DNA from: Neoarius graeffei
Lineage: Eukaryota > Chordata > Actinopteri > Siluriformes > Ariidae
Direction: 5' to 3'
DNA: 64,000 nt
Assembly (NCBI RefSeq): GCF_027579695.1
Contig: NC_083581.1
Location: 62,074,200-62,138,199 of the forward strand
The notes under the pieces were generated by a model, which worked only from the letters and a program-made list of their open reading frames with translations, searched no databases and was not told where the DNA came from. Positions 1 through 64,000 of the stretch are shown piece by piece; within the stretch, counting starts at the first letter, position 1; every line of letters starts with the position of its first letter. The position numbers were made by a program, and so were the translations under genes.

Positions 1-2150
1 CTTCAGTTTCTCATTTCTTGTGTATTTGCAGTGTTTCAATCTGTAATGCAGTAGTAGTATTATTATTATTTTTGTATTACGTTCTCTTGTTTCGTATATT
101 TTGAGTCTCTCTTGTAATAAAATCAGCTGAAACATGTTGCTCGAGTTTGCTTGATAACATCAAGGCCTAAGTTACTTGTTGCAATAAACAGCAGCTGATT
201 GTTATTTATTTATTATTATTTTAATTATAGCACCTTTTGAGAGTGGCAGCCTGGCCGTAATGCTGGCTCGGTGTCATCCTGGCATGCAGAACATTGACGG
301 TTGTTTCACAGACTGTCGAAAGTAGCTTATATCTAACGTTTCTCTCCTTTTAAGCTGTGGTTGTGTTAAGTGCACCACTTTAGTGAAACATAGTGGAGAA
401 ACCAGACAACCATTTGGTTGTGCCAGAGAGCTGCTTTTTTTTCCCCCCAAGATGTGAAGTCTGTTCCAAAGTCTGTTTCAGCAGATTACAATAAAGTGAT
501 TCTTAAAGGAAAGCACTGAAACACAATAAATATGCTTATACCGAAATATTCGTGATGTGCTTAGCAATTCTGGTGCTGATTTGTCGGTTGGTGCTGTATT
601 TTTGTAATTGTCATGAGCCGTTGTCGTGGGGGCTTTGCTAGCGCAGTTACAGTGGTATTGAACAGAAGAAACAATTCAGTGATCTGAAACCTACAGCAAG
701 TGAAAATGGTCGGGTATCATTTTTACCACTTCTGAGTCAGAATTGGACAAATGTACAAGTGCACAAGAATTTATCTTGGCTGATCAGCACAGAAACATAC
801 AATATACAAACAAGCAAGATTTAAACAGACCTACAAAAGTGTGGATTATAAAAAATAATATAATAAAGACAATACAAATGCAGAGCCTGCATACAACACT
901 ATTTGGGAAATGGAAGGACAGTTCTGCTTATTTATTAGAGAGGGTTTGTTGAGAGGATTGACCACCTTTGTGGAAAGAAACTGTTTAGTACTACTGTATG
1001 TGGTGCTGGTTTTAATGGAGAGGTACCATTCACCTGAATGGAGTTTCTAAAACTGATGATATTTTCAGCTCAGTTCCTCGCCCTGATGTCATGCAGCTCT
1101 GGAATTGAGAGCTGCTGCAGACCAATTGGCATTTCTGCTGTGCTTTCTGTCTTTAAACAAGAGGAGGATGAGTTGAATTACATAGTTATGGATGAGGTGC
1201 TGAGATGCGTTCAGTGATGGAACAGTTTTTTGTACTAAAACAGAAGCTTTTAAGAAATGTTACAAGGTGACTTGTAGAAAGAACACTCCTGAAAAGAGCA
1301 AGAATTTATTTTCTCGCACGGTATTTCTTCAGTGATGTTCAATGTCACAGATGAGGGGTTAAGAGAGCTGGGCGGATTAAAGTGCCGCTGCATTGGTGTC
1401 TTTAGGTAGAGATGATGCAAATGTTGAATCCCACTGGTGCCACTATGAGCTAGCAAAATGATGGCATTATGAGTAAGGTAGGAAACCATTAAAGATAGAT
1501 TGCCTTGCAGAGTTTTCAAGTTTAGGTCATAAAAATACATTTCCATGACACCCAATTATTTTTCTTTAGTGGACCGAAAGCTACTGAATTCGAATCACGG
1601 ACTTCCAATTTTATTAGGTTTTTTAAATAGAACAATTAATGAATTTAAGGCCATGTGGCCCTAAATTCTCCAGTATTTTTTCCTGCTTCACCATGACCCA
1701 ATTCAAGATACTATGTCATGCATCACGTGGTGGGCTTTCCCCATTCGCGCAAGGCATTGTGGGATACAAATTTGAAACAGGAGAGGAAAGTAGAGGACGC
1801 GAATGAAACGTGAAAGACTTGAAAGCAAGGAGAAAAGATGTTATGTTGTGAAGGAAAGGAAACACAGGACCAAACTAATAAATATCGGCGGTCAGCGAGC
1901 ACCTTGGTGTGATCAGCTATTCGTTTAGCGACAGAATGATGGAACTGTCAGTGCACCGTCAAGGTAAACCTGTAGATGGCAGTAATGCAACACTGTGGAT
2001 ACCAGCTGCCGTAAAACCCAAAACAAGAAGAAAAAGAAGAAGAAGCAGCAGGTAAACCTGCGCATGCACACACACGGACTTCCTCTGTCTGCTTGACTGC
2101 GTGAAACGAATGATTTCATGCATATTATTTGCGAGGTAATATCCTCAAAT
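1..2150. other. No recognisable gene; unclassified DNA
   Basis: I see no convincing coding exon, RNA gene or complete transposon here. The open frames are short (up to about 100 codons), have no family signature and no conserved motif. A stretch at about 1730-2060 (tail with GATGGCAGTAATGCAACAC and AAGAAGAAG runs) has the look of an old dispersed fish repeat, because a related motif (GGTGGCGGTAATGCACC) recurs at about 27836. I cannot name the family. A (TTA)n tract lies near 52-70. Confidence 0.4.
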
Positions 2151-2185
2151 TAAATAACTTCCCAGCCACAGAATAGTCTGTTTTT

Positions 2186-2955
2186 ATGCTTCCGCCACCT
2201 TAAGGTGCAGGAGGCATTATGTTTTCGGGTTGTCCGTCTGTCCGTGCGTGCATCCGTGCGTGTGTGCGTCCTGAAACCTTGTGAACACGATATCTCAAAG
2301 GCTAATGAAAGGAATTTCACCAAACTTTCACCATTTGTGCACTTTGGGGCAAACATGAACTGATTAGATTTTGAGGTTAAAAGGTCACAGGTCAAGATTA
2401 CTGTGAGGTCAAATGTCCATCCCCAAACTTTGTGAACACCATATCTCAAAGACTAATGAAAGGAATTTCACCAAACTTTCACCATTTGTGCACTTTGGGA
2501 CAAAGATGAAATGATTAGATTTTGAGATCAAAAGGTCTAAGGTCAAGGTCACTGTGAGGTCAAATGTCTGCCGAAAACCTTGTGAACACAATATCTTCAA
2601 GGCAAATGAAAGGCATTTCACCAAACTTTCACCATTTGTGCACTTTGGGACAAAGATGAAATGATTAGATTTTGATATCAAAAGGTCTAAGGTCAAGGTC
2701 ACTGTGAGGTCAAATATCTGTCTGAAAACCTTGTGAACATGATATCTCAAAGGCTAATGAAAGGAATTTCACCAAACTTTCACCATTTGTGCGCTTTGGG
2801 ACAAACATGAACTGATTAGATTTTGAGGTTAAAAGGTCACAGGTCAAGATTACTGTGAGGTCAAATGTCCATCCCCAAATCACAACTTAATAAGGCGTGT
2901 AGTCTACCAGGCGGAGGCATCCCCATCGACGCCGTTGGCATCGAGTTCTATCTAG
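2186..2955 (+). mobile_element. Helitron-like non-autonomous element (putative)
   Basis: The block begins with an imperfect palindrome and a TCCGTCTGTCCGTGCG-type run, continues with four 150-bp tandem units, and ends at 2952-2955 with CTAG followed by T. About 8 bases before CTAG is a short imperfect hairpin (CGACGCC/GGCATCG). A 3' hairpin plus CTRR-T end without terminal inverted repeats is the known Helitron signature, and internal minisatellites are common in such elements. No Rep/helicase coding is present. The 5' boundary is a guess. It could instead be a simple satellite-bearing repeat. Confidence 0.4.
2281..2880 (+). repeat. Four tandem units of about 150 bp
   Basis: The anchor GTGAACA(C/T) followed by ATATCT recurs at 2281, 2432, 2582 and 2733, a spacing of 151, 150 and 151 bp. 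Each unit reads through conserved blocks including TTTCACCATTTGTGC, GATTAGATTTTGA and AAGGTCAAG/AGGTCAAATGTC. Units 1 and 4 resemble each other most (both carry AAAAGGTCACAGGTCAAGATTACTG-type text), as do units 2 and 3, which suggests block-wise amplification. The matching minus-strand open frames are by-products of the repeat. Confidence 0.9.
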
Positions 2956-3840
2956 TTTTTGTTTTGTTTTTAGATATTGCAGAAATAAACATATATCACA
3001 ATGGCCAAATTTCAGAGGGAACTAAATTTCACCAATTTTATGAAATCAAAAGGCCGTCTACCTTTAATCATAGTGAAAATAGCACGTCACTGAAAGATGT
3101 TGAGACTAAAATTAAAAAAAAATATCACATATTACTGATGAAGATTAATATGCAAGTCATTCAGGATGAATTTTAACTTATATCATAAAAGGAAATAACA
3201 GTAAATGATAGTCTTACATTTTACATTATATAAAGTCAAAATATTAAATATTCAAAGTATAAAATATTATCAGTGATGAACATGCTCAGTTATGTGCACA
3301 GGAAAATGGAGGGGTTTTTATTTTCGATTGTGTTTAGTGAGTCGTTTGGTTTTCCTCATGAACAGCAGGTTGTGCAAGTGTGAGACAAATCTCTTGTTAG
3401 TGACTCAGAAGGGGCTTTTGGTGGTGAAATCATTTTATGGTGCTGATGTGTCTGTGCTTGAAATAAAGGAAGCTGGCATTCAAATCTATGTCAAAGATGA
3501 CTGAATTTCTTCTATATTTAAAGCAGTAAATCAGTTCATTTGTTTAAGAAGGCCTTTACTAAAGGTGAGATCCTTTCTTTAGACACTGAGAAACTTGTTA
3601 ATGTCACACAAATCAAATTAATATCGAACTGCAGAAGCTACGGAATTGTTTATGAACATTATCTGGAAAGCAGAAAATGTGCAAGCTTGTGATGAAAAGA
3701 TTTATAACTTAACAGACCAGATTTTATAGTGACATATGATATAAAATGCATTATAGTTTAAATATGTATTCAGGTTTATAAGCCATTTATCATTGTTTTT
3801 GTGTTTCCCTTTATATCTGGCATTTACCCAAAGGTGTATA
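2956..3840. other. No recognisable feature
   Basis: AT-rich sequence with two short open frames (2865-3176, 3292-3504) that have no recognisable motif, no splice context I trust and no repeat boundary. I see nothing else in it. Confidence 0.4.
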
Positions 3841-3844
3841 ATGT

Positions 3845-4190
3845 CATTTAAGTCAAGTCAGAGTCCTCTCACGCAGACTCTGGTCTTCCCAGGCAGTCTC
3901 CTGTCCCAGTACTAACCAACTCTTTAAGGCATATGGGTCCAGCGCCGATCTCCGTTTCAGTAGCCCTCGGCCTCTCACCTATACAGCTATGGCTACAGCA
4001 GGGAGCCAGTCCTCGGGTAACCGCAAGAGTTTGACTTCCTCACTCACATCTGTATTGCAGCATGCCTTGCCAGACGGTAGTAGGTACCATTTTTTATAAC
4101 GGTCTTTGGTATGATCCGACCGCGAGTAGAACTCGTGATATCCCGATCAAGAGGCGGACATGCTAACCGCTAGACCAACTCGCAGCCATT
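3845..4190 (-). mobile_element. Composite tRNA-5S-like SINE
   Basis: Read on the minus strand from about 4188, the element opens with a tRNA-like head. It has an A-box TGGTCTAGCGG and a B-box-like GAGTTCTACTC about 40 bases later. After a linker, the stretch complementary to about 3885-3925 reads TGGTTAGTACT, then a GGAGAC block and GCCTGGGAA. This closely follows the 3' half of vertebrate 5S rRNA, including its C-box region. It then runs into a short tail. The order tRNA head, linker, 5S-like segment suggests a dimeric Pol III retroposon. No target-site duplication was identified, so the ends are approximate. Confidence 0.6.
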
Positions 4191-4439
4191 TAAATACATA
4201 CAATAAAAAATGTCTTTTTTTTTTATAAGATCTAGATTTGCAATGGAACTTATTATGGTAAAAACAAAAAACAAGCACACAAAAACATGTACTTAATTTT
4301 AAAAATGTGGTTTGATTAATTAAATGTGAGAGTGGCATGTACAGTATGAGATGATGTACAGAGTACACACAGAGTAGACTTGTACTCTGATTTCCCGAAT
4401 TCCCAATTTCATCTCTGAACATGCATGCATCCAAAACTA

Positions 4440-4870
4440 TTCATGATACAGATTTGAAATTTGGTATACATGTTAACAAGGTAATGTAGATGTGCCTTTT
4501 CATACCAAGAAATTTGAAATGTTTTAATTTTTCATGTTTCCATGGAAACAATTTCAGACTTAGTCTCTCAGGCTAGTCTTGGGGTAGGTTTTGTTTCCAG
4601 AGCAGAACTTGAAAACTATGAGTGGTATAGTCTTGAAAGTTGGTATATGTGTTGATTAAGTAATGTATATGTGCCTTTTGATACTAAGAAATGTGAGAAA
4701 TTTTAATTTTTGGCTCACCTGGACCAAAGGTCCGGTGGGTTTATGCCATGGGCTGCTGAGGTCAGTGTAAAGAGGTAGGGTTGGTTTCCTGCAGCAAAAC
4801 TTGAAAAATGTGACAAATAATATATTGAAACTTGGCATATAGGGCCGGGGATATAGATGACTCTGTCTTC
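4440..4870. repeat. Degenerate 180-bp repeat, about three copies
   Basis: A GAAA(T/G/C)TTGG(T/C)ATA anchor recurs at 4456, 4634 and 4826, followed in the first two copies by a shared GTGCCTTTTxATAC block and TTTTAATTTTT. A short palindrome GGACCAAAGGTCC lies at about 4721. The copies are strongly diverged. This resembles old dispersed repeats of aquatic genomes; no coding is seen. Confidence 0.5.
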
Positions 4871-5020
4871 TTGTTACTTGATTAAGATCCACCTGTCTGC
4901 AATCAAAGTGTCACATGATCTGTTACATAATGTCTATATAAATCAACCTGTTCTGGAAGGACACTGACTCTGTAACACTACTAAGCAAGCAACTTGAGAA
5001 CCAAGGAGCAATCCAAACAT

Positions 5021-5398
5021 CTCATCTCATCTCATTATCTCTAGCCACTTTATCCTGTTCTACAGGGTCGCAGGCGAGCTGGAGCCTATCCCAGCTGACT
5101 ATGGGTGAAAGGCGGGGTACACCCTGGACAAGTCGCCAGGTCATCACAGGACTGACACATAGACACAGACAACCATTCACACTCACATTCACACCTATGG
5201 TCAATTTAGAGTCACCAGTTAACCTAACCTGCATGTCTTTGGACTGTGGGGGAAACCGGAGCACCCGGAGGAAACCCATGCGGACACGGGGAGAACATAC
5301 AAACTCCACACAGAAAGGCCCTCACCGGCCACGGGGCTCGAACCCGGACCTTCTTGCTGTGAGGCGACAGCGCTAACCACTACACCACCGTGCCGCCC
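5021..5398 (-). mobile_element. tRNA-derived SINE (family A), full length
   Basis: On the minus strand it starts at the tRNA-like head GGCGGCACGGTGGTGTAGTG. It has A-box TGGTGTAGTGG and B-box GGTTCGAGCCC, and ends in an ATGAGATGAGATGAG tail. A perfect 11-bp target duplication, AATCCAAACAT, is at 5010-5020 and 5399-5409. It is the reference copy for more than a dozen related copies in this window. Confidence 0.93.
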
Positions 5399-5470
5399 AA
5401 TCCAAACATATCAGAGACAAAGTTGTGAAGAAGTATACATCAAGGTTGGGTTATAAAAATATCCCAAACT

Positions 5471-6313
5471 TTGAATATCCCACAGAGCACCATTAAATCC
5501 ATTATAGCAAAATGGAAAGAAAATGTCACCACTACAAACCTGATGAGAGAAGGCCGCCCACCAAAACTCACAGACCAGGCAAGGAGGGCATTAATCAGAG
5601 ATACAACAAAGACACAAAAGATAACACTGAAGGAGCTGCAAAGATTCACAGCGGAGATGGGAGCATCTGTCCATAGGACCACTTTAAGCCATACACTCCA
5701 CAGAGTGGGGCTTTATGGAAGACTGGCCATAAAAAAGCCATTGCTGAAGAAAACACGTTTGGAGTTTGCCCAACAGCATGTGGCAGACTCCCCAAACACA
5801 TGGAAGAAGATTTTCTGGTCAAATGAGACTAAAATTGATCTTTTTGGCCATCATGGGAAATGCCATGTGTGGCGCAAACCCACCACCCTGAGAACACCAT
5901 TCCTACAGTGAAGGACTGAAGAAAAGACAGATGGCACTAAATACAGGGCAATTCTGGAGGAAAACCTGTTTGAGTCAGCCAGAGGTTTGAGACTGGGACG
6001 AAGGTTCATGTTCCAGCAGGACCATGACCCTAAACATACTGCTAAAGCTACACTGGAGTGGTTTAAAGGGAAACATTTAAATGTCTTGGAATGGCCTAAT
6101 CAAAGCCCAGACATTAATCCAATTGAGAATCTGTGGCATAACTTGAAGATTGCTGTACACCAACGCAACCCATGTAACTTGAAGGAGTTGGAGCAGTTTT
6201 GCCTTGAGGAATGGGCAAAAATCTCAGTGGCTAGATGTGCTAAGCTAATAGAGACGTACCCCAAGAGACTTGCAGCTTTAATTGCAGCAAAAGGTGACTT
6301 TACAAAATATTGA
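5471..6313 (+). pseudogene. Tc1 transposase relic (transposon A)
   Basis: A transposase would cut and paste the element at TA sites. Two open pieces survive. The first, 5471-5911, has the helix-turn-helix region and the WSNETKIDLFG motif. The second, 5987-6313, has FQQDHDPKHTAK and SPDINPIENLW. The second aspartate and the terminal glutamate of the DDE triad are therefore visible. The first aspartate position reads N in WSNET, a change that should abolish catalysis. Between 5911 and 5987 the expected central region is missing and the frame is lost. It cannot encode an active enzyme. Assignment to Tc1 is firm; subfamily is unknown. Confidence 0.9.
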
Positions 6314-6671
6314 CTTTGGGGGGTGAATACCTATGCACACGCCAGATTTCTGCTTTTACACCTTAATTATTGTTTGTCAGAATATAAAATTAATTTGCAC
6401 CTTTAAAGTTGCAGGCATGTTGTGTAAATCAAATGGTGCTAACCCCCCCCCCCCAAAAAAAAACATTTTAATTCCAGCTTGTAATGCGACAAAACAGGAC
6501 AAACACAAAGGGGGATGATTACTTTTGCAAGACAATGTATATATAGCATTAAAAAAGATGCACTTGCAGTTGAACTATATATTGCACTGTAATGAAATGA
6601 AATGGCATGAAGAGGTACAATTGTAATGGAAATGTATGTATTTCTATTAGGACTATGTATATTTAACAGTT

Positions 6672-6744
6672 ATTCCACGAAATTCAGTTGGATATGCACT
6701 GATAGCTGACAAGGTGCGGTGCACCGTGTAGGCTATAAGCCATA
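6672..6744. mobile_element. Left half of a palindromic MITE split by Tc1-B
   Basis: CAGTTATTCCACGAAATTCAG starts a foldback-type MITE. Its other end, ending GTGGAATAACTG on the opposite strand, is found at about 28198-28224. Between the two lies the whole nested Tc1-B block. The TA at 6743-6744 abuts the Tc1 terminus CAGTGGTGCTT, as expected for TA-targeted insertion. Confidence 0.65.
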
Positions 6745-7470
6745 CAGTGGTGCTTAAAAGTTTTTGAACCCTTTAGAATTTTCTATATTTCTGTATAAAT
6801 ATGACTGATCAGATTTTCACACAAGTCCTAAAAGTAGATAAAGAGAACCCAGTTAAACACATGAGACAAAAATATTATACTTGGTCATTTATCTCGTCTC
6901 ATTATCTCTAGCCGCTTTATCCTGTTCTACAGGGTCGCAGGCAAGCTGGAGCCTATCCCAGCTGACTATGGGCGAAAGGCGGGGTACACCCTGGACAAGT
7001 CGCCAGGTCATCACAGGGCTTGGTCATTTATTTATTGAGGAAAATGGTCCAATATTACATATCTGTGAGTGGCAAAAGTATGTGAACCTTTGCTTTCAGT
7101 ATCTGGTGTGACCCCCTTGTGCAGCAATAACTACAACTAAAGGTTTCCGGTAACTGTTGATCAGTCCTGCACACCGGCTTGGAGGAATTTTAGTCCATTC
7201 CTCTGTACAGAACAGCTTCAACTCTGGGATGTTGGTGGGTTTCCTCACATTAACTGCTCGCTTCAGGACTTTGGTCAGGACTTTGACTTGGCCATTCCAA
7301 AACTTTAACTTTATTCTTCTTTAACCGTTCTTTGGTAGAACAACTTGTGTGCTTAGGGTCGTTGTCTTGCTGCATGACCCACCTTCTCTTGAGATTCAGT
7401 TCATGGACAGATGTCCTGACATTTTCCTTTAGAATTTGCTGGTATAATTCAGAATTTATTGTTCCATCAA
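6745..7470 (-). pseudogene. Tc1-B transposon: 3' end and C-terminal transposase relic
   Basis: The terminus CAGTGGTGCTTAAAAG begins at 6745 beside a TA. Reading the minus strand, 7470 to about 7090 encodes the C-terminal half of a Tc1 transposase, including the MQQDNDPKHTS region with the second catalytic aspartate. The stretch that should hold the third acidic residue is deleted between two CAAAGTCCTGA repeats (near 7260-7285). The same element continues at 10913-11590, 17807-18028 and, inverted, at 28226-28330, so the original transposon has been split by a LINE, a Gypsy and a BEL element. A truncated SINE lies at 6893-7018. Confidence 0.88.
6893..7018 (-). mobile_element. SINE family A, 5'-truncated
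   Basis: Only the tail-proximal 126 bp of the SINE is present; the tRNA head is missing. It is flanked by a perfect 13-bp duplication CTTGGTCATTTAT (6880-6892 and 7019-7031). It therefore inserted in truncated form by target-primed reverse transcription and was not trimmed later. Confidence 0.92.
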
Positions 7471-7570
7471 TTAGATTAGATTAGATTAGATTAGATTAGA
7501 TTAGATTAGATTAGATTAGATTAGATTAGATTAGATTAGATTAGATTAGATTAGATTAGATTAGATTAGA
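7471..7570 (+). repeat. (TTAGA)n pentamer array, LINE tail
   Basis: About twenty nearly perfect TTAGA repeats lie at the 3' terminus of the minus-strand LINE (7471-10912). On the LINE sense strand this is a (TCTAA)n tail. Short-unit tails of this kind are typical of CR1/L2-type LINEs lacking poly(A). Confidence 0.9.
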
Positions 7571-7834
7571 TAAAACTTTATTGATCCCTTTGGGAGGGTT
7601 CCCTCAGGGAAATTAAGATTCCAGCAGCATCATTACAGATAAACAGAAAAAAGAAATAGAGAAAAACTTCTAGATAAATTAAAATAAATTAAGTATTTAC
7701 ATATACAAATATAAAAAGAGTAAGATATGGGGAAGAGGAGAAGGGGGGAGAGAGAGGAGGGGGGAAGGGGAAAAGGGGGGGCACCAGGAGAGATATTGCA
7801 CATTATATTGCACATTGTCCGGTATTGCTTATTG

Positions 7835-10613
7835 TTAGGCTAGGCTATTGCTCCTTCCCGTCCTCTGTCCTCCTGTTACCCCTCCTCCCCCCCAGAGAGG
7901 AGTTGTACAGTCTGATGGCATGAGGGACAAAGGAGTTTTGAGTCTGTTCGTCCTGCACTTGGGAAGGAGCATTCTGTCACTGAACAGGCTCCTCTGGTTG
8001 CTGATGATGGTGTGCAGAGGGTGACTGGCATCATCCATGATGTTTAATAGTTTGTCCATAGACCTCTTCTCTGCCACCGTCACCAGAGAGTCCAGCTTCA
8101 TGCCGACCACAGAGCCGGCCCGCCTGATCAGTTTGTCCAGTCTGGATGTGTCCTTGGATGTGCTGCCCCCCCAGCACACCACAGTGTAAAACAGGACACT
8201 GGCGACCGCAGACTGATAGAACATCCACAGGAGTTTCCTGCAGATGTTAAAGGACCGCAGCCTCCTAAGGAAGTATAGCCTGCTCTGTCCCTTTCTGTAT
8301 AAGTGATTGGTGTTGCAAGTCCAGTCCAGCTTGCTGTCCAGCCACAGCCTGAGGTACTTGTAGGAATCCACTGCCTCCACCTCAACTCCCTCGATCAGAA
8401 CTGGTCGTGACCTTGGTCTGGACCTCCCAAAGTCAATGACCAGCTCCTTGGTCTTCGAGGTGTTGAGCTGCAGATGGTTCCTGTTGCACCACAGAGCAAA
8501 GTCCCTCACCAGGCTCCTATACTCCTCCTCTCTGTCGTCACTGATACACCCAACAATGGCTGTGTCATCGGCAAACTTCTGAATGTGACACAGCTCCGAG
8601 TTGTAGCAGAAGTCCGCGGTGTACAGGGTGAAGAGAAGAGGGGCCAGCACCGTGCCCTGGGGTGCTCTGGTGCTGCTAATCACAGTGTCAGATGTGATGT
8701 CCTTCAGCCTGACGTACTGCGGCCTGTCAGTGAGGTAGCTGGAGATCCAGGTGACCAGACAGGGGTCCACTCGCATCCTGTTCAGTTTGTCCTGAAGCAA
8801 AAGGGGCTGGATGGTGTTGAAGGCACTCGAGAAGTCCAAGAAGAGGATCCTCACTGTGCCATTTCCCTTATCCAGATGCGAGTGGGCTTGGTGTAGCAGG
8901 TATAGGATGGCGTCTTCCACACCAACACCTGCTCAGTATGCAAACTGCAGACAGTCCTGGGCATGTTGTACCTGGGGTCTGAGGAAGCTGAGGAAGAGCC
9001 GCTCCAACATCTTCATCAGATGTGAAGTGAGTGCCACCGGTCGGAAGTCGTTCAGCTCGCTGGGCCGATTCTTTTTGGGAACTGGAACGATACATGATGT
9101 CTTCCAGAGGGTGGGCACTCTCCCCAGCTGCAGGCTGAGGTTGAAGATGTATTGGAGTGGTTCACCCAGTTCAGCAGCGCAGGTCTTCAGTAGTTGGGGA
9201 CACACCTTGTTCGGGCCTGCTGCTTTCCAAGCTTCCTCAGTTGACCTCTGACCTGGTCTGCAGTAATGCATGGAGGAGTCTGTGTTGAGGTGGGGGGGAG
9301 GGGGCTGCTGTGATGACTGGGGGGAAGTGTGTTGAGGGAAGAAGGAAAGATGGCTGCAGGGAGGGGGAGGGTGGGGGGACGTGGGCTGGTTGAACCGGTT
9401 GAAGAGGTCATTCAACTCGTTCGCCCTCTCCACTGTCCCCCCCAATGACTCTGGTCTTTGTATTGTGGCCGGTGATGGTTTTCACACCTTCCCAGACCTC
9501 CCTCATGCTGTTCTCCTTCAGCTTCTGCTCCACCTTTCTCCTGTAGCTGTCCTTAGCTTCTCTCATGCAGTGTTTCACCTCCTGCTGTGCTGCTTTCATC
9601 GCCTCCCAATCCCTGCTCCTGAAGGCGGCCTTCTTCCTGTTGAGGACAGCTTTGACTTCCTGTGTTACCCATGGCTTGTTATTAGGGTAACACCGTACAG
9701 TCTTAGCGGGGGAGACCACGTCTGCACAGAAGTTGAGGTAATCTGTCAGACAGTGTGTCAGCCCCTCTATGTCCTCACAGTGTGGGCTAAGCAGCACATC
9801 CCAGTCCGTGATGTCATAGCAGTCTCAGAGGGCATCTTCCATTTCAGGGGACCACCTCCTGATGGAGCTAGTTGTTGAAGGCTGCCTTTGAACCAGGGGG
9901 GTGTACTTCAGCTGTAGACAAATCAGGTTATGGTCAGACTTCCCTAGTGGGGGGAGGGGTGTGACTCTGTATGCATCCCTCGCATTAGCATACAGCAAGT
10001 CAATTGTCCTGTTATTCCTTGTTGGACAGTCCACAACCTGGTAAAAATCAGCCAAAGTAGAGTCCAAAGCAGCATGATTAAAGTCCCCAGAAATGATCAT
10101 AAATGCCTCAGGGTGCTGTGTCTGCAGCCTTGCTGTGACAGAGTGAATCCTCTCACATGCAGCGGCTGCGTCTGCCCTCAGAGGGATGTAAACACAGATG
10201 GTGATCACATGACTGAACTCCTTCGGCAGATAATATGGCCACAGGCTAACAGCTAGCAGCTCCAAGTCTGGGCAGCATAAAACTGTCTTTACGGAGATAT
10301 GTCCCAGGTTACACCAGCGGTTGTTAACATAAATGATGAGTCCCCCACCTTTGCTTTTCCTGCATGTGTTAGTGTTTCTGTCGGCTCTCACAGCAGTGAA
10401 TCCCCACAGGTCCACATTAGCATCCAGTACAAGGTGTGTTAGCCATGTTTCCGTAAAGATAAATAAGCTGCTCTCCCGATAAATCCGCTGGTTGTTCAGT
10501 GCGGATAACTCGTCGACTTTATTCGGCAGCGAGTTCACATTCCCCATGATAACGGAGGGAATGGATGGTTTGTAGTGCTGCCGGTTGTCCGCTAACCTAG
10601 CCTTTAGCTTCAC
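7835..10613 (-). pseudogene. LINE ORF2 relic: endonuclease and reverse transcriptase
   Basis: The ORF2 protein nicks target DNA and reverse-transcribes the LINE RNA. On the minus strand, 10613-9825 encodes the apurinic-type endonuclease (FTETWLTH, ISGDFNHAAL, and the SDHNLI motif). 9797-9408 and 9445-8933 carry the linker and early RT, and 8920-7835 carries RT with the FADDTA catalytic box and a C-terminal part. The frame is broken three times. There is an in-frame TGA just after MEDAL (about 9825), a frameshift near 9410-9440, and an in-frame TGA after LQFAY (about 8930). Both stops look like CGA to TGA changes, consistent with methylated-CpG decay. The catalytic boxes themselves are intact. 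Frames 9797 and 10613, and 8920 and 9445, are in register. Confidence 0.88.
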
Positions 10614-10912
10614 TCCGGCTTTGTAGCCCCTGGGTTTCCTCCTCGACTCGGCCGGGATGAGGTGTCGTATCCTGGCTCATCCCATTGTTTTCAAGGCCAG
10701 CAGCTCCTCTCTCAAATAAGTGAGAAAACTGGACAAGCCAGAAGGCTATTGCATGTTAAAGTTAAAAATATCCATGTGATATAAGTAAAACACACTTTGT
10801 CTTCGTAAGAAGAGCAAAAAAGTAAAAAAGGTGAAAAAAATAGGTTTAAAGAGCTAAAAACTACAGAGCTACTGGAGAGGCAGCCATCTCACACAGCACC
10901 CATATCACATTG

Positions 10913-11590
10913 CCAATGATGGCAAGCCGTCCTGGCCCAGATGCAGCAAAACAGGCCCAAACTATGATACTACCACCACCATGTTTCACAGATGGGAGAA
11001 GGTTCTTATGCCGGAATGCAGTGTTTTCCTTTCTCCAAATGTAACACTTTTCATTTAAACCAAAAAGTTCTATTTTGGTCTCATCCGTCCACAAAACATT
11101 TTTCCAATAGCCTTCTGGCTTGTCCACGTGATCTTTAGCAAACTGCAGACAAGCAGCAATGTCCTTTTTGGAGAGCAGTGACTTTCTCCTTGCAACCCTG
11201 ACATGCACACCATGGTTGTTCAGTGTGCTCCTAATGGTGGACTGATGAACATTAACATTAGCCAATGTGAGAGAGGCCTTCAGTTGCTTAGAAGTTACCC
11301 TGGAGTCCTTTGTGACCTCGCCAACTATTACATGCCTTGCTCTTGGAGTGATCTTTGTTGGTCGACCATTCCTGGGTAGGGTAACAATGTTCTTGAATTT
11401 CCTCCATTTGTACATAATCTGTCTGACTGTGGATTGGTGAAGTCCAAACTCTTTAGAGATGGTTTTGTAACCTTTTCCAGCCTGATGAGCATCAACAATG
11501 CTTTTTCTGAGGTCCTCAGAAATCTCCTTTGTTCATGCCATGATACACTTCCACAAACATGTGTTGTGAAGCTCAGACCTTGATAGATCC
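10913..11590 (-). pseudogene. Tc1-B transposase, N-terminal relic
   Basis: The open stretch up to 11415 encodes the paired-like DNA-binding region (MYKWRKF, then the GRPTKITPRARH hook) and the first catalytic block LWTDETKIELFG, whose first aspartate is intact. It continues to WACFAASGPGRLAI, where the LINE interrupts it. The likely start at about 11541 reads ATG GCA TGA, so codon 3 is a stop, again compatible with CGA to TGA. On the other side the copy is cut by the Gypsy element at 11590. The last ten residues of the 10861-11415 frame belong to LINE sequence, not to transposase. Confidence 0.9.
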
Positions 11591-12257
11591 TGTTAGGCTT
11601 TGTGACTATCTTGGCCTCTAGAGGCCGCTATTGTATCTTTGTCATGTCATGTTTGTTTTGACAGCTAGGTGGTTTGTGTTTGTTTTGACAGCCATGTGCT
11701 TTTTTGTTTTTGATGTCATGTGCCTTGTGCCCCACCTATTCTTAATTGCCAATTTGACCTGGTCATGTGTTCAATTACTTTGGGTATTTATACTACCCCA
11801 TTTTGTGTTTCTAGTCACTGAGTCTTTGTGCTGTTTTATGGTGAGTCACCTTTTGTACTGCATACCTTAGCCTGTTTACTTTTGTTCTTGGGATACTGCT
11901 CTTTTAGGACATTTGGACTATTTTTTGTTAACTGGGAACTTTGCCATTTTTTGTATCTTCTGAGCATTTGGATTTTTGCTTTCTCTTCCTTGGTTTTGGA
12001 TTTTTGGACTCTTGAAACTTTAGGAGGTTTTTCTTGTATCTCCTGTGTGCTGTTTGATGAAATTTTACCTTTGTGGATTTTGCTTTATCACAAGCTGTGG
12101 ATTTTCCTGGACTTCTGAGCTTTGGCAAATAAACTTTACTGAACTTTAGCTTTGACCTCACTCCTCTGCACTTGAGTCATTCCTCTGCTCAGCCTAGTGG
12201 GTGTTTGCTGGGTTACTACACCAGCGACCCGGGTTCAATTCCCAGCCCGAGCTAACA
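11591..12257 (+). repeat. Gypsy 5' LTR
   Basis: Begins TGTTAGGCTTTGTGAC and ends GAGCTAACA. It contains a palindrome CCTCTAGAGG near the start, a TATA-like TATTTATACTACC at about 11784-11797 and an AATAAA at about 12128. The last 30 bases resemble a tRNA T-arm (CCGGGTTCAATTCCCAG). Confidence 0.93.
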
Positions 12258-12270
12258 GAAAGACTCAGTC

Positions 12271-13247
12271 ATGACGGGCTCAGCAGAGGCTTCTTCAGCT
12301 GTCTACCTGACAGAATTTCAGAGGATAATGGCTGCCTTAACAAGCTTTGAAGCTACCATGGACAAGCACTTGTAAGCCAACAAGAGACCCTTGCTCGCCA
12401 CGATGCACTGCTTCAGCAAATTGGGAATGCCCTTGCACAGTTGACTCCTCATCTCCCATCTCCTCCTCCTGATCCTCCCTCTGCTCCAGCTCCAGTGCCT
12501 CCTTCACCTCATGAACCCTGCCTTCCTGCACCACAGAGGTATGATGGCAAGCACGGTGAGTGCTGGGAGTTCCTTACCCAGTGTCAACTCACCTTTGAGC
12601 TCCAGCCTACCACCTACACTACTGACCGCAGCAAGATTGCATATGTAATAACATTGTTAGCTGATAAGGCACGAGCTTGGGCAACAGCCATCTGGCAGAG
12701 ACAGGGACCCGAGTGTTCCGATTTCAAGCTGTTTACGGAGGAGATGCTTTGTGTTTTCGATCAGTCGGACATCAGCAAAGATGCAGCCAGGAAGCTCATG
12801 TCCATCCGGCAGGGAGGAAGTGTCGCAGACTACGCCATCTCATTCCGGATGCTCGCAGCAGTCAGTGGATGGAATGAGACTGCCCTGGCTTCAGCTTTCC
12901 ACCATGGTCTGTCTGACTCCATCAAAGACGGTCTGGCCTTGATAGGTTGCCCAAGTGACCTTGAAACTCTGATCTCACATGCCATTCGCCTTGATAACAG
13001 GATTAAAGAGCGTAGCCAAGACCTGAGCTTCCCCTACCCCACTGCTTCAACCTGGAGTCCGTCCACCCCCTCCAGTGTTTGTCTGGAGCCCATGCAAGTT
13101 GGCCGTACTCGTCTCTCCGCATCTGAGAGGGAGCGCAGAAGGAGGGATAAGTGCTGCATCTACTGCGGCAAGCCTGGCCATTTCCGAGCATCATGTCCCG
13201 AGCTCTTGGGAAAAGGACCAGCCCGTCCAGCCAAGGGAGGGTTGTGA
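12271..13247 (+). pseudogene. Gypsy gag relic
   Basis: Gag would form the cytoplasmic particle that packages element RNA. The likely start is ATG at 12271 (MTGSAEASSAVYLTEFQR). The frame hits a TAA at about 12372, and the rest is read in another frame from about 12441 to the TGA at 13245-13247. That second part holds the retrotransposon gag core (FLTQCQLTFELQP, ADKARAWATAIWQ) and one CCHC zinc knuckle, CIYCGKPGHFRASC. The N-terminal frame change makes it a pseudogene. The zinc knuckle spacing C-X2-C-X4-H-X4-C is intact. Confidence 0.88.
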
Positions 13248-14178
13248 CGGGGACTACCCTCTCTCCCGAACTTCCTGGCCAAGGAGTCCACATCCCTGTC
13301 TCCATCTCCTGGGGTGAGTCCGTCCACTCTTGCCAAGCATTGTTAGACTCCGGGGCTGCTGGAAATTTTATGGATGTTCATTTTGCCCGAAGAATCAATG
13401 TCCCTACTGTACCCCTTGAAGCTCCGTTGTCTGTGTCTGCTCTGGATGGCCAAGCTTTAGGTGATGGAAGAGTCACCCAAGTAACTTCTCCAGTTCTTCT
13501 CCAGTCTCAAGGTCACAGAGAAGAAATATCCCTGCACCTGATTCATTCACCAGAGTTCCCAGTGATTCTAGGCTTTCCTTGGCTCACCCGCCACAACCCT
13601 CGCATAGACTGGGTAACAAGCCAGGTTGTGGAATGGGGCCCTACATGCCATGTCTGCTCTCTAGTTCTCCTGTGTCTCCTGGCGAGCCCCCTGATCTCAC
13701 CGAGTTATCTCAAGTTCCCACAGAGTACTGGAATTTGAAGGAAGTTTTTAGCAAGAGTAGGGCTGCCACTCTTCCTCCTCACCGTGCCTATGACTGTGCC
13801 ATAGACTTGCTCCCCGGTGCTACCCCTCCTCGGGGCAGGCTGTTTTCCCTTTCTCAGCCAGAGCACAAGGCCATGGATGAATACATCAAGGATGCCCTGG
13901 CCTCTGGATTCATCTGCCCCTCCACCTCACCTGCTGGTGCAGACTTCTTCTTTGTGAGCAAGAAGGATGGGGGATTGCGACCGTGTATTGACTACAGGGG
14001 CCTGAATAAGATCACAGTGCGCAACCGCTATCCCCTTCCGCTGATGTCCACAGCATTCGACCTGCTCCAAGGTGCTACAGTCTTCACTAAGTTGGATTTA
14101 TGGAATACATACCACCTCATTCGTATCCGACAGGGAGACGAATGGAAGACTGCCTTTAACACCCCATCAGGACACTAT
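13248..14178 (+). pseudogene. Gypsy protease and N-terminal RT relic
   Basis: Read in a frame different from gag, 13248 to about 13660 encodes an aspartic protease with LLDSGAAGNF and downstream [14 protein letters not shown] frameshift near 13650 moves the reading to a third frame. That frame continues through the RT entry region ([14 protein letters not shown], then [15 protein letters not shown]) to 14178, where a MITE interrupts the codons for GHYEY. The RT motif that usually reads K-L-D-L-R has W in place of the arginine. A split into gag and pol frames is normal for Gypsy elements, but the second shift is a defect. Confidence 0.88.
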
Positions 14179-14857
14179 TGCCGCTTTTCCACTACAAACG
14201 CGGCTGAGTTGGGCTGAGCTGTGCCGTGCTGAGTTGGGCTGAGTCGAGCTGAGTGGGGCTGTTGGAGTTGCATTTCGACTACAACCGCACTGAACCGTGC
14301 TGGCTGGAAGTGGGTGGACACATTGGGTGGAGTTAGCGAAAGTGGGTGGACGTCACATGATGTCGTTAAGCGGCGCAAACAGTGACATCAGTGATCTTTG
14401 AAGCGGTAGTCTCACGACCCGGATAGTAAACAATAAACATGGAGGACATGGAGTCGTTAGTGTTGCTGGTCTTGGTTCTGTGGCTTGTTGTCACCGACAA
14501 CGCCAACAGATACTGGCAAGAGCGTATAGATGAGGCGAGGCGCATAAGGCTTCAGAAATTCTCGTAATTCGTAATTCTTCTTCCGGGTTTACGGTGTTTA
14601 CAGATCCCAGTGTGCTTGCGGGGCGTGTGTGGGCATGTGAGGACACTCCTCCTCACCAATCAGTGCACAGGGGAGTGTCTCCTCATGCCCCCAGCCTCAC
14701 TCAGCTTGGTTTGGCTCGCTTCAGCCCCACTCCAAAACCGTGCGAGTTTTGGGTGCTAAGCAGGGCTGAAGCGAGCTGAGTCGTGCTGTTCTGAGGTAGT
14801 TGAAACGCGAGCCGTGTCGGGCTGAAGTGAGCTGAAAAAGGGTAGTGGAAAGGGCCA
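14179..14857. mobile_element. Harbinger-like MITE in Gypsy RT
   Basis: Termini are TGCCGCTTTTCCACTAC and, inverted, TGGCCCTTTCCACTAC, flanked by a 3-bp duplication TAT (14176-14178, 14858-14860). The interior has GCTGAGCTG-like subterminal repeats. It also holds a short open stretch from ATG at 14439 (MEDMESLVLLVLV) that recurs, inverted, in the related 1.24-kb copy at 41471-42708. The 3-bp duplication and lack of a transposase point to a PIF/Harbinger-type MITE; the family is inferred. Confidence 0.75.
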
Positions 14858-14869
14858 TATGAGTACTAA

Positions 14870-17284
14870 GTGATGCCCTTTGGACTTACCAACGAACCAG
14901 CAATCTTTCAGGCCCTTATCAATGACGTCCTGAGGGATATGATCAACAAATATGCTTTTGTTTACCTCAACGACATTTTAATATTCTTCAAGACCTTGCA
15001 TGAGCACCGCCACCATGTCCGTCAGGTTCTTCAGAGGCTGCTGAAAAACAATTTGTTTGTGAAAGCCCAGAAATGTGAATTTCATGTCATAGAGGTCTGC
15101 TTTCTGGGCTTTATTGTATGGATGGGACAACTTCAGATGGATCCAGCCAAGACCCTGGCCGTCCAGGACTGGCCCACTCCCGAGTCCGTGAAAGGAGTTC
15201 AGCGGTTTTTAGGATTTGCTAACTTCTACCGCAAGTTTGTCAGAAACTTCATTTCGGTAGCAGCGCCCATGTCTGACCTCACCAAAAGGACAGGGGGGTC
15301 TTTTGTCTGGTCTCCTCAGGCAGAGAAGGCTTTCAAGGACCTCAAGCACCGCTTCTGCACTACACCCATTCTGGTCCTCCCTGACACATCGCAACCCTTC
15401 ATTGTCGAGGTGGACGCTTCGGACAGTGGCATCGGCGCTGTCCTCTCTCAACGCTGGGATGGAAGGTTGCACCCCTGTGCATACTTCTCCCACCGTCTGA
15501 GTCCTGCGGAGACCCGTTATGATGTGGGTGATCGAGAACTGCTTGCTGTCAAACTGGCCCTTGAGGAGTGGAGGCACTGGCTGGAGGGAGCTCAACATCC
15601 ATTCCTGGTTTGGACGGACCACAAAAACCTGGAGTACCTCCAGCAAGCCAAGAGACTGAATCCACGACAGGCTAGGTGGGCCTTGTTCTTCAGTCGGTTC
15701 GATTTCACCCTGTCGTACTGCCCCGGCTCGAAGAACACCAAACCTGACGCTCTTTCCAGACAGTTCTCTTCCACTAACAGGGAGAGTGAAGTTGGGCCTA
15801 TTATCCCTGTGTCCCAGATTGTGGCCCCTGTCCGCTGGGGTGTTGAGGAGGCTGTCCGACAAGCTCAACGCCAGGACCCCGGTCCTGGAACGGGTCCACC
15901 TGGTCTCTTGTACATTCCACGTCAAGCTAAGGCCAAGGTTCTCCAGTGGGGTCATTCGTCCCCTCTCACTGCCCACCCGGGAGCCCGGAGGACCCTGGAT
16001 TTCTTAAAGAGATGCTTCTGGTGGCCAGGCATGGAGAAAGAAGTGAGGTCATTCGTCCTGTCCTGTGAAGTGTGCACCAGAAGCAAGAACCCACGGCAGC
16101 ATCCCCAGGGTCTCCTGCATCCTCTGCCCATTCCTCGGCATCCCTGGTCTCATGTGGCAGTTGACTTCATCACGGGCCTTCCAGCTTCACAAGGTAATGC
16201 TGTCATTCTAGTTATAGTCGACAGGTTATCAAAGGCCTGTCGTTTCATACCTTTATGCAAGCTCCCTTCTGCCCTTGAGACCGCCAAACTAATGTTCACT
16301 CATGTCTTCCGAGTCTTTGGACTCCCACAGGACATCGTCTCCAACCGGGGGCCCCAGTTCTCCTCCCGAGTGTGGCGGGGGTTCTGCAAGCTGATCGGGG
16401 CCACTGCCAGCCTCTCCTCTGGGTTCCATCCCCAGTCTAATGGCCAGACTGAGAGGCTCAACCAGGACCTGGAAACCACCCTGCGAGGCCTGGCGATGGA
16501 CAACCCAACGTCGTGGAGCACCTGGTTGCCATGGGTGGAGTACGCCCATAACACCCTTCAGTCATCGGCTACCAGGTTGTCTCCATTCCAATGCCAATTC
16601 GGGTTCCAGCCACCTTTGTTTCCTGAACAGGAGGAGGACGCTGGGGTGCCCTCGGTCAATCATTTCCTGAGACGGTGTCGTAAGACCTGGAACAAGGTCC
16701 GGAGGACTCTCATCCGCACTTCCAGGGCCAACCAGACTCAGGCCAACTGCCATAGACGGCCTGCCCACAGTTTTTGCCCTGGGCAGCGGGTTTGGTTGTC
16801 CGCCAAAGACCTTCCTCTACGGGTGGAGAACCGCAAACTTTCCCCCCATTATGTTAGCCCCTTCAAGGTAGTGCGCAGGGTGAACCCTGTTGCCTACCGA
16901 CTCCAGTTGCCCCGGTCTCTGAGAATCAATCCCACATTCCACGTGTCCCTGTTGCGGCCCGTACTGTCGTCCCCTTATGCCCCTGCCCCTAGGAATCCCC
17001 CGCCTCCCCGCATCCTCCGTGGACAGACTGTGTTCACTGTGCGCCGCCTGCTGGACTCCCGCCTGGTCCGTGGCGGTCTCCAGTACCTAGTTGACTGGGA
17101 AGGCTATGGGCCTGAGGAGCGCTGTTGGGTCCCCGCTCGGGACATTTTCGACAAAGGACTTTGTCGGGACTTCCATTTGGCCCATCCTGATTGCCCTGGG
17201 AATGTCAGAAGATGCTCCTTGGGGGGGGGGGGGGGTGTCCTGTTAGGCTTTGTGACTATCTTGGCCTCTAGAGGCCGCTATTGA
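14870..17284 (+). pseudogene. Gypsy pol C-terminal part: RT, RNase H, integrase, chromodomain
   Basis: An uninterrupted 804-codon frame follows the MITE, though it is preceded by an in-frame TAA (EY-stop-VMPFGL) at 14867-14869. In order it shows RT with FVYLNDIL near residue 31 and RNase H with EVDASDSG near 180. The integrase zinc finger (HPGARR...CEVCTRSK) lies near 365-390, and the integrase core has VDFITGLP (about 428), SNRGPQF (about 490) and [11 protein letters not shown] (about 525). A chromodomain with [12 protein letters not shown] lies near 735. The family has D where this copy has N in YLND and in SNRG, so both RT and integrase active sites are damaged. Both are GAC to AAC after a C, i.e. 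CpG decay on the opposite strand. The frame runs into the 3' LTR. The chromodomain normally directs insertion to marked chromatin. Confidence 0.92.
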
Positions 17285-17806
17285 ATCTTTGTCATGTCAT
17301 GTTTGTTTTGACAGCTAGGTGGTTTGTGTTTGTTTTGACAGCCATGTGCTTCTTTGTTTTTGATGTCATGTGTCTTGTGCCCCACCTATTCTTAATTGCC
17401 AATTTTGACCTGGTCATGTGTTCAATTACTTTGGGTATTTATCTTGGGATAATTTGGACATTTGGACTATTTTTTGTTAACTGGGAACTTTGCCATTTTT
17501 TGTATCTTCTGAGCGTTTGGATTTTTGCTTTCTCTTCCTTGGTTTTGGATTTTTGGACTCTTGAAACTTTAGGAGGTTTTTCTTGTATCTCCTGTGTGCT
17601 GTTTGATGAAATTTTACCTTTGTGGATTTTGCTTTATCACAAGCTGTGGATTTTCCTGGACTTCTGAGCTTTGGCAAATAAACTTTACTGAACTTTAGCT
17701 TTGACCTCACTCCTCTACACTTAAGTCATTCCTCTGCTTAGCCTACTGGGTGTCTGTTGGGTTACTACACCAGCAACCCGGGTTCAATTCCCAGCCCGAC
17801 CTAACA
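17241..17806 (+). repeat. Gypsy 3' LTR
   Basis: Nearly identical to the 5' LTR but about 100 bp shorter. Sequence between TATTTAT and ATTTGGACATTTGG is deleted, which removes the TATA-like box present in the 5' LTR. The upstream G15 tract at 17221-17235 is the likely polypurine tract. Confidence 0.93.
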
Positions 17807-18028
17807 GATCCCTGTTCTTTAAATAAAACAGGGTGCCAACTCACACCTGATTGTCAACCCATTGATTGAAAGCACCTGACTAATTTCACCTTCAAATTAA
17901 CTGCTAATCCTAGAGGGTCACATACTTTTGCCACTCAGATATGTAATATTAGATCATTTTCCTCAATAAATAAATGACCAAGTATGATATTTTTCTCTCA
18001 TTTGTTTAACTGGGTTCTCTTTATCTAC
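17807..18028 (-). mobile_element. Tc1-B fragment: 5' untranslated part
   Basis: This is the region between the Tc1-B transposase start and its terminal repeat. It repeats, inverted, text seen in the other Tc1-B end: AATAAATAAATGACCAAGTA here against CTTGGTCATTTATTTATTGA at 7019. It ends at TCTAC (18024-18028), the target duplication of the BEL element. Confidence 0.85.
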
Positions 18029-18456
18029 TGTGGGAGCCAAAGTGTGTTTTATATGCTTTTGTCCATTTATATTGGAAAGGTTGTATGAATGTAGATAAAT
18101 GGTTGATTAGAAATAGGCAAAAGGTTAGTTAAATTCGTTCGATTTAATCCATGTTCATTTTAAAGTAAGTTTTGTAACCTTTTGTTAGGAGCCATTTTTA
18201 TGTTACTGTCGCTTTAAGAAAACAAGTCTTTAGCGCACACATCGCTTGGAGGTAGTTGAGGCTTAATCAGGACTGAGCCACACAGTTTTCTTACCGAAGC
18301 GCCTTTTACAATGAGAAAACATTGACTTTGTAAAACTTGGAATAAATACATTTTTGTTTAATCTTTTACACCGGAGTCCCGTGGACGTTATTTTCATTCT
18401 CATCCAGTGAAGGTGCACGAGTTAAGTTAACCTCGCCAAAAGGTTCAACCCCCACA
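18029..18456 (+). repeat. BEL/Pao 5' LTR
   Basis: Starts TGTGGGAGCCAAAG and ends CAACCCCCACA, with target duplication TCTAC at 18024-18028. The partner duplication, as GTAGA, is at 28326-28330 because that end has been inverted. It contains AATAAA at about 18342. Confidence 0.9.
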
Positions 18457-18712
18457 TTCATAAGAAAACTAGCTCCACTTGGACGAATGGACAGATAAAG
18501 GATCGGACACCATAAGAAAAGAAGAATCACACCTACAACAGGATACGGTGGTTGTGAGTAAAGCCAAACTCTCAACTTTGAAGGAAAACGTGCTGCCTAA
18601 TGTGTTAGTTAGCCAACTAGCTGCAACATCATTGCTAAAAGACATATGCAGGCAGTGTCAGCTATTTTGGTGGCTTTAATCTTCAGACTTAAGCTAATTC
18701 ACATCAGCCACT

Positions 18713-21700
18713 GTGTATTTTGCACAAGGCATGGAGCACAGAGATGAAGATATGGACATAGTTGTGGATACAAGGGCAGGGAAGGTCTCAGTGAAGGCTC
18801 TGGAGGAAAGGTTGCAACGTGCTGTTAGCACACACAAGGCCAAGCTGGCTAAGGTAACAGGTAAAATGAACCAGATTCATCAAGCAAGGGATGAAGGTGG
18901 TGATGACAGCCTACCAGTGATTCAAACCAAAATGGTAGTATTTAACAGGCTGTTTGGAGAGTTCTGTGACTCGAATAGCAGTGCTAAGGAGATATTTCAC
19001 CAACTTTCTGAAGAAGACATGAAAATAGATCAAGCTAACTGGTTTGAACCTAAGGCTGATGGCTTTAAGGAATTTGCAGAGAAGGCTGAGGCTTGGATTG
19101 AAGAAGCTCAGCTACGTGTTGAAGAAGCTAAAGAATACAATGAAGCAATTCAGCCATCTGGCAGCATATCCAGTGCATCCTTACCATCATTAAAGCAAGG
19201 TTCCAGGGCAAGTTCTGTGCATTCTTCCCATGCAGCATCATCGGCTTCATCTACTCGGCTGAAGGCAGAATTGGAGAGCGCTGCATTGTTAGCAAAGGCA
19301 GCCACTTTGAAATGGAAACAGGCTTTGGAGGAGCAGGAAGCTAAGCTAAAAAGGGAAAAGGAGGAATTGGAAATTCAAGCCGCTTTAGCAGCATCTGATG
19401 CTAAAATTAGGATCTTGGACGAGTTTGAAGCGTTGCATGTGTCATCGAAAGCAACAAGTCATGATGGAATGAACTCTTATGTAGGTTCAAAACATTCCTC
19501 ACACACAGACGGGCAAGCAGCGCAAAGTAACAAAATTCGACCTCAGGCCCGACCATCAGTCCCTGCAGCTGCTCAGGCACAGGTGTCAGAAACTTTGCAA
19601 GGTGTTGCTAAAATGTTAACGAAGCGGCAGAGACTAGCTTCGCTGCCTCCTCAGAGCATTCCTGTGTTCAAGGGAGACCCTTTAGAATATCTGCTGTTCA
19701 AAAGAGCTTTTGAACATGGAGTAGAGAACAAGACAGAGAGCAGCAAAGACCGTCTCTATTTTATGGAGCAGTATACCACTGGACAGCCTAGGGAGCTGAT
19801 AAGGAGTTGTCTCCATATGGAACCCGAGCGCGGCTACCACGAAGCTAAGAGACTTCTGGAAGAACACTTCGGAAATGCTTACAAGATTTCAGTGGCATAT
19901 ATTAACAAAGCTTTGAACTGGCCTACCATCAAGCCTGATGATGGAGAAGCTCTCCAGTCTTTTGGCCTCTATCTCACAGCATGTCATAATGCTATGACTG
20001 ATGTGGAGTATATGGAAGAGCTCAATAATGCGGCTAACATGCGTGCCATAATCGCCAAGCTCCAATATAAGCTGAGGGAGAGATGGAGAAGCGTTGTCTG
20101 TAGCATTCAGGATTATGATTATCGCAGAGCCAAGTTCAACGATCTTGTGGATTTCATTAATAAGCAAGCAAAAGAAGCGCTGCACCCTCTGTTCGGCAAC
20201 ATAAAAGACTCCTCAAAGAGCTCCGCTAAAGGTCAAATGTGTGACAGGTTGCTTAGGAGAAGTGACAACAAGAGGGGTTTCATCACAGCGGCAACTATCA
20301 CAAGCGATGAAGCAACGAGTCCCACGTTTAAGCCAGGAAGTAAAGCTACTGACAGTCAAGAGTATACATTTGCCAAACCCTGTCTTTTCTGTCACAGTGC
20401 AGAACATTCTATGGAACAGTGCAAGAAAATGAAGAAATCCCTACATAAGGAGAAGATTGACTTCTTGCGAGCCAAAGGTTTGTGCTTCAGCTGTCTTAAA
20501 AAGGAACACATGAGTAGCTCATGTAATGAGAAGATGACTTGTCAAGTCTGCACGCAGTCGCACCCTACAGTGTTGCACATGAAGGCCAAAAGTGGCACGT
20601 CAAACAAAGACACAAGGACTGAACGCGAGTCATACAAAGGTGAGGAAAAGCCGTCAGAGTCAGTTGTAAGTGGATTCGTGGGCACCAGCTTTACAACTAA
20701 TGGAGCAACAAGTGCTGAGCATGAAGAGAGCATCTTAGCTATAGTTCCAGTTCAAGTAAAGAGCAACAAGGGCCTAAAGGTGACAATGACTTGTGCTTTT
20801 CTTGACCCTGGCAGTACTGCATGTTTCTGTCCTGAGTATCTAATGAAAGAGCTTAACCTCACAGGCAGAAAGACACACATATTATTGAAGACCATGGGAG
20901 AGGAAAGGATTGTGAGCAGTCACGTGGTGTCTGACTTGAAAGTGAGCAGATTGGACTGCAATGATTTTCTGGAGCTCCCAAATGCATTTTCCCAGAAAAC
21001 CATTCCTGCAGCAAAGGATAATGTTCCTTTACAAGAGGATGTTGAGAAGTGGCCACACCTACAGAAGGTGTCACTTCCAAAAATAGAGGCAGAGATAGGA
21101 CTGCTTATCGGGACTAATGCACCCAAGGCTATTGAACCCTGGCAAATCATTGCTAGCAGAGAAGACGGTCCATATGCTGTAAGAACATGACTTGGCTGGA
21201 CCATCAATGGACCTCTCCGAGAGCGCACTGGCCATAGCACAGCATATGGATTGATGCAGGTTCAGGCAAACCGAATAGCAGTTACCAGACTGGAGGAACT
21301 CTGGAATCAGCAGTTTCAGTGTGATTTTCCTGAAGTCCATCAGTATGAGAGGCTGGAGATGTCTAGGGAAGATTGTCAGTTTCTCGACATGGTCACACAG
21401 TCAGCTAAACTTGTGGATGGACATTACAGCATTGCCCTGCCACTGAGGAATAAAGACCTGAAGATGCCCAACAATCGGAAGGTAGCTGAGCAACGCGCTC
21501 TGAACTTAAGGTGAAAGTTTGTGAAGAATCCAACATTCCACTCAAACTACTCAGCATTCATGGATGGCATTATCAAAAAGGGATATGCTGTGAAGGTACC
21601 CAGCAAGGATATCAGCCAGGACGATGGTAGAGTTTGGTACCTGCCACATCACAGAGTATATCACCTGAAGAAGAAAACACTCAGAGTGGTTTTCGATTGT

Positions 21701-22267
21701 GGAGCATCATACCAGGGCACCACTCTGAATGAACAGCTGCTACAGGGACCAAATCTCACCAGCACTCTCCTCGGTGTGACAACCAGGTTTAGACAAGAGG
21801 TAGTGGCAGTCATGGCCAATGTGAAAGCGATGTTCCACCAAGTGAAGGTGCCTGATGAGGACTCTGACCTTCTCCAGTTCCTCTGGTGGACATCAGGTGA
21901 CATAAGTCAGGAGACGGCGGAGTATAAGATGGTGGTGCACTTGTTTGGTGCAACCTCATCACCAAGCTGGGCCAACTTCACCTTGCGGAAATGTGCTGAA
22001 GACAGCAGAACTCAGTCAAGTGCCCAAGCAGTCGACACAGTGCTCCACAACTTCTACGTGGACGACTGTCTTAAATCCGTCCACTCTGAAGAGGAGGCAG
22101 TATCGTTGTACCACACCCTGCGAGCTGTGTGTGAAAAAGGTGGATTCAGGCTTGCCAAGTGGGTAAGCAACAGCAGGATCATGTTGTCTGAGGAAGAAAA
22201 CAGGGCAGCCGAGGTTAAAGACCTTGACCTGGACCAGGATTCACTTCCCATAGAGAGAGAGTTTTAG
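18713..22267 (+). pseudogene. BEL/Pao gag-protease-RT relic
   Basis: One register runs 18713-21190, 21191-21514 and 21515-22267, separated only by in-frame TGA codons at 21188 and 21512. A second ATG at 18731 (MEHRDEDMDIVVD) is an equally good start. The order is an alpha-helical, charged N-terminus; a BEL gag core (SIPVFKGDPLEYLLFKRAF near residue 315); and three cysteine knuckles (CLFCHSAEHSMEQC, CFSCLKKEHMSSSC, CQVCTQSH). Then come an aspartic protease with LDPGSTACFC, and RT with RVVFDCGASYQG and FYVDDCL. A 2-bp AG gain in the AGAGAGAG run near 22252-22260 shifts the frame. It continues at about 22262-22548 (SVYDPLGILAPVVLSAKKIL), ending in a stop. Downstream text near 22640-22755 (VIQTVPDKFGLIRQVRIKTK) is the C-terminal tail that normally follows integrase. 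Confidence 0.88.
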
Positions 22268-23306
22268 GAGTTTGTTGGTGTATCGAGTCCGACAGTTTCA
22301 GGTTTAAGATCACCATCCCAGACAAAGCACCCACCAGGAGAAACATCTTATCCCTCGTGAGCTCAGTTTATGACCCACTGGGTATCTTAGCACCAGTGGT
22401 GCTTTCAGCCAAGAAAATCCTGCAAGAGCTCTGCAGACTGAAGATAGGCTGGGATGTCCCAATACCTGAGGAGCTAGCTCATGAGTGGTCCACCTGGACG
22501 GCTGCATTACAACAGCTGGTGAACGTCAGCATCCCTAGGTGTTTCTAGCCCGTAGCTACTTGCTACAGAAGAATAGCAGCAACGAAGCACATTGTGCATT
22601 TGTCATCGCCACGCAACTCCTGGGTAATGGGAAAAGTGATCCAGACAGTCCCAGACAAGTTTGGACTGATACGTCAGGTACGCATAAAGACCAAGACCAG
22701 CATGCTGGATAGGCCCATCACAAAACTTTGCCTTCTTCAGGAAGCTGAATGAGGCCAATCTAACTCCGGTAACGGAAAGGAAGACTACTTCCCAGAAAGA
22801 CTTTAATTTCTTTGGCTCTTTGTTATATAGTTTGGTAATTGTCTCTAGTTAAGAGTCCAACCCCGATTCCAAAAAAGTTGGGACAAAGTACAAATTGTAA
22901 ATAAAAACGGAATGCAATAATTTACAAATCTCAAAAACTGATATTGTATTCACAATAGAACATAGACAACATATCAAATGTTGAAAAGTGAGACATTTTG
23001 AAATTTCATGCCAAATATTGGCTCATTTGAAATTTCATGACAGCAACACATCTCAAAAAAGTTGGGACAGGGGCAATAAGAGGCTGGAAAAGTTAAAGGT
23101 ACAAAAAAGGAACAGCTGGAGGACCAAATTGCAACTCATTAGGTCAATTGGCAATAGGTCATTAACATGACTGGGTATAAAAAGAGCATCTTGGAGTGGC
23201 AGCGGCTCTCAGAAGTAAAGATGGGAAGAGGATCACCAATCCCCCTAATTCTGCGCCGACAAATAGTGGAGCAATATCAGAAAGGAGTTTGACAGTGTAA
23301 AATTGC

Positions 23307-23926
23307 TGTTAGGGTTTTGCTGGGGATCAAACCGAGGTTACTGGTGTAGTGATCCAGCAAACCCCCACTAGGCCACCAGGGGAATGACTCAAGTGCAGAG
23401 GAGTGAGGCGAAAGTAGAGTAGAAAAAGAGTTTATTTACAAAATTTACAATCCAAGGCAAAAACAAAAGTATAATCCAAACGCTCAGAAGATAACTGGGA
23501 AAAAACCAAAAGTTCAAAGTCAAAACAAAGAGCCAAAAACCAGAAAAGAAGAGGCAAAAATACAAACACTCAGAAGATCCAAAAATGGTAAACACAAAGT
23601 CCAAAAAAGTACAAAAGAAAGCAAAGTACAAAAACCACAAAGACACAGGCGAGGAACATGGAACAGAGGTTACTGGAGCTAAACATAACAGCACAAAGAC
23701 TCCGTGACTAGGGACCAAACTGAGGAAGTATTTATACACAGGGAAATTAAGAAACTGGGCGGGGCAGGAAGTAAAGAACAGGTGGGGGTAAAAGGCACAT
23801 GGAAACAGGCAATCAAAACAAACACAAAACACAGAAACAGTGGCAGCCTCTAGAGGCCAAAACAAACATGACAAGATAAGGAAATAACAGCGGCCTCTAG
23901 AGGCCAAAACAGTCCCAGTCCTAACA
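23307..23926 (-). mobile_element. Solo LTR of a Gypsy-type element
   Basis: On the minus strand it starts TGTTAGGACTGGGACTG and ends with TAACA; the flanking target duplication is ATTGC (23302-23306, 23927-23931). It shares with the Gypsy LTR at 11591 the CCTCTAGAGG palindrome near the start and the T-arm-like text plus GAGTCATTCC near the end. It therefore belongs to a sister family. No internal region remains, as expected after LTR-LTR recombination. Confidence 0.88.
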
Positions 23927-23931
23927 ATTGC

Positions 23932-24735
23932 AAAGAGTTTGAACATATCATCCTCTACAGTGCATAATATCATCAAAAGATTCAGAGAATCTGGAAGAAT
24001 CTCTGTGCGTAAGGGTCAAGGCTGGAAAACCAAACTGGGTGCCCTGATCTTCGGGCCCTTAGACGGCACTGCATCACATACAGGCATGCTTCTGTATTGG
24101 AAATCACAAAATGGGCTCAGGAATATTTCCAGAGAACATTATCTGTGAACACAATTCACCGTGCCATCCGCCGTTGCCAACTAAATCTGTATAGTTCAAA
24201 GAAGAAGCCGTATCTAAACATGATCCAGAAGCGCAGATGTCTTCTCTGGGCCAAGGCTCATTTAAAATGGACTATGGACTGTGGCAAAGTGGAAAACTGT
24301 TCTGTGGTCAGACGAATCAAAATTTGAAGTTCTTTATGGAAATCAGGGACGCCGTGTCATTCGGACTAAAGAGGAGAAGGACGACCCAAGTTGTTATCAG
24401 CACTCAGTTCAGAAGCCTGCATCTCTGATGGTATGGGGTTGCATTAGTGCGTGTGGCATGGGCAGCTGACACATCTGGAAAGACACCATCAATGCTGAAA
24501 GGTATATCCAGGTTCTAGAGCAACATATGCTCCCATCCAGGCGACGTCTCTTTCACGGAAGACCTTGCATTTTCTAACATGACAATGCCAAACCACATAC
24601 TGCATCAATTACAGCATCATGGCTGCGTAGAAGAAGGGTCCGGGTACTGAACTGGCCAGCCTGCAGTCCAGATCTTTCACCCATAGAAAACATTTGGCGC
24701 ATCATAAAACAGAAGATACAACAAAAAAGACCTAA
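23932..24735 (+). pseudogene. Tc1/mariner transposase relic (transposon C)
   Basis: Overlapping short frames carry the second helix-turn-helix (STVHNIIKRFRESGRISV), then TIHRAIRRCQLNLYSSKKKPY and [21 protein letters not shown] with the first catalytic aspartate, and [10 protein letters not shown]. The later text near 24570-24700 retains NDNAK-like and SPIENIWRIIK-like coding. At least three frame changes and several stops separate the pieces. The same family recurs on the minus strand at about 45450-47097 and 54455-55775. Confidence 0.85.
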
Positions 24736-25778
24736 CGCTACGTTCACACTGCAAGGCTTAATGCTCAATTCCGATTTTTTTGTGAAATCCGATTTTTTTG
24801 TGAGGTCGTTCACATTAACAAATATATGCGACTTGTATGTGATCCTCAGTATGAACGAAAAGCGACCTAAAAGTGTTCCGCATGCGCACTGCAGGATACG
24901 ACGACGTCACACGCAGTGAGCATGGCCAGTGTTTACGGAAGTAAAACCGCCCGGTTGCGGTATGACTCATCCAATCTAGCTTGAATAGCTGCATCCCCCC
25001 AAATGGAAATCAGCTCCCTAACCTCTGCGTCCTTCCATTGAGAAGATTCAGAACCTTCACAGCCCGAAGCGTCCCTCGCATTGATGTCATGCGCAGGGGC
25101 GCAGATACGTTTTTTGAACTGGGGGGGACAAAAAACTGGGGGGGACAAAGCTGCCAGCAAACCAACCCCAACCCCGATATGCCTGTCAAACTTGTTAGTA
25201 ACCATAGCAACCAAGCTCGAGCTCGCAACCTGTGCAGTCTGCGCAGCTCAACCAACCGAATATCAGTCTTTGTTTTATGTGAGTTGTTGCAACTATGTAT
25301 ACACTGCTGTGCACCTTAATAAACCGAATGGTAATTAGTCTTTTGATTTTTCCGTGAGGTTTGCCTTATGCAAAGAAAGACAGCATAGACGTTTTTTCCT
25401 CCCTATAAGTGGGGGGGACCGAACGAGGTGAATTTAAATATGACTCGTCCCACCCTCTATCTGCGCCCGTGATTATGCACCATGTTGTTGTAACTTTTTT
25501 TGAGAGACCCGCCGCCTACTTCAGCGCAGAATAGTGACGTTTGTGGCTTGTTGATGACGTGTAAGTCGGATGAATGCGACCTGGCGGTTCAGACTGAAGT
25601 CGCATATGAAAAGAGCGGATAGGAATCGGAATTAGCACCACATATCCAAACGGCCTGGGTCGGATTTGAAAAAATCGGATCTGTGTCGTTCATATTGTCA
25701 ATAAAAGATCGGATGCAGGTCACATATGGGCGAAAAGATCGGATTTGAGTCACTTCAGCCTGCAGTGTGAACGTAGCC
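24736..25778 (-). mobile_element. PIF/Harbinger-like element nested in transposon C
   Basis: Ends are inverted copies of GGCTACGTTCACACTGCA with TAA/TTA at the flanks, compatible with a 3-bp target. The minus-strand stretch 25046-24933 encodes WKDAEVRELISIWGDAAIQ and ARLDESYRN, which looks like the Myb/SANT-like DNA-binding domain of Harbinger-type elements. The domain is cut short and no DDE nuclease is present, so it is a deletion derivative. A second MITE lies at 25094-25471. Confidence 0.7.
25094..25471. mobile_element. hAT-type MITE (putative) within the Harbinger-like element
   Basis: CAGGGGCGCAGATACG at the left and, inverted, CACGGGCGCAGATAGAGG at the right form terminal inverted repeats. 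The 8-bp flanks GTCATGCG and ATTATGCA match at five positions. The interior has two GGGGGGGAC runs. hAT affiliation is inferred from the CAGGGGCG-type end. Confidence 0.55.
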
Positions 25779-26158
25779 TTAGACAGTTGAGCAACTAGAA
25801 TCCTACATTAGACAAGAATGGGTTAACATTCCTATCCCTAAACTTGAGCAACTTGTCTCCTCAGTCCCCAGACATTTACAGACTGTTGTAAAGAGAAAAG
25901 GGGATGTCTCACAGTGGTAAACATGGCCTTGTCCCAACTTTTTTGAGATGTGTTGTTGTCATGAAATTTAAAATCACTTAATTTTTCTCTTTAAATGATA
26001 CATTTTCTCAGTTTAAACATTTGATATGTCATCTATGTTCTATTCTGAATAAAATATGGAATTTTGAAACTTCCACATCATTGCATTCCGTTTTTATTTA
26101 CAATTTGTACTTTGTCCCAACTTTTTTGGAATCGGGGTTGTACAATTAGGGGCCGGAA

Positions 26159-26399
26159 TGTGGGAGCCAAAGTGTGTTTTATATGCTTTTGTCCGTTTAT
26201 ATTGGAAAGGTTGTATGAATGTAGATAAATGGTTGATTAGAAATAGGCAAAAAGTTAGTTAAATTCGTTCGATTTAATCCACGTTTTGTAACCTTTTGTT
26301 AGGAGCCATTTTTATGTTACTGTCGCTTTAAGAAAACAAGTCTTTAGCGCACACATTGCTTGGAGGTACAGTAGTTGAGGCTTAATCAGGACTGAGCCA
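26159..26399 (+). repeat. BEL/Pao 3' LTR, first part
   Basis: Matches 18029-18284 of the 5' LTR with a deletion of about 20 bp near 26282, and stops at CTGAGCCA, the target duplication of MITE A. The remaining LTR is at 28331-28704 on the opposite strand. Confidence 0.93.
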
Positions 26400-27032
26400 T
26401 AGGGTGCATCAGTTGCCCCCTAAAAATGAAAAGTTCCTCCGATCATGATGCATTTTTGTTTTTATGTTCCTTTTGGTAAGAAAACACACTGGGTGAAATA
26501 TTTTGACAAAATTCAAAAGTTTAATGGTGGCACCAGGAGCTCAAAGTTATCGAAAAAGCTGCTATTTTATGACTTTTATGACAAAATTTCGATCACTTTT
26601 CATGAAACATTATGGCACCTTATAGAGTATACCAAATATCTTTGATACACATTTTTAGTACATATTCTAAATATATTATCAAGCACAGTTTGAGTTTTAG
26701 CTGTTCATTGAATCATTGTTCAACTACTTTTAAACAATACAAATGTATTATGAATCACATTAATGCTTCTCAGTCCCTTGCAAAGGTTCTTAACATGATC
26801 TCTGGGTCACAAGAAATCAATAAATGGAGTCCAACATTGTGATTCAAACCTTACGCGAAAACATAAAATAAGCGTTTTCTGGCAAAAAAAAAAAAAAAAG
26901 AACCTCATGGTGCTACCATTAGACTTTTGAATATGGTCAAAAATTTTACAGGATGTTCTTTATTGGTGAAAAGGAACACCCAAACAAAAATGCATCAGAT
27001 TTTATGAAAGTGAGGGCAACTGATGCACCCTA
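26400..27032 (+). mobile_element. hAT-like foldback MITE, copy A
   Basis: Starts TAGGGTGCATCAGTTG and ends with its inverse. The two ends are long imperfect inverted repeats of roughly 170 bp (both contain GATGCATTTTTGTTT, GTTCCTTTT and TAATGGTGGCACCA). The left flank is CTGAGCCA; the right flank is GTGTACCC, which is not a duplicate but matches the duplication around copy B. The 8-bp duplications seen after correcting the inversion indicate a hAT-type element. Confidence 0.92.
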
Positions 27033-27090
27033 GTGTACCCTGCCTCTCACTCAAAGACAGCTGGGATTGGCTCAAGTTTCCCACATGACT
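27033..27090 (+). mobile_element. SINE family A, piece separated by the inversion
   Basis: The plus strand here reads GTGTACCCTGCCTCTC and on through AGCTGGGATTGGCTC, i.e. SINE sense. Its continuation (29330-29556) is SINE antisense. This is an old, diverged copy interrupted by MITE B and then divided by the inversion. Confidence 0.85.
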
Positions 27091-27236
27091 CTGACAGATA
27101 AGTGGTATGGACCCTTTTCACGTGACGTCACGACAAACGCGGCCGCCATTTTGGACATGTACTACCAGTAGTTTACCACAGCCAACATTGAGGAACGGCA
27201 GCAAAGAAAGTGTTTATTTTCAGCAAGACTTCCATC

Positions 27237-27387
27237 ATGCCACTATGTTGTTGTGCACCTGGATGTAGTAACCATCAACAAACAAGGCAAGGGTTATCAT
27301 TTTATCGGATCCCGGTAGATGCTGACTGACGGAGAAGATGGATAGCGGCATACCAACGCTTGTGTAGTGACCACTTTGTTGGAGGTA
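27237..27387 (+). pseudogene. THAP zinc-finger domain relic
   Basis: From ATG at 27237 the translation reads MPLCCCAPGCSNHQQTRQG and then LSFYRIPVDAD before a TGA. One frame over it continues RRRWIAAYQR, and then LCSDHFVGG. The C-X4-C start, FYRIP and the CSDHF block are the hallmarks of a C2CH THAP DNA-binding domain. The middle region that normally separates WI..R from CSDHF is shortened, and the frame is broken after DAD. A GT-containing sequence GAGGTAAGAC directly follows, as if the domain ended at a splice donor. The likely source is a P-like transposon; a host THAP gene is less likely given the flanking inverted repeats. Confidence 0.75.
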
Positions 27388-27439
27388 AGACGAATAAAAT
27401 TAGCCAGAAAAGGCATTACATTGCTGTTAACATTCCATT

Positions 27440-27649
27440 CTAGTTTACTGTAATTATGATCTGGCAGCTATTTACACCGGATCCAGTGTAAATAGCTGCC
27501 GGAGCCAACGTCCGAGGTTCCGGAGCGCGCTCGCTCGCGGCCCGGCCGGAGCCAGTGCGCGCGCTCCGGAACCTCGGACGTTGGCTCCGGCAGCTATTTA
27601 CACTGGATCCGGTGTAAATAGCTGCCAGATCATAATTACAGTAAACTAG
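27440..27649. repeat. Perfect inverted repeat, 2 x 91 bp with 28-bp spacer
   Basis: The arm 27440-27530 is the exact reverse complement of 27559-27649, with a GC-rich 28-bp spacer. Each arm also contains a 38-bp near-palindrome (GGCAGCTATTTACAC on both sides of GGATCC), so it can fold on itself. GC content rises sharply towards the centre (GCGCGC, CGCTCGCGGCCCGGCC). Confidence 0.97.
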
Positions 27650-27745
27650 TAAATACAGTTTTCTGCATCTCGCTCCTTTTTCTTTTATGTTTGTCGCCTT
27701 CCTCGCATTCAAACCGATTTGAGCCGAAGTCCACTACATGTCCAA

Positions 27746-28185
27746 AATGTAAAAGAAAAAGAAACAGACATAGCTAAATAAAAGAATCTAGTTTTTCCCT
27801 GGCCAATATCTCCTGCTCCACACTCCAGCCCAATCGGTGGCGGTAATGCACCTTTAAGTTGGTTTGCTACCCACCAAAAAATGAAGAAAAGAAAATGGTA
27901 GACCGTGTTATTGAACCAAAAAAATCAAGGACGAAATAAAAACTCTTCCCAAAAACATAAAAAGCACAACAAAATATGGAATGAAAGTATTTGATGGTAA
28001 GAACATATTTTTTTTTATTTTTCAAGAATTATTATTATAGCATTTTTCAGAAATTGCTACTGTTGTTTGCTGGTTTGTTGATATTCAAAGCGGAAATTAT
28101 TTTGTCGTACGTTTTGTGTAAAGTTTTTATTTATCGAATTTGCAAAAAATAAAAAAAATGCTCTGTTTCTCAAAATCTAGTGAAT
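27746..28185. other. AT-rich, no recognisable gene
   Basis: It holds a fragment with GGTGGCGGTAATGCACC (27836), a motif found in dispersed fish repeats, and poly-T-rich text. I see no coding exon. Confidence 0.4.
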
Positions 28186-28225
28186 GTGGATAGAAAACAG
28201 TTATTCCACTCAATCTCGTAGTATA
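28186..28225. mobile_element. Right half of the palindromic MITE (inverted)
   Basis: Contains ACAGTTATTCCACTCAATC. On the opposite strand this ends GTGGAATAACTG and pairs with the left half at 6672-6744. It ends with TA at 28224-28225 beside the Tc1-B terminus. Confidence 0.6.
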
Positions 28226-28330
28226 CAATGGTGCTTGAAAGTTTGTGAACCCTTTAGAATGTTCTATATTTCTGCATAAATATGACCTAAAACATCATCA
28301 TCAGATTTTCACACAAGTCCTAAAAGTAGA
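28226..28330 (+). mobile_element. Tc1-B 5' terminus, inverted
   Basis: CAATGGTGCTTGAAAGTTTG matches the other Tc1-B terminus at 6745 (CAGTGGTGCTTAAAAG) and continues to AAAAGTAGA at 28330. GTAGA here is the complement of TCTAC at 18024-18028, the BEL target duplication. In the un-inverted order this closes the Tc1-B element. Confidence 0.9.
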
Positions 28331-28704
28331 TGTGGGGGTTGAAGCTTTTGGCAAGGTTAATTTAACTCGTGCACCTTCACTGGATGAGAACGAAAATAAT
28401 GTCCACGGGACTCTGGTGTAAAAGATTAAACAAAAATGTCTCATCTCATTATCTCTAGCCACTTTATCCTGTTCTACAGGGTCGCAGGCAAGCTGGAGCC
28501 TATCCCAGCTGACTACGGGCGAAAGGCGGGGTACACCCTGGACAAGTTGCCAGGTCATCACAGGGCTGACACATAGACACAGACAACCATTCGCACTCAA
28601 TGTATTTATTCCAAGTTTTCCAAGGTATCTTATTACAGGAGTATTCCAAAGTCAATGTTTTCTCATCGTAAAAGGTGCTTTGGTAAGAAAACTGTGTGGC
28701 TCAG
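28331..28704 (-). repeat. BEL/Pao 3' LTR, second part, inverted
   Basis: On the minus strand it reads from CTGAGCCACACAG to CCCCCACA, completing the LTR begun at 26159. A truncated SINE (28439-28598) interrupts it. Confidence 0.92.
28439..28598 (-). mobile_element. SINE family A, 5'-truncated
   Basis: Contains the tail-proximal part only, from CTCATCTCATTATCTC to ACAACCATTCGCACTC. A short AATG is repeated at both sides. It lies within the BEL 3' LTR. Confidence 0.85.
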
Positions 28705-29329
28705 TAGGGTGCATCAGTTGCCCTCACTTTCATAAAATCTGATGCATTTTTGTTTGGGTGTTCCTTTTCATCAATAAAGACATCCTGTAAAATTTTTTGA
28801 CCATATTCAAAAGTCTAATGGTGGCACCATGAGGTTCATTTTTTGCCAAAAAACGCTTATTTTATGTTTTCGCGTAAGGTTTGAATCACAATGTTGGACT
28901 CCATTGATTGATTTCTTGTGAGCCAGAGATCATGTTAAGAACCTTTGCAAGGGATTGAGAAGCATTAATGTGAGTCATAATACATTTGTATTGTTTAAAA
29001 GTAGTTGAACAATGATTCAATGAACAGCTAAAACTCAAACTGTGCTTGATAATATATTTAGAATATGTACTAAAAATGTGTATCTAAGATATTTGGTATA
29101 CTCTATAAGGTGCCATAATGTTTCATGAAAAGTGATCGAAATTTTGTCATAAAAGTCATAAAATAGCAGCTTTTTCTATAACTTTGAGCTCCTGGTGCCA
29201 CCATTAAACTTTTGAATTTTGTCAAAATATTTCACCCAGTGTGTTTTCTTACCAAAAGGAACATAAAAAACAAAAATGCATCATGATCGGAGGAGCTTTT
29301 CATTTTTAGGGGCCAACTGATGCACCCTA
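28705..29329 (-). mobile_element. hAT-like foldback MITE, copy B
   Basis: Same family as 26400-27032, opposite orientation. Its left flank is TGGCTCAG (complement of CTGAGCCA) and its right flank is GGGTACAC, so neither pair duplicates within the present order. Both are restored when the segment 27033-28704 is flipped. Confidence 0.93.
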
Positions 29330-29556
29330 GGGTACACCCTGGGCAGATCACCAACCTATCACAGGGTTAAAACAGAAACAGACAGCCATTCACATTCACG
29401 TTCACAACCCTGGGCAATTTCAAGTCATCCGCATGTCTTTGGACTGTGTGAGGAAACTGGAGCACCTGGAGGAAACCCATGCAGGTACAAGAAGAACATG
29501 AAAACTCCACATAGAAAGGCCCTGGTTGGCCATGAGGTTCAAATATTGTATTTGGA
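29330..29556 (-). mobile_element. SINE family A, old copy, remaining part
   Basis: Runs from GGGTACACCCTGGGCAG through GCATGTCTTTGGACTGTG to AAAGGCCCTGGTTGGCC. It is diverged and has no clear tRNA head. It is the continuation of 27090-27033. Confidence 0.8.
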
Positions 29557-30818
29557 TTAATAGAACTAGTTATTATTTGAAGTGTACAGAATATGTAATT
29601 CACGATATAGTACAACATACTATGTCATGTAGCACGCTCCAAATGGGAAATCTGTGCCAAAATGAGAGGACAAAGCATGGCTCGGCTTGAAGAATCTATA
29701 AAACGACTATAATTAGGCTATTTTGATGTCTTTTTGTAGAAACACGTAATTATGCAAGACACAGTTTGGTAGTGTATCAAAGGTTAAGACACAGAGATCG
29801 TTGATGCTCAGGTCAGTATAGCAATAGGTCTGATGCGGATATTTCTGTAGAATCCATGAGTAAAATACAATGATACTTCCTACAGCTATGTACAGCTATG
29901 GATAATGACAATCAACCACAGCATGACACCCAGACAAAGATAATTGTACAGCAAAATATGCCTAACATATGTTGGCTCATCTTTCAGGGAAAAAAATCTT
30001 TTGGAAAAAAAAGAAATCTCTCTCTCTCTCTCTCTCTAAGATGAGCTGATGCATTTGCTGCAGAGTACAGCACGATGAAACACTGCAGCTCTTAAGGAGA
30101 CGAGGCTCTGCATCGCCCTGGAGATAACCAAGGAGGGGGAGATTTCCCCTTCAGTGCATCAGAGAAATTGCAAACTCAGTGATCTAGCCACTGGAAACCT
30201 GCTCACTTTGCTCCCATATAGAAAGAAAAAAAATGTTCTGATACCAAAAATGATTGAATACAAGGGCATTTATACATGTTTATTTCCAAATCCAGAAAGC
30301 CTGGAAAGACTTTTCATTTTCCATTCTTTATGAACAGTTTAAAATATTTCCATTAGTAGCGTCACAGGACCCAAAGGATTGTAATATTCGGCTGATCTTC
30401 TTGATTAGAATGTATAGTTTATTCATGCTAACAAAGCAACAAATTTAGGTCATTTGAAATTACTTCATAACACAGAACTGCTACAGGTTACACTGAGACA
30501 GGATAATTGAAAAGACCTGCAAAAGGAGAGTTCAATAAAATAAAAAAAATAAATTCTTCAGAAGCATAATGTACAATTAAAGACAAAATTAAAGCACTTT
30601 GCAAAATATACCAGAATCTGGAGATGGTTTTGTTTGGATATTTCAAACTATGACCCATATGATGAAATACATGGTGGGTACTCTCCGATTACAGCACTGT
30701 CAGAACATCTTCAGATTATTCTTAGAATTTAAAACGATATTTCCAGATTCTTGGGATTTTGGTGCAGTGAGAGTACATAAACCACACAAAAGACAATAAA
30801 AAGCAAGACACTGTGCAA
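29557..30818. other. No recognisable gene
   Basis: AT-rich sequence with a (TC)n tract at about 30017-30039. Open frames are under 70 codons and without motifs. Confidence 0.5.
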
Positions 30819-31442
30819 TAGGGTGCATCAGTTGCCCTCACTTTCATAAAATCTGATGCATTTTTGTTTGGGTGTTCCTTTTCACCAATAAAGACATCCT
30901 GTAAAATTTTTTGACCATATTCAAAAGTCTAATGGTGGCACCATGAGGTTCATTTTTTGCCAAAAAACACTTATTTTATGTTTTCGTGTAAGGTTTGAAT
31001 CACAATGTTGGACTCCATTTATTGATTTCTTGTGACCTAGAGATCATGTTAAGAACCTTTGCAAGGGATTGAGAAGCATTAATGTGATTCATAATACATT
31101 TGTATTGTTTAAAAGTAGTTGAACAATGATTCAATGAACAGCTAAAACTCAAACTGTGCTTGATAATATATTTAGAATATGTACTAAAAATGTGTATCTA
31201 AGATATTTGGTATACTCTATAAGGTGCCATAATGTTTCATGAAAAGTGATCGAAATTTTGTCCTAAAAGTCATAAAATAGCAGCTTTTTCCATAACTTTG
31301 AGCTCCTGGTGCCACCATTAAACTTTTGAATTTTGTCAAAATATTTCACCCAGTGTGTTTTCTTACTAAAAGGAACATAAAAACAAAAATGCATCATGAT
31401 CGGAGGAACGTTTCATTCTTAGGGGGCAACTGATGCACCCTA
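30819..31442 (-). mobile_element. hAT-like foldback MITE, copy C
   Basis: Complete copy with TAGGGTGCATCAGTTG termini and a perfect 8-bp duplication CTGTGCAA (30811-30818 and 31443-31450). This intact copy proves the 8-bp target size of the family. Confidence 0.95.
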
Positions 31443-31567
31443 CTGTGCAAAATAAAACTAAAGTCCATTTCAGTTTTCATTAGCTCACAAAAGACTCATG
31501 ATGCCAGGCTGATCCTGATATAAAGACATACTGGATAGTCTCCCTAGCATGTAGCATGACATGAAAA

Positions 31568-31791
<224 letters not shown>

Positions 31792-32102
31792 AGACCACTC
31801 AACACCCTCAGAGCCGCGATGTATTTCATATGAAAAATGCAGGTTTTTCAACATGAGAAGATAAATTTCATATCTTCAAGCCAACATGTGATTTTCTTTT
31901 TATTATATAGATAAATTCACAAACAAAAAGTACCCAAATTTATCAAAACAATTCATCGATTTCCTCACAAGTGACATATGGAGATTTATGTGAAAGTTTT
32001 GGTTCTCCATGTCCCGGATATAGCTTGTATGAAAAATACGAGTGGTATATTTCCCAGTAAAACACTCATGTCCATATACATATACATACATACATACATA
32101 CT

Positions 32103-32585
32103 CACCGGCCACTTTATTAGGGACACCCACCACCCACACACCTGCCGTTTTATGCAGTTTTCTAATCAGACAATCCCTTGACAGCAGCACAAATACATAA
32201 AATCATGCAGATACAAATCAAGAGCTTCAGTTAATGTTCACTTCAAACATCAGAATGGGAAAAATTGTGATGTCTGTGACTTCAGAAACTGCTGATCTCC
32301 TGGGGTTTTCACATATAACAGTTTACACAGAATGGTGTGAAGAACAAAAAACATTGAGTGAGTGACAGTTCTGTGGGTGGAAACGCCTTGTTGATAAGAG
32401 AGGTCAAAAGAAAATGGTCAGATTGGTTTGAGCTGCCAGGAAGGACATAGCAACTCTTTACTACCATGGTAAGCAGAAAAGTATCTCAGCGTACAACAGC
32501 AGAACACCACACTGGGATCCACTCCTGCCATCCAAGAACAGGAATCTTAGAAATCAAGAACAAGTTCCTATTAAAGTGGCCTGTG
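32103..32585. mobile_element. Non-autonomous DNA transposon with CACCGGCCACTTTATTAG ends
   Basis: The left end CACCGGCCACTTTATTAGGG and the inverse of the right end, CACAGGCCACTTTAATAGGA, form inverted repeats. The interior has no long open frame. The superfamily is not determined here. Confidence 0.7.
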
Positions 32586-32611
32586 TGTGTGTGTGTATAT
32601 ATGTACTGTAT

Positions 32612-32727
32612 ATCCATCCATTATCTGTAGTCGCTTATCCTGTTCTGCAGGGTCACAGGCAAGCTGGAGCCTATCCCAGCTGACTATGGGCGAGAGGCGG
32701 GGTACACCAAGGTTATCGCAGGGCTGA

Positions 32728-32731
<4 letters not shown>
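32612..32731 (-). mobile_element. SINE family A fragment
   Basis: Tail-proximal piece with an ATCCATCCATTATCTGTAG tail, passing through AGCTGGAGCCTATCCCAGC to GCAGGGCTGACA, where a (TA)n tract begins. The 5' half is missing. Confidence 0.85.
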
Positions 32732-32797
<66 letters not shown>

Positions 32798-32950
32798 TTT
32801 TTTGTTCCTCTCTCACTCTTTTCTTGCTTCTTTTTCTGTTTCGGTATTTGCACATATGTTCACACTATGTGCCCATCATATTAATAAAAATAATAAAAAG
32901 TAACAAAAATAAGTAAAATAAAAGAAAATGATAAAAACAATGTTCAATTG

Positions 32951-33034
<84 letters not shown>
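32732..33034. repeat. Two (TA)n arrays
   Basis: (TA)n at 32732-32795 and 32957-33034, separated by an AT-rich spacer with a T/C-rich start. Confidence 0.95.
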
Positions 33035-33036
<2 letters not shown>

Positions 33037-33709
33037 TCATCACTCTTAAGGGCAAAAATTAACTTACAAACTGTCTCCAAAATTACAATGTAAATATTCA
33101 TAAGGGATGTTTTCAGTGCAAATCTGAGTTACAAACATACACTATTCACTTATGTGAAAAATACAGGAACAGTTTAGTGTTTTGTTTAATTTGATATTGT
33201 TCACAGAATTAGTCTGCATGTCCAGTAGTTGGATATCCTCATACAATTTGGTGCTTTAGGACTGAAAGACATGAACAGTCAGACAAATCATTGTCTTTAA
33301 AAAAAATATCGGTTGTATGGTTGTGGTTACATTATTTAATTGACAAGGTAGAAGGGTTTTTTTAATTGAAATGCTAAAATGAATCAATAATGAAAAGTGG
33401 CCCTTTTTAAAACCTATTATAATAACTGTGTCAATTCATTTCTGTACAGTAAAGCGCTGGTGATTTTGCCTCGTGGTTTATGGCGCCATCTAAAGGCCAG
33501 TCCGTATAACTACATACTGGATAACTTTTTATCATAATATAATGATAAAATAATATCCTAAATAATAAATAATAAATGTATTAAAAGATACAGTCATATA
33601 TGATTTGTGGTTTCTTTTATTATTTCCATATATAAAGTAATATATCTGGAGTGCATTTAATATTACAGGTCTATGAGCCTGAGAAACAGGAATGAATATT
33701 TCATTCACA
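33035..33709. other. No recognisable feature
   Basis: AT-rich sequence without open frames of note or repeat boundaries that I can define. Confidence 0.5.
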
Positions 33710-33711
33710 TG

Positions 33712-33712
33712 A

Positions 33713-33760
<48 letters not shown>

Positions 33761-33839
33761 CTATTTACTTTAACAGACTGCTGTGTGAGCTGTAACTGTG
33801 GATTTCTTTTGAATTTGATTTGATTTGATTGATTAGGTT

Positions 33840-33909
<70 letters not shown>
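33712..33909. repeat. Two (GAAA)n arrays
   Basis: GAAA repeats at 33712-33759 and 33841-33909, with unique sequence between. Confidence 0.95.
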
Positions 33910-33910
<1 letters not shown>

Positions 33911-34288
33911 CTATATTTGTTACATGCACACTTCAAGCACAGTGAGATTCATCCTCTGCATTTAACCCATCTGAAGCAGTGAACACACACACGAACACAC
34001 ACACACACACACACACACACAGAGCAGTGGGCAGCCATATTACAGTGCCCGGGGAGCAGTCAGGGGTTAAGTACCTTGCTCAAGGGCACTTCAGCCCAAG
34101 GCCGCCCCATGTTAACCTAACTGCATGTCTTTGAACTGTAGAGGAAACCGGAGCACCCGGAGGAAACCCACGCAGACACGGGGAGAACATGAAAACTCCA
34201 CACAGAAAGGCCCTCGCCGGCTGCTGGGCTCGAACCCAGAACCTTCTTGCTGTGAGGCGACAGTGCTAACCACTACGACACTGTACTG
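33910..34288 (-). mobile_element. tRNA-derived SINE family B
   Basis: On the minus strand it has a head and body like family A (TAGTGGTTAGCACTGTCGCC, then the CGTGTCTGCGTGGGTTTCC body). Its 3' part is different: GGGCACTGTAATATGGCTGC, GTTCACTGCTTCAGATGGG, TTAAATGCAG. Family A's CCAGGGTGTACC and ATGAGATGAG parts are absent. Confidence 0.82.
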
Positions 34289-34413
34289 TTAAAATGCAGT
34301 ACATACAAAATACAGTATGAACATGGCATAAAAACCAGGATTACACAAAAAAGGGTGAACACTTGTTTCCATTGTGGTCCCAGAAACTTATCACAGACAG
34401 CCATGGTTACTAT

Positions 34414-34434
34414 ACTAAGTAGATACCCAAACTA

Positions 34435-34488
<54 letters not shown>

Positions 34489-34652
34489 AAGTAATATAAA
34501 TAATAATAATAACAATTCTGTGGCTTCAGATCAAAATAAAACTGTAATAATCCTGTTGTAGATTAATTCTAGTTTTGTTATTAAGTGTGGATGGGTTTAT
34601 TTTAATTTTCACTCATAAGAAGATACTGAGAGGAGTTATAAGGACACCAAGA

Positions 34653-34737
<85 letters not shown>

Positions 34738-34770
34738 CTATGTCTAGACTAAGTAGATACCCAAACTATA

Positions 34771-34812
<42 letters not shown>

Positions 34813-34990
34813 GTAATACAAATACTTCTACTACTTATAATAATAATAATCCTGTGGCTTCAGATCAAAATAAAACTGTAATAATCCTGTTGTAGATTAG
34901 TTTTAGTTTTGTTATTAAGTGTGGATGTGTTTATTTTAATTTTCACTCATAAGGAGATACTGGGAGGAGTTATAGGGACACCAAGAGAAA

Positions 34991-35055
<65 letters not shown>

Positions 35056-35088
35056 CTATGTCTAGACTAAGTAGATACCCAAACTATA

Positions 35089-35163
<75 letters not shown>

Positions 35164-35345
35164 GTAATACAAATACTCCTACTACTTATAATAATAAAAA
35201 TTCTGTGGCTTCAGATCAAAATAAAACTGTAATAATCCTGTTGTAGATTAATTTTAGTTTTGTTATTAAGTGTGGATGTGTTTATTTTAAGTTTCTCTCA
35301 TAAGGAGATACTGGGAGGAGTTATAGAGACACCAAGAGAAACGCA

Positions 35346-35410
<65 letters not shown>

Positions 35411-35441
35411 CTATGTCTAGACTAAGTAGATACCCAAACTA

Positions 35442-35492
<51 letters not shown>

Positions 35493-35665
35493 TAATACAA
35501 ATACTCCTAGTACTTATAATAATAAAAATTCTGTGGCTTCAGATCAAAATAAAACTGTAATAATCCTGTTGTAGATTAATTTTAGTTTTGTTATTAAGTG
35601 TGGATGTGTTTATTTTAATTTTCTCTCATAAGGAGATACTGGGAGGAGTTATAGGGACACCAAGA

Positions 35666-35752
<87 letters not shown>

Positions 35753-35989
35753 CTATGTCTAGACTAAGTAGATACCCAAACTATGAATGATGATAATAAT
35801 AATAATAATAATAATAATAAAATACAAATACTCCTGCTACTTATAATAATAATTCTGTGGCTTCAGATCAAAATAAAACTGTAATAATCCTGTTGTAGAT
35901 TAATTTTAGTTTTGTTGTTAAGTGTGGATGTGTTTATTTTAATTTTCACTCATAAGGAGATACTGGGAGGAGTTATAGAGACACCAAGA

Positions 35990-36076
<87 letters not shown>

Positions 36077-36107
36077 CTATGTCTAGACTAAGTAGATACC
36101 CAAACTA

Positions 36108-36161
<54 letters not shown>

Positions 36162-36338
36162 TAATACAAATACTCCTAGTACTTATAATAATAAAAATTC
36201 TGTGGCTTCAGATCAAAATAAAACTGTAATAATCCTGTTGTAGATTAATTTTAGTTTTGTTATTAAGTGTGGATGTGTTCATTTTAAGTTTCTCTCATAA
36301 GGAGATACTGGGAGGAGTTATAGGGACACCAAGAGAAA

Positions 36339-36377
<39 letters not shown>

Positions 36378-36410
36378 TTCCATGTCTAGAATAAGTAGAT
36401 ATCCAAACTA

Positions 36411-36458
<48 letters not shown>

Positions 36459-36675
36459 TAATACAAATACTCCTACTACTTATAATAATAAAAATTCTGT
36501 GGCTTCAGCTCAAAATAAAACTGTAATAATCCTGTTGTAGATTAATTTTAGTTTTGTTATTAAGTGTGGATGTGTTTATTTTAAGTTTCTCTCATAAGGA
36601 GATACTGGGAGGAGTTATAGGGACACCAAGAGAAACTCTCTCTCACACACACACACACACACACTTCCATGTCTT
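34414..36675 (+). repeat. Seven-unit tandem array with embedded AAT, CT and CA microsatellites
   Basis: The anchor GTGTGGATG occurs at 34585, 34919, 35270, 35598, 35922, 36267 and 36564, spacing 297-351 bp. Each unit carries a unique-sequence core (TTCTGTGGCTTCAGATC through GGACACCAAGAGAAAC), then (CT)n(CA)n, then ACTTCTATGTCTAGACTAAG, then (AAT)n. Length differences come almost only from the microsatellites. The array ends about 240 bp before the GPR157 start codon. Confidence 0.95.
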
Positions 36676-36880
36676 CCTCAAGTGACGAAACTTGTCTGAA
36701 CTGAGAAGTATACGTAGGAAATTAAAATTCAGGACATTTTGTCTTTCACCAGGAATTGAAAGTCTCCTTTCAGGTTCCAAACGCGACGCGTCGACGGAAA
36801 CAACGCGAGCTGGATCCTGCTGAGTAACTTTCCTCTTCCAGCTTCCACACTGAATCAGATCCTAATCCGGTTTGAGAGAG

Positions 36881-36913
<33 letters not shown>

Positions 36914-36915
36914 TC
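36676..36915 (+). promoter_or_regulatory. Presumptive GPR157 promoter and 5' UTR
   Basis: A CpG-containing block, ACGCGACGCGTCGACGG, lies at about 36780-36796. It is followed by text leading to a (GT)n tract (36882-36910) that ends five bases before the start codon. No TATA box is evident. The transcription start is not determinable from sequence alone. Confidence 0.45.
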
Positions 36916-37292
36916 ATGGCGCTGTGGCAGCAGGCGGACGTGGCTGTATCTGAGCAGGTTGTGGTGTTGTTGTCGTGTGCTGTGTCGGTGTTGGGCTCTG
37001 TGCTGGTCGTGAGTTCGTACCTGCTGTGGCCCGACCTGAGGACCACCCCGAGGCAGCTCTTAGTCTTCCTCTCTGTGGCTGACTTCCTCTCTGCCCTCTC
37101 CTACTCATACGGAGTTTATCAGGTCTTTAAGGCAAACACTTGGGACTGTGTCGTCCAAGGAGCCGTTTCCACTTTCTCCAACACAAGCTCCTTCTTCTGG
37201 ACTGTGGCTATTGGTGTCTACCTGTACATCTTCATCGTGAAGTCCAGTCAGAGACTAGCCGACACTCTGGTCTTATATTTTCATCTCATCAG
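36916..37292 (+). CDS. gpr157: GPR157 coding exon 1
   Basis: 125 codons plus two bases of codon 126. The donor is AG|GTAGCA at 37293. Reading past the donor reaches TAG at once, so intron retention would truncate the receptor after TM3. Confidence 0.94.
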
Positions 37293-39628
37293 GTAGCACT
37301 GGGGGTGTTGTTGTTGTTGTTGTTCTGTTCCTCTCTTTCTGTTTAACTTCATCCTATTTACACAGGCTACTAAATATATTTTATATCATATTATCAGTGT
37401 GCATCACTGCAGCAGAACATCCATCCATCTATTCTCCGTAACCACTTATTCAAGCGGTAGAAACAGGGTGAGAAGCTTGGTCATTCGGCAGAGACTCCGA
37501 GTAGAACCGCTGCTCCTCCACATCAAAAGGAGTCAGTTGAGGTTGTTCGGGCACCTTGTTAGGATGCCCCCTGGACACCTTCCAAGGGAGGTTTTCTGGG
37601 CATGCCACACCAGGAGCAGACCCCGGGGCAGACCCAGGACACGCTGGAGAGATTACATCTTTCAGCTGGCCTGGGAACGCCTCGGTATTCCTCCGGAAGA
37701 GCTGGTGGAGGTGGCCAGGGATCTTGAAGTCTGGGCTGCTGTGCTTAGGCTGTGCTACCCCTGCAACCCGGATCCGGATAAGCGGTAGAAGATGGATGTC
37801 TGGCACTTATTCAAAGATTCAAATATTTTTTTATTGTCAATTCACAATATATCCAGGACATATAGGAGAATCGGTGGCGGCACGGTGGTGTAGTGGTTAG
37901 CGCTGTCGCCTCACAGCAAGAAGGTCCTGGGTTCGAGCCCCGGGGCCGGCGAGGGCCTTTCTGTGTGGAGTTTGCATGTTCTCCCCGTGTCCGCGTGGGT
38001 TTCCTCCGGGTGCTCTGGTTTCCCCCACAGTCCAAAGACATGCAGGTTAGGTTAACTGGTGACTCTAAATTGACCGTAGGTGTGAATGTTTGTCTGTGTC
38101 TATGTGTCAGCCCTGTGATGACCTGGCGATTTGTCCAGGGTGTACCCCGCCTTTCGCCCGTAGTCAGCTGGGATAGGCTTCAGCTTGCCTGCGACCCTGT
38201 AGAAGGATAAAGCGGCTAGAGATAATGAGATGAGATATAGGAGAATTGAAATGCCATTTTTCTCTCTCACCTTACTTGTAAAATCAGATAAAACATATTT
38301 ATATAAAGAAAAGAAAGCACAACTTTATTCTTCATACACTTGTGAAATTCCTCTCTGCATTTAACTTATCTGAAGCAGTGAACACACACACGTGAGCAGT
38401 GAGCACACATACATACCTAGAGCAGTGGGCAGCCATGCTAACAGCACCCTGGGAGCAGTTGGGAGTTGGGTGCCTCACTCAAGGGCCCAAGGCCGTCCCA
38501 TATTAACCTAACCGCATGTCAACCATTGACAACCATTCACACAACCAGACAACCATTCACACTCACACCTACGGTCAATTTAGAGCCACCAATTAGCCTA
38601 ACCTGCATGCCTTTGGACGGTGGGGGAAACCGGAGCACCCGGAGGAAACCCACGCAGACACGGGGAGAACATGCAAACTCCACACAGAAAGGCCCTTGCC
38701 AGCTGCTGGGCTCGAACCCAGAACCTTCTTGCTGTGAGGCAACCTTGCTAACCACTACACCACACTCAAAAAAATAACTGACCCTAAAAAATAGACTTTA
38801 TGTAATTTAATCACATGACAATTTTCCATGTAATTCTATCACATAAACTTTAAGTAAATACCGAGCTTTATGGTACACGTTTCAACCATGTTAAGGTAAT
38901 GCAAATAAATTACATAATGGTTATGGATTTTTTTTTAAATAAACCTTACGTGGATAAATGGACTCAATGTTTTTTTAAGATATTTTTTGGGCTTTTTTTA
39001 TTGGATAGGACAGTGTAGAGACAGGAAATGAGCAGGAGAGAGAGACGAGGAGGGATCGGGAAATGACCTCGGGTCGGAATCGAACCCGGTCCCCAGATTT
39101 ATGGTATGGCGCCTTATCCACCTGAGCCACAACATCCCCATGAGTCAATGGTGAAATTAAAACGATTTTTTGATTCCGCTTGAATTGTGACATGAATTTC
39201 ACATATCGTGTTTCTGAAATTTTAAATATAATTATTTGTACCAATAAGGTCACAATTTAGTAGGAAGAAGTTTGACACAATGACTGAAAATGTTGCCACC
39301 TGCCATCTACTGTGCGGGAGTGTGATGTGCATGTCAGTCCCTACGAGATCTCATCAAGTAAAGTATACATGATTTGTTTAGATATAGTTCGTAGTAGGCC
39401 AGTTCACATAGCGTTTATATGATTTAATTGAATATATTTTAAATTTTATAAACTTTACTTAAATTTTATGTGTAACTATTTCTTAATATTTACCTGGACC
39501 AAGAATCATTTTTTTGAGTGTATTTTTTTGAGTGTACACTGTGCCGCCCTATGTAGGAGAATTGAAATGCCATTTCTCTCTCACCTTACTTGTAAAATCA
39601 GATAAAAAATATTTATATTAAGAAAAAC

Positions 39629-39684
<56 letters not shown>

Positions 39685-42600
39685 AAATACACTCTAAAAT
39701 CAATGTACAAAATAGCAGTAGTGCAAATGCAGTACAATCCAAAGACATGTGGTTAGGTTAATATGGGACGGCCTTGGGCTGAGGTGCCCTTGAGCGAGGC
39801 ACCGAACTCCCAACTGCTCCCCGGGCGCTGTTAGCATGGCTGCCCACTGCTCTGGGTATGTTTGTGTGCTCATTGCTCACGTGTGTGTGCATGTGTGTGT
39901 TCACTGCTTCAGATGGGTTAAATGCAGAGAGGAATTTCACAAGTGTGTGATGAATAAAGTTGTGCTTTCTTTCTTCTTTCAATATCTGTAACGGAGAAGG
40001 TGCTTAGAAGAGTAGCTTATAAGGTGTATATGAGCAGTAGTGCAAATAAGCAATAGCAGCAGATACACCAGTAATGCAAATGATTGTAGTGTGATGTGCA
40101 AACAGATGAGATAGACTTTCTTGTGTGAAGGGTCGCGGGCAAGCTGGAGCCTATCCCAGTTGGCTATGGGCAAGAGGTGGGGTACACCCTGGACAAGTCG
40201 CCAGGTCATCGCAGGGCTGACACATCTCTATGTGTCAAACAACCATTCACACTCACATTCACACCTATGGTCAATTTAGAGCCACCAATTAGCCTAACCT
40301 GCATGCTTTTGGACTGTGGGGGAAACCCAACAGACACAGGGAGAACATGCAAACTCTACACAGAAAGGCTCCTGTCGACCACTGGGCTCAAACCTCAAAC
40401 CTTCTTGCTGTGAGGCGACAGTGCTAGCCACTACGCCACAGTGCCACCCCACAGCAGAACCTCATCTCATCTCATTATCTCTAGCCGCTTTATCCTTCTA
40501 CAGGGTCGCAGGCAAGCTGGAGCCTATCCCAGCTGACTACGGGCGAAAGGCGGGGTACACCCTGGACAAGTCGCCAGGTCATCACAGGGCTGACACACAG
40601 ACACAGACAACCATTCACACTCACACCTATGGTCAATTTAGAGCCACCAATTAACCTAACCTGCATGTCTTTGGACTGTGGGGGAAACCGGAGCACCCGG
40701 AGGAAACCCACGCGGACACGGGGAGAACATGCAAACTCCACACAGAAAGGCCCTCGCCGGCCCCGGGGCTTGAACCCAGGACCTTCTTGCTGTGAGGCGA
40801 CAGCGCTAACCACTACACCACCGTGCCGCCCACAGCAGAACCTGAATACTGAATACTGACTGGTAGCTACTGTGTGCCCTTTGTTTTTGTTTTTTTAGTA
40901 TAAACTTTTATGATATATTTTTATTTTCTGACTTCTACATTATCAAGTCAGTACAAAAACATTTCCAAACATTAGTTTTCCAGCACAAAATGAAATGTTA
41001 CAGAAAAATGTTTGTCTGTCAGTAAAGAAAGCAGAATGTTGCATAAGAGACACTTTTCAAAAAAACGTAATGAAGGCTACTAGGTTTTGCTGCAAGCATA
41101 AGAAGTAAGTGTGACGTCAAAGTGTCCAGAAGAACCGTGACTGGTTCTGGAAGAAACCAGTAAAACCTACAGCTGATTTCCTTACAAAACTGCACACGTT
41201 ACGCTTGAAACTATTATTGTTGTTTGTTTGTTTGTTTAAAGCAAATGGCTATCACACCAAATATTGACATTGTTACTTCTGCCAGCTTTGTTGGAGGAAG
41301 CTATGTTGTCGCCTATGTTTGTCTGTCTGCCTGTTCCCAGCGTAACTCAAAAAGTAGTGAACAGATTTTGTTAAATTTTTGAGGAAAGATGAGCCATGGG
41401 CCAAGGAACATCCATCCATTATCTGTAGCCGCTTATATTCACACTCACATTCACACCTACGGTCAATTTATGGCCCTTTTCCACTACCCTTTTTCAGCTC
41501 ACTTCAGCTCGCTTCAGCTCACTTCAGCCCGACACGGCTCGCGTTTCGACTACCAAAAACCAGCACGACTCAGCTCGTTTCAGCCCTGCTTAGCCCCTAA
41601 AACTCGCACGGTTTTGGAGTGGGGCTGAAGCGAGCCAAACCGTGCCGACTGAGGTTGGGGGCGTGAGCAGACACTCCCCTGTGCACTGATTGGTGAGGAG
41701 GAGTGTCCTCACATGCCCACACACGCCCCGCGAGCACGCTGGGATCTGTAAACACCGCAAACCCGGAAGAAGAAGAATTACGAATTAGGAGAATTTCTGA
41801 AGCCTTATGCGCCTCGCCTCATCTATACGCTCTTGCCAGTATCTGTTGGCCACAGCACCAAGACCAGCAACACTAACGACTCCATGTCCTCCATGTTTAT
41901 TGTTTACTATCCGGGTCGTGAGACTACCGCTTAAAAGCTCACTGAATCAGTGACATACAGAGCATCGTGGACGAGTTCGCGGAGCGCAAGGCTCGTCGTA
42001 TGCCCTTCAAATAATGCGCGCAGTAGGCTATTGATGTTTTATTATGAGCCATGTACAGTATGTCGCCTAATGTTTTTTTGTTTCTGAGTTACATGTTCGT
42101 TTGAAGGACTTAATGTACAAAATAACATTGCACCCCATAGTGTTGAAATTGGTAAACACAGTGCATTCAGTGAGGTTTGCACCGCCCTCCTTTTATTTCT
42201 GACTCTTCCTGTCACCACTCTGAGCGCTCATTCGTATGCCCTTCAAATAATGTGCGCAGTATAGGCTATTGATGTTTTATTATGAGCCATGTACAGTATC
42301 CTAATGTTTTTTGTTTCTGAGTTACATGTTCGTTTGAAGGACTTGATGTACTAAATAACATAGTTGCACCCGGTAGTGTTGAAATTGGTAAACACCGCAG
42401 TTGCGGACATTTTGTAGCCTAAAATGATGTTATGATAAGCTTTAATAAAGGGCCCGGTCATTTGCCCCGCCCCCGGCCAGGCTCTGACTTGTTCCGCCAC
42501 TGTCACTGATGTCACTGTTTGCGCTGCTTAACGACATCACGTGACGTCCACCCACTTTCGCTAACTCCACCCAATGTGTCCACCCACTTCCAGCCAGCAC

Positions 42601-43280
42601 GGTTCAGCGCGGTTGTAGTCGAAATGCAACTCCAACAGCCCCGCTCAGCTCGACTCAGCTCGACTCGGCACGGCACGACTCAGCCGCGTTTGTAGTGGAA
42701 AAGCGGCATTAGAGCCACCAATTAGCCTAACCTGCATGTCTTTGGAGTGCGGAGGAAACCGGAGCACCCGGAGGAAACCCACACAGACACGGGAAGAACA
42801 TGCAAACTCCACACAGAAAGGCCCTCGCCGGCCATGGGGCTCGAACCCAGGACCTTCTTGCTGTGAGGCAACAGTGCTAACCACCGTGCCGCCCGGCCAA
42901 GGAACAATGGATTAGATTTTGATGCAAATCCGGATATGTATATTGATACAGGATTTTTGGTCTGTTCCCAACATAACTCAAAAAGTGAAATTCGGCGTAC
43001 AGCTTTAGTGTTATCTTAGGTTGAAGTGATTTGATTTTGATGTTGATGCGTGGCTTGGCAGAGTTATGAACTCTACCGAGTGCTCTTCTAGTTCCACTTC
43101 TTACTGTTTACTGCTCTTTATAGTGTATTTTTAATGTAGAAGCATTTCACTTAATTTTAAAAAAATTGTCTCGGGTACAATTTGTGCAGTTTTATTAGGA
43201 AATTGAACCAGCCACAGTTCTTCTGGAGACTTTTGACTTTCACATTTGCTTTTTATTTTTGCAGCAAAACCCAGTAGCCT

Positions 43281-43324
<44 letters not shown>

Positions 43325-44629
43325 GCCTGAAAAATGATCTCTTATGTAATATCCTGTTTTCTTTACCGACATACAAATATTTAATTTTGTGCTGTAAAAA
43401 TAGGGTTTGGAAATCTAAATTGGTTTTGTACTGACTCAGCAATGTGGAAGTCATAAAATAAAAAGTTTGTACTTTAAAAAAAAAGTATGCCGAAGACTTG
43501 CGTAGTACTGTATATTGTGTACGCTGTACACTTTCGGAGGGGAACATGGCCTACTTATCTGTTCCTTTCTTTGTCACTGAGGTTAGTCCTTTATCTGCAT
43601 CTTTTAATATTTATCTCATCTCATCTCATTATCTCTAGCCGCTTTATCCTGTTCTACAGGGTCGCAGGCAAGCTGGAGCCTATCCCAGCTGACTACGGGC
43701 GAAAGGCGGGGTACACCCTGGACAAGTCGCCAGGTCATCACAGGGCTGACACATAGACACAGACAACCATTCACACTCACATTCACATCTACGGTCAATT
43801 TAGGCTACATCCACACGACAACGGCAACGAGATGTTATTTAAAAATATATTGCGTCCAAATGGGCAACGATCAGTAAAATATCAGGTCCATATGGCAACG
43901 CAACGCTTGCTGAAAACGATGCAATACACATGCCACACCTCTAGGGGCGCTGTAAGACGGTCCCTTCGGAGACACCAGAACAATAGAAGAAGTAAGGACG
44001 CATGCGCATAAACTATTATGCGCGAGACTTCATATTAGCCACAAAGTCAGGAAAATCTGTTCGTAAAATTACATTATAATGACCAAATACAATGAAAAGT
44101 ATTTTTCCAGTCTCACCTGTGAAAGGTAATCCCATGTGATCTCATTTGGACGGCAAACCTGTTGGTACAGTTAAACGCAGCTAATCTTTATTCTCCGCTT
44201 TGACCTATCCAATATGGCGGCGAGGATGACGTATGATTCTACGCAGAAGGCGGCGTCTTTAATGGTCCGGAATAAATTGAATGCTACACGTTGATGGATT
44301 AATTTGTTGTTTCTCACCTGTGAAAGGTAATCCCATGTGATCTCGTTTGGACGGTAAACCTGTTGGTACAGTTAAACGCAGCACATGAATCTTTATTCTC
44401 CGCTTTGACCTATCCAATATGGCGGCGAGGATGACGTATGATTCTACGCGGAAGGCGGTGTCTTTAATGTTCCGGAATAAATTGAATGCTACACGTTGAT
44501 GGATTAATTTGCTCTTCTACGCCCTTTTTGAGGAATGTATTGTAGGACTTAAATCAACATCTGAAGAGGTGAGATCGCTCCTTTTTTTCCCTATTTTTGC
44601 TGGCGGGATTGACTCTGCCCTAAGGGCAG

Positions 44630-44666
<37 letters not shown>

Positions 44667-47600
44667 TTGCACCATTACACAATAAATATTCACAGTGAAA
44701 ATATTTTGTAAGCGCATCTCATGAACCAAGTTATAGGATTTGTTGACAACTCGCATCGAGTTTGTTACACTTCTACCCGGCATGAAGCACTCACAGTCAT
44801 GTGGTTGTGACGTCATCGTAAACAAATCCGTTCTACTCATCCAGACGACTTCACAACGGCAACGTTGCCAGATCTTTCCACTCTGGAACCCGTTCTCAAA
44901 AAGATTGCGTTTTGGGCACCCAAAACGCCAGTGCCGTGTGTACGCCAGGCCTAAACGATAAGCAATTGTATCGGAGTCACCTGAATCCGTTGCCGTGTGG
45001 ACAGGGCCTTAGAGTCACCAGTTAACCTAACCTGCATGTCTTTGGACTGTGGGGGAAACCGGAGCACCCGGAGGAAACCCACGCGTACACGGGGAGAACA
45101 TGCAAACTCCGCACAGAAAGGCCCTCACCGGCCACAGGGCTCGAACCCGGACCTTCTTGCTGTGAGGTGACAGCGCTAACCACTACATCACCGTGCCGCC
45201 TAATATTTATCTTTTACCTGTAAATATGGATTATAATGCAATTTAGACTGTAATTAGCTTTTTGAGTAGCATTTTAAACAAAAAAGGCACGCATGCACCT
45301 TTCTAGGTAAAAGATACTTAAAGAAAAAAGGTGCATACTTATAAGCAATAAGGAACGGTACGGTTTATAACCGTTTTTCTGAGAGTACTACAAGATGCGC
45401 CTAATTAACCGGCTACTGAGTATAAAATTGCTATGAAATCAAAACTGAAAGCAATGATTTGTAAATAATCTTTGACCTGTATTGCACTCGAAACAATACA
45501 ACAGCACATAATTCATGAGGTCAAAGATCAAATATTGTTTTTTTCAAAATAAACACTAATTTTGATTCTTATAATACATTTTTTTTTTAAAAAGGGATGG
45601 TAAAGCATTTACCATTTTATAATGTTCCCATTCTTTCTCACAACACTTAAAAGATCTTTAGGAACTAAAGACACCAAGTGATGAAGCGTTTCAGGTGTTA
45701 ATTTGTCCCATTCTTCCTGCAAACAGGACGTAAGGTGTGCAACAGTACAGGGTCCTTGTTGCATTTTTCATTTGAAAATTCGCCACACATTCTCTATTGG
45801 GGACAGAGGGGACAGGCACCCTCTTCATCCACAGCCATGCCTTTGTAATGTATGCAGAATGTGGTTTTGCATTGTCTTGTTGAAAGATCCCTGGAAAAGA
45901 TGTCTTGAAAGCAGCATATGTTGCTTCAGAATCGCAGCATACATTTCTGCATTAATATTGCAATCGCAGAAGTGTAAGTTACCTTTGCCAAGGGCACTGA
46001 CACAATCCCATACCACGACAGACCCTGGCTTTTGGACTTGTTACTGGTAACAGTCTGGATGGTCCTTTGCTTCTTTGATCCGGAGCACATGGCATCCATT
46101 TCTTACAAAAAAGACCTGGAATACTGAGTCATCTGACCACAATGCATGTTTCCACTGTGTGCTGATCCATCCCAGATGTCTCCGAGCCCAGAGAATTTCC
46201 AGCACTGCTGAACACAGTTAGCATAAGGCTTCCTTTTTGCACAGTAAAGTTTTAACTGGTATTTATGAATGTAACTCCGTATTGTAGTGCTTGACAAAGG
46301 TTTCCCAAAGTAATCCCGAGTCCATGCGGTTATATCAGCTAGAGATGAATGACAGTTCTTGATGCAGTGCCGTCTGAGGGATCAAGGATCACAGGTGTTC
46401 AGCTTAGGCTTGGGCCCTTTCCCTTTACACACCAAAATTCCTTCAGATTCCTGAAATCATTGAATACTATTATGCACATTGTTTTTAAATATTTCAATAA
46501 TTCTCTCATGCGTTTGTTGACAAACTGGAGATCCTCGTCTCATCTTTTCTCCTCAAAGACTCGGCCTTTCCTGGATACTGATTTTGTAGCAAATCATGAT
46601 TACAATCATCTGTTGACATCACTTGTTTCAAATCACATCATTATTTAATTGTTTATCCTCATTAGTAGCTCTAAATTTCACCTGGTCCACCTTTTATATC
46701 CCCCCAGCATATAATGTGGGGGGATATAGCTACCGCTTTGTCCGTCCGTCCGTCTGTGTCTGTCCGTCTGTAAACATTTTAGTTTCCGGAGCATGACTCA
46801 AAAACTATTAGGAATTTTTTCACGAAACCTGACAGTTATGTTTAGTGACTAGAGGAGCTGTGTCTTTTGATATTTTGGGATTTCTGTTATTTTTATTTTC
46901 TGTTATTTTTATTGCAGGTCTGAAATGCAGGAATGGATGTATATTAACAAATGAAATGAAGTTGACCAGACAAAACATGAAACATCTTGGTCTCATCATG
47001 TCTGCAATGAAATACAAGTCAAAGTCAATTTAGAAATCACTGTTCTGTATTTTCATTTCATTTTCAATACCATCCCAACTTTTTCTGATTTGGGGTTGTA
47101 AATTATTTCTCTCTAATTTCTGTCAATCTCCTCATACGTCGATTAAAGCTGTTGCAAGATGCAAAACTGTACGGTGCAGAAGAGAGTGACTGATAGTTTC
47201 GTTGAACTGATAGTTTCATTCAGATTTTCACATCCTCATTTTGGTTTATGGTCAGAATGCTGCTGACACATCAACAGTCAAGGAGTGAATCATACAGGGG
47301 CGGATCCAGGAAAATGGGAAGGGGCCACCAACCCAGTAAGTGCAGGGGTCCGGGGGGCCGCCAGAGGCTCAGTTCCCAAGACTCGTGGGATTTCAAGCAG
47401 ATATTCTTCAGAGCCGTTGCAAAAATCAACATCTCTCACAGACCTATCGAGCTGTTGTCATAAAAATCAAAGTGAGGCTCACCCCCAAACGGCACGTGTA
47501 CCATGTACATACACAGGGTATAGTAAGTACAGGGATACCCTATTAATGAGTATAAGCAGTAGCCAGACAGCCGACACGTGTGTGTACGCAGTAAGTCTGC

Positions 47601-50600
47601 TGCAGCATCTTATCATTTTGGCTTGTGGACATGAGTGTTAATGATACCATAAACATAAAAGGATGGTACACACACTTTTTACATGTAGTCTACAGTGCAG
47701 TCTGGGAATACATGGTTATTGCAGTGTGGGAAATAAGGAATTTTAAGCAGACTGTCACGTGTTATCTGTCTGCCCAAATTTCAGCCTGTCCGAATGACGG
47801 GCCAAAGGCCTGGAACAAGGCAGCCGGGAGTCCTGGGCCCACCTTAGAGCCCCAGAAGCTGAAGGGCTTTAGATGCCTGGAGATGACTTCTCAGCTATTT
47901 CCAGGCATATTTTTGTGATCTTTAAAGGCCAAATTACATGAGACATTAGTTGTTAATTACACTACAAACTGAATATAATTTTGAGGACGAGATTCCAAGT
48001 AACTTTGTAACAAAATGACTTTTTAAATGACTCAAAACTAGACTTAAAATCATTTGGCATCCAGACTCAAACCTGCTGCACTAGAACTTAGAAGAAAATA
48101 CCGCGAAAGAGAAACCAGTCGAAACTGAAAGAGTGAAAGTGATTATCATGCCATTACCATGTGAATAGTCTTTTATGAATGTGTAAGTGGGCGCTCAGCA
48201 CTCTGACTCTGGTGTGACTGAGGCCCTGTTTACATTATTTCGAATCAGCGGATCATCAGATTAACGTTTTTAAAACGATTCGCGTACACACAGCAACGCC
48301 AATACACGATTCGCGTGCACACAGCAACGCCAATACACGGATATGCTAATCACATGACTAATTAGACGGCACGTCACATGATCCCAGTGCATATCGGGCA
48401 TGCACAAGTCACTCACCACTTGCAAGTGGAAGGATGGCAAGCGAACACCTTCTCCAGCAAATAAACACACCTGGCTGTGATGTTCATGTTCTCACTGAGT
48501 TTAAGCGCCTGAAGGAGGTTGAAATGTGTAAATAAACCTCAGTGCAGCTCAGCGCTTCCTCCTGCGCTCCAAATCACTCCGCCCTGAACAGCGAGTGCCC
48601 TCTGGAGGGTGCGCACTCCGGCCCTGCGCAGCTCACAGAGCACGCGAGTGAAGCGCACGAGCAGTGATTCGGGACTGAGCCGCTGTGTGTGAGATCCCAA
48701 CGCCAGCGAATCAGGAAGGTGGATGTCACAGTGACGTTGTCCAGTGACGACGTCAGCTAGAGCTCAGCACAGTGTATCAGCATATTCTCAACGTTTACAC
48801 AGCACCGGACCAGACACGATCTGGATTGAATACGTGGACCCTGGCAGATTCCCGTTTCCAGGCATTTTAATGTAAACGGACAGTGCATCCGCGAAGAAAA
48901 CGAGACAGATACGGTCTAATGTAAACTTGGCCTGAGTAAGGGGACAAGTTTTATGTTTCATCTAATTTAGTTAATAAAAAATATATATATATATATATAT
49001 ATTATTTGGCAGTGAGTACATAGGGAAAAGTGTAAAGTATAACGTTTGTCAATATGTTTATCATGCTTGTATGATGATAACTCACAAAGATATTTATCTA
49101 AATGCATGACCTACTCATTCTAAACCTGCCGAGCTTCGCCAGTGAAGCTCTCAACCCCAGAGGGTTAAAATACGATGGAAAAAACACTTTGTCAGGGTCC
49201 AAAACCTGTAGTAGTCTATTTTCTTTTAACATTAGTGGTATACCTACCCAGCTGATAACAGTGTCACGTGGTGTCATGCCAGAATGCACTCCGACTCGCT
49301 GATGAGAGGCAACTTGTCATTCATCAAGAGCATCCGCGATTAGCCAATCACAGGCCGTGTTATGACGTAACATATTCGTCCAGTGTAACATTTGGAAGAA
49401 AATTAGAAGTAGATTAGACTCATATCTTTACAATTTTTCATGGGCCATCCGAGTTGATGCTTTTGAAATACAGACGGACAAATGCGAAAATTACCGGTCA
49501 GTGTCTGCCAGTCCAGGCTTATTTCCCACGCTGTTATTATGTCGATGCGTGAAGTTCCCACGCCCTCTTAAAATCCAACAGGACTCGCCTAGATTGCTTT
49601 TTACTGCATTCGTGTCACGAGCAAAAAAAACTAAGCTCGGACCTACTATTAAATATAAATTTATACCATAAACTCTTCAGCTCAATCCCACAGAATAATT
49701 TATTTTGGGTTTTTTTTTTAACCTTATTAATTAAATAAAAAGCAGCAGGCGTATCTCAGTATCTGCAATACTAAAAAATTTTTTTTTTTTTGGACGGGGC
49801 GCTCTAACCATATGCATTTAGCAGTTCTCATTGGTCAGAGGGTGTTGATTAATTTTCTGTAATGCTCATTCACTGGGACTTGTATAGTTGATGAGCTGAA
49901 AGATCTTTCCACATGCATGTATGTGCATGGCATGAATAAACGATGTGAAAATGTAAAAAAAAATCATTGATGAATTTAAAGGAACAGTCCACCATACTTC
50001 CATAATGAAATATGTTCTTCTCTGAATTGAGACGAGCTGATCCGTACCTCTCCGAGCTTTGTGCGACCTCCCAGTCAGTCAGACGCGCTGTTACTCCTGT
50101 TAGCAATGTAGCTAGGCTCAGCATGGCCAATGGTATTTTTTGGGGCTGTAGTTAGATGCGACCAAACTCTTCCACGTTTTTCCTGTTTACATTTCCTGTT
50201 TACTCCTGAGTGAAGGTATCAGTGCGCTGTCGAAGCGCGCAGAAGGTGTTAGTACGCCTGTCATTATAGTGCGGACTTTCCGTAGCATAGAAAATCGCTA
50301 CGTTTCAATTTGTGTAACTGAACTTGTTTCATATCACTGGTCATATAAACCTATGTAAACAGGAAAAACGCGGAAGAGTTTGGTCGCATCTAACTACAGT
50401 CCCAAAAAATACCATTGGCCATGCTGAGCCTAGCTACATTGCTAACAGGAGTAACAGCGCGTCTGACTGACTGGGAGGTCGCACAAAGCTCGGAGAGGTA
50501 CGGATCAGCTCGTCTCAATTCAGAGAAGAACATATTTCATTATGGAAGTACGGTGGACTGTTCCTTTAACACAACATTAAAATTCACATTAAACACGACA

Positions 50601-53276
50601 CGATTATGCGAGCATTCCACAAAAATAATTGTGTGACGATGGATTTGACATGTGATGAGCTGGTGCTTATTCTTTTCCAAAAAAAGAAAGGGGGGGGGGG
50701 TGACATTTTGTGTACATCCTATCCTATTTTGACAAGAAGGCCAGAATGCAGGGAGTAAATAAATGATATAATTAAATAAATTATTTAACATGATTCAGCT
50801 GTATCCAACTGTGTGAAGCACTGTAGCTGGAGGTCACGAGTTAGTAAATGCCAATACCATTTGTCAAACACTCTGTATAACTTTGTGTTTTTCTCTAATA
50901 CGGTCTGTTCTAGTTGGGGTGTTCCCCTGGCAATCACAGTAGCAGCTGTGTCCCTGCAGAAGATCGGCTATGATGCGTCCGAGGTGTCCGTTGGATGGTG
51001 CTGGATCAGCATTGAAGAAGACGATCATGTGATGTGGATGTTACTGACTGGCAAAATATGGGAACTGCTTGCCTATGTGATACTGCCTGTGCTTTACATC
51101 CTCATCAAGAGACACATTCACAAAGCGGTAAGCTGATGGTGACTATGTTTGCACTTGCATTATAGATGTCACAATGCGAAACCGTCTGCGCTGTATAGAT
51201 ACTGCATTATGTGAAACTAGCGAGAGGTTCTAATTACGTATATTCTGTTCATTTGTCTCGGGTTTGCTATATTCTTTGGTGCTTAAAGCAAGGAGAAGTG
51301 TCGGCAATACATTAAAGTTTTAAAACAGCGTTTAATCTGCTGCTTGTATTTTGATCTATGGGATGAATGGTATTTAGTAGAGAGCCGTATCTGGAAACAA
51401 GCTTCAGAATTCATATTTCATCCTATTTTGTGTATTATTACACCTCATAAACCACAGTTTAAATCCAGTGCTAAATCCAGCTTTACGCTCTCATCATATA
51501 GCTGGCTGAAACTGGTATTCATTGTCGTTTTAATGTTTCAGTAACTGGGTGTATTGTTTTATTACAGCGAAATAATAAATCCATATGACATTGGCTTCAA
51601 AATCCAATAACTTTTACAGTTCCAGTTGCCGATTCTTATTTGTAGTAAGCGTCTCACACTTTTCCATTCAGCATGCAGCCCTCTCTGAGTACCGACCCAT
51701 CTTGGCCTGTAACCGACTTTCCCACTCAATTCCTGCAATGGCAGACAGAAAGCTCACCCTCATCCCTATCATCTTCATCATACTGCGCATATGGAGCACT
51801 GTTCGCTTCGTGCTCCTGCTCACTGACTCTCCGGCCAGACAGAACCCTGTGCTGGTCACCTTACATGTATGTAAGCATGACACACACACACATTTTTCAT
51901 TTATTAATTTTGTGACTTCCCAGTGAGGTAGAATGCAATCCAGTGTGTATACAGTTAAGGGCAAACTTTGGTTTTTGAATGAAAAAAAGAAATAAAAAAC
52001 GAGCTCAACTGTACACTACTATTGCTCACTTACGTATACCCCCGCTCTCGCTTATATCAGAACGCAAGCAATCGAAACAAATAATTAACCCTGAAACAAG
52101 TAAGTAAAGAGCAGTGTTCTCCCCAGGGATTTCAAATAGCATCCTGGTAAACTGTCATTTTGAAATAGCATTTTGCTTCTTGAAATGGCATCAAAATCCA
52201 CCCTATATGTTGCGTAAATACATTCAGCCAGTAAACAGGAAGTCGGTGTGCGACAGACCTGAAAATGGTATGCACAGTATAGAACCCCAAGCTGAAGCTC
52301 GGTACCAAATATCAAGCAGTTATGATTTGTAGTTGCTGAGAAAAGTGTTACGAAAATTTTGTAAATCCACCCTATACGTTTCGTAAATACATTCAGCCGG
52401 TAAACAGGAAGTCGGTGTGCGACAGACCTGAAAACGGTATACACGGTATAGAACCCCAAGCTGAAGCTCGGTACCAAATATCAAGCAGTTATGATTTGTA
52501 GTTGCTGAGAAAAGTGTGATGAAAATTTTGTAAATCCACGCTGTATGTTTCGTAAATACATTCAGACGGTAAACAGGAAGTCGGTGTGCAACAGACCTGA
52601 AAACGGTACACATGGTATAGAACCCCAAGCTGAAGTTTGGTACCAAGTGGCTATGATTTGTGGTTGCCAAGAAAAAGAGTGTTTCGGACAGACAGAGGTA
52701 AAAAAAAAAACAGTAAACCCCTCCTCTTTCGGAGCGGGGGAATAATAATAATTATTATAATAATGATGAATAACATTTAAAAAATCCTAGTTGTGAAATG
52801 TTTGCTATTGTTTATGCATTTTAAAGAAGTGTTATGTTCTGAGGTTTTGTGAGCTTTATCACGTGGAAGCCTGTAAATGTAGCTTAGTTTCCCAGAACTG
52901 AACCTACCTGTGTTAAGGATCAGTTCCTCTTTGTGTTACATAAGCAAGGAATAAAACATGACAATGTGCTTTCAGTGCATACTCCTGATCAACTCAGATC
53001 AGAGTTGTTAAAGTTGTTCTGCTTTGTTTGGATTTTGCGCAGGGAATCGGGAACACCTTTCAAGGAGCCGCAAACTGCATCATGTTTGTTCTGTGCACTC
53101 GGCCAATACGGGCAAGACTAGCGGCTCAGTTCTGCTGCCGGAGCCATGACACACAGAGCAACTCGGACATGCCATCCCAGTACACAGCTCATACACACTC
53201 ACTTTCTCACACAGACCGGCCTGGTGTCTCCCACACTGGGGAGGGTGAAAGTGAAGGTGAAAAGGAGGAGAAGTGA
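36916..53276 (+). CDS. gpr157: GPR157 orphan G-protein-coupled receptor, four coding exons
   Basis: Membrane receptor related to class-B/cAMP-type GPCRs. In mammals it is reported to couple to Gq signalling at primary cilia (family knowledge). Coding exons are 36916-37292, 50914-51127, 51672-51866 and 53043-53276, 1020 nt in all, giving 339 residues, close to the human protein. Every junction is GT/AG. Serine 126 is split 2+1 across intron 1, and introns 2 and 3 are phase 0. Exon 1 encodes TM1-3 with the WDC cysteine (C78) before TM3 and FFWTVAIGVYLY. Exon 2 has WGVPLAITVAAVSL, the GWCW loop with the partner cysteine C155, and TM5. Exon 3 has ALSEYRPI and TM6. Exon 4 has GIGNTFQGAANCIMFVLCTR (TM7) and a hydrophilic Ser/Glu-rich tail. 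The start was chosen by the match of the N-terminus and the codon context GTCATGG. Intron 1 is repeat-filled. Confidence 0.95.
37375..37805 (+). pseudogene. LINE ORF2 C-terminal fragment
   Basis: The open frame 37399-37788 ends with LRLFGHLVRMPPGHLPREVF, then RGRPRTRWRDY and the terminus RPDPDKR-like NPDPDKR. This is the C-terminal tail commonly seen at 3' ends of fish non-LTR retrotransposons. It is followed by a GGATG-type tail and another LINE-tail-like block (TTTTTTATTGTCAATTCAC). No RT core is present, so it is a 5'-truncated copy in GPR157 intron 1. Confidence 0.75.
37872..38234 (+). mobile_element. SINE family A, full length, sense to GPR157
   Basis: The head GGCGGCACGGTGGTGTAGTG runs to an ATGAGATGAG tail. 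The target duplication ATATAGGAGAAT is at 37860-37871 and 38235-38246. It split an older repeat whose second copy is at about 39545-39628. Confidence 0.94.
38300..38762 (-). mobile_element. Composite SINE with family A body and family B tail
   Basis: From the head (near 38762, minus strand) it carries the family A body down to the CACTCACACCTACGGTCAATT segment (38558-38582). It then switches to family B text (GCAGTGGGCAGCC, CTCTCTGCATTTAACTTATC, CACAACTTTATTC). It therefore joins parts diagnostic of both families. Confidence 0.75.
38763..39533. mobile_element. MITE with CACTCAAAAAAAT ends, containing another SINE
   Basis: CACTCAAAAAAATAACTG at the left and its inverse ATTTTTTTGAGTG at the right bound the block. 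A tRNA-derived SINE of a third type occupies about 38976-39138. Confidence 0.6.
38976..39138 (-). mobile_element. tRNA-derived SINE family C
   Basis: The minus strand reads GTTGTGGCTCAGGTGGATAAG with A-box TGGCTCAGGTGG, and B-box GGTTCGATTCC in the expected position. It ends in an AATAAAAAAAGCCCAAAAAA tail. It is unlike families A and B. Confidence 0.75.
39630..39682 (+). repeat. (GATA)n microsatellite
   Basis: Thirteen ATAG/GATA repeats follow AAAAACATAGATAG. Confidence 0.95.
39735..39990 (+). mobile_element. SINE family B, 5'-truncated
   Basis: Begins within the body (TCCAAAGACATGTGGTTAGG) and runs through TGGGCTGAGGTGCCC, GTTCACTGCTTCAGATGGG and AATAAAGTTGTGCTTTC. The tRNA head is absent. 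Confidence 0.8.
40131..40449 (-). mobile_element. SINE family A, diverged
   Basis: Runs from GGTCGCGGGCAAGCTGG to ACGCCACAGTGCCACC. An internal deletion of part of the GGAGCACCCGGAGGAAACC body is visible near 40325. It lies next to the younger copy at 40463. Confidence 0.85.
40463..40830 (-). mobile_element. SINE family A, full length
   Basis: The target duplication CACAGCAGAACCT is at 40450-40462 and 40831-40843. Head and tail are complete. Confidence 0.94.
41411..42894 (-). mobile_element. SINE family A split by a Harbinger-like MITE
   Basis: SINE pieces at 41411-41470 and 42709-42894 are flanked by GGCCAAGGAACA (41399-41410 and 42895-42906). Part of the tail half (CAAGCTGG to CATCACAGG) is missing in the left piece. 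The MITE occupies 41471-42708. Confidence 0.9.
41471..42708. mobile_element. Harbinger-like MITE, 1.24-kb form
   Basis: Termini are TGGCCCTTTTCCACTACC and, inverted, TGCCGCTTTTCCACTAC, with the 3-bp duplication TTA (41468-41470, 42709-42711). It is an inverted relative of 14179-14857. The extra length comes mainly from two tandem copies of a unit of about 235 bp (starting CGTATGCCCTTCAAATAAT at 41998 and 42233). Confidence 0.82.
43615..45200 (-). mobile_element. SINE family A split by a second MITE
   Basis: SINE pieces at 43615-43802 and 45009-45200 are flanked by TAATATTTAT (43605-43614 and 45201-45210). The break is at the same TTA of the SINE body as in 41411-42894. Confidence 0.92.
43803..45008. 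mobile_element. Harbinger-like MITE with GGCTACATCCACACG end
   Basis: The left end GGCTACATCCACACGACAAC and the inverse of the right end, GGCCCTGTCCACACGGCAAC, form inverted repeats; the duplication is TTA. It contains two tandem copies of a 201-bp unit (TCTCACCTGTGAAAGG at 44111 and 44312) with AATATGGCGGCGAGGATGACG in each, plus a (CT)n tract at about 44632-44663. No transposase coding. Confidence 0.8.
45450..47097 (-). pseudogene. Tc1/mariner-like transposon relic D
   Basis: The right end reads CCCAACTTTTTCTGATTTGG then GGTTG, like transposon C. Minus-strand pieces 46297-46103 and 46016-45825 translate to transposase-like text (TTIRSYIHKYQLKLYCAKRKPY; MVWDCVSALGKGNLHFCDC). Frames are broken and no full DDE triad is readable. 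The left terminus is lost. At about 46695-46925 an insertion with CCCCCCAGCATATAATGTGG and TCCGTCCGTCCGTCTG text interrupts it. Confidence 0.78.
47098..48221. other. Intron 1 sequence, no gene; possible MITE end
   Basis: CAGGGGCGGATCCAGG at 47297 resembles a hAT-type terminus, but I find no matching right end. Open frames here are short and motif-free. Confidence 0.4.
48222..48932. mobile_element. MITE with GGCC..GTTTACATTA ends
   Basis: GGCCCTGTTTACATTA at the left and, inverted, GGCCAAGTTTACATTA at the right, flanked by TGA on both sides (48219-48221, 48933-48935). No transposase coding. A 3-bp target fits Harbinger-type MITEs. Confidence 0.75.
48933..49975. other. Intron 1 sequence, no recognisable feature
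   Basis: AT-rich, with a (TA)n stretch at about 48981-49002. No coding or element ends identified. Confidence 0.5.
49980..50565. mobile_element. Foldback MITE with TTAA target (piggyBac-like)
   Basis: The arms 49980-50192 and 50353-50565 are inverted copies of 213 bp with only a few differences, around a unique 160-bp centre. Ends are AGGAACAGTCCACC, and TTAA flanks both sides (49976-49979, 50566-50569). Because the arms match, the same short frame (MAMLSLATLLTGVTARLTDW) appears on both strands. It lies about 350 bp upstream of GPR157 exon 2. Confidence 0.88.
50914..51127 (+). CDS. gpr157: GPR157 coding exon 2
   Basis: Acceptor CTGTTCTAG at 50905-50913 and donor GCG|GTAAGC at 51128. The first base completes serine 126. 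It encodes TM4, the second extracellular loop with GWCW, and TM5 through IKRHIHKA. Confidence 0.95.
51672..51866 (+). CDS. gpr157: GPR157 coding exon 3
   Basis: Acceptor TTTTCCATTCAG ends at 51671; donor CAT|GTATGT at 51867. It encodes 65 residues: intracellular loop 3 with HAALSEYRPI, then TM6 (LTLIPIIFIILRIW). Confidence 0.95.
52036..52741. mobile_element. Repeat element with three 169-bp tandem units
   Basis: It is bounded by TACCCCCGCTCTCGC at the left and CTTTCGGAGCGGGGGAA at the right, i.e. inverted CCCCCGCTC ends. The anchor AAATCCAC recurs at 52194, 52363 and 52532, and units share GTAAACAGGAAGTCGGTGTG and CCCAAGCTGAAG. It lies in GPR157 intron 3. Confidence 0.75.
53043..53276 (+). 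CDS. gpr157: GPR157 terminal coding exon
   Basis: Acceptor TTTTGCGCAG ends at 53042. It encodes TM7 with GNTFQGAANCIMF, the RPIRARL helix-8 region and a polar C-terminus ending EGEKEEK, with TGA at 53274-53276. Confidence 0.95.
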   Translation, partial: GIGNTFQGAANCIMFVLCTRPIRARLAAQFCCRSHDTQSNSDMPSQYTAHTHSLSHTDRPGVSHTGEGESEGEKEEK

Positions 53277-54454
53277 GTGTTAAAGTGAAAACCCGGTGGC
53301 TTGTTGACCTTCAGCGCCTGAGCGAGAACACCACACTCAAACGAGCCGCTCTGTAGCGTCTAGAAAAGTGTGCTTTCGCAGAAAAGCCGATGCACTGTTA
53401 AAGTGAAGACCACGCTTTCTGCACGGAGGAGCGCGTGAATGTGTGTGGGTGTCGAGTGCTCAAGATCTATTTTCTGAAATCGGAGTGCCTTCAAGGATTA
53501 AAGAAGACTATAGTCACATGATACAGTCCCTCGAGTCCAAGTGCGCTTTATGTTCACAGTGTAGCAGTGTCATTTCTTTATACTGGCACATTTTTATTTT
53601 CTCTTAATTTTCAGCTCAGGGTTGTGAGAATTTAGAGGACATTTACAGTTTAGTGACCAAAACTCGGAACATACTGTGGACATATTATTCGATTACCTCA
53701 GTTAATTTCCCTGACTAAACTCATCTCGCAGCACAGAGTGCCTTGGAATGGACTAACACCGTGTTTGAAATTCTGTTTTAAACAAAGTTGGATATGTAGC
53801 ACGTCTATTTTTTTTAAACTGCAACCAGACTGCTTTTGATAAATGTAATGATGAAATCCGGTCTGGTGAAATCTACAGGATATCTGGATAATTACTGCTA
53901 CAGATCATTTTATCTTTATAGTAAATGTCATTTGAATAGAATTCAGTCAAAAGGGAAATTTGTGGTTTTTACATAGTACACTTTACTGATATACTATTGA
54001 TGTGGGTTTTTTTTAAATTAATGTTCTGGTTTGTTAAGCTTTTTTTTTTTACTAAAGTTATACTGACCAAGAGTCATTTGAACCTATTCCAGTGTGACTG
54101 TGTTTCATTGTTATCTGTGTTGATATGGTCACTAGCACACTGAAACATCATGATCTTATTTGAAAATTCTTCCTGAATTTTGATCTCTAAAGCCAGTCAT
54201 AGTCCCCACATATCATATCCATCCAAGCTAGTGTAGCTGGTAAACCACAGTCAACACACTTTTTGACTCCAAGTGAACGCTTTCCATTCTTGAAGCTAGA
54301 GCTACAGAGCAGACAAGAGGAAGTATCTAGTTGACACATTTTGACTAAGCATGTGACCGTAGACAAAAGGCTATGCTGACGCTCACTAGGCCATTTACTG
54401 ACTCACTACTCCAGAGGCAACAGCTAGTGATAAACAAGTCTTATGATTTCTCAG
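53277..54454 (+). other. GPR157 3' UTR and downstream sequence
   Basis: Unique-looking sequence after the stop codon. I see no canonical AATAAA close to the stop, so the polyadenylation site is not assigned. No other coding exon recognised. Confidence 0.5.
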
Positions 54455-55775
54455 AATCCCAAGTCCAAAAATGTTGGGACGCTGTGGGAAAACATAAATA
54501 AAAATAGAACGCAATGATTTGCAAATCATGGAAACCCTATATTTCGTTGAAAATAATACAAAGACAACATATCAAAGGTTGAAACAGAATTGTTTGTTTG
54601 TTTTGAGAAATATATGCTCATTTTGAATTTGATTCCAGCAACACGGTTCAAAAAAAGTTGGGACAGGGGCATGTTTACCACTGTGTTGCATCACCTCTAC
54701 TTTTAACAACACTCTAAATATATGGGAACTGAGGAGTCCAAGTGCTGTAGATTTGAAAGTGAAATGTTGTCCCATTCTTGCCTGATGTACAGTTTCAGTT
54801 GTTCAACACTTCGGGGTCTCCTTTGTCGTATTTTGTGCTGCATAATGCACCAAATGTTTTAAATGGGAGACAGGTCTGGACTGCAGGCAGGCCAGTTTAG
54901 CGCCTGGACTCTTGCTATGGAGCCATGCAGTGGTAATACGTGCAGAATCTAGTTTGGCATTGTCTTGCTGAAATAAGCAAAGCCTTCCCTGAAAAAGATT
55001 TTGTCTGGATGGCAGCACGTTGCTCTGAAACGTTCAGCATTAATGGTGCCTTCTGAGATGTACAAGCTACCCATGTTAGGTGCACTAATGCACCCTCATA
55101 CCATCACAGATGCTGGCTTTTGAACTGTGCACTGATAACAAGCCGGATGGTCCCTCTTCTCTTTAGCCTAGAGGGTGTGGTGTCCGTGATTTCTAAAAAG
55201 AATTTAAAATTTCAATTCGTCAGACCACAGGACAGTTTTCCACTTCACCTCAGTCCATCGTAAGAGCTCGGGCCCAGAGAAGGCGGCGGAGTTTCTGGAT
55301 ATTGTTTATATCTGGTTTTAACTTGCATTTTTGGATGCAATGATGAACTGTATTCATAGATGATGGTTTTCTGAAGTGTTCCTGAGCCCATACAATGATT
55401 TCCACTACAGAATTGTGTCTGCTTTTAATGCAGTGCCGCCTGAGGGCCTGAAGATCACAGGCATTCGGTGTTGCTTTTCAGCCTTCTCCCTTACATACAG
55501 AGATTTTCCTGGATTCTCTGAATCTTTTAATGATATTATATACCGTAAATGATGTGATCCCCAAATTTTTTGCAGTTTTACACTGTGGAACATTATTCTT
55601 AACTTATTGCATTGTTTGCCCATGCAGTCTTTCACAGAGCAGTGAACCCCTCCCCATCTTTACTTCTGAGAGACTCAGCCTCTCTGGGGTGCTCTTTGTA
55701 TACCCAATCATGTTACTGACCTGTTGCCAATTAATATAATTAGTCTTTTGTTGCCCTGTTCCAACTTTTTTTGAA
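54455..55775 (-). pseudogene. Tc1/mariner-like transposon relic E
   Basis: Same family as transposons C and D: CCAAAAATGTTGGGAC at the left, AAAAAAAGTTGGGACAGGGGC inside, and TGTTCCAACTTTTTTTGAAAC at the right. Minus-strand text encodes transposase fragments (for example FQGRLCLFQQDNAKLDSARI with the second catalytic aspartate, within 54803-55018). Multiple stops and frame changes throughout. The right end runs into a family B SINE fragment. Confidence 0.8.
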
Positions 55776-55783
55776 ACATATTG

Positions 55784-55920
55784 AAGAAAGAAAAAAAGAA
55801 AGAAAGCACAACTTTATTCATCACACACTTGTGAAATTCCTCTCTGCATTTAACCCATCTGAAGCAGTGAACACACACGTGAGCAATGATTGCACACACA
55901 TAGAGCAGTGGGCAGCCTGT
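55784..55920 (-). mobile_element. SINE family B, 3' fragment
   Basis: AAGAAAGCACAACTTTATTC through TTTAACCCATCTGAAGCAG to AGAGCAGTGGGCAGCC, the tail-specific part of family B. No head. Confidence 0.8.
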
Positions 55921-55977
55921 TATCAGAGTGGTACAAATCCAGTCCTGGAGGGCCAGAGTCCAGCAAAGTCTGATCAT

Positions 55978-56630
55978 TTCACTGCATGAAGACTATGTGA
56001 TCAGGCACTGATGTTGGACGAGAAGACCTGGCTCACAATCATCATTTCAATTCATCCCAAAGGTGTTCAGTGGGGTTGAGGTCCATGCCCTGTGTAGGTC
56101 GCTGGAGTTCCTCCACACCAAACTTGTCAAACCATGGGCCTCCCGATGAACAGTCATACTGGAACAGGAAAAGGCCTTCCCCAAACTGTGGCCACAAAGT
56201 TGGTATACTTTGTATGCTATAGCATTAACATTGCCCTTCACTGGAAATAAGGGACCAGCCCAAACCCTGAAAACCAGCCCTAGACCATTCTCAAACTTTG
56301 CTGTTGGCACTGTGCATTCTGGTAGTTGGCATTCTAGTATCCGCCAAGGCCAGATTCGTTCATCAGACTGCCAGACAGTGAAGCGTGATTCATCCTTCCA
56401 AAGAACATGTTTCCACCACTCCAGAGTTCGGTGGCGGCATGTTTTACGCCACTCCAGCTGATGCTTGGCATTGCACATAATGATCTAGGCTTGTGTGCAG
56501 CTGCTCAGCAATGGGAACTCATTTCATGAAGCTCCAGATGTGCAGTCCTTGTGCTGATGTTGCTTCCAGAAGCAGTTTAGAACTCTCTAGTGAGTGATGC
56601 AACAGAGATTAGGTGATTTTTACATTAGAG
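55978..56630 (-). pseudogene. Tc1-like transposase relic F
   Basis: The minus-strand frame 56478-56047 reads MCNAKHQLEWRKTCRHRTLE, then WKHVLWKDESRFTVWQSDER, ECTVPTAKF and FPVKGNVNAIAYK. The WxDESRF block keeps the first catalytic aspartate. The second aspartate region is altered (SCSSMTVHREAHGL), the GGG-rich turn is lost and the C-terminal acidic residue is absent. This is a different Tc1 subfamily from A, B and C. Confidence 0.82.
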
Positions 56631-56639
56631 CTCCAAACT

Positions 56640-57177
56640 TCAGGACTTGGAAACCCCTTTCTGTGATTTGTGTGATGTACCACTTCATGGCTGTATTCTT
56701 GATACTATTGTTACAGTTGACTTGAATTTAAGTCCAAGTTGCCATTATTTATAGATCTGCCTGTTTTTGAGTAACCAAGGTTTGGATTAAACCCATTCAA
56801 TTCAACTGACCAGTAAAATCTAATGGCTTCAATTCACAGATCCCTGCAGGGCCCCAAACTGTTTTGCTGATTTAGAGGGATGTTAAAACACATGGGCAGC
56901 CAGCTTAAAATTTGCAATGGCATGGAAATCCATATAGGTACTATAATTAGAATGAACCCATTAAAGAACTTGGCAATAGTATGTTAGTCATGGAGTATAA
57001 TGGTGTTGTCTATGGAGAGAAAGTTCAATTCCATTTATTAATTTTTGCTGATGTTTATGATGTGAGCCAATAATTCTGGAGTTACCCTTTGTAAGATGTT
57101 TGCATCTTGGAACAGAGAAAAAAATCATCAAAATGTACTCCTCTTGGACTGGAGTTGTGCACAATGGATTATATGTA
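56640..57177. other. No recognisable feature
   Basis: No gene, element end or repeat identified. Confidence 0.5.
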
Positions 57178-57179
57178 TA

Positions 57180-57792
57180 CACTGTCAGAAATAGGGGTAC
57201 AGTAGGAGTCTATTTCTGTACCCCATGGTACAATCTCCACTAATGTACCCATCCATCCATTATCTGTAGCCACTTATCCTGTTCTATAGGGTTATCCCAG
57301 CTGACTATGGGCGAGAGGCGGGGTACACCCTGGACAAGTCGCCAGGTTATCACAGGGCTGACACAAAGACAAACAACCATTCACACTCACATTCACACCT
57401 ACGGTCAATTTAGAGCCACCAATTAACCTAACCTGCATGTCTTTGGACTGTGGGGGAAACCGGAGCACCCGGAGGAAACCCGTGCAGACACAGGGAGAAC
57501 ATGCAAACTTCACACAGAAAGGCCCTCGCCGGCCACTGGGCTCGAACTCAGGACCTTCTTGCTGTGAGGCGACAGTGCTAACCACTACACCATCGTGCCG
57601 CCCTAATGTACCCCCTAGGGCTAATTATTAGACCTCAAGGTAACTACGTGTCCCTTTTTAGGGCCAGAAAGGTACATATATGGTCCCAAGCAGTATATAA
57701 AGGGTACAAATAAGTACCTTAGAGGGTACTGCCCCAGTGACAAGCCATTGTACCCCTAAAGGTACAATAATGCACTTTATTTTCCGAGAGTG
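57180..57792. mobile_element. TA-flanked MITE with CACTGTCAGAAA ends, carrying a SINE
   Basis: CACTGTCAGAAATAGGGGTA at the left and, inverted, CACTCTCGGAAAATA at the right, with TA on both sides. The interior has GGTAC-rich repeats (GGTACAxx). A family A SINE sits inside at 57251-57602. The TA target suggests Tc1/mariner-type mobilisation. Confidence 0.75.
57251..57602 (-). mobile_element. SINE family A
   Basis: Flanked by CTAATGTACCC (57240-57250 and 57603-57613). The tail is ATCCATCCATT, not ATGAGATGAG, and a short internal deletion lies after TATAGGGTTATCCC. Confidence 0.92.
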
Positions 57793-57814
57793 TAAAGAAA
57801 CATTAAATATTACT

Positions 57815-58166
57815 CATCTCATTATCTCTAGCTGCTTTATCCTGTTCTACAGGGTCGCAAGCAAGCTGGAGCCTATCCCAGCTGACTACGGGCGAAAGGC
57901 GGGGTACACCCTGGACAAGTCGCCAGGTCATCACAGGGCTGACACATAGACACAGACAACCATTCACACTCACACCTACAGTCAGTTAACCTAACCTGCA
58001 TGTCTTTGGACTGTGGGGGAAACCAGAGCACCTGGAGGAAACCCACATGGACATGGGGGGAACATGCAAACTCCGCACAGAAAGGCCCTCGCCGGCCACG
58101 GGGCTCGAACCCAGGACCTTCTTGCTGTGAGGCGACAGCGCTAACCACTACACCACCGTGCCGCCG
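57815..58166 (-). mobile_element. SINE family A
   Basis: Target duplication TTAAATATTACT (57803-57814 and 58167-58178). The body lacks the CAATTTAGAGTCACC segment that is the MITE target in other copies. Confidence 0.93.
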
Positions 58167-58971
58167 TTAAATATTACTGTGTTAAAGAAATAAAATATCT
58201 TCAGTATCATCCAACATGGTGCAGCAGAGGATAATTTTGCTGCCTATTAGCTCATGGGTCCCAGGTTTGATCTTTTGCCTCAGGCGGAATTTTACATGTC
58301 CTCTTGTAGGTTTACATGCCTGCAGGTGCACTGCCAACTCTTTCTTGCCCTGTGAACAAGCATGTGAGTGTGTATGTATCGTGTACTGCATTGGACTGGG
58401 TATGGTGTATTCCTGCCTTGTGCCCAGTGTTTCCAGGATAGACTCCAGATCCACCAATCTTCAGATTCTACAGATCTGGAGCCTAAGACGAACTGATGAA
58501 TAAATGCTGCACAGTTAACCCTTGAATGGTGTTCGGGTCTTTGGGACCGTTTTCATTTTTTATCAAAGGAACAATGATACGATTAATTATTTTTTCAAAC
58601 TCAGACTCATTGGCCTTGGCTCATTTTCTGTGAAGAACATATATCAGAACACATTTTCGATGACCGCACATTGTACACCCACCCTATGCATTTATATTAC
58701 ATACAGGATGTTCGGGTCCACTGGACCCCGGGCGAATAAAAGTGTGTACCTTCACTCTGTCCTCCTCCTGTCTGGGCCTGCTGTTAGTGTGTGTGTGTGT
58801 GTTTTGTGTTTCTGCCCCTGCCGTTCAAGCACCGGCACCTGTCTGCTCTCACATTCCTACACATTTTACCCTCTGACTTGCGGGAACCAAGACAGAAGTT
58901 CCCATAAATTGGGGGCAGGACACAATAAATCTAGCTTTTCCAATGTGGCTCCTTATCACAACTGATCAAGA

Positions 58972-59170
58972 TGGCCAAAAGATTCTCTGCTCAGATAGAC
59001 TTGCAAATGATTTTGAAAGACGGAGAAGCTTTTGATGATGATGTAGAGGAAGACGTTTCAGAACGTGAGGATCACCTTTCTGAAAATTCAGTCTGACAGT
59101 GACTTTGAAGAAGAGGATGAGCTGGAGCATCAGCCAGTCCCAAAACGAAGACAAGCATGGGGATGATGTG
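58972..59170 (+). pseudogene. piggyBac-like transposase N-terminal remnant
   Basis: From ATG at 58972 the translation is MAKRFSAQIDLQMILKDGEA, then an acidic stretch FDDDVEEDVSEREDHLSENSV and a TGA. After a frame change it continues DFEEEDELEHQPVPKRRQAW before stopping. A short basic start followed by a long acidic region is typical of piggyBac-type transposase N-termini. No DDD catalytic core follows. Identification rests mainly on the TTAA-flanked termini. Confidence 0.65.
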
Positions 59171-59500
59171 TTGTATAGACTGACAATGATTACTATATGT
59201 GTTCAGCTTGTGTTGTGTAAACTGAACTGAATGGGTTAAATTTCTAATGAAATTCAAAGAAATAAAAATCAGTTGTTATGAAAAAAACCTTGCTTCATTT
59301 GTAAATTTGAAGATAAACATCTTTTTTTCCACTCATATCTTGACTGTAATTGATTTTCTTTTTGTAAAATTACATTTTATTAAAAAACAAACAAAAAACG
59401 AGTAGCTTTTTTTTAAATAAATGTAATCTAACAAAGGTAAAGGGCAAATATTAACCATATAAGCTGTTTATGTTGCTTGTAATTGGGGTGAAGTAAACAT

Positions 59501-59876
59501 CTCATCTCATCTCATTATCTCTAGCCGCTTTATCCTTCTACAGGGTCGCAGGCAAGCTGGAGCCTATCCCAGCTGACTACGGGCGAAAGGCGGGGTACAC
59601 CCTGGACAAGTCGCCAGGTCATCACAGGGCTGACACATAGACACAGACAACCATTCACACCCACATTCACACCTACGGTCAATTTAGAGTCACCAGTTAA
59701 CCTAACCTGCATGTCTTTGGACTGTGGGGGAAACCGGAGCACCCGGAGGAAACCCACGCAGACACGGGGAGAACATGCAAACTCCACACAGAAAGGCCCT
59801 CGCCGGCCCCAGGGCTCAAACCCAGGACCTTCTTGCTGTGAGGCGACAGCGCTAACCACTACACCACCGTGCCGCC
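59501..59876 (-). mobile_element. SINE family A, full length
   Basis: Target duplication TGAAGTAAACAT (59489-59500 and 59877-59888). Complete head, body and ATGAGATGAG tail, inside the piggyBac-like element. Confidence 0.94.
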
Positions 59877-60012
59877 TGAAGTAAACATCTATTAAGTATT
59901 TCATGTAAAATTGTTTGATTGTGTTGACTTTAAAGCACCAAAATGCAACGGGTCCACCAGACCCACCAACACAGGCTGAGTAACAAAAATACGAATACCG
60001 CACAAGGGTTAA

Positions 60013-61454
60013 CACTGAGCTGTTGACCTTGGCCTAGCCTGCATCCCTACACCTCAGGGTTGTGCTCTCAACACAATTTATGGAGTACTGTAAACTTGCA
60101 CTATCTTGCACTTTTCTCTCCGTGTCCGGTTCCTGGATGGTGCAGATTCCCACATTCTAATGCTTTATGACACTGCAGAGGAACATCCCACATAAAAAGG
60201 CCTTTGAACACGATGCTGTGAGGTCGCCCTCCTCTTTTTAAACTTCAACTCTGCGTTTGTCCCGTGCACTGCAGAAATAAAAGAGCCAAGTCCCTCCTGC
60301 TTAAGCTGATGAGGTACGCGACAATCAATAAGATTAATGAGTTGTTCAGGGAGGAATAGGAATGAGGTAGTCTGCAGTGCTGCACTGCAGGAGGGAGTCA
60401 ATCCCAGTCACACAGAGACCCCTACTGTCGACTACGCACTGCTTCAGACATCCTTAGAAATGACCTATGAGGAGTGTGTTTCTGAGAAAGAAAATGATTT
60501 GATGGTTTATTAACAATCCTGAAGATAAGCCGTTACTGTATATTCATTGTTAATATCCTTCCAAGTTTGACTTCTTGTAGTATTGTTACCTTGAGATGAC
60601 AGATGAAAATGATTTGATCATTGTTTTCAATCCTTTATACACTATTTTCAAGGGTAAGAAGAATTTTCTTTACTAGGATTCAATTCATCTGCCATTAAGG
60701 CTAAACTCTTTAACATAAGAACAATTGGAATAAGCTTGTCCTGATGCAATATTTCTTTCTTCTCATTTATGAATTGTGTAATCTCCAGAAAACTGCATAT
60801 GCTAATTGAGTCTCTCCAGATATTTTCTATTTGTAAATGCAAATTGTACTTATGAATGTAATATAAATGCAGTAATACACTGATTAATTGTGAGGCTAAG
60901 CCCTATAAACTCTTAATAGAGATATATACTACATGAATAATTTGAAAATGCTTTCCAATAAATGTTTTATTATTATTCCTTTGCACGAGCATGAACAGAG
61001 AGTTTTGGCAGCTGTCGATATCCACTGAGTCATGTCATTCAGTGCAATCTTTTCTCCAGTTCTACTTTCCCTCTCAGTGTTTTGGCTATCTGCCCACTTA
61101 ATTCATTAAGTCTGCGACAGGGGAGCTAGGCGCAAAGCACAGAGGTAAAATACATTACCACAACTTCTTTATTCAGATTGCAGACTGTTGATTATGCAAT
61201 GACGGCTGCTTGAGCTGATGCCATAGAGCTCCACTGCTTGAAGGTTACAAGGAACATTGTTTCCAGACCAGTGAGAATTACTGATTAATTAAAATGTGTT
61301 TAAGAGAGGGGTTTGAAAAGACTTTTACAGACAAGCCGAGGCTCTGACTTTATACTTTAAATAGATGCTGTGCCTCAAATGCTACAGCTACTGACACAGT
61401 ATACATTATGGGGCTGCACTGATTGGACAATTTGGATTGATCAATTTAAAATGT
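60013..61454. other. No recognisable gene
   Basis: Unique-looking AT-rich DNA; open frames up to 78 codons without motifs. No element ends found. Confidence 0.5.
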
Positions 61455-62542
61455 GAGGATTGAAATGAATGGAGGCATCAATCATAAATTTATTATTATT
61501 CATTATAATTGATTATATTATTATTATTATCAAGATTACAACAGAAAGTGGGGTGGCACGGTGGTGTAGTGGTTAGCGCTGTCGCCTCACAGCAAGAAGG
61601 TCCGGGTTCGAGCCCCGTGGCCGGCGAGGGCCTTTCTGTGCAGAGTTTGCATGTTCTCCCCGTGTCCGCGTGGGTTTCCTCCGGGTGCTCCGGTTTCCCC
61701 CACAGTCCAAAGACATGCAGGTTAGGTAAACTGGTGACTCTAAATTGACCGTAGGTGTGAATGTGAGTGTGAATGGTTGTCTGTGTCTATGTGTCAGCCC
61801 TGTGATGACCTGGCGACTTGTCCAGGGTGTACCCCGCCTTTCGCCCGTAGTCAGCTGGGATAGGCTCCAGCTTGCCTGCGACCCTGTAGAAGGATAAAGC
61901 GGCTAGAGATAATGAGATGAGATGAGGATTGAAATGAATGGAGGCATCAATCATAAATTTATTATTATTCATTATAATTGATTATATTATTATTATTATC
62001 AAGATTACAACAGTCCAAAGACATGCAGGTTAGGTTAACTGGTGACTCTAAATTGACCGTAGGTGTGAATGTGAGTGTGAATGGTTGTCTGTGTCTATGT
62101 GTCAGCCCTGTGATGACCTGGCGACTTGTCCAGGGTGTACCCCGCCTTTCGCCCGTAGTCAGCTGGGATAGGCTCCAGCTTGCCTGCGACCCTGTAGAAG
62201 GATAAAGCGGCTAGAGATAATGAGATGAGATGAGGATTGAAATGAATGGAGGCATCAATCATAAATTTATTATTATTCATTATAATTGATTATATTATTA
62301 TTATTATCAAGATTACAACAGTCCAAAGACATGCAGGTTAGGTTAACTGGTGACTCTAAATTGACCGTAGGTGTGAATGTGAGTGTGAATGGTTGTCTGT
62401 GTCTATGTGTCAGCCCTGTGATGACCTGGCGACTTGTCCAGGGTGTACCCTGCCTTTCGCCCGTAGTCAGCTGGGATAGGCTCCAGCTTGCCTGCGACCC
62501 TGTAGAACAGGATAAAGCGGCTAGAGATAATGAGATGAGATG
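61455..62542 (+). repeat. Local triplication built on a SINE insertion
   Basis: GAGGATTGAAATGAATGGAG starts three units at 61455, 61924 and 62232. Unit 1 holds a complete family A SINE (about 61552-61922, plus strand). Units 2 and 3 (308 and about 310 bp) hold only the SINE from TCCAAAGACATGCAGG onward, joined directly to GATTACAACAG. The short frames shared by the units are repeat products. Confidence 0.93.
61552..61922 (+). mobile_element. SINE family A, full length
   Basis: Head GGTGGCACGGTGGTGTAGTG with intact A and B boxes, and an ATGAGATGAG tail. It is the parent of the partial copies at about 62013-62231 and 62321-62542. Confidence 0.92.
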
Positions 62543-62569
62543 AGACAACAGAAAGTATTGGATAGAATC

Positions 62570-63010
62570 AGATTATATTGGATTGGATTGCAGCAGATTT
62601 AATCTTCTTCTTCTTCTTCTTTTTGGCTGCTCCCGATTAGGGGCTGCCACAGCGGATCTTTCGTCTCCATTTCTCCCTGTCTTCCGCATCCTTCTCTACC
62701 ACACCTGCCACTTTCATGTCCTCTCTCACCACATCCATGTATCTCCTCTTTGGCCTTCCTTGTTTTTGTTTGCCTGGCAGCTCCATCCTCAACATTCTCC
62801 TTCCAACATGATCTGCATCTCTTCTCAGGATGTGCCCATACCATCTCAGTCTCATCTCTCTTAGCTTAATTCCCAAGCTCTCCACATGTGCTGTCCCTCT
62901 GATGTGCTCGTTCCTTATCCTGTCCAACCTCCCATCGCAAACCTCAACATCCTCAACTCCACCACCTCCAACTCTGCATCTTGTCTCTTTGTTAAGGGTA
63001 CGGTCTCCAA
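62570..63010 (-). pseudogene. LINE ORF2 C-terminal fragment, copy 1
   Basis: The minus-strand frame 62927-62637 reads GIKLREMRLRWYGHILRRDA, then GRRMLRMELPG, KQGRPKRRYMDVVREDM and a stop after RKIRCGSP. This is the C-terminal end of an RTE-like LINE polymerase, followed by a short 3' UTR and an AAGAAGAAGAAG tail. 5'-truncated; no RT core. Clade is an inference. Confidence 0.75.
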
Positions 63011-63084
63011 TCCATACATCATTATTATTATTATCAAGATTACAACAGAAAGTATTGGATAGAATCAGATTATATTGGATTGGA

Positions 63085-63440
63085 CTGCAGCAGATTTAAT
63101 CTTCTTCTTCTTCTTCTTTTGGCTGCTTCCAATTAGGGGTCGCCACAGCGGATCTTTCGTCTCCATTGCTCCCTGTCTTCCGCATCCTTCTCTACCACAC
63201 CTGCCACTTTCATATCCTCTCTCACCACATCCATGTATCTTCTCTTTGGCCTTCCTAGTGAGACCACAGCTGGTCTCACTACTGTCTTATACATCTTACC
63301 TTTCACTTTTGCTGGGACTTTCCGATCACAAATGACTCCCGAAATCCTTCTCCAACTGCTCCACCCTGCCTGCACTCTCTTTCTCACCTCACTGTCGCAG
63401 CCCCCATTTTCCTGCACAGTTGACCCCAGGTACTTGAATT
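63085..63440 (-). pseudogene. LINE ORF2 C-terminal fragment, copy 2 with internal deletion
   Basis: The minus-strand frame 63417-63133 reads RRISGVICDRKVPAKVKGKM, then YKTVVRPAVVS joined directly to LGRPKRRYMDVVREDM. About 70 residues present in copy 1 between these blocks are absent. It ends like copy 1 and has the same flank (TTATTATCAAGATTACAACAG and AGAATCAGATTATATTGG), so the two copies appear to be local duplicates. Confidence 0.72.
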
Positions 63441-63449
63441 TGCAGCAGA

Positions 63450-64000
63450 TTCAATGATATCATCAAATATCGAATCATTGACTTATGAAAATCATATAGT
63501 ATCAGTACATTCAGTGGCATTGACAAATATCTGATCACTGCCTTAAGAATTTAAATTATACCATATTGTGGAAACCTGAAGTATACACCCTTAGTAGACA
63601 CTAGGCATAAGAGTGTGCATCCCCCTTGGGTCCTGGATAAAGAAATATATGCATATATCTTTATTTTACAGCTAATATACAAAAATAAATATCATGCTAA
63701 TTATCGTTAACAATATCATGTTAATTTAACTGTATTTCCCTATTGAAAACCAGTTACAATATACAGCCTAACTATTACAGAGTCGTAATCAGTAGTCATA
63801 TTTATTAGAAAGCTCAAATTTTGCATCCACATTGCTATGCTTTTTTAATGTCACTTATCAAACACGTTTACTTCGTTCAGTCCTGTTTAAGGCATAAAAT
63901 CTCAAGTCCAAGAAAGTACACCCTCTTTCAAGTCTAGGTTTTAAGTGTCAGGACATAATAAAAAATCATCTCTTTACCAGGTCTTCAAATTAGCTAAATA
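63450..64000. other. No recognisable gene
   Basis: AT-rich sequence with no open frame, motif or element terminus that I can identify. Confidence 0.5.

Follow-up and report, generated by a model that had tools for sequence, protein, structure and literature searches.

Exchanged target-site duplications point to a small inversion between two inverted copies of a MITE

Introduction

Two copies of a MITE that lie in opposite orientation, neither of them between matching 8-bp flanks, raise the question of whether the DNA that separates them has been turned around and, if so, by which process. Such a pair occurs in the window (the whole stretch of DNA analysed, 64,000 bases long), where the original prediction had proposed "ectopic recombination (or aberrant transposition)" between the two copies. 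As general background, hAT elements make 8-bp duplications and carry terminal inverted repeats of the pattern YARNG.

Results

The MITE copies and their 8-bp flanks

The two breakpoints and the third copy of the family comprise the following features.

26400..27032, + strand: MITE A, 633 bp, ends TAGGGTGCATCAGTTGCCC
28705..29329, - strand: MITE B, 625 bp, orientation opposite to MITE A, 96.2% identity over 635 columns
30811..31450, - strand: MITE C with its flanks (MITE proper 30819-31442, 624 bp), matching CTGTGCAA on both sides; control insertion
26392..26399, + strand: CTGAGCCA, outer duplication of MITE A, target within the 3' LTR
27033..27040, + strand: GTGTACCC, displaced partner of the right flank of MITE B
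28697..28704, + strand: TGGCTCAG, displaced partner of the left flank of MITE A
29330..29337, + strand: GGGTACAC, outer duplication of MITE B, target within the old SINE
27033..28704, - strand (reversed relative to the surroundings): segment read as inverted, 1672 bp, whose LTR, Tc1-like and SINE pieces are opposite to their outer halves

Homologous MITE copies in opposite orientation stand at both breakpoints, and the limits proposed for A and B were right to the base. MITE C is 97.6% alike to MITE B. TAGGGTGCATCAGTTGCCC forms both ends of all three copies, apart from one mismatch in B, and the first 19 bases are equal at both ends in A and C (18/19 in B). The terminus TAGGG fits the hAT end pattern YARNG. 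That the family makes 8-bp target-site duplications, as had been claimed, is seen directly in C, and for A and B it emerges after pairing across the inversion; the uninterrupted sites described below carry a single 8-mer, in line with such a duplication. From the length of the duplications and the TAGGG ends, a hAT-like origin of the family is plausible.

The mismatch of the flanks was likewise borne out: MITE A lies between CTGAGCCA and GTGTACCC and MITE B between TGGCTCAG and GGGTACAC, the left flank of one being the exact reverse complement of the left flank of the other, and the right of the right, so that a flip restores both pairs. The duplications are thus exchanged between A and B, with all four 8-mers intact and no new duplication. 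Calculated from the 8-mer frequencies of the window, a single match of this kind would arise by chance with a probability of 4.9e-5 and both with 2.4e-9. However, GGGTACAC is a word frequent in SINEs (found 16 times in the window, 11 forward and five reverse, including the two at the junctions of MITEs B and A), which makes the second match weaker than the joint figure implies, and the case for the inversion does not rest on it. CTGAGCCA occurs four times on both strands of the window, three times in LTR copies and once at 39122.

The three copies of the family all lie within about 5 kb (26400-31442; random-placement p 0.013, calculated post hoc), and no further copy was found elsewhere in the 64-kb window at E 1e-5. 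Two collections of little bearing here gave no matches: viral contigs for the 19-base end pattern and a 38-base internal pattern, and bacterial and archaeal genome contigs for the 19-base end pattern. A composite transposon made up of A, the segment and B was ruled out, as the outer flanks CTGAGCCA and GGGTACAC differ. An exchange involving MITE C was also ruled out, as C retains its matching pair of duplications.

Uninterrupted sites within the window

The elements broken by the MITEs have relatives in the same window. Their names are those of the original prediction: the LTR element is presumably BEL-like, and the others are what we take to be a Tc1-like repeat and a SINE. By its repeats, the host resembles a bony fish.

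18029..18456, + strand: 5' LTR, uninterrupted version of the MITE A target (ends by eye)
26159..26399, + strand: left half of the 3' LTR, ending at MITE A
28331..28704, - strand: right half of the 3' LTR, in the inverted segment; a younger SINE (28439-28599) is inserted and 28600-28621 is unmatched
28326..28330, - strand: TCTAC, 3' duplication of the LTR element (5' partner at 18024-18028)
28223..28330, - strand: Tc1-like terminal piece, whose other half ends at 18028
27033..27082, - strand: left half of the old SINE, matching 62443-62492
29330..29540, + strand: right half of the old SINE, its first 98 bases matching 62450-62351 (-)

The intact 5' LTR matches 26159-26399 (+), then 28705-28622 (-) and 28439-28330 (-). 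The first two of these parts share CTGAGCCA, which occurs once in the 5' LTR (18273-18280), plus one chance base. When the continuation to the right of MITE A is flipped, its alignment to the intact LTR has 55 matches, three mismatches and seven gap columns; as found, it has 33 matches with 10 mismatches and 32 gap columns. The claim that a flip rejoins the LTR is thereby supported. Divergence between the LTRs is 13/404 overall (4/236 in the left half, 3/58 and 6/110 in the right half), compared with 12/623 between MITEs A and B, which is in keeping with the order of events suggested by the nesting. As a separate observation, the halves of the 3' LTR differ in their divergence from the 5' LTR (4/236 vs 9/168, p 0.048; 4/236 vs 13/191, p 0.011, when the whole 84-column piece is counted).

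The LTR element itself sits in the Tc1-like repeat with a TCTAC duplication (18024-18028 and 28326-28330 (-)), and the insertion site is uninterrupted in a second Tc1-like copy, which is split into pieces (6742-6892 (-) and 7019-7089) and has both halves meeting at 6742-6892. The left part aligns with this copy with 47 matches, three mismatches and three gap columns; for the right part, which the window shows inverted, the alignment has 49 matches, two mismatches and 34 gap columns, the latter partly an end overhang. A further Tc1-like element (about 22855-26142, ends by eye) has inserted into the interior of the LTR element and carries a solo LTR-like insert at 23307-23926 (TGTTAGG...CCTAACA) with ATTGC at both flanks.

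The third uninterrupted site is a SINE relative at 62351-62492, whole at the position split by MITE B. Its 62443-62492 is the sole other match of the SINE left half in the window at E 1e-5 (80% over 50 columns); the right half matches 62351-62450 at 76% over 100 columns, where other SINE copies match too, some of them better. The two halves match the relative on opposite strands and overlap by exactly eight bases (62443-62450). With these paralogues, the Tc1 terminus, the TCTAC duplication and the old SINE, which had been listed as rejoined by the same flip, each have an uninterrupted counterpart within the window. A tandem SINE-bearing repeat lies at 61729-62450 (308-bp spacing, exact over 414 bp).

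Inversion and order of events

Given the swapped duplications and three paralogous uninterrupted sites (LTR, Tc1-like and SINE) that all agree, the segment 27033-28704 is almost certainly inverted relative to its surroundings, with limits that coincide to the base with the inner MITE ends. The ancestral order is read here from paralogous uninterrupted sites within the window.

An assembler that crossed between the MITEs and flipped the interval would leave exactly the same picture, A and B being inverted, more than 600 bp long and 96% alike. Yet A and B are identical over no more than 110 bp at a stretch, whereas an exact 414-bp direct repeat (at 61729 and 62037, the longest found in a scan of the window) was kept apart in the same window; together with the absence of any N in the 64,000 bases, this suggests a long-read assembly, and we consider an error of this kind very unlikely.

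The nesting of the elements shows an order in which the Tc1-like repeat would have come first, followed by the LTR element with its TCTAC duplication and then by MITE A in the 3' LTR; on the other side, the old SINE would have preceded MITE B. The flip would have come last, or together with the insertion of MITE B (or A) if it took place by the hybrid-element insertion discussed below.

Contents of the inverted segment

The segment appears by eye to be mostly repeat debris. It also includes the following structure.

27440..27649: near-perfect 210-bp palindrome in the inverted segment, with 99-nt arms 97% complementary

This palindrome has a G+C-rich centre and a predicted DNA fold of -131.5 kcal/mol (z -28.5; 0/200 shuffles as low), and no other copy was found in the window at E 1e-3. 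Long palindromes provoke breaks, and this one is a possible trigger of the flip. Close to it, 27237-27386 is a THAP-domain exon (Pfam PF05485, E 9.5e-10) with one in-frame stop, followed by what looks by eye like a GT donor site. The exon lies between 15-bp inverted repeats (27147-27161 and 27735-27749), so it may belong to a decayed DNA transposon.

Mechanism of the inversion

Recombination between two pre-existing inverted MITEs is, in our judgement, the probable mechanism. MITE A would have inserted into the 3' LTR of the BEL-like element at the target CTGAGCCA, and MITE B would have entered the old SINE some 1.7 kb away at the target GGGTACAC, facing the opposite way. A later exchange between these 96%-alike inverted copies, by an NAHR crossover or an equivalent replication template switch, would flip everything between the crossover points and leave each MITE with one of its own duplications and one from its partner. 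We infer, rather than observe, the presence of both MITEs before the flip, the point of exchange and any trigger such as the palindrome. According to excerpts of PMC8225341, recombination between inverted elements usually leaves non-identical duplications, creates none anew and flips only the interval, and a segment ending exactly at the two inner MITE ends is the pattern given for NAHR there and for ectopic recombination in excerpts of PMC2775673. Our preference comes mainly from priors: inversions of this kind are usually explained by recombination, and two close inverted copies mark the ends of the interval.

The differences among the copies bear on this choice. Pairwise mismatches number 12 (A-B), 13 (A-C) and 14 (B-C). 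The A-B pair is thus no more alike than the pairs with C, which is what separate insertions should give. In the alignment of the three copies, 23 columns are private to A, seven to B and seven to C, and one is triallelic; nine of the columns of A fall in a poly-A expansion, and we attribute nine to the loss of one base and the gain of one. Counted by hand, A carries four to five substitutions, B six and one gap, and C seven. With regard to chimerism of A and B, the differences are all singletons except the triallelic column. It had been suggested that aligning A, B and C would locate the crossover inside the MITEs; this proved impossible, since every variable column but the triallelic one is private.

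The same outcome could arise from a single parent copy if a MITE sat at one site on both sister chromatids and opposite ends of it were integrated jointly at the other site. Such a hybrid-element insertion inverts the interval and leaves two copies, identical at birth, with exchanged duplications; excerpts of PMC2775673 describe it as strikingly similar in outcome, with chimerism of the copies as the distinguishing feature, and it predicts the exchanged duplications seen here (PMC2775673). It needs only one prior MITE and one event, and three copies within 5 kb (p 0.013, post hoc) would fit local transposition. We compared it with recombination in a simple Poisson model on the hand-counted substitutions, with likelihoods averaged over event ages. 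Since the A-B pair is no more similar than the pairs with C, a hybrid-element event would have to lie close to the family burst: hybrid-element insertion stays within 2 log-likelihood units if it occurred at no less than about 0.43 to 0.47 of the family age, and its best fit is at 0.83 to 0.88. There its likelihood is slightly higher than that of recombination (0.0038 vs 0.0030, or 0.0040 vs 0.0036) with one more free parameter, whereas the averaged likelihood ratio, a weak one of 1.7 to 2.1, is in favor of recombination (star tree). We regard hybrid-element insertion as unlikely but deserving of serious consideration, and the fuller claim that a vertebrate hAT-type MITE made the inversion by sister-chromatid hybrid-element insertion, with A and B as daughters of one copy and the flip itself a transposition event, as slightly less likely still. 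Leaving recombination and aberrant transposition both open, as the original prediction did, was apt, since hybrid-element insertion gives the same duplications, and its wording is supported.

Transposase could also have acted on the near-perfect ends of both MITEs in another manner, either by reversed-ends transposition or by cutting and rejoining the interval at the two inner MITE ends. Cut-and-rejoin events of hAT elements leave footprints, which should then be present at the junctions, whereas none of the four 8-mers is altered. In reversed-ends transposition, a new matching duplication forms at the breakpoints, as stated in excerpts of PMC8225341, instead of the two exchanged ones found here; the criteria published in PMC2775673 and PMC8225341, as excerpted, speak against it. 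An origin by either of these routes is extremely improbable, and recombination between the two MITEs is retained as the best mechanism.

Discussion

The inversion at this locus is real and very clean, and it exemplifies a well-known way for transposons to rearrange genomes. With both breakpoints and three uninterrupted reference sites in a single sequence, the event is readable without an outgroup, and the small inversion is unusually well documented. Judged by eye, the interval consists mainly of repeat debris, so no direct effect on a gene is apparent. A genome-wide scan for inverted MITE pairs with exchanged duplications could count the micro-inversions driven by transposons and could separate recombination from aberrant transposition.

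Among titles and abstract openings in the open literature on MITEs with inversion or recombination, no MITE-mediated inversion in an animal was found. Related papers include work on recombination between MITEs in bacteria (PMC13367494), on transposable elements and large inversions in codfish (PMC13011446) and on Galileo (PMC3573991). The MITEs described here are, like the hAT-derived MITEs exemplified by Mar in Drosophila (excerpts of PMC3517528), short and non-coding with inverted ends, a likeness by description only; their 8-bp duplications are those of hAT elements in general. The alternative-transposition inversions of maize Ac/fAc (excerpts of PMC8225341) also occur at elements with 8-bp duplications but at their breakpoints a matching duplication has newly arisen, whereas both pairs are exchanged in our case.

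The closest precedent is Galileo of Drosophila buzzatii (inversions 2j, 2q7 and 2z3; excerpts of PMC2775673), where two inverted copies of a DNA transposon likewise stand at the breakpoints. Those are polymorphic chromosomal inversions with 7-bp duplications, while the present one spans 1.7 kb in a nested transposon cluster and has 8-bp duplications. Chimeric copies were shown for 2z3 (PMC2775673), whereas A, B and C differ here by singletons apart from one triallelic column; in 2z3, the target-site duplications are exchanged, just as they are here (PMC2775673).
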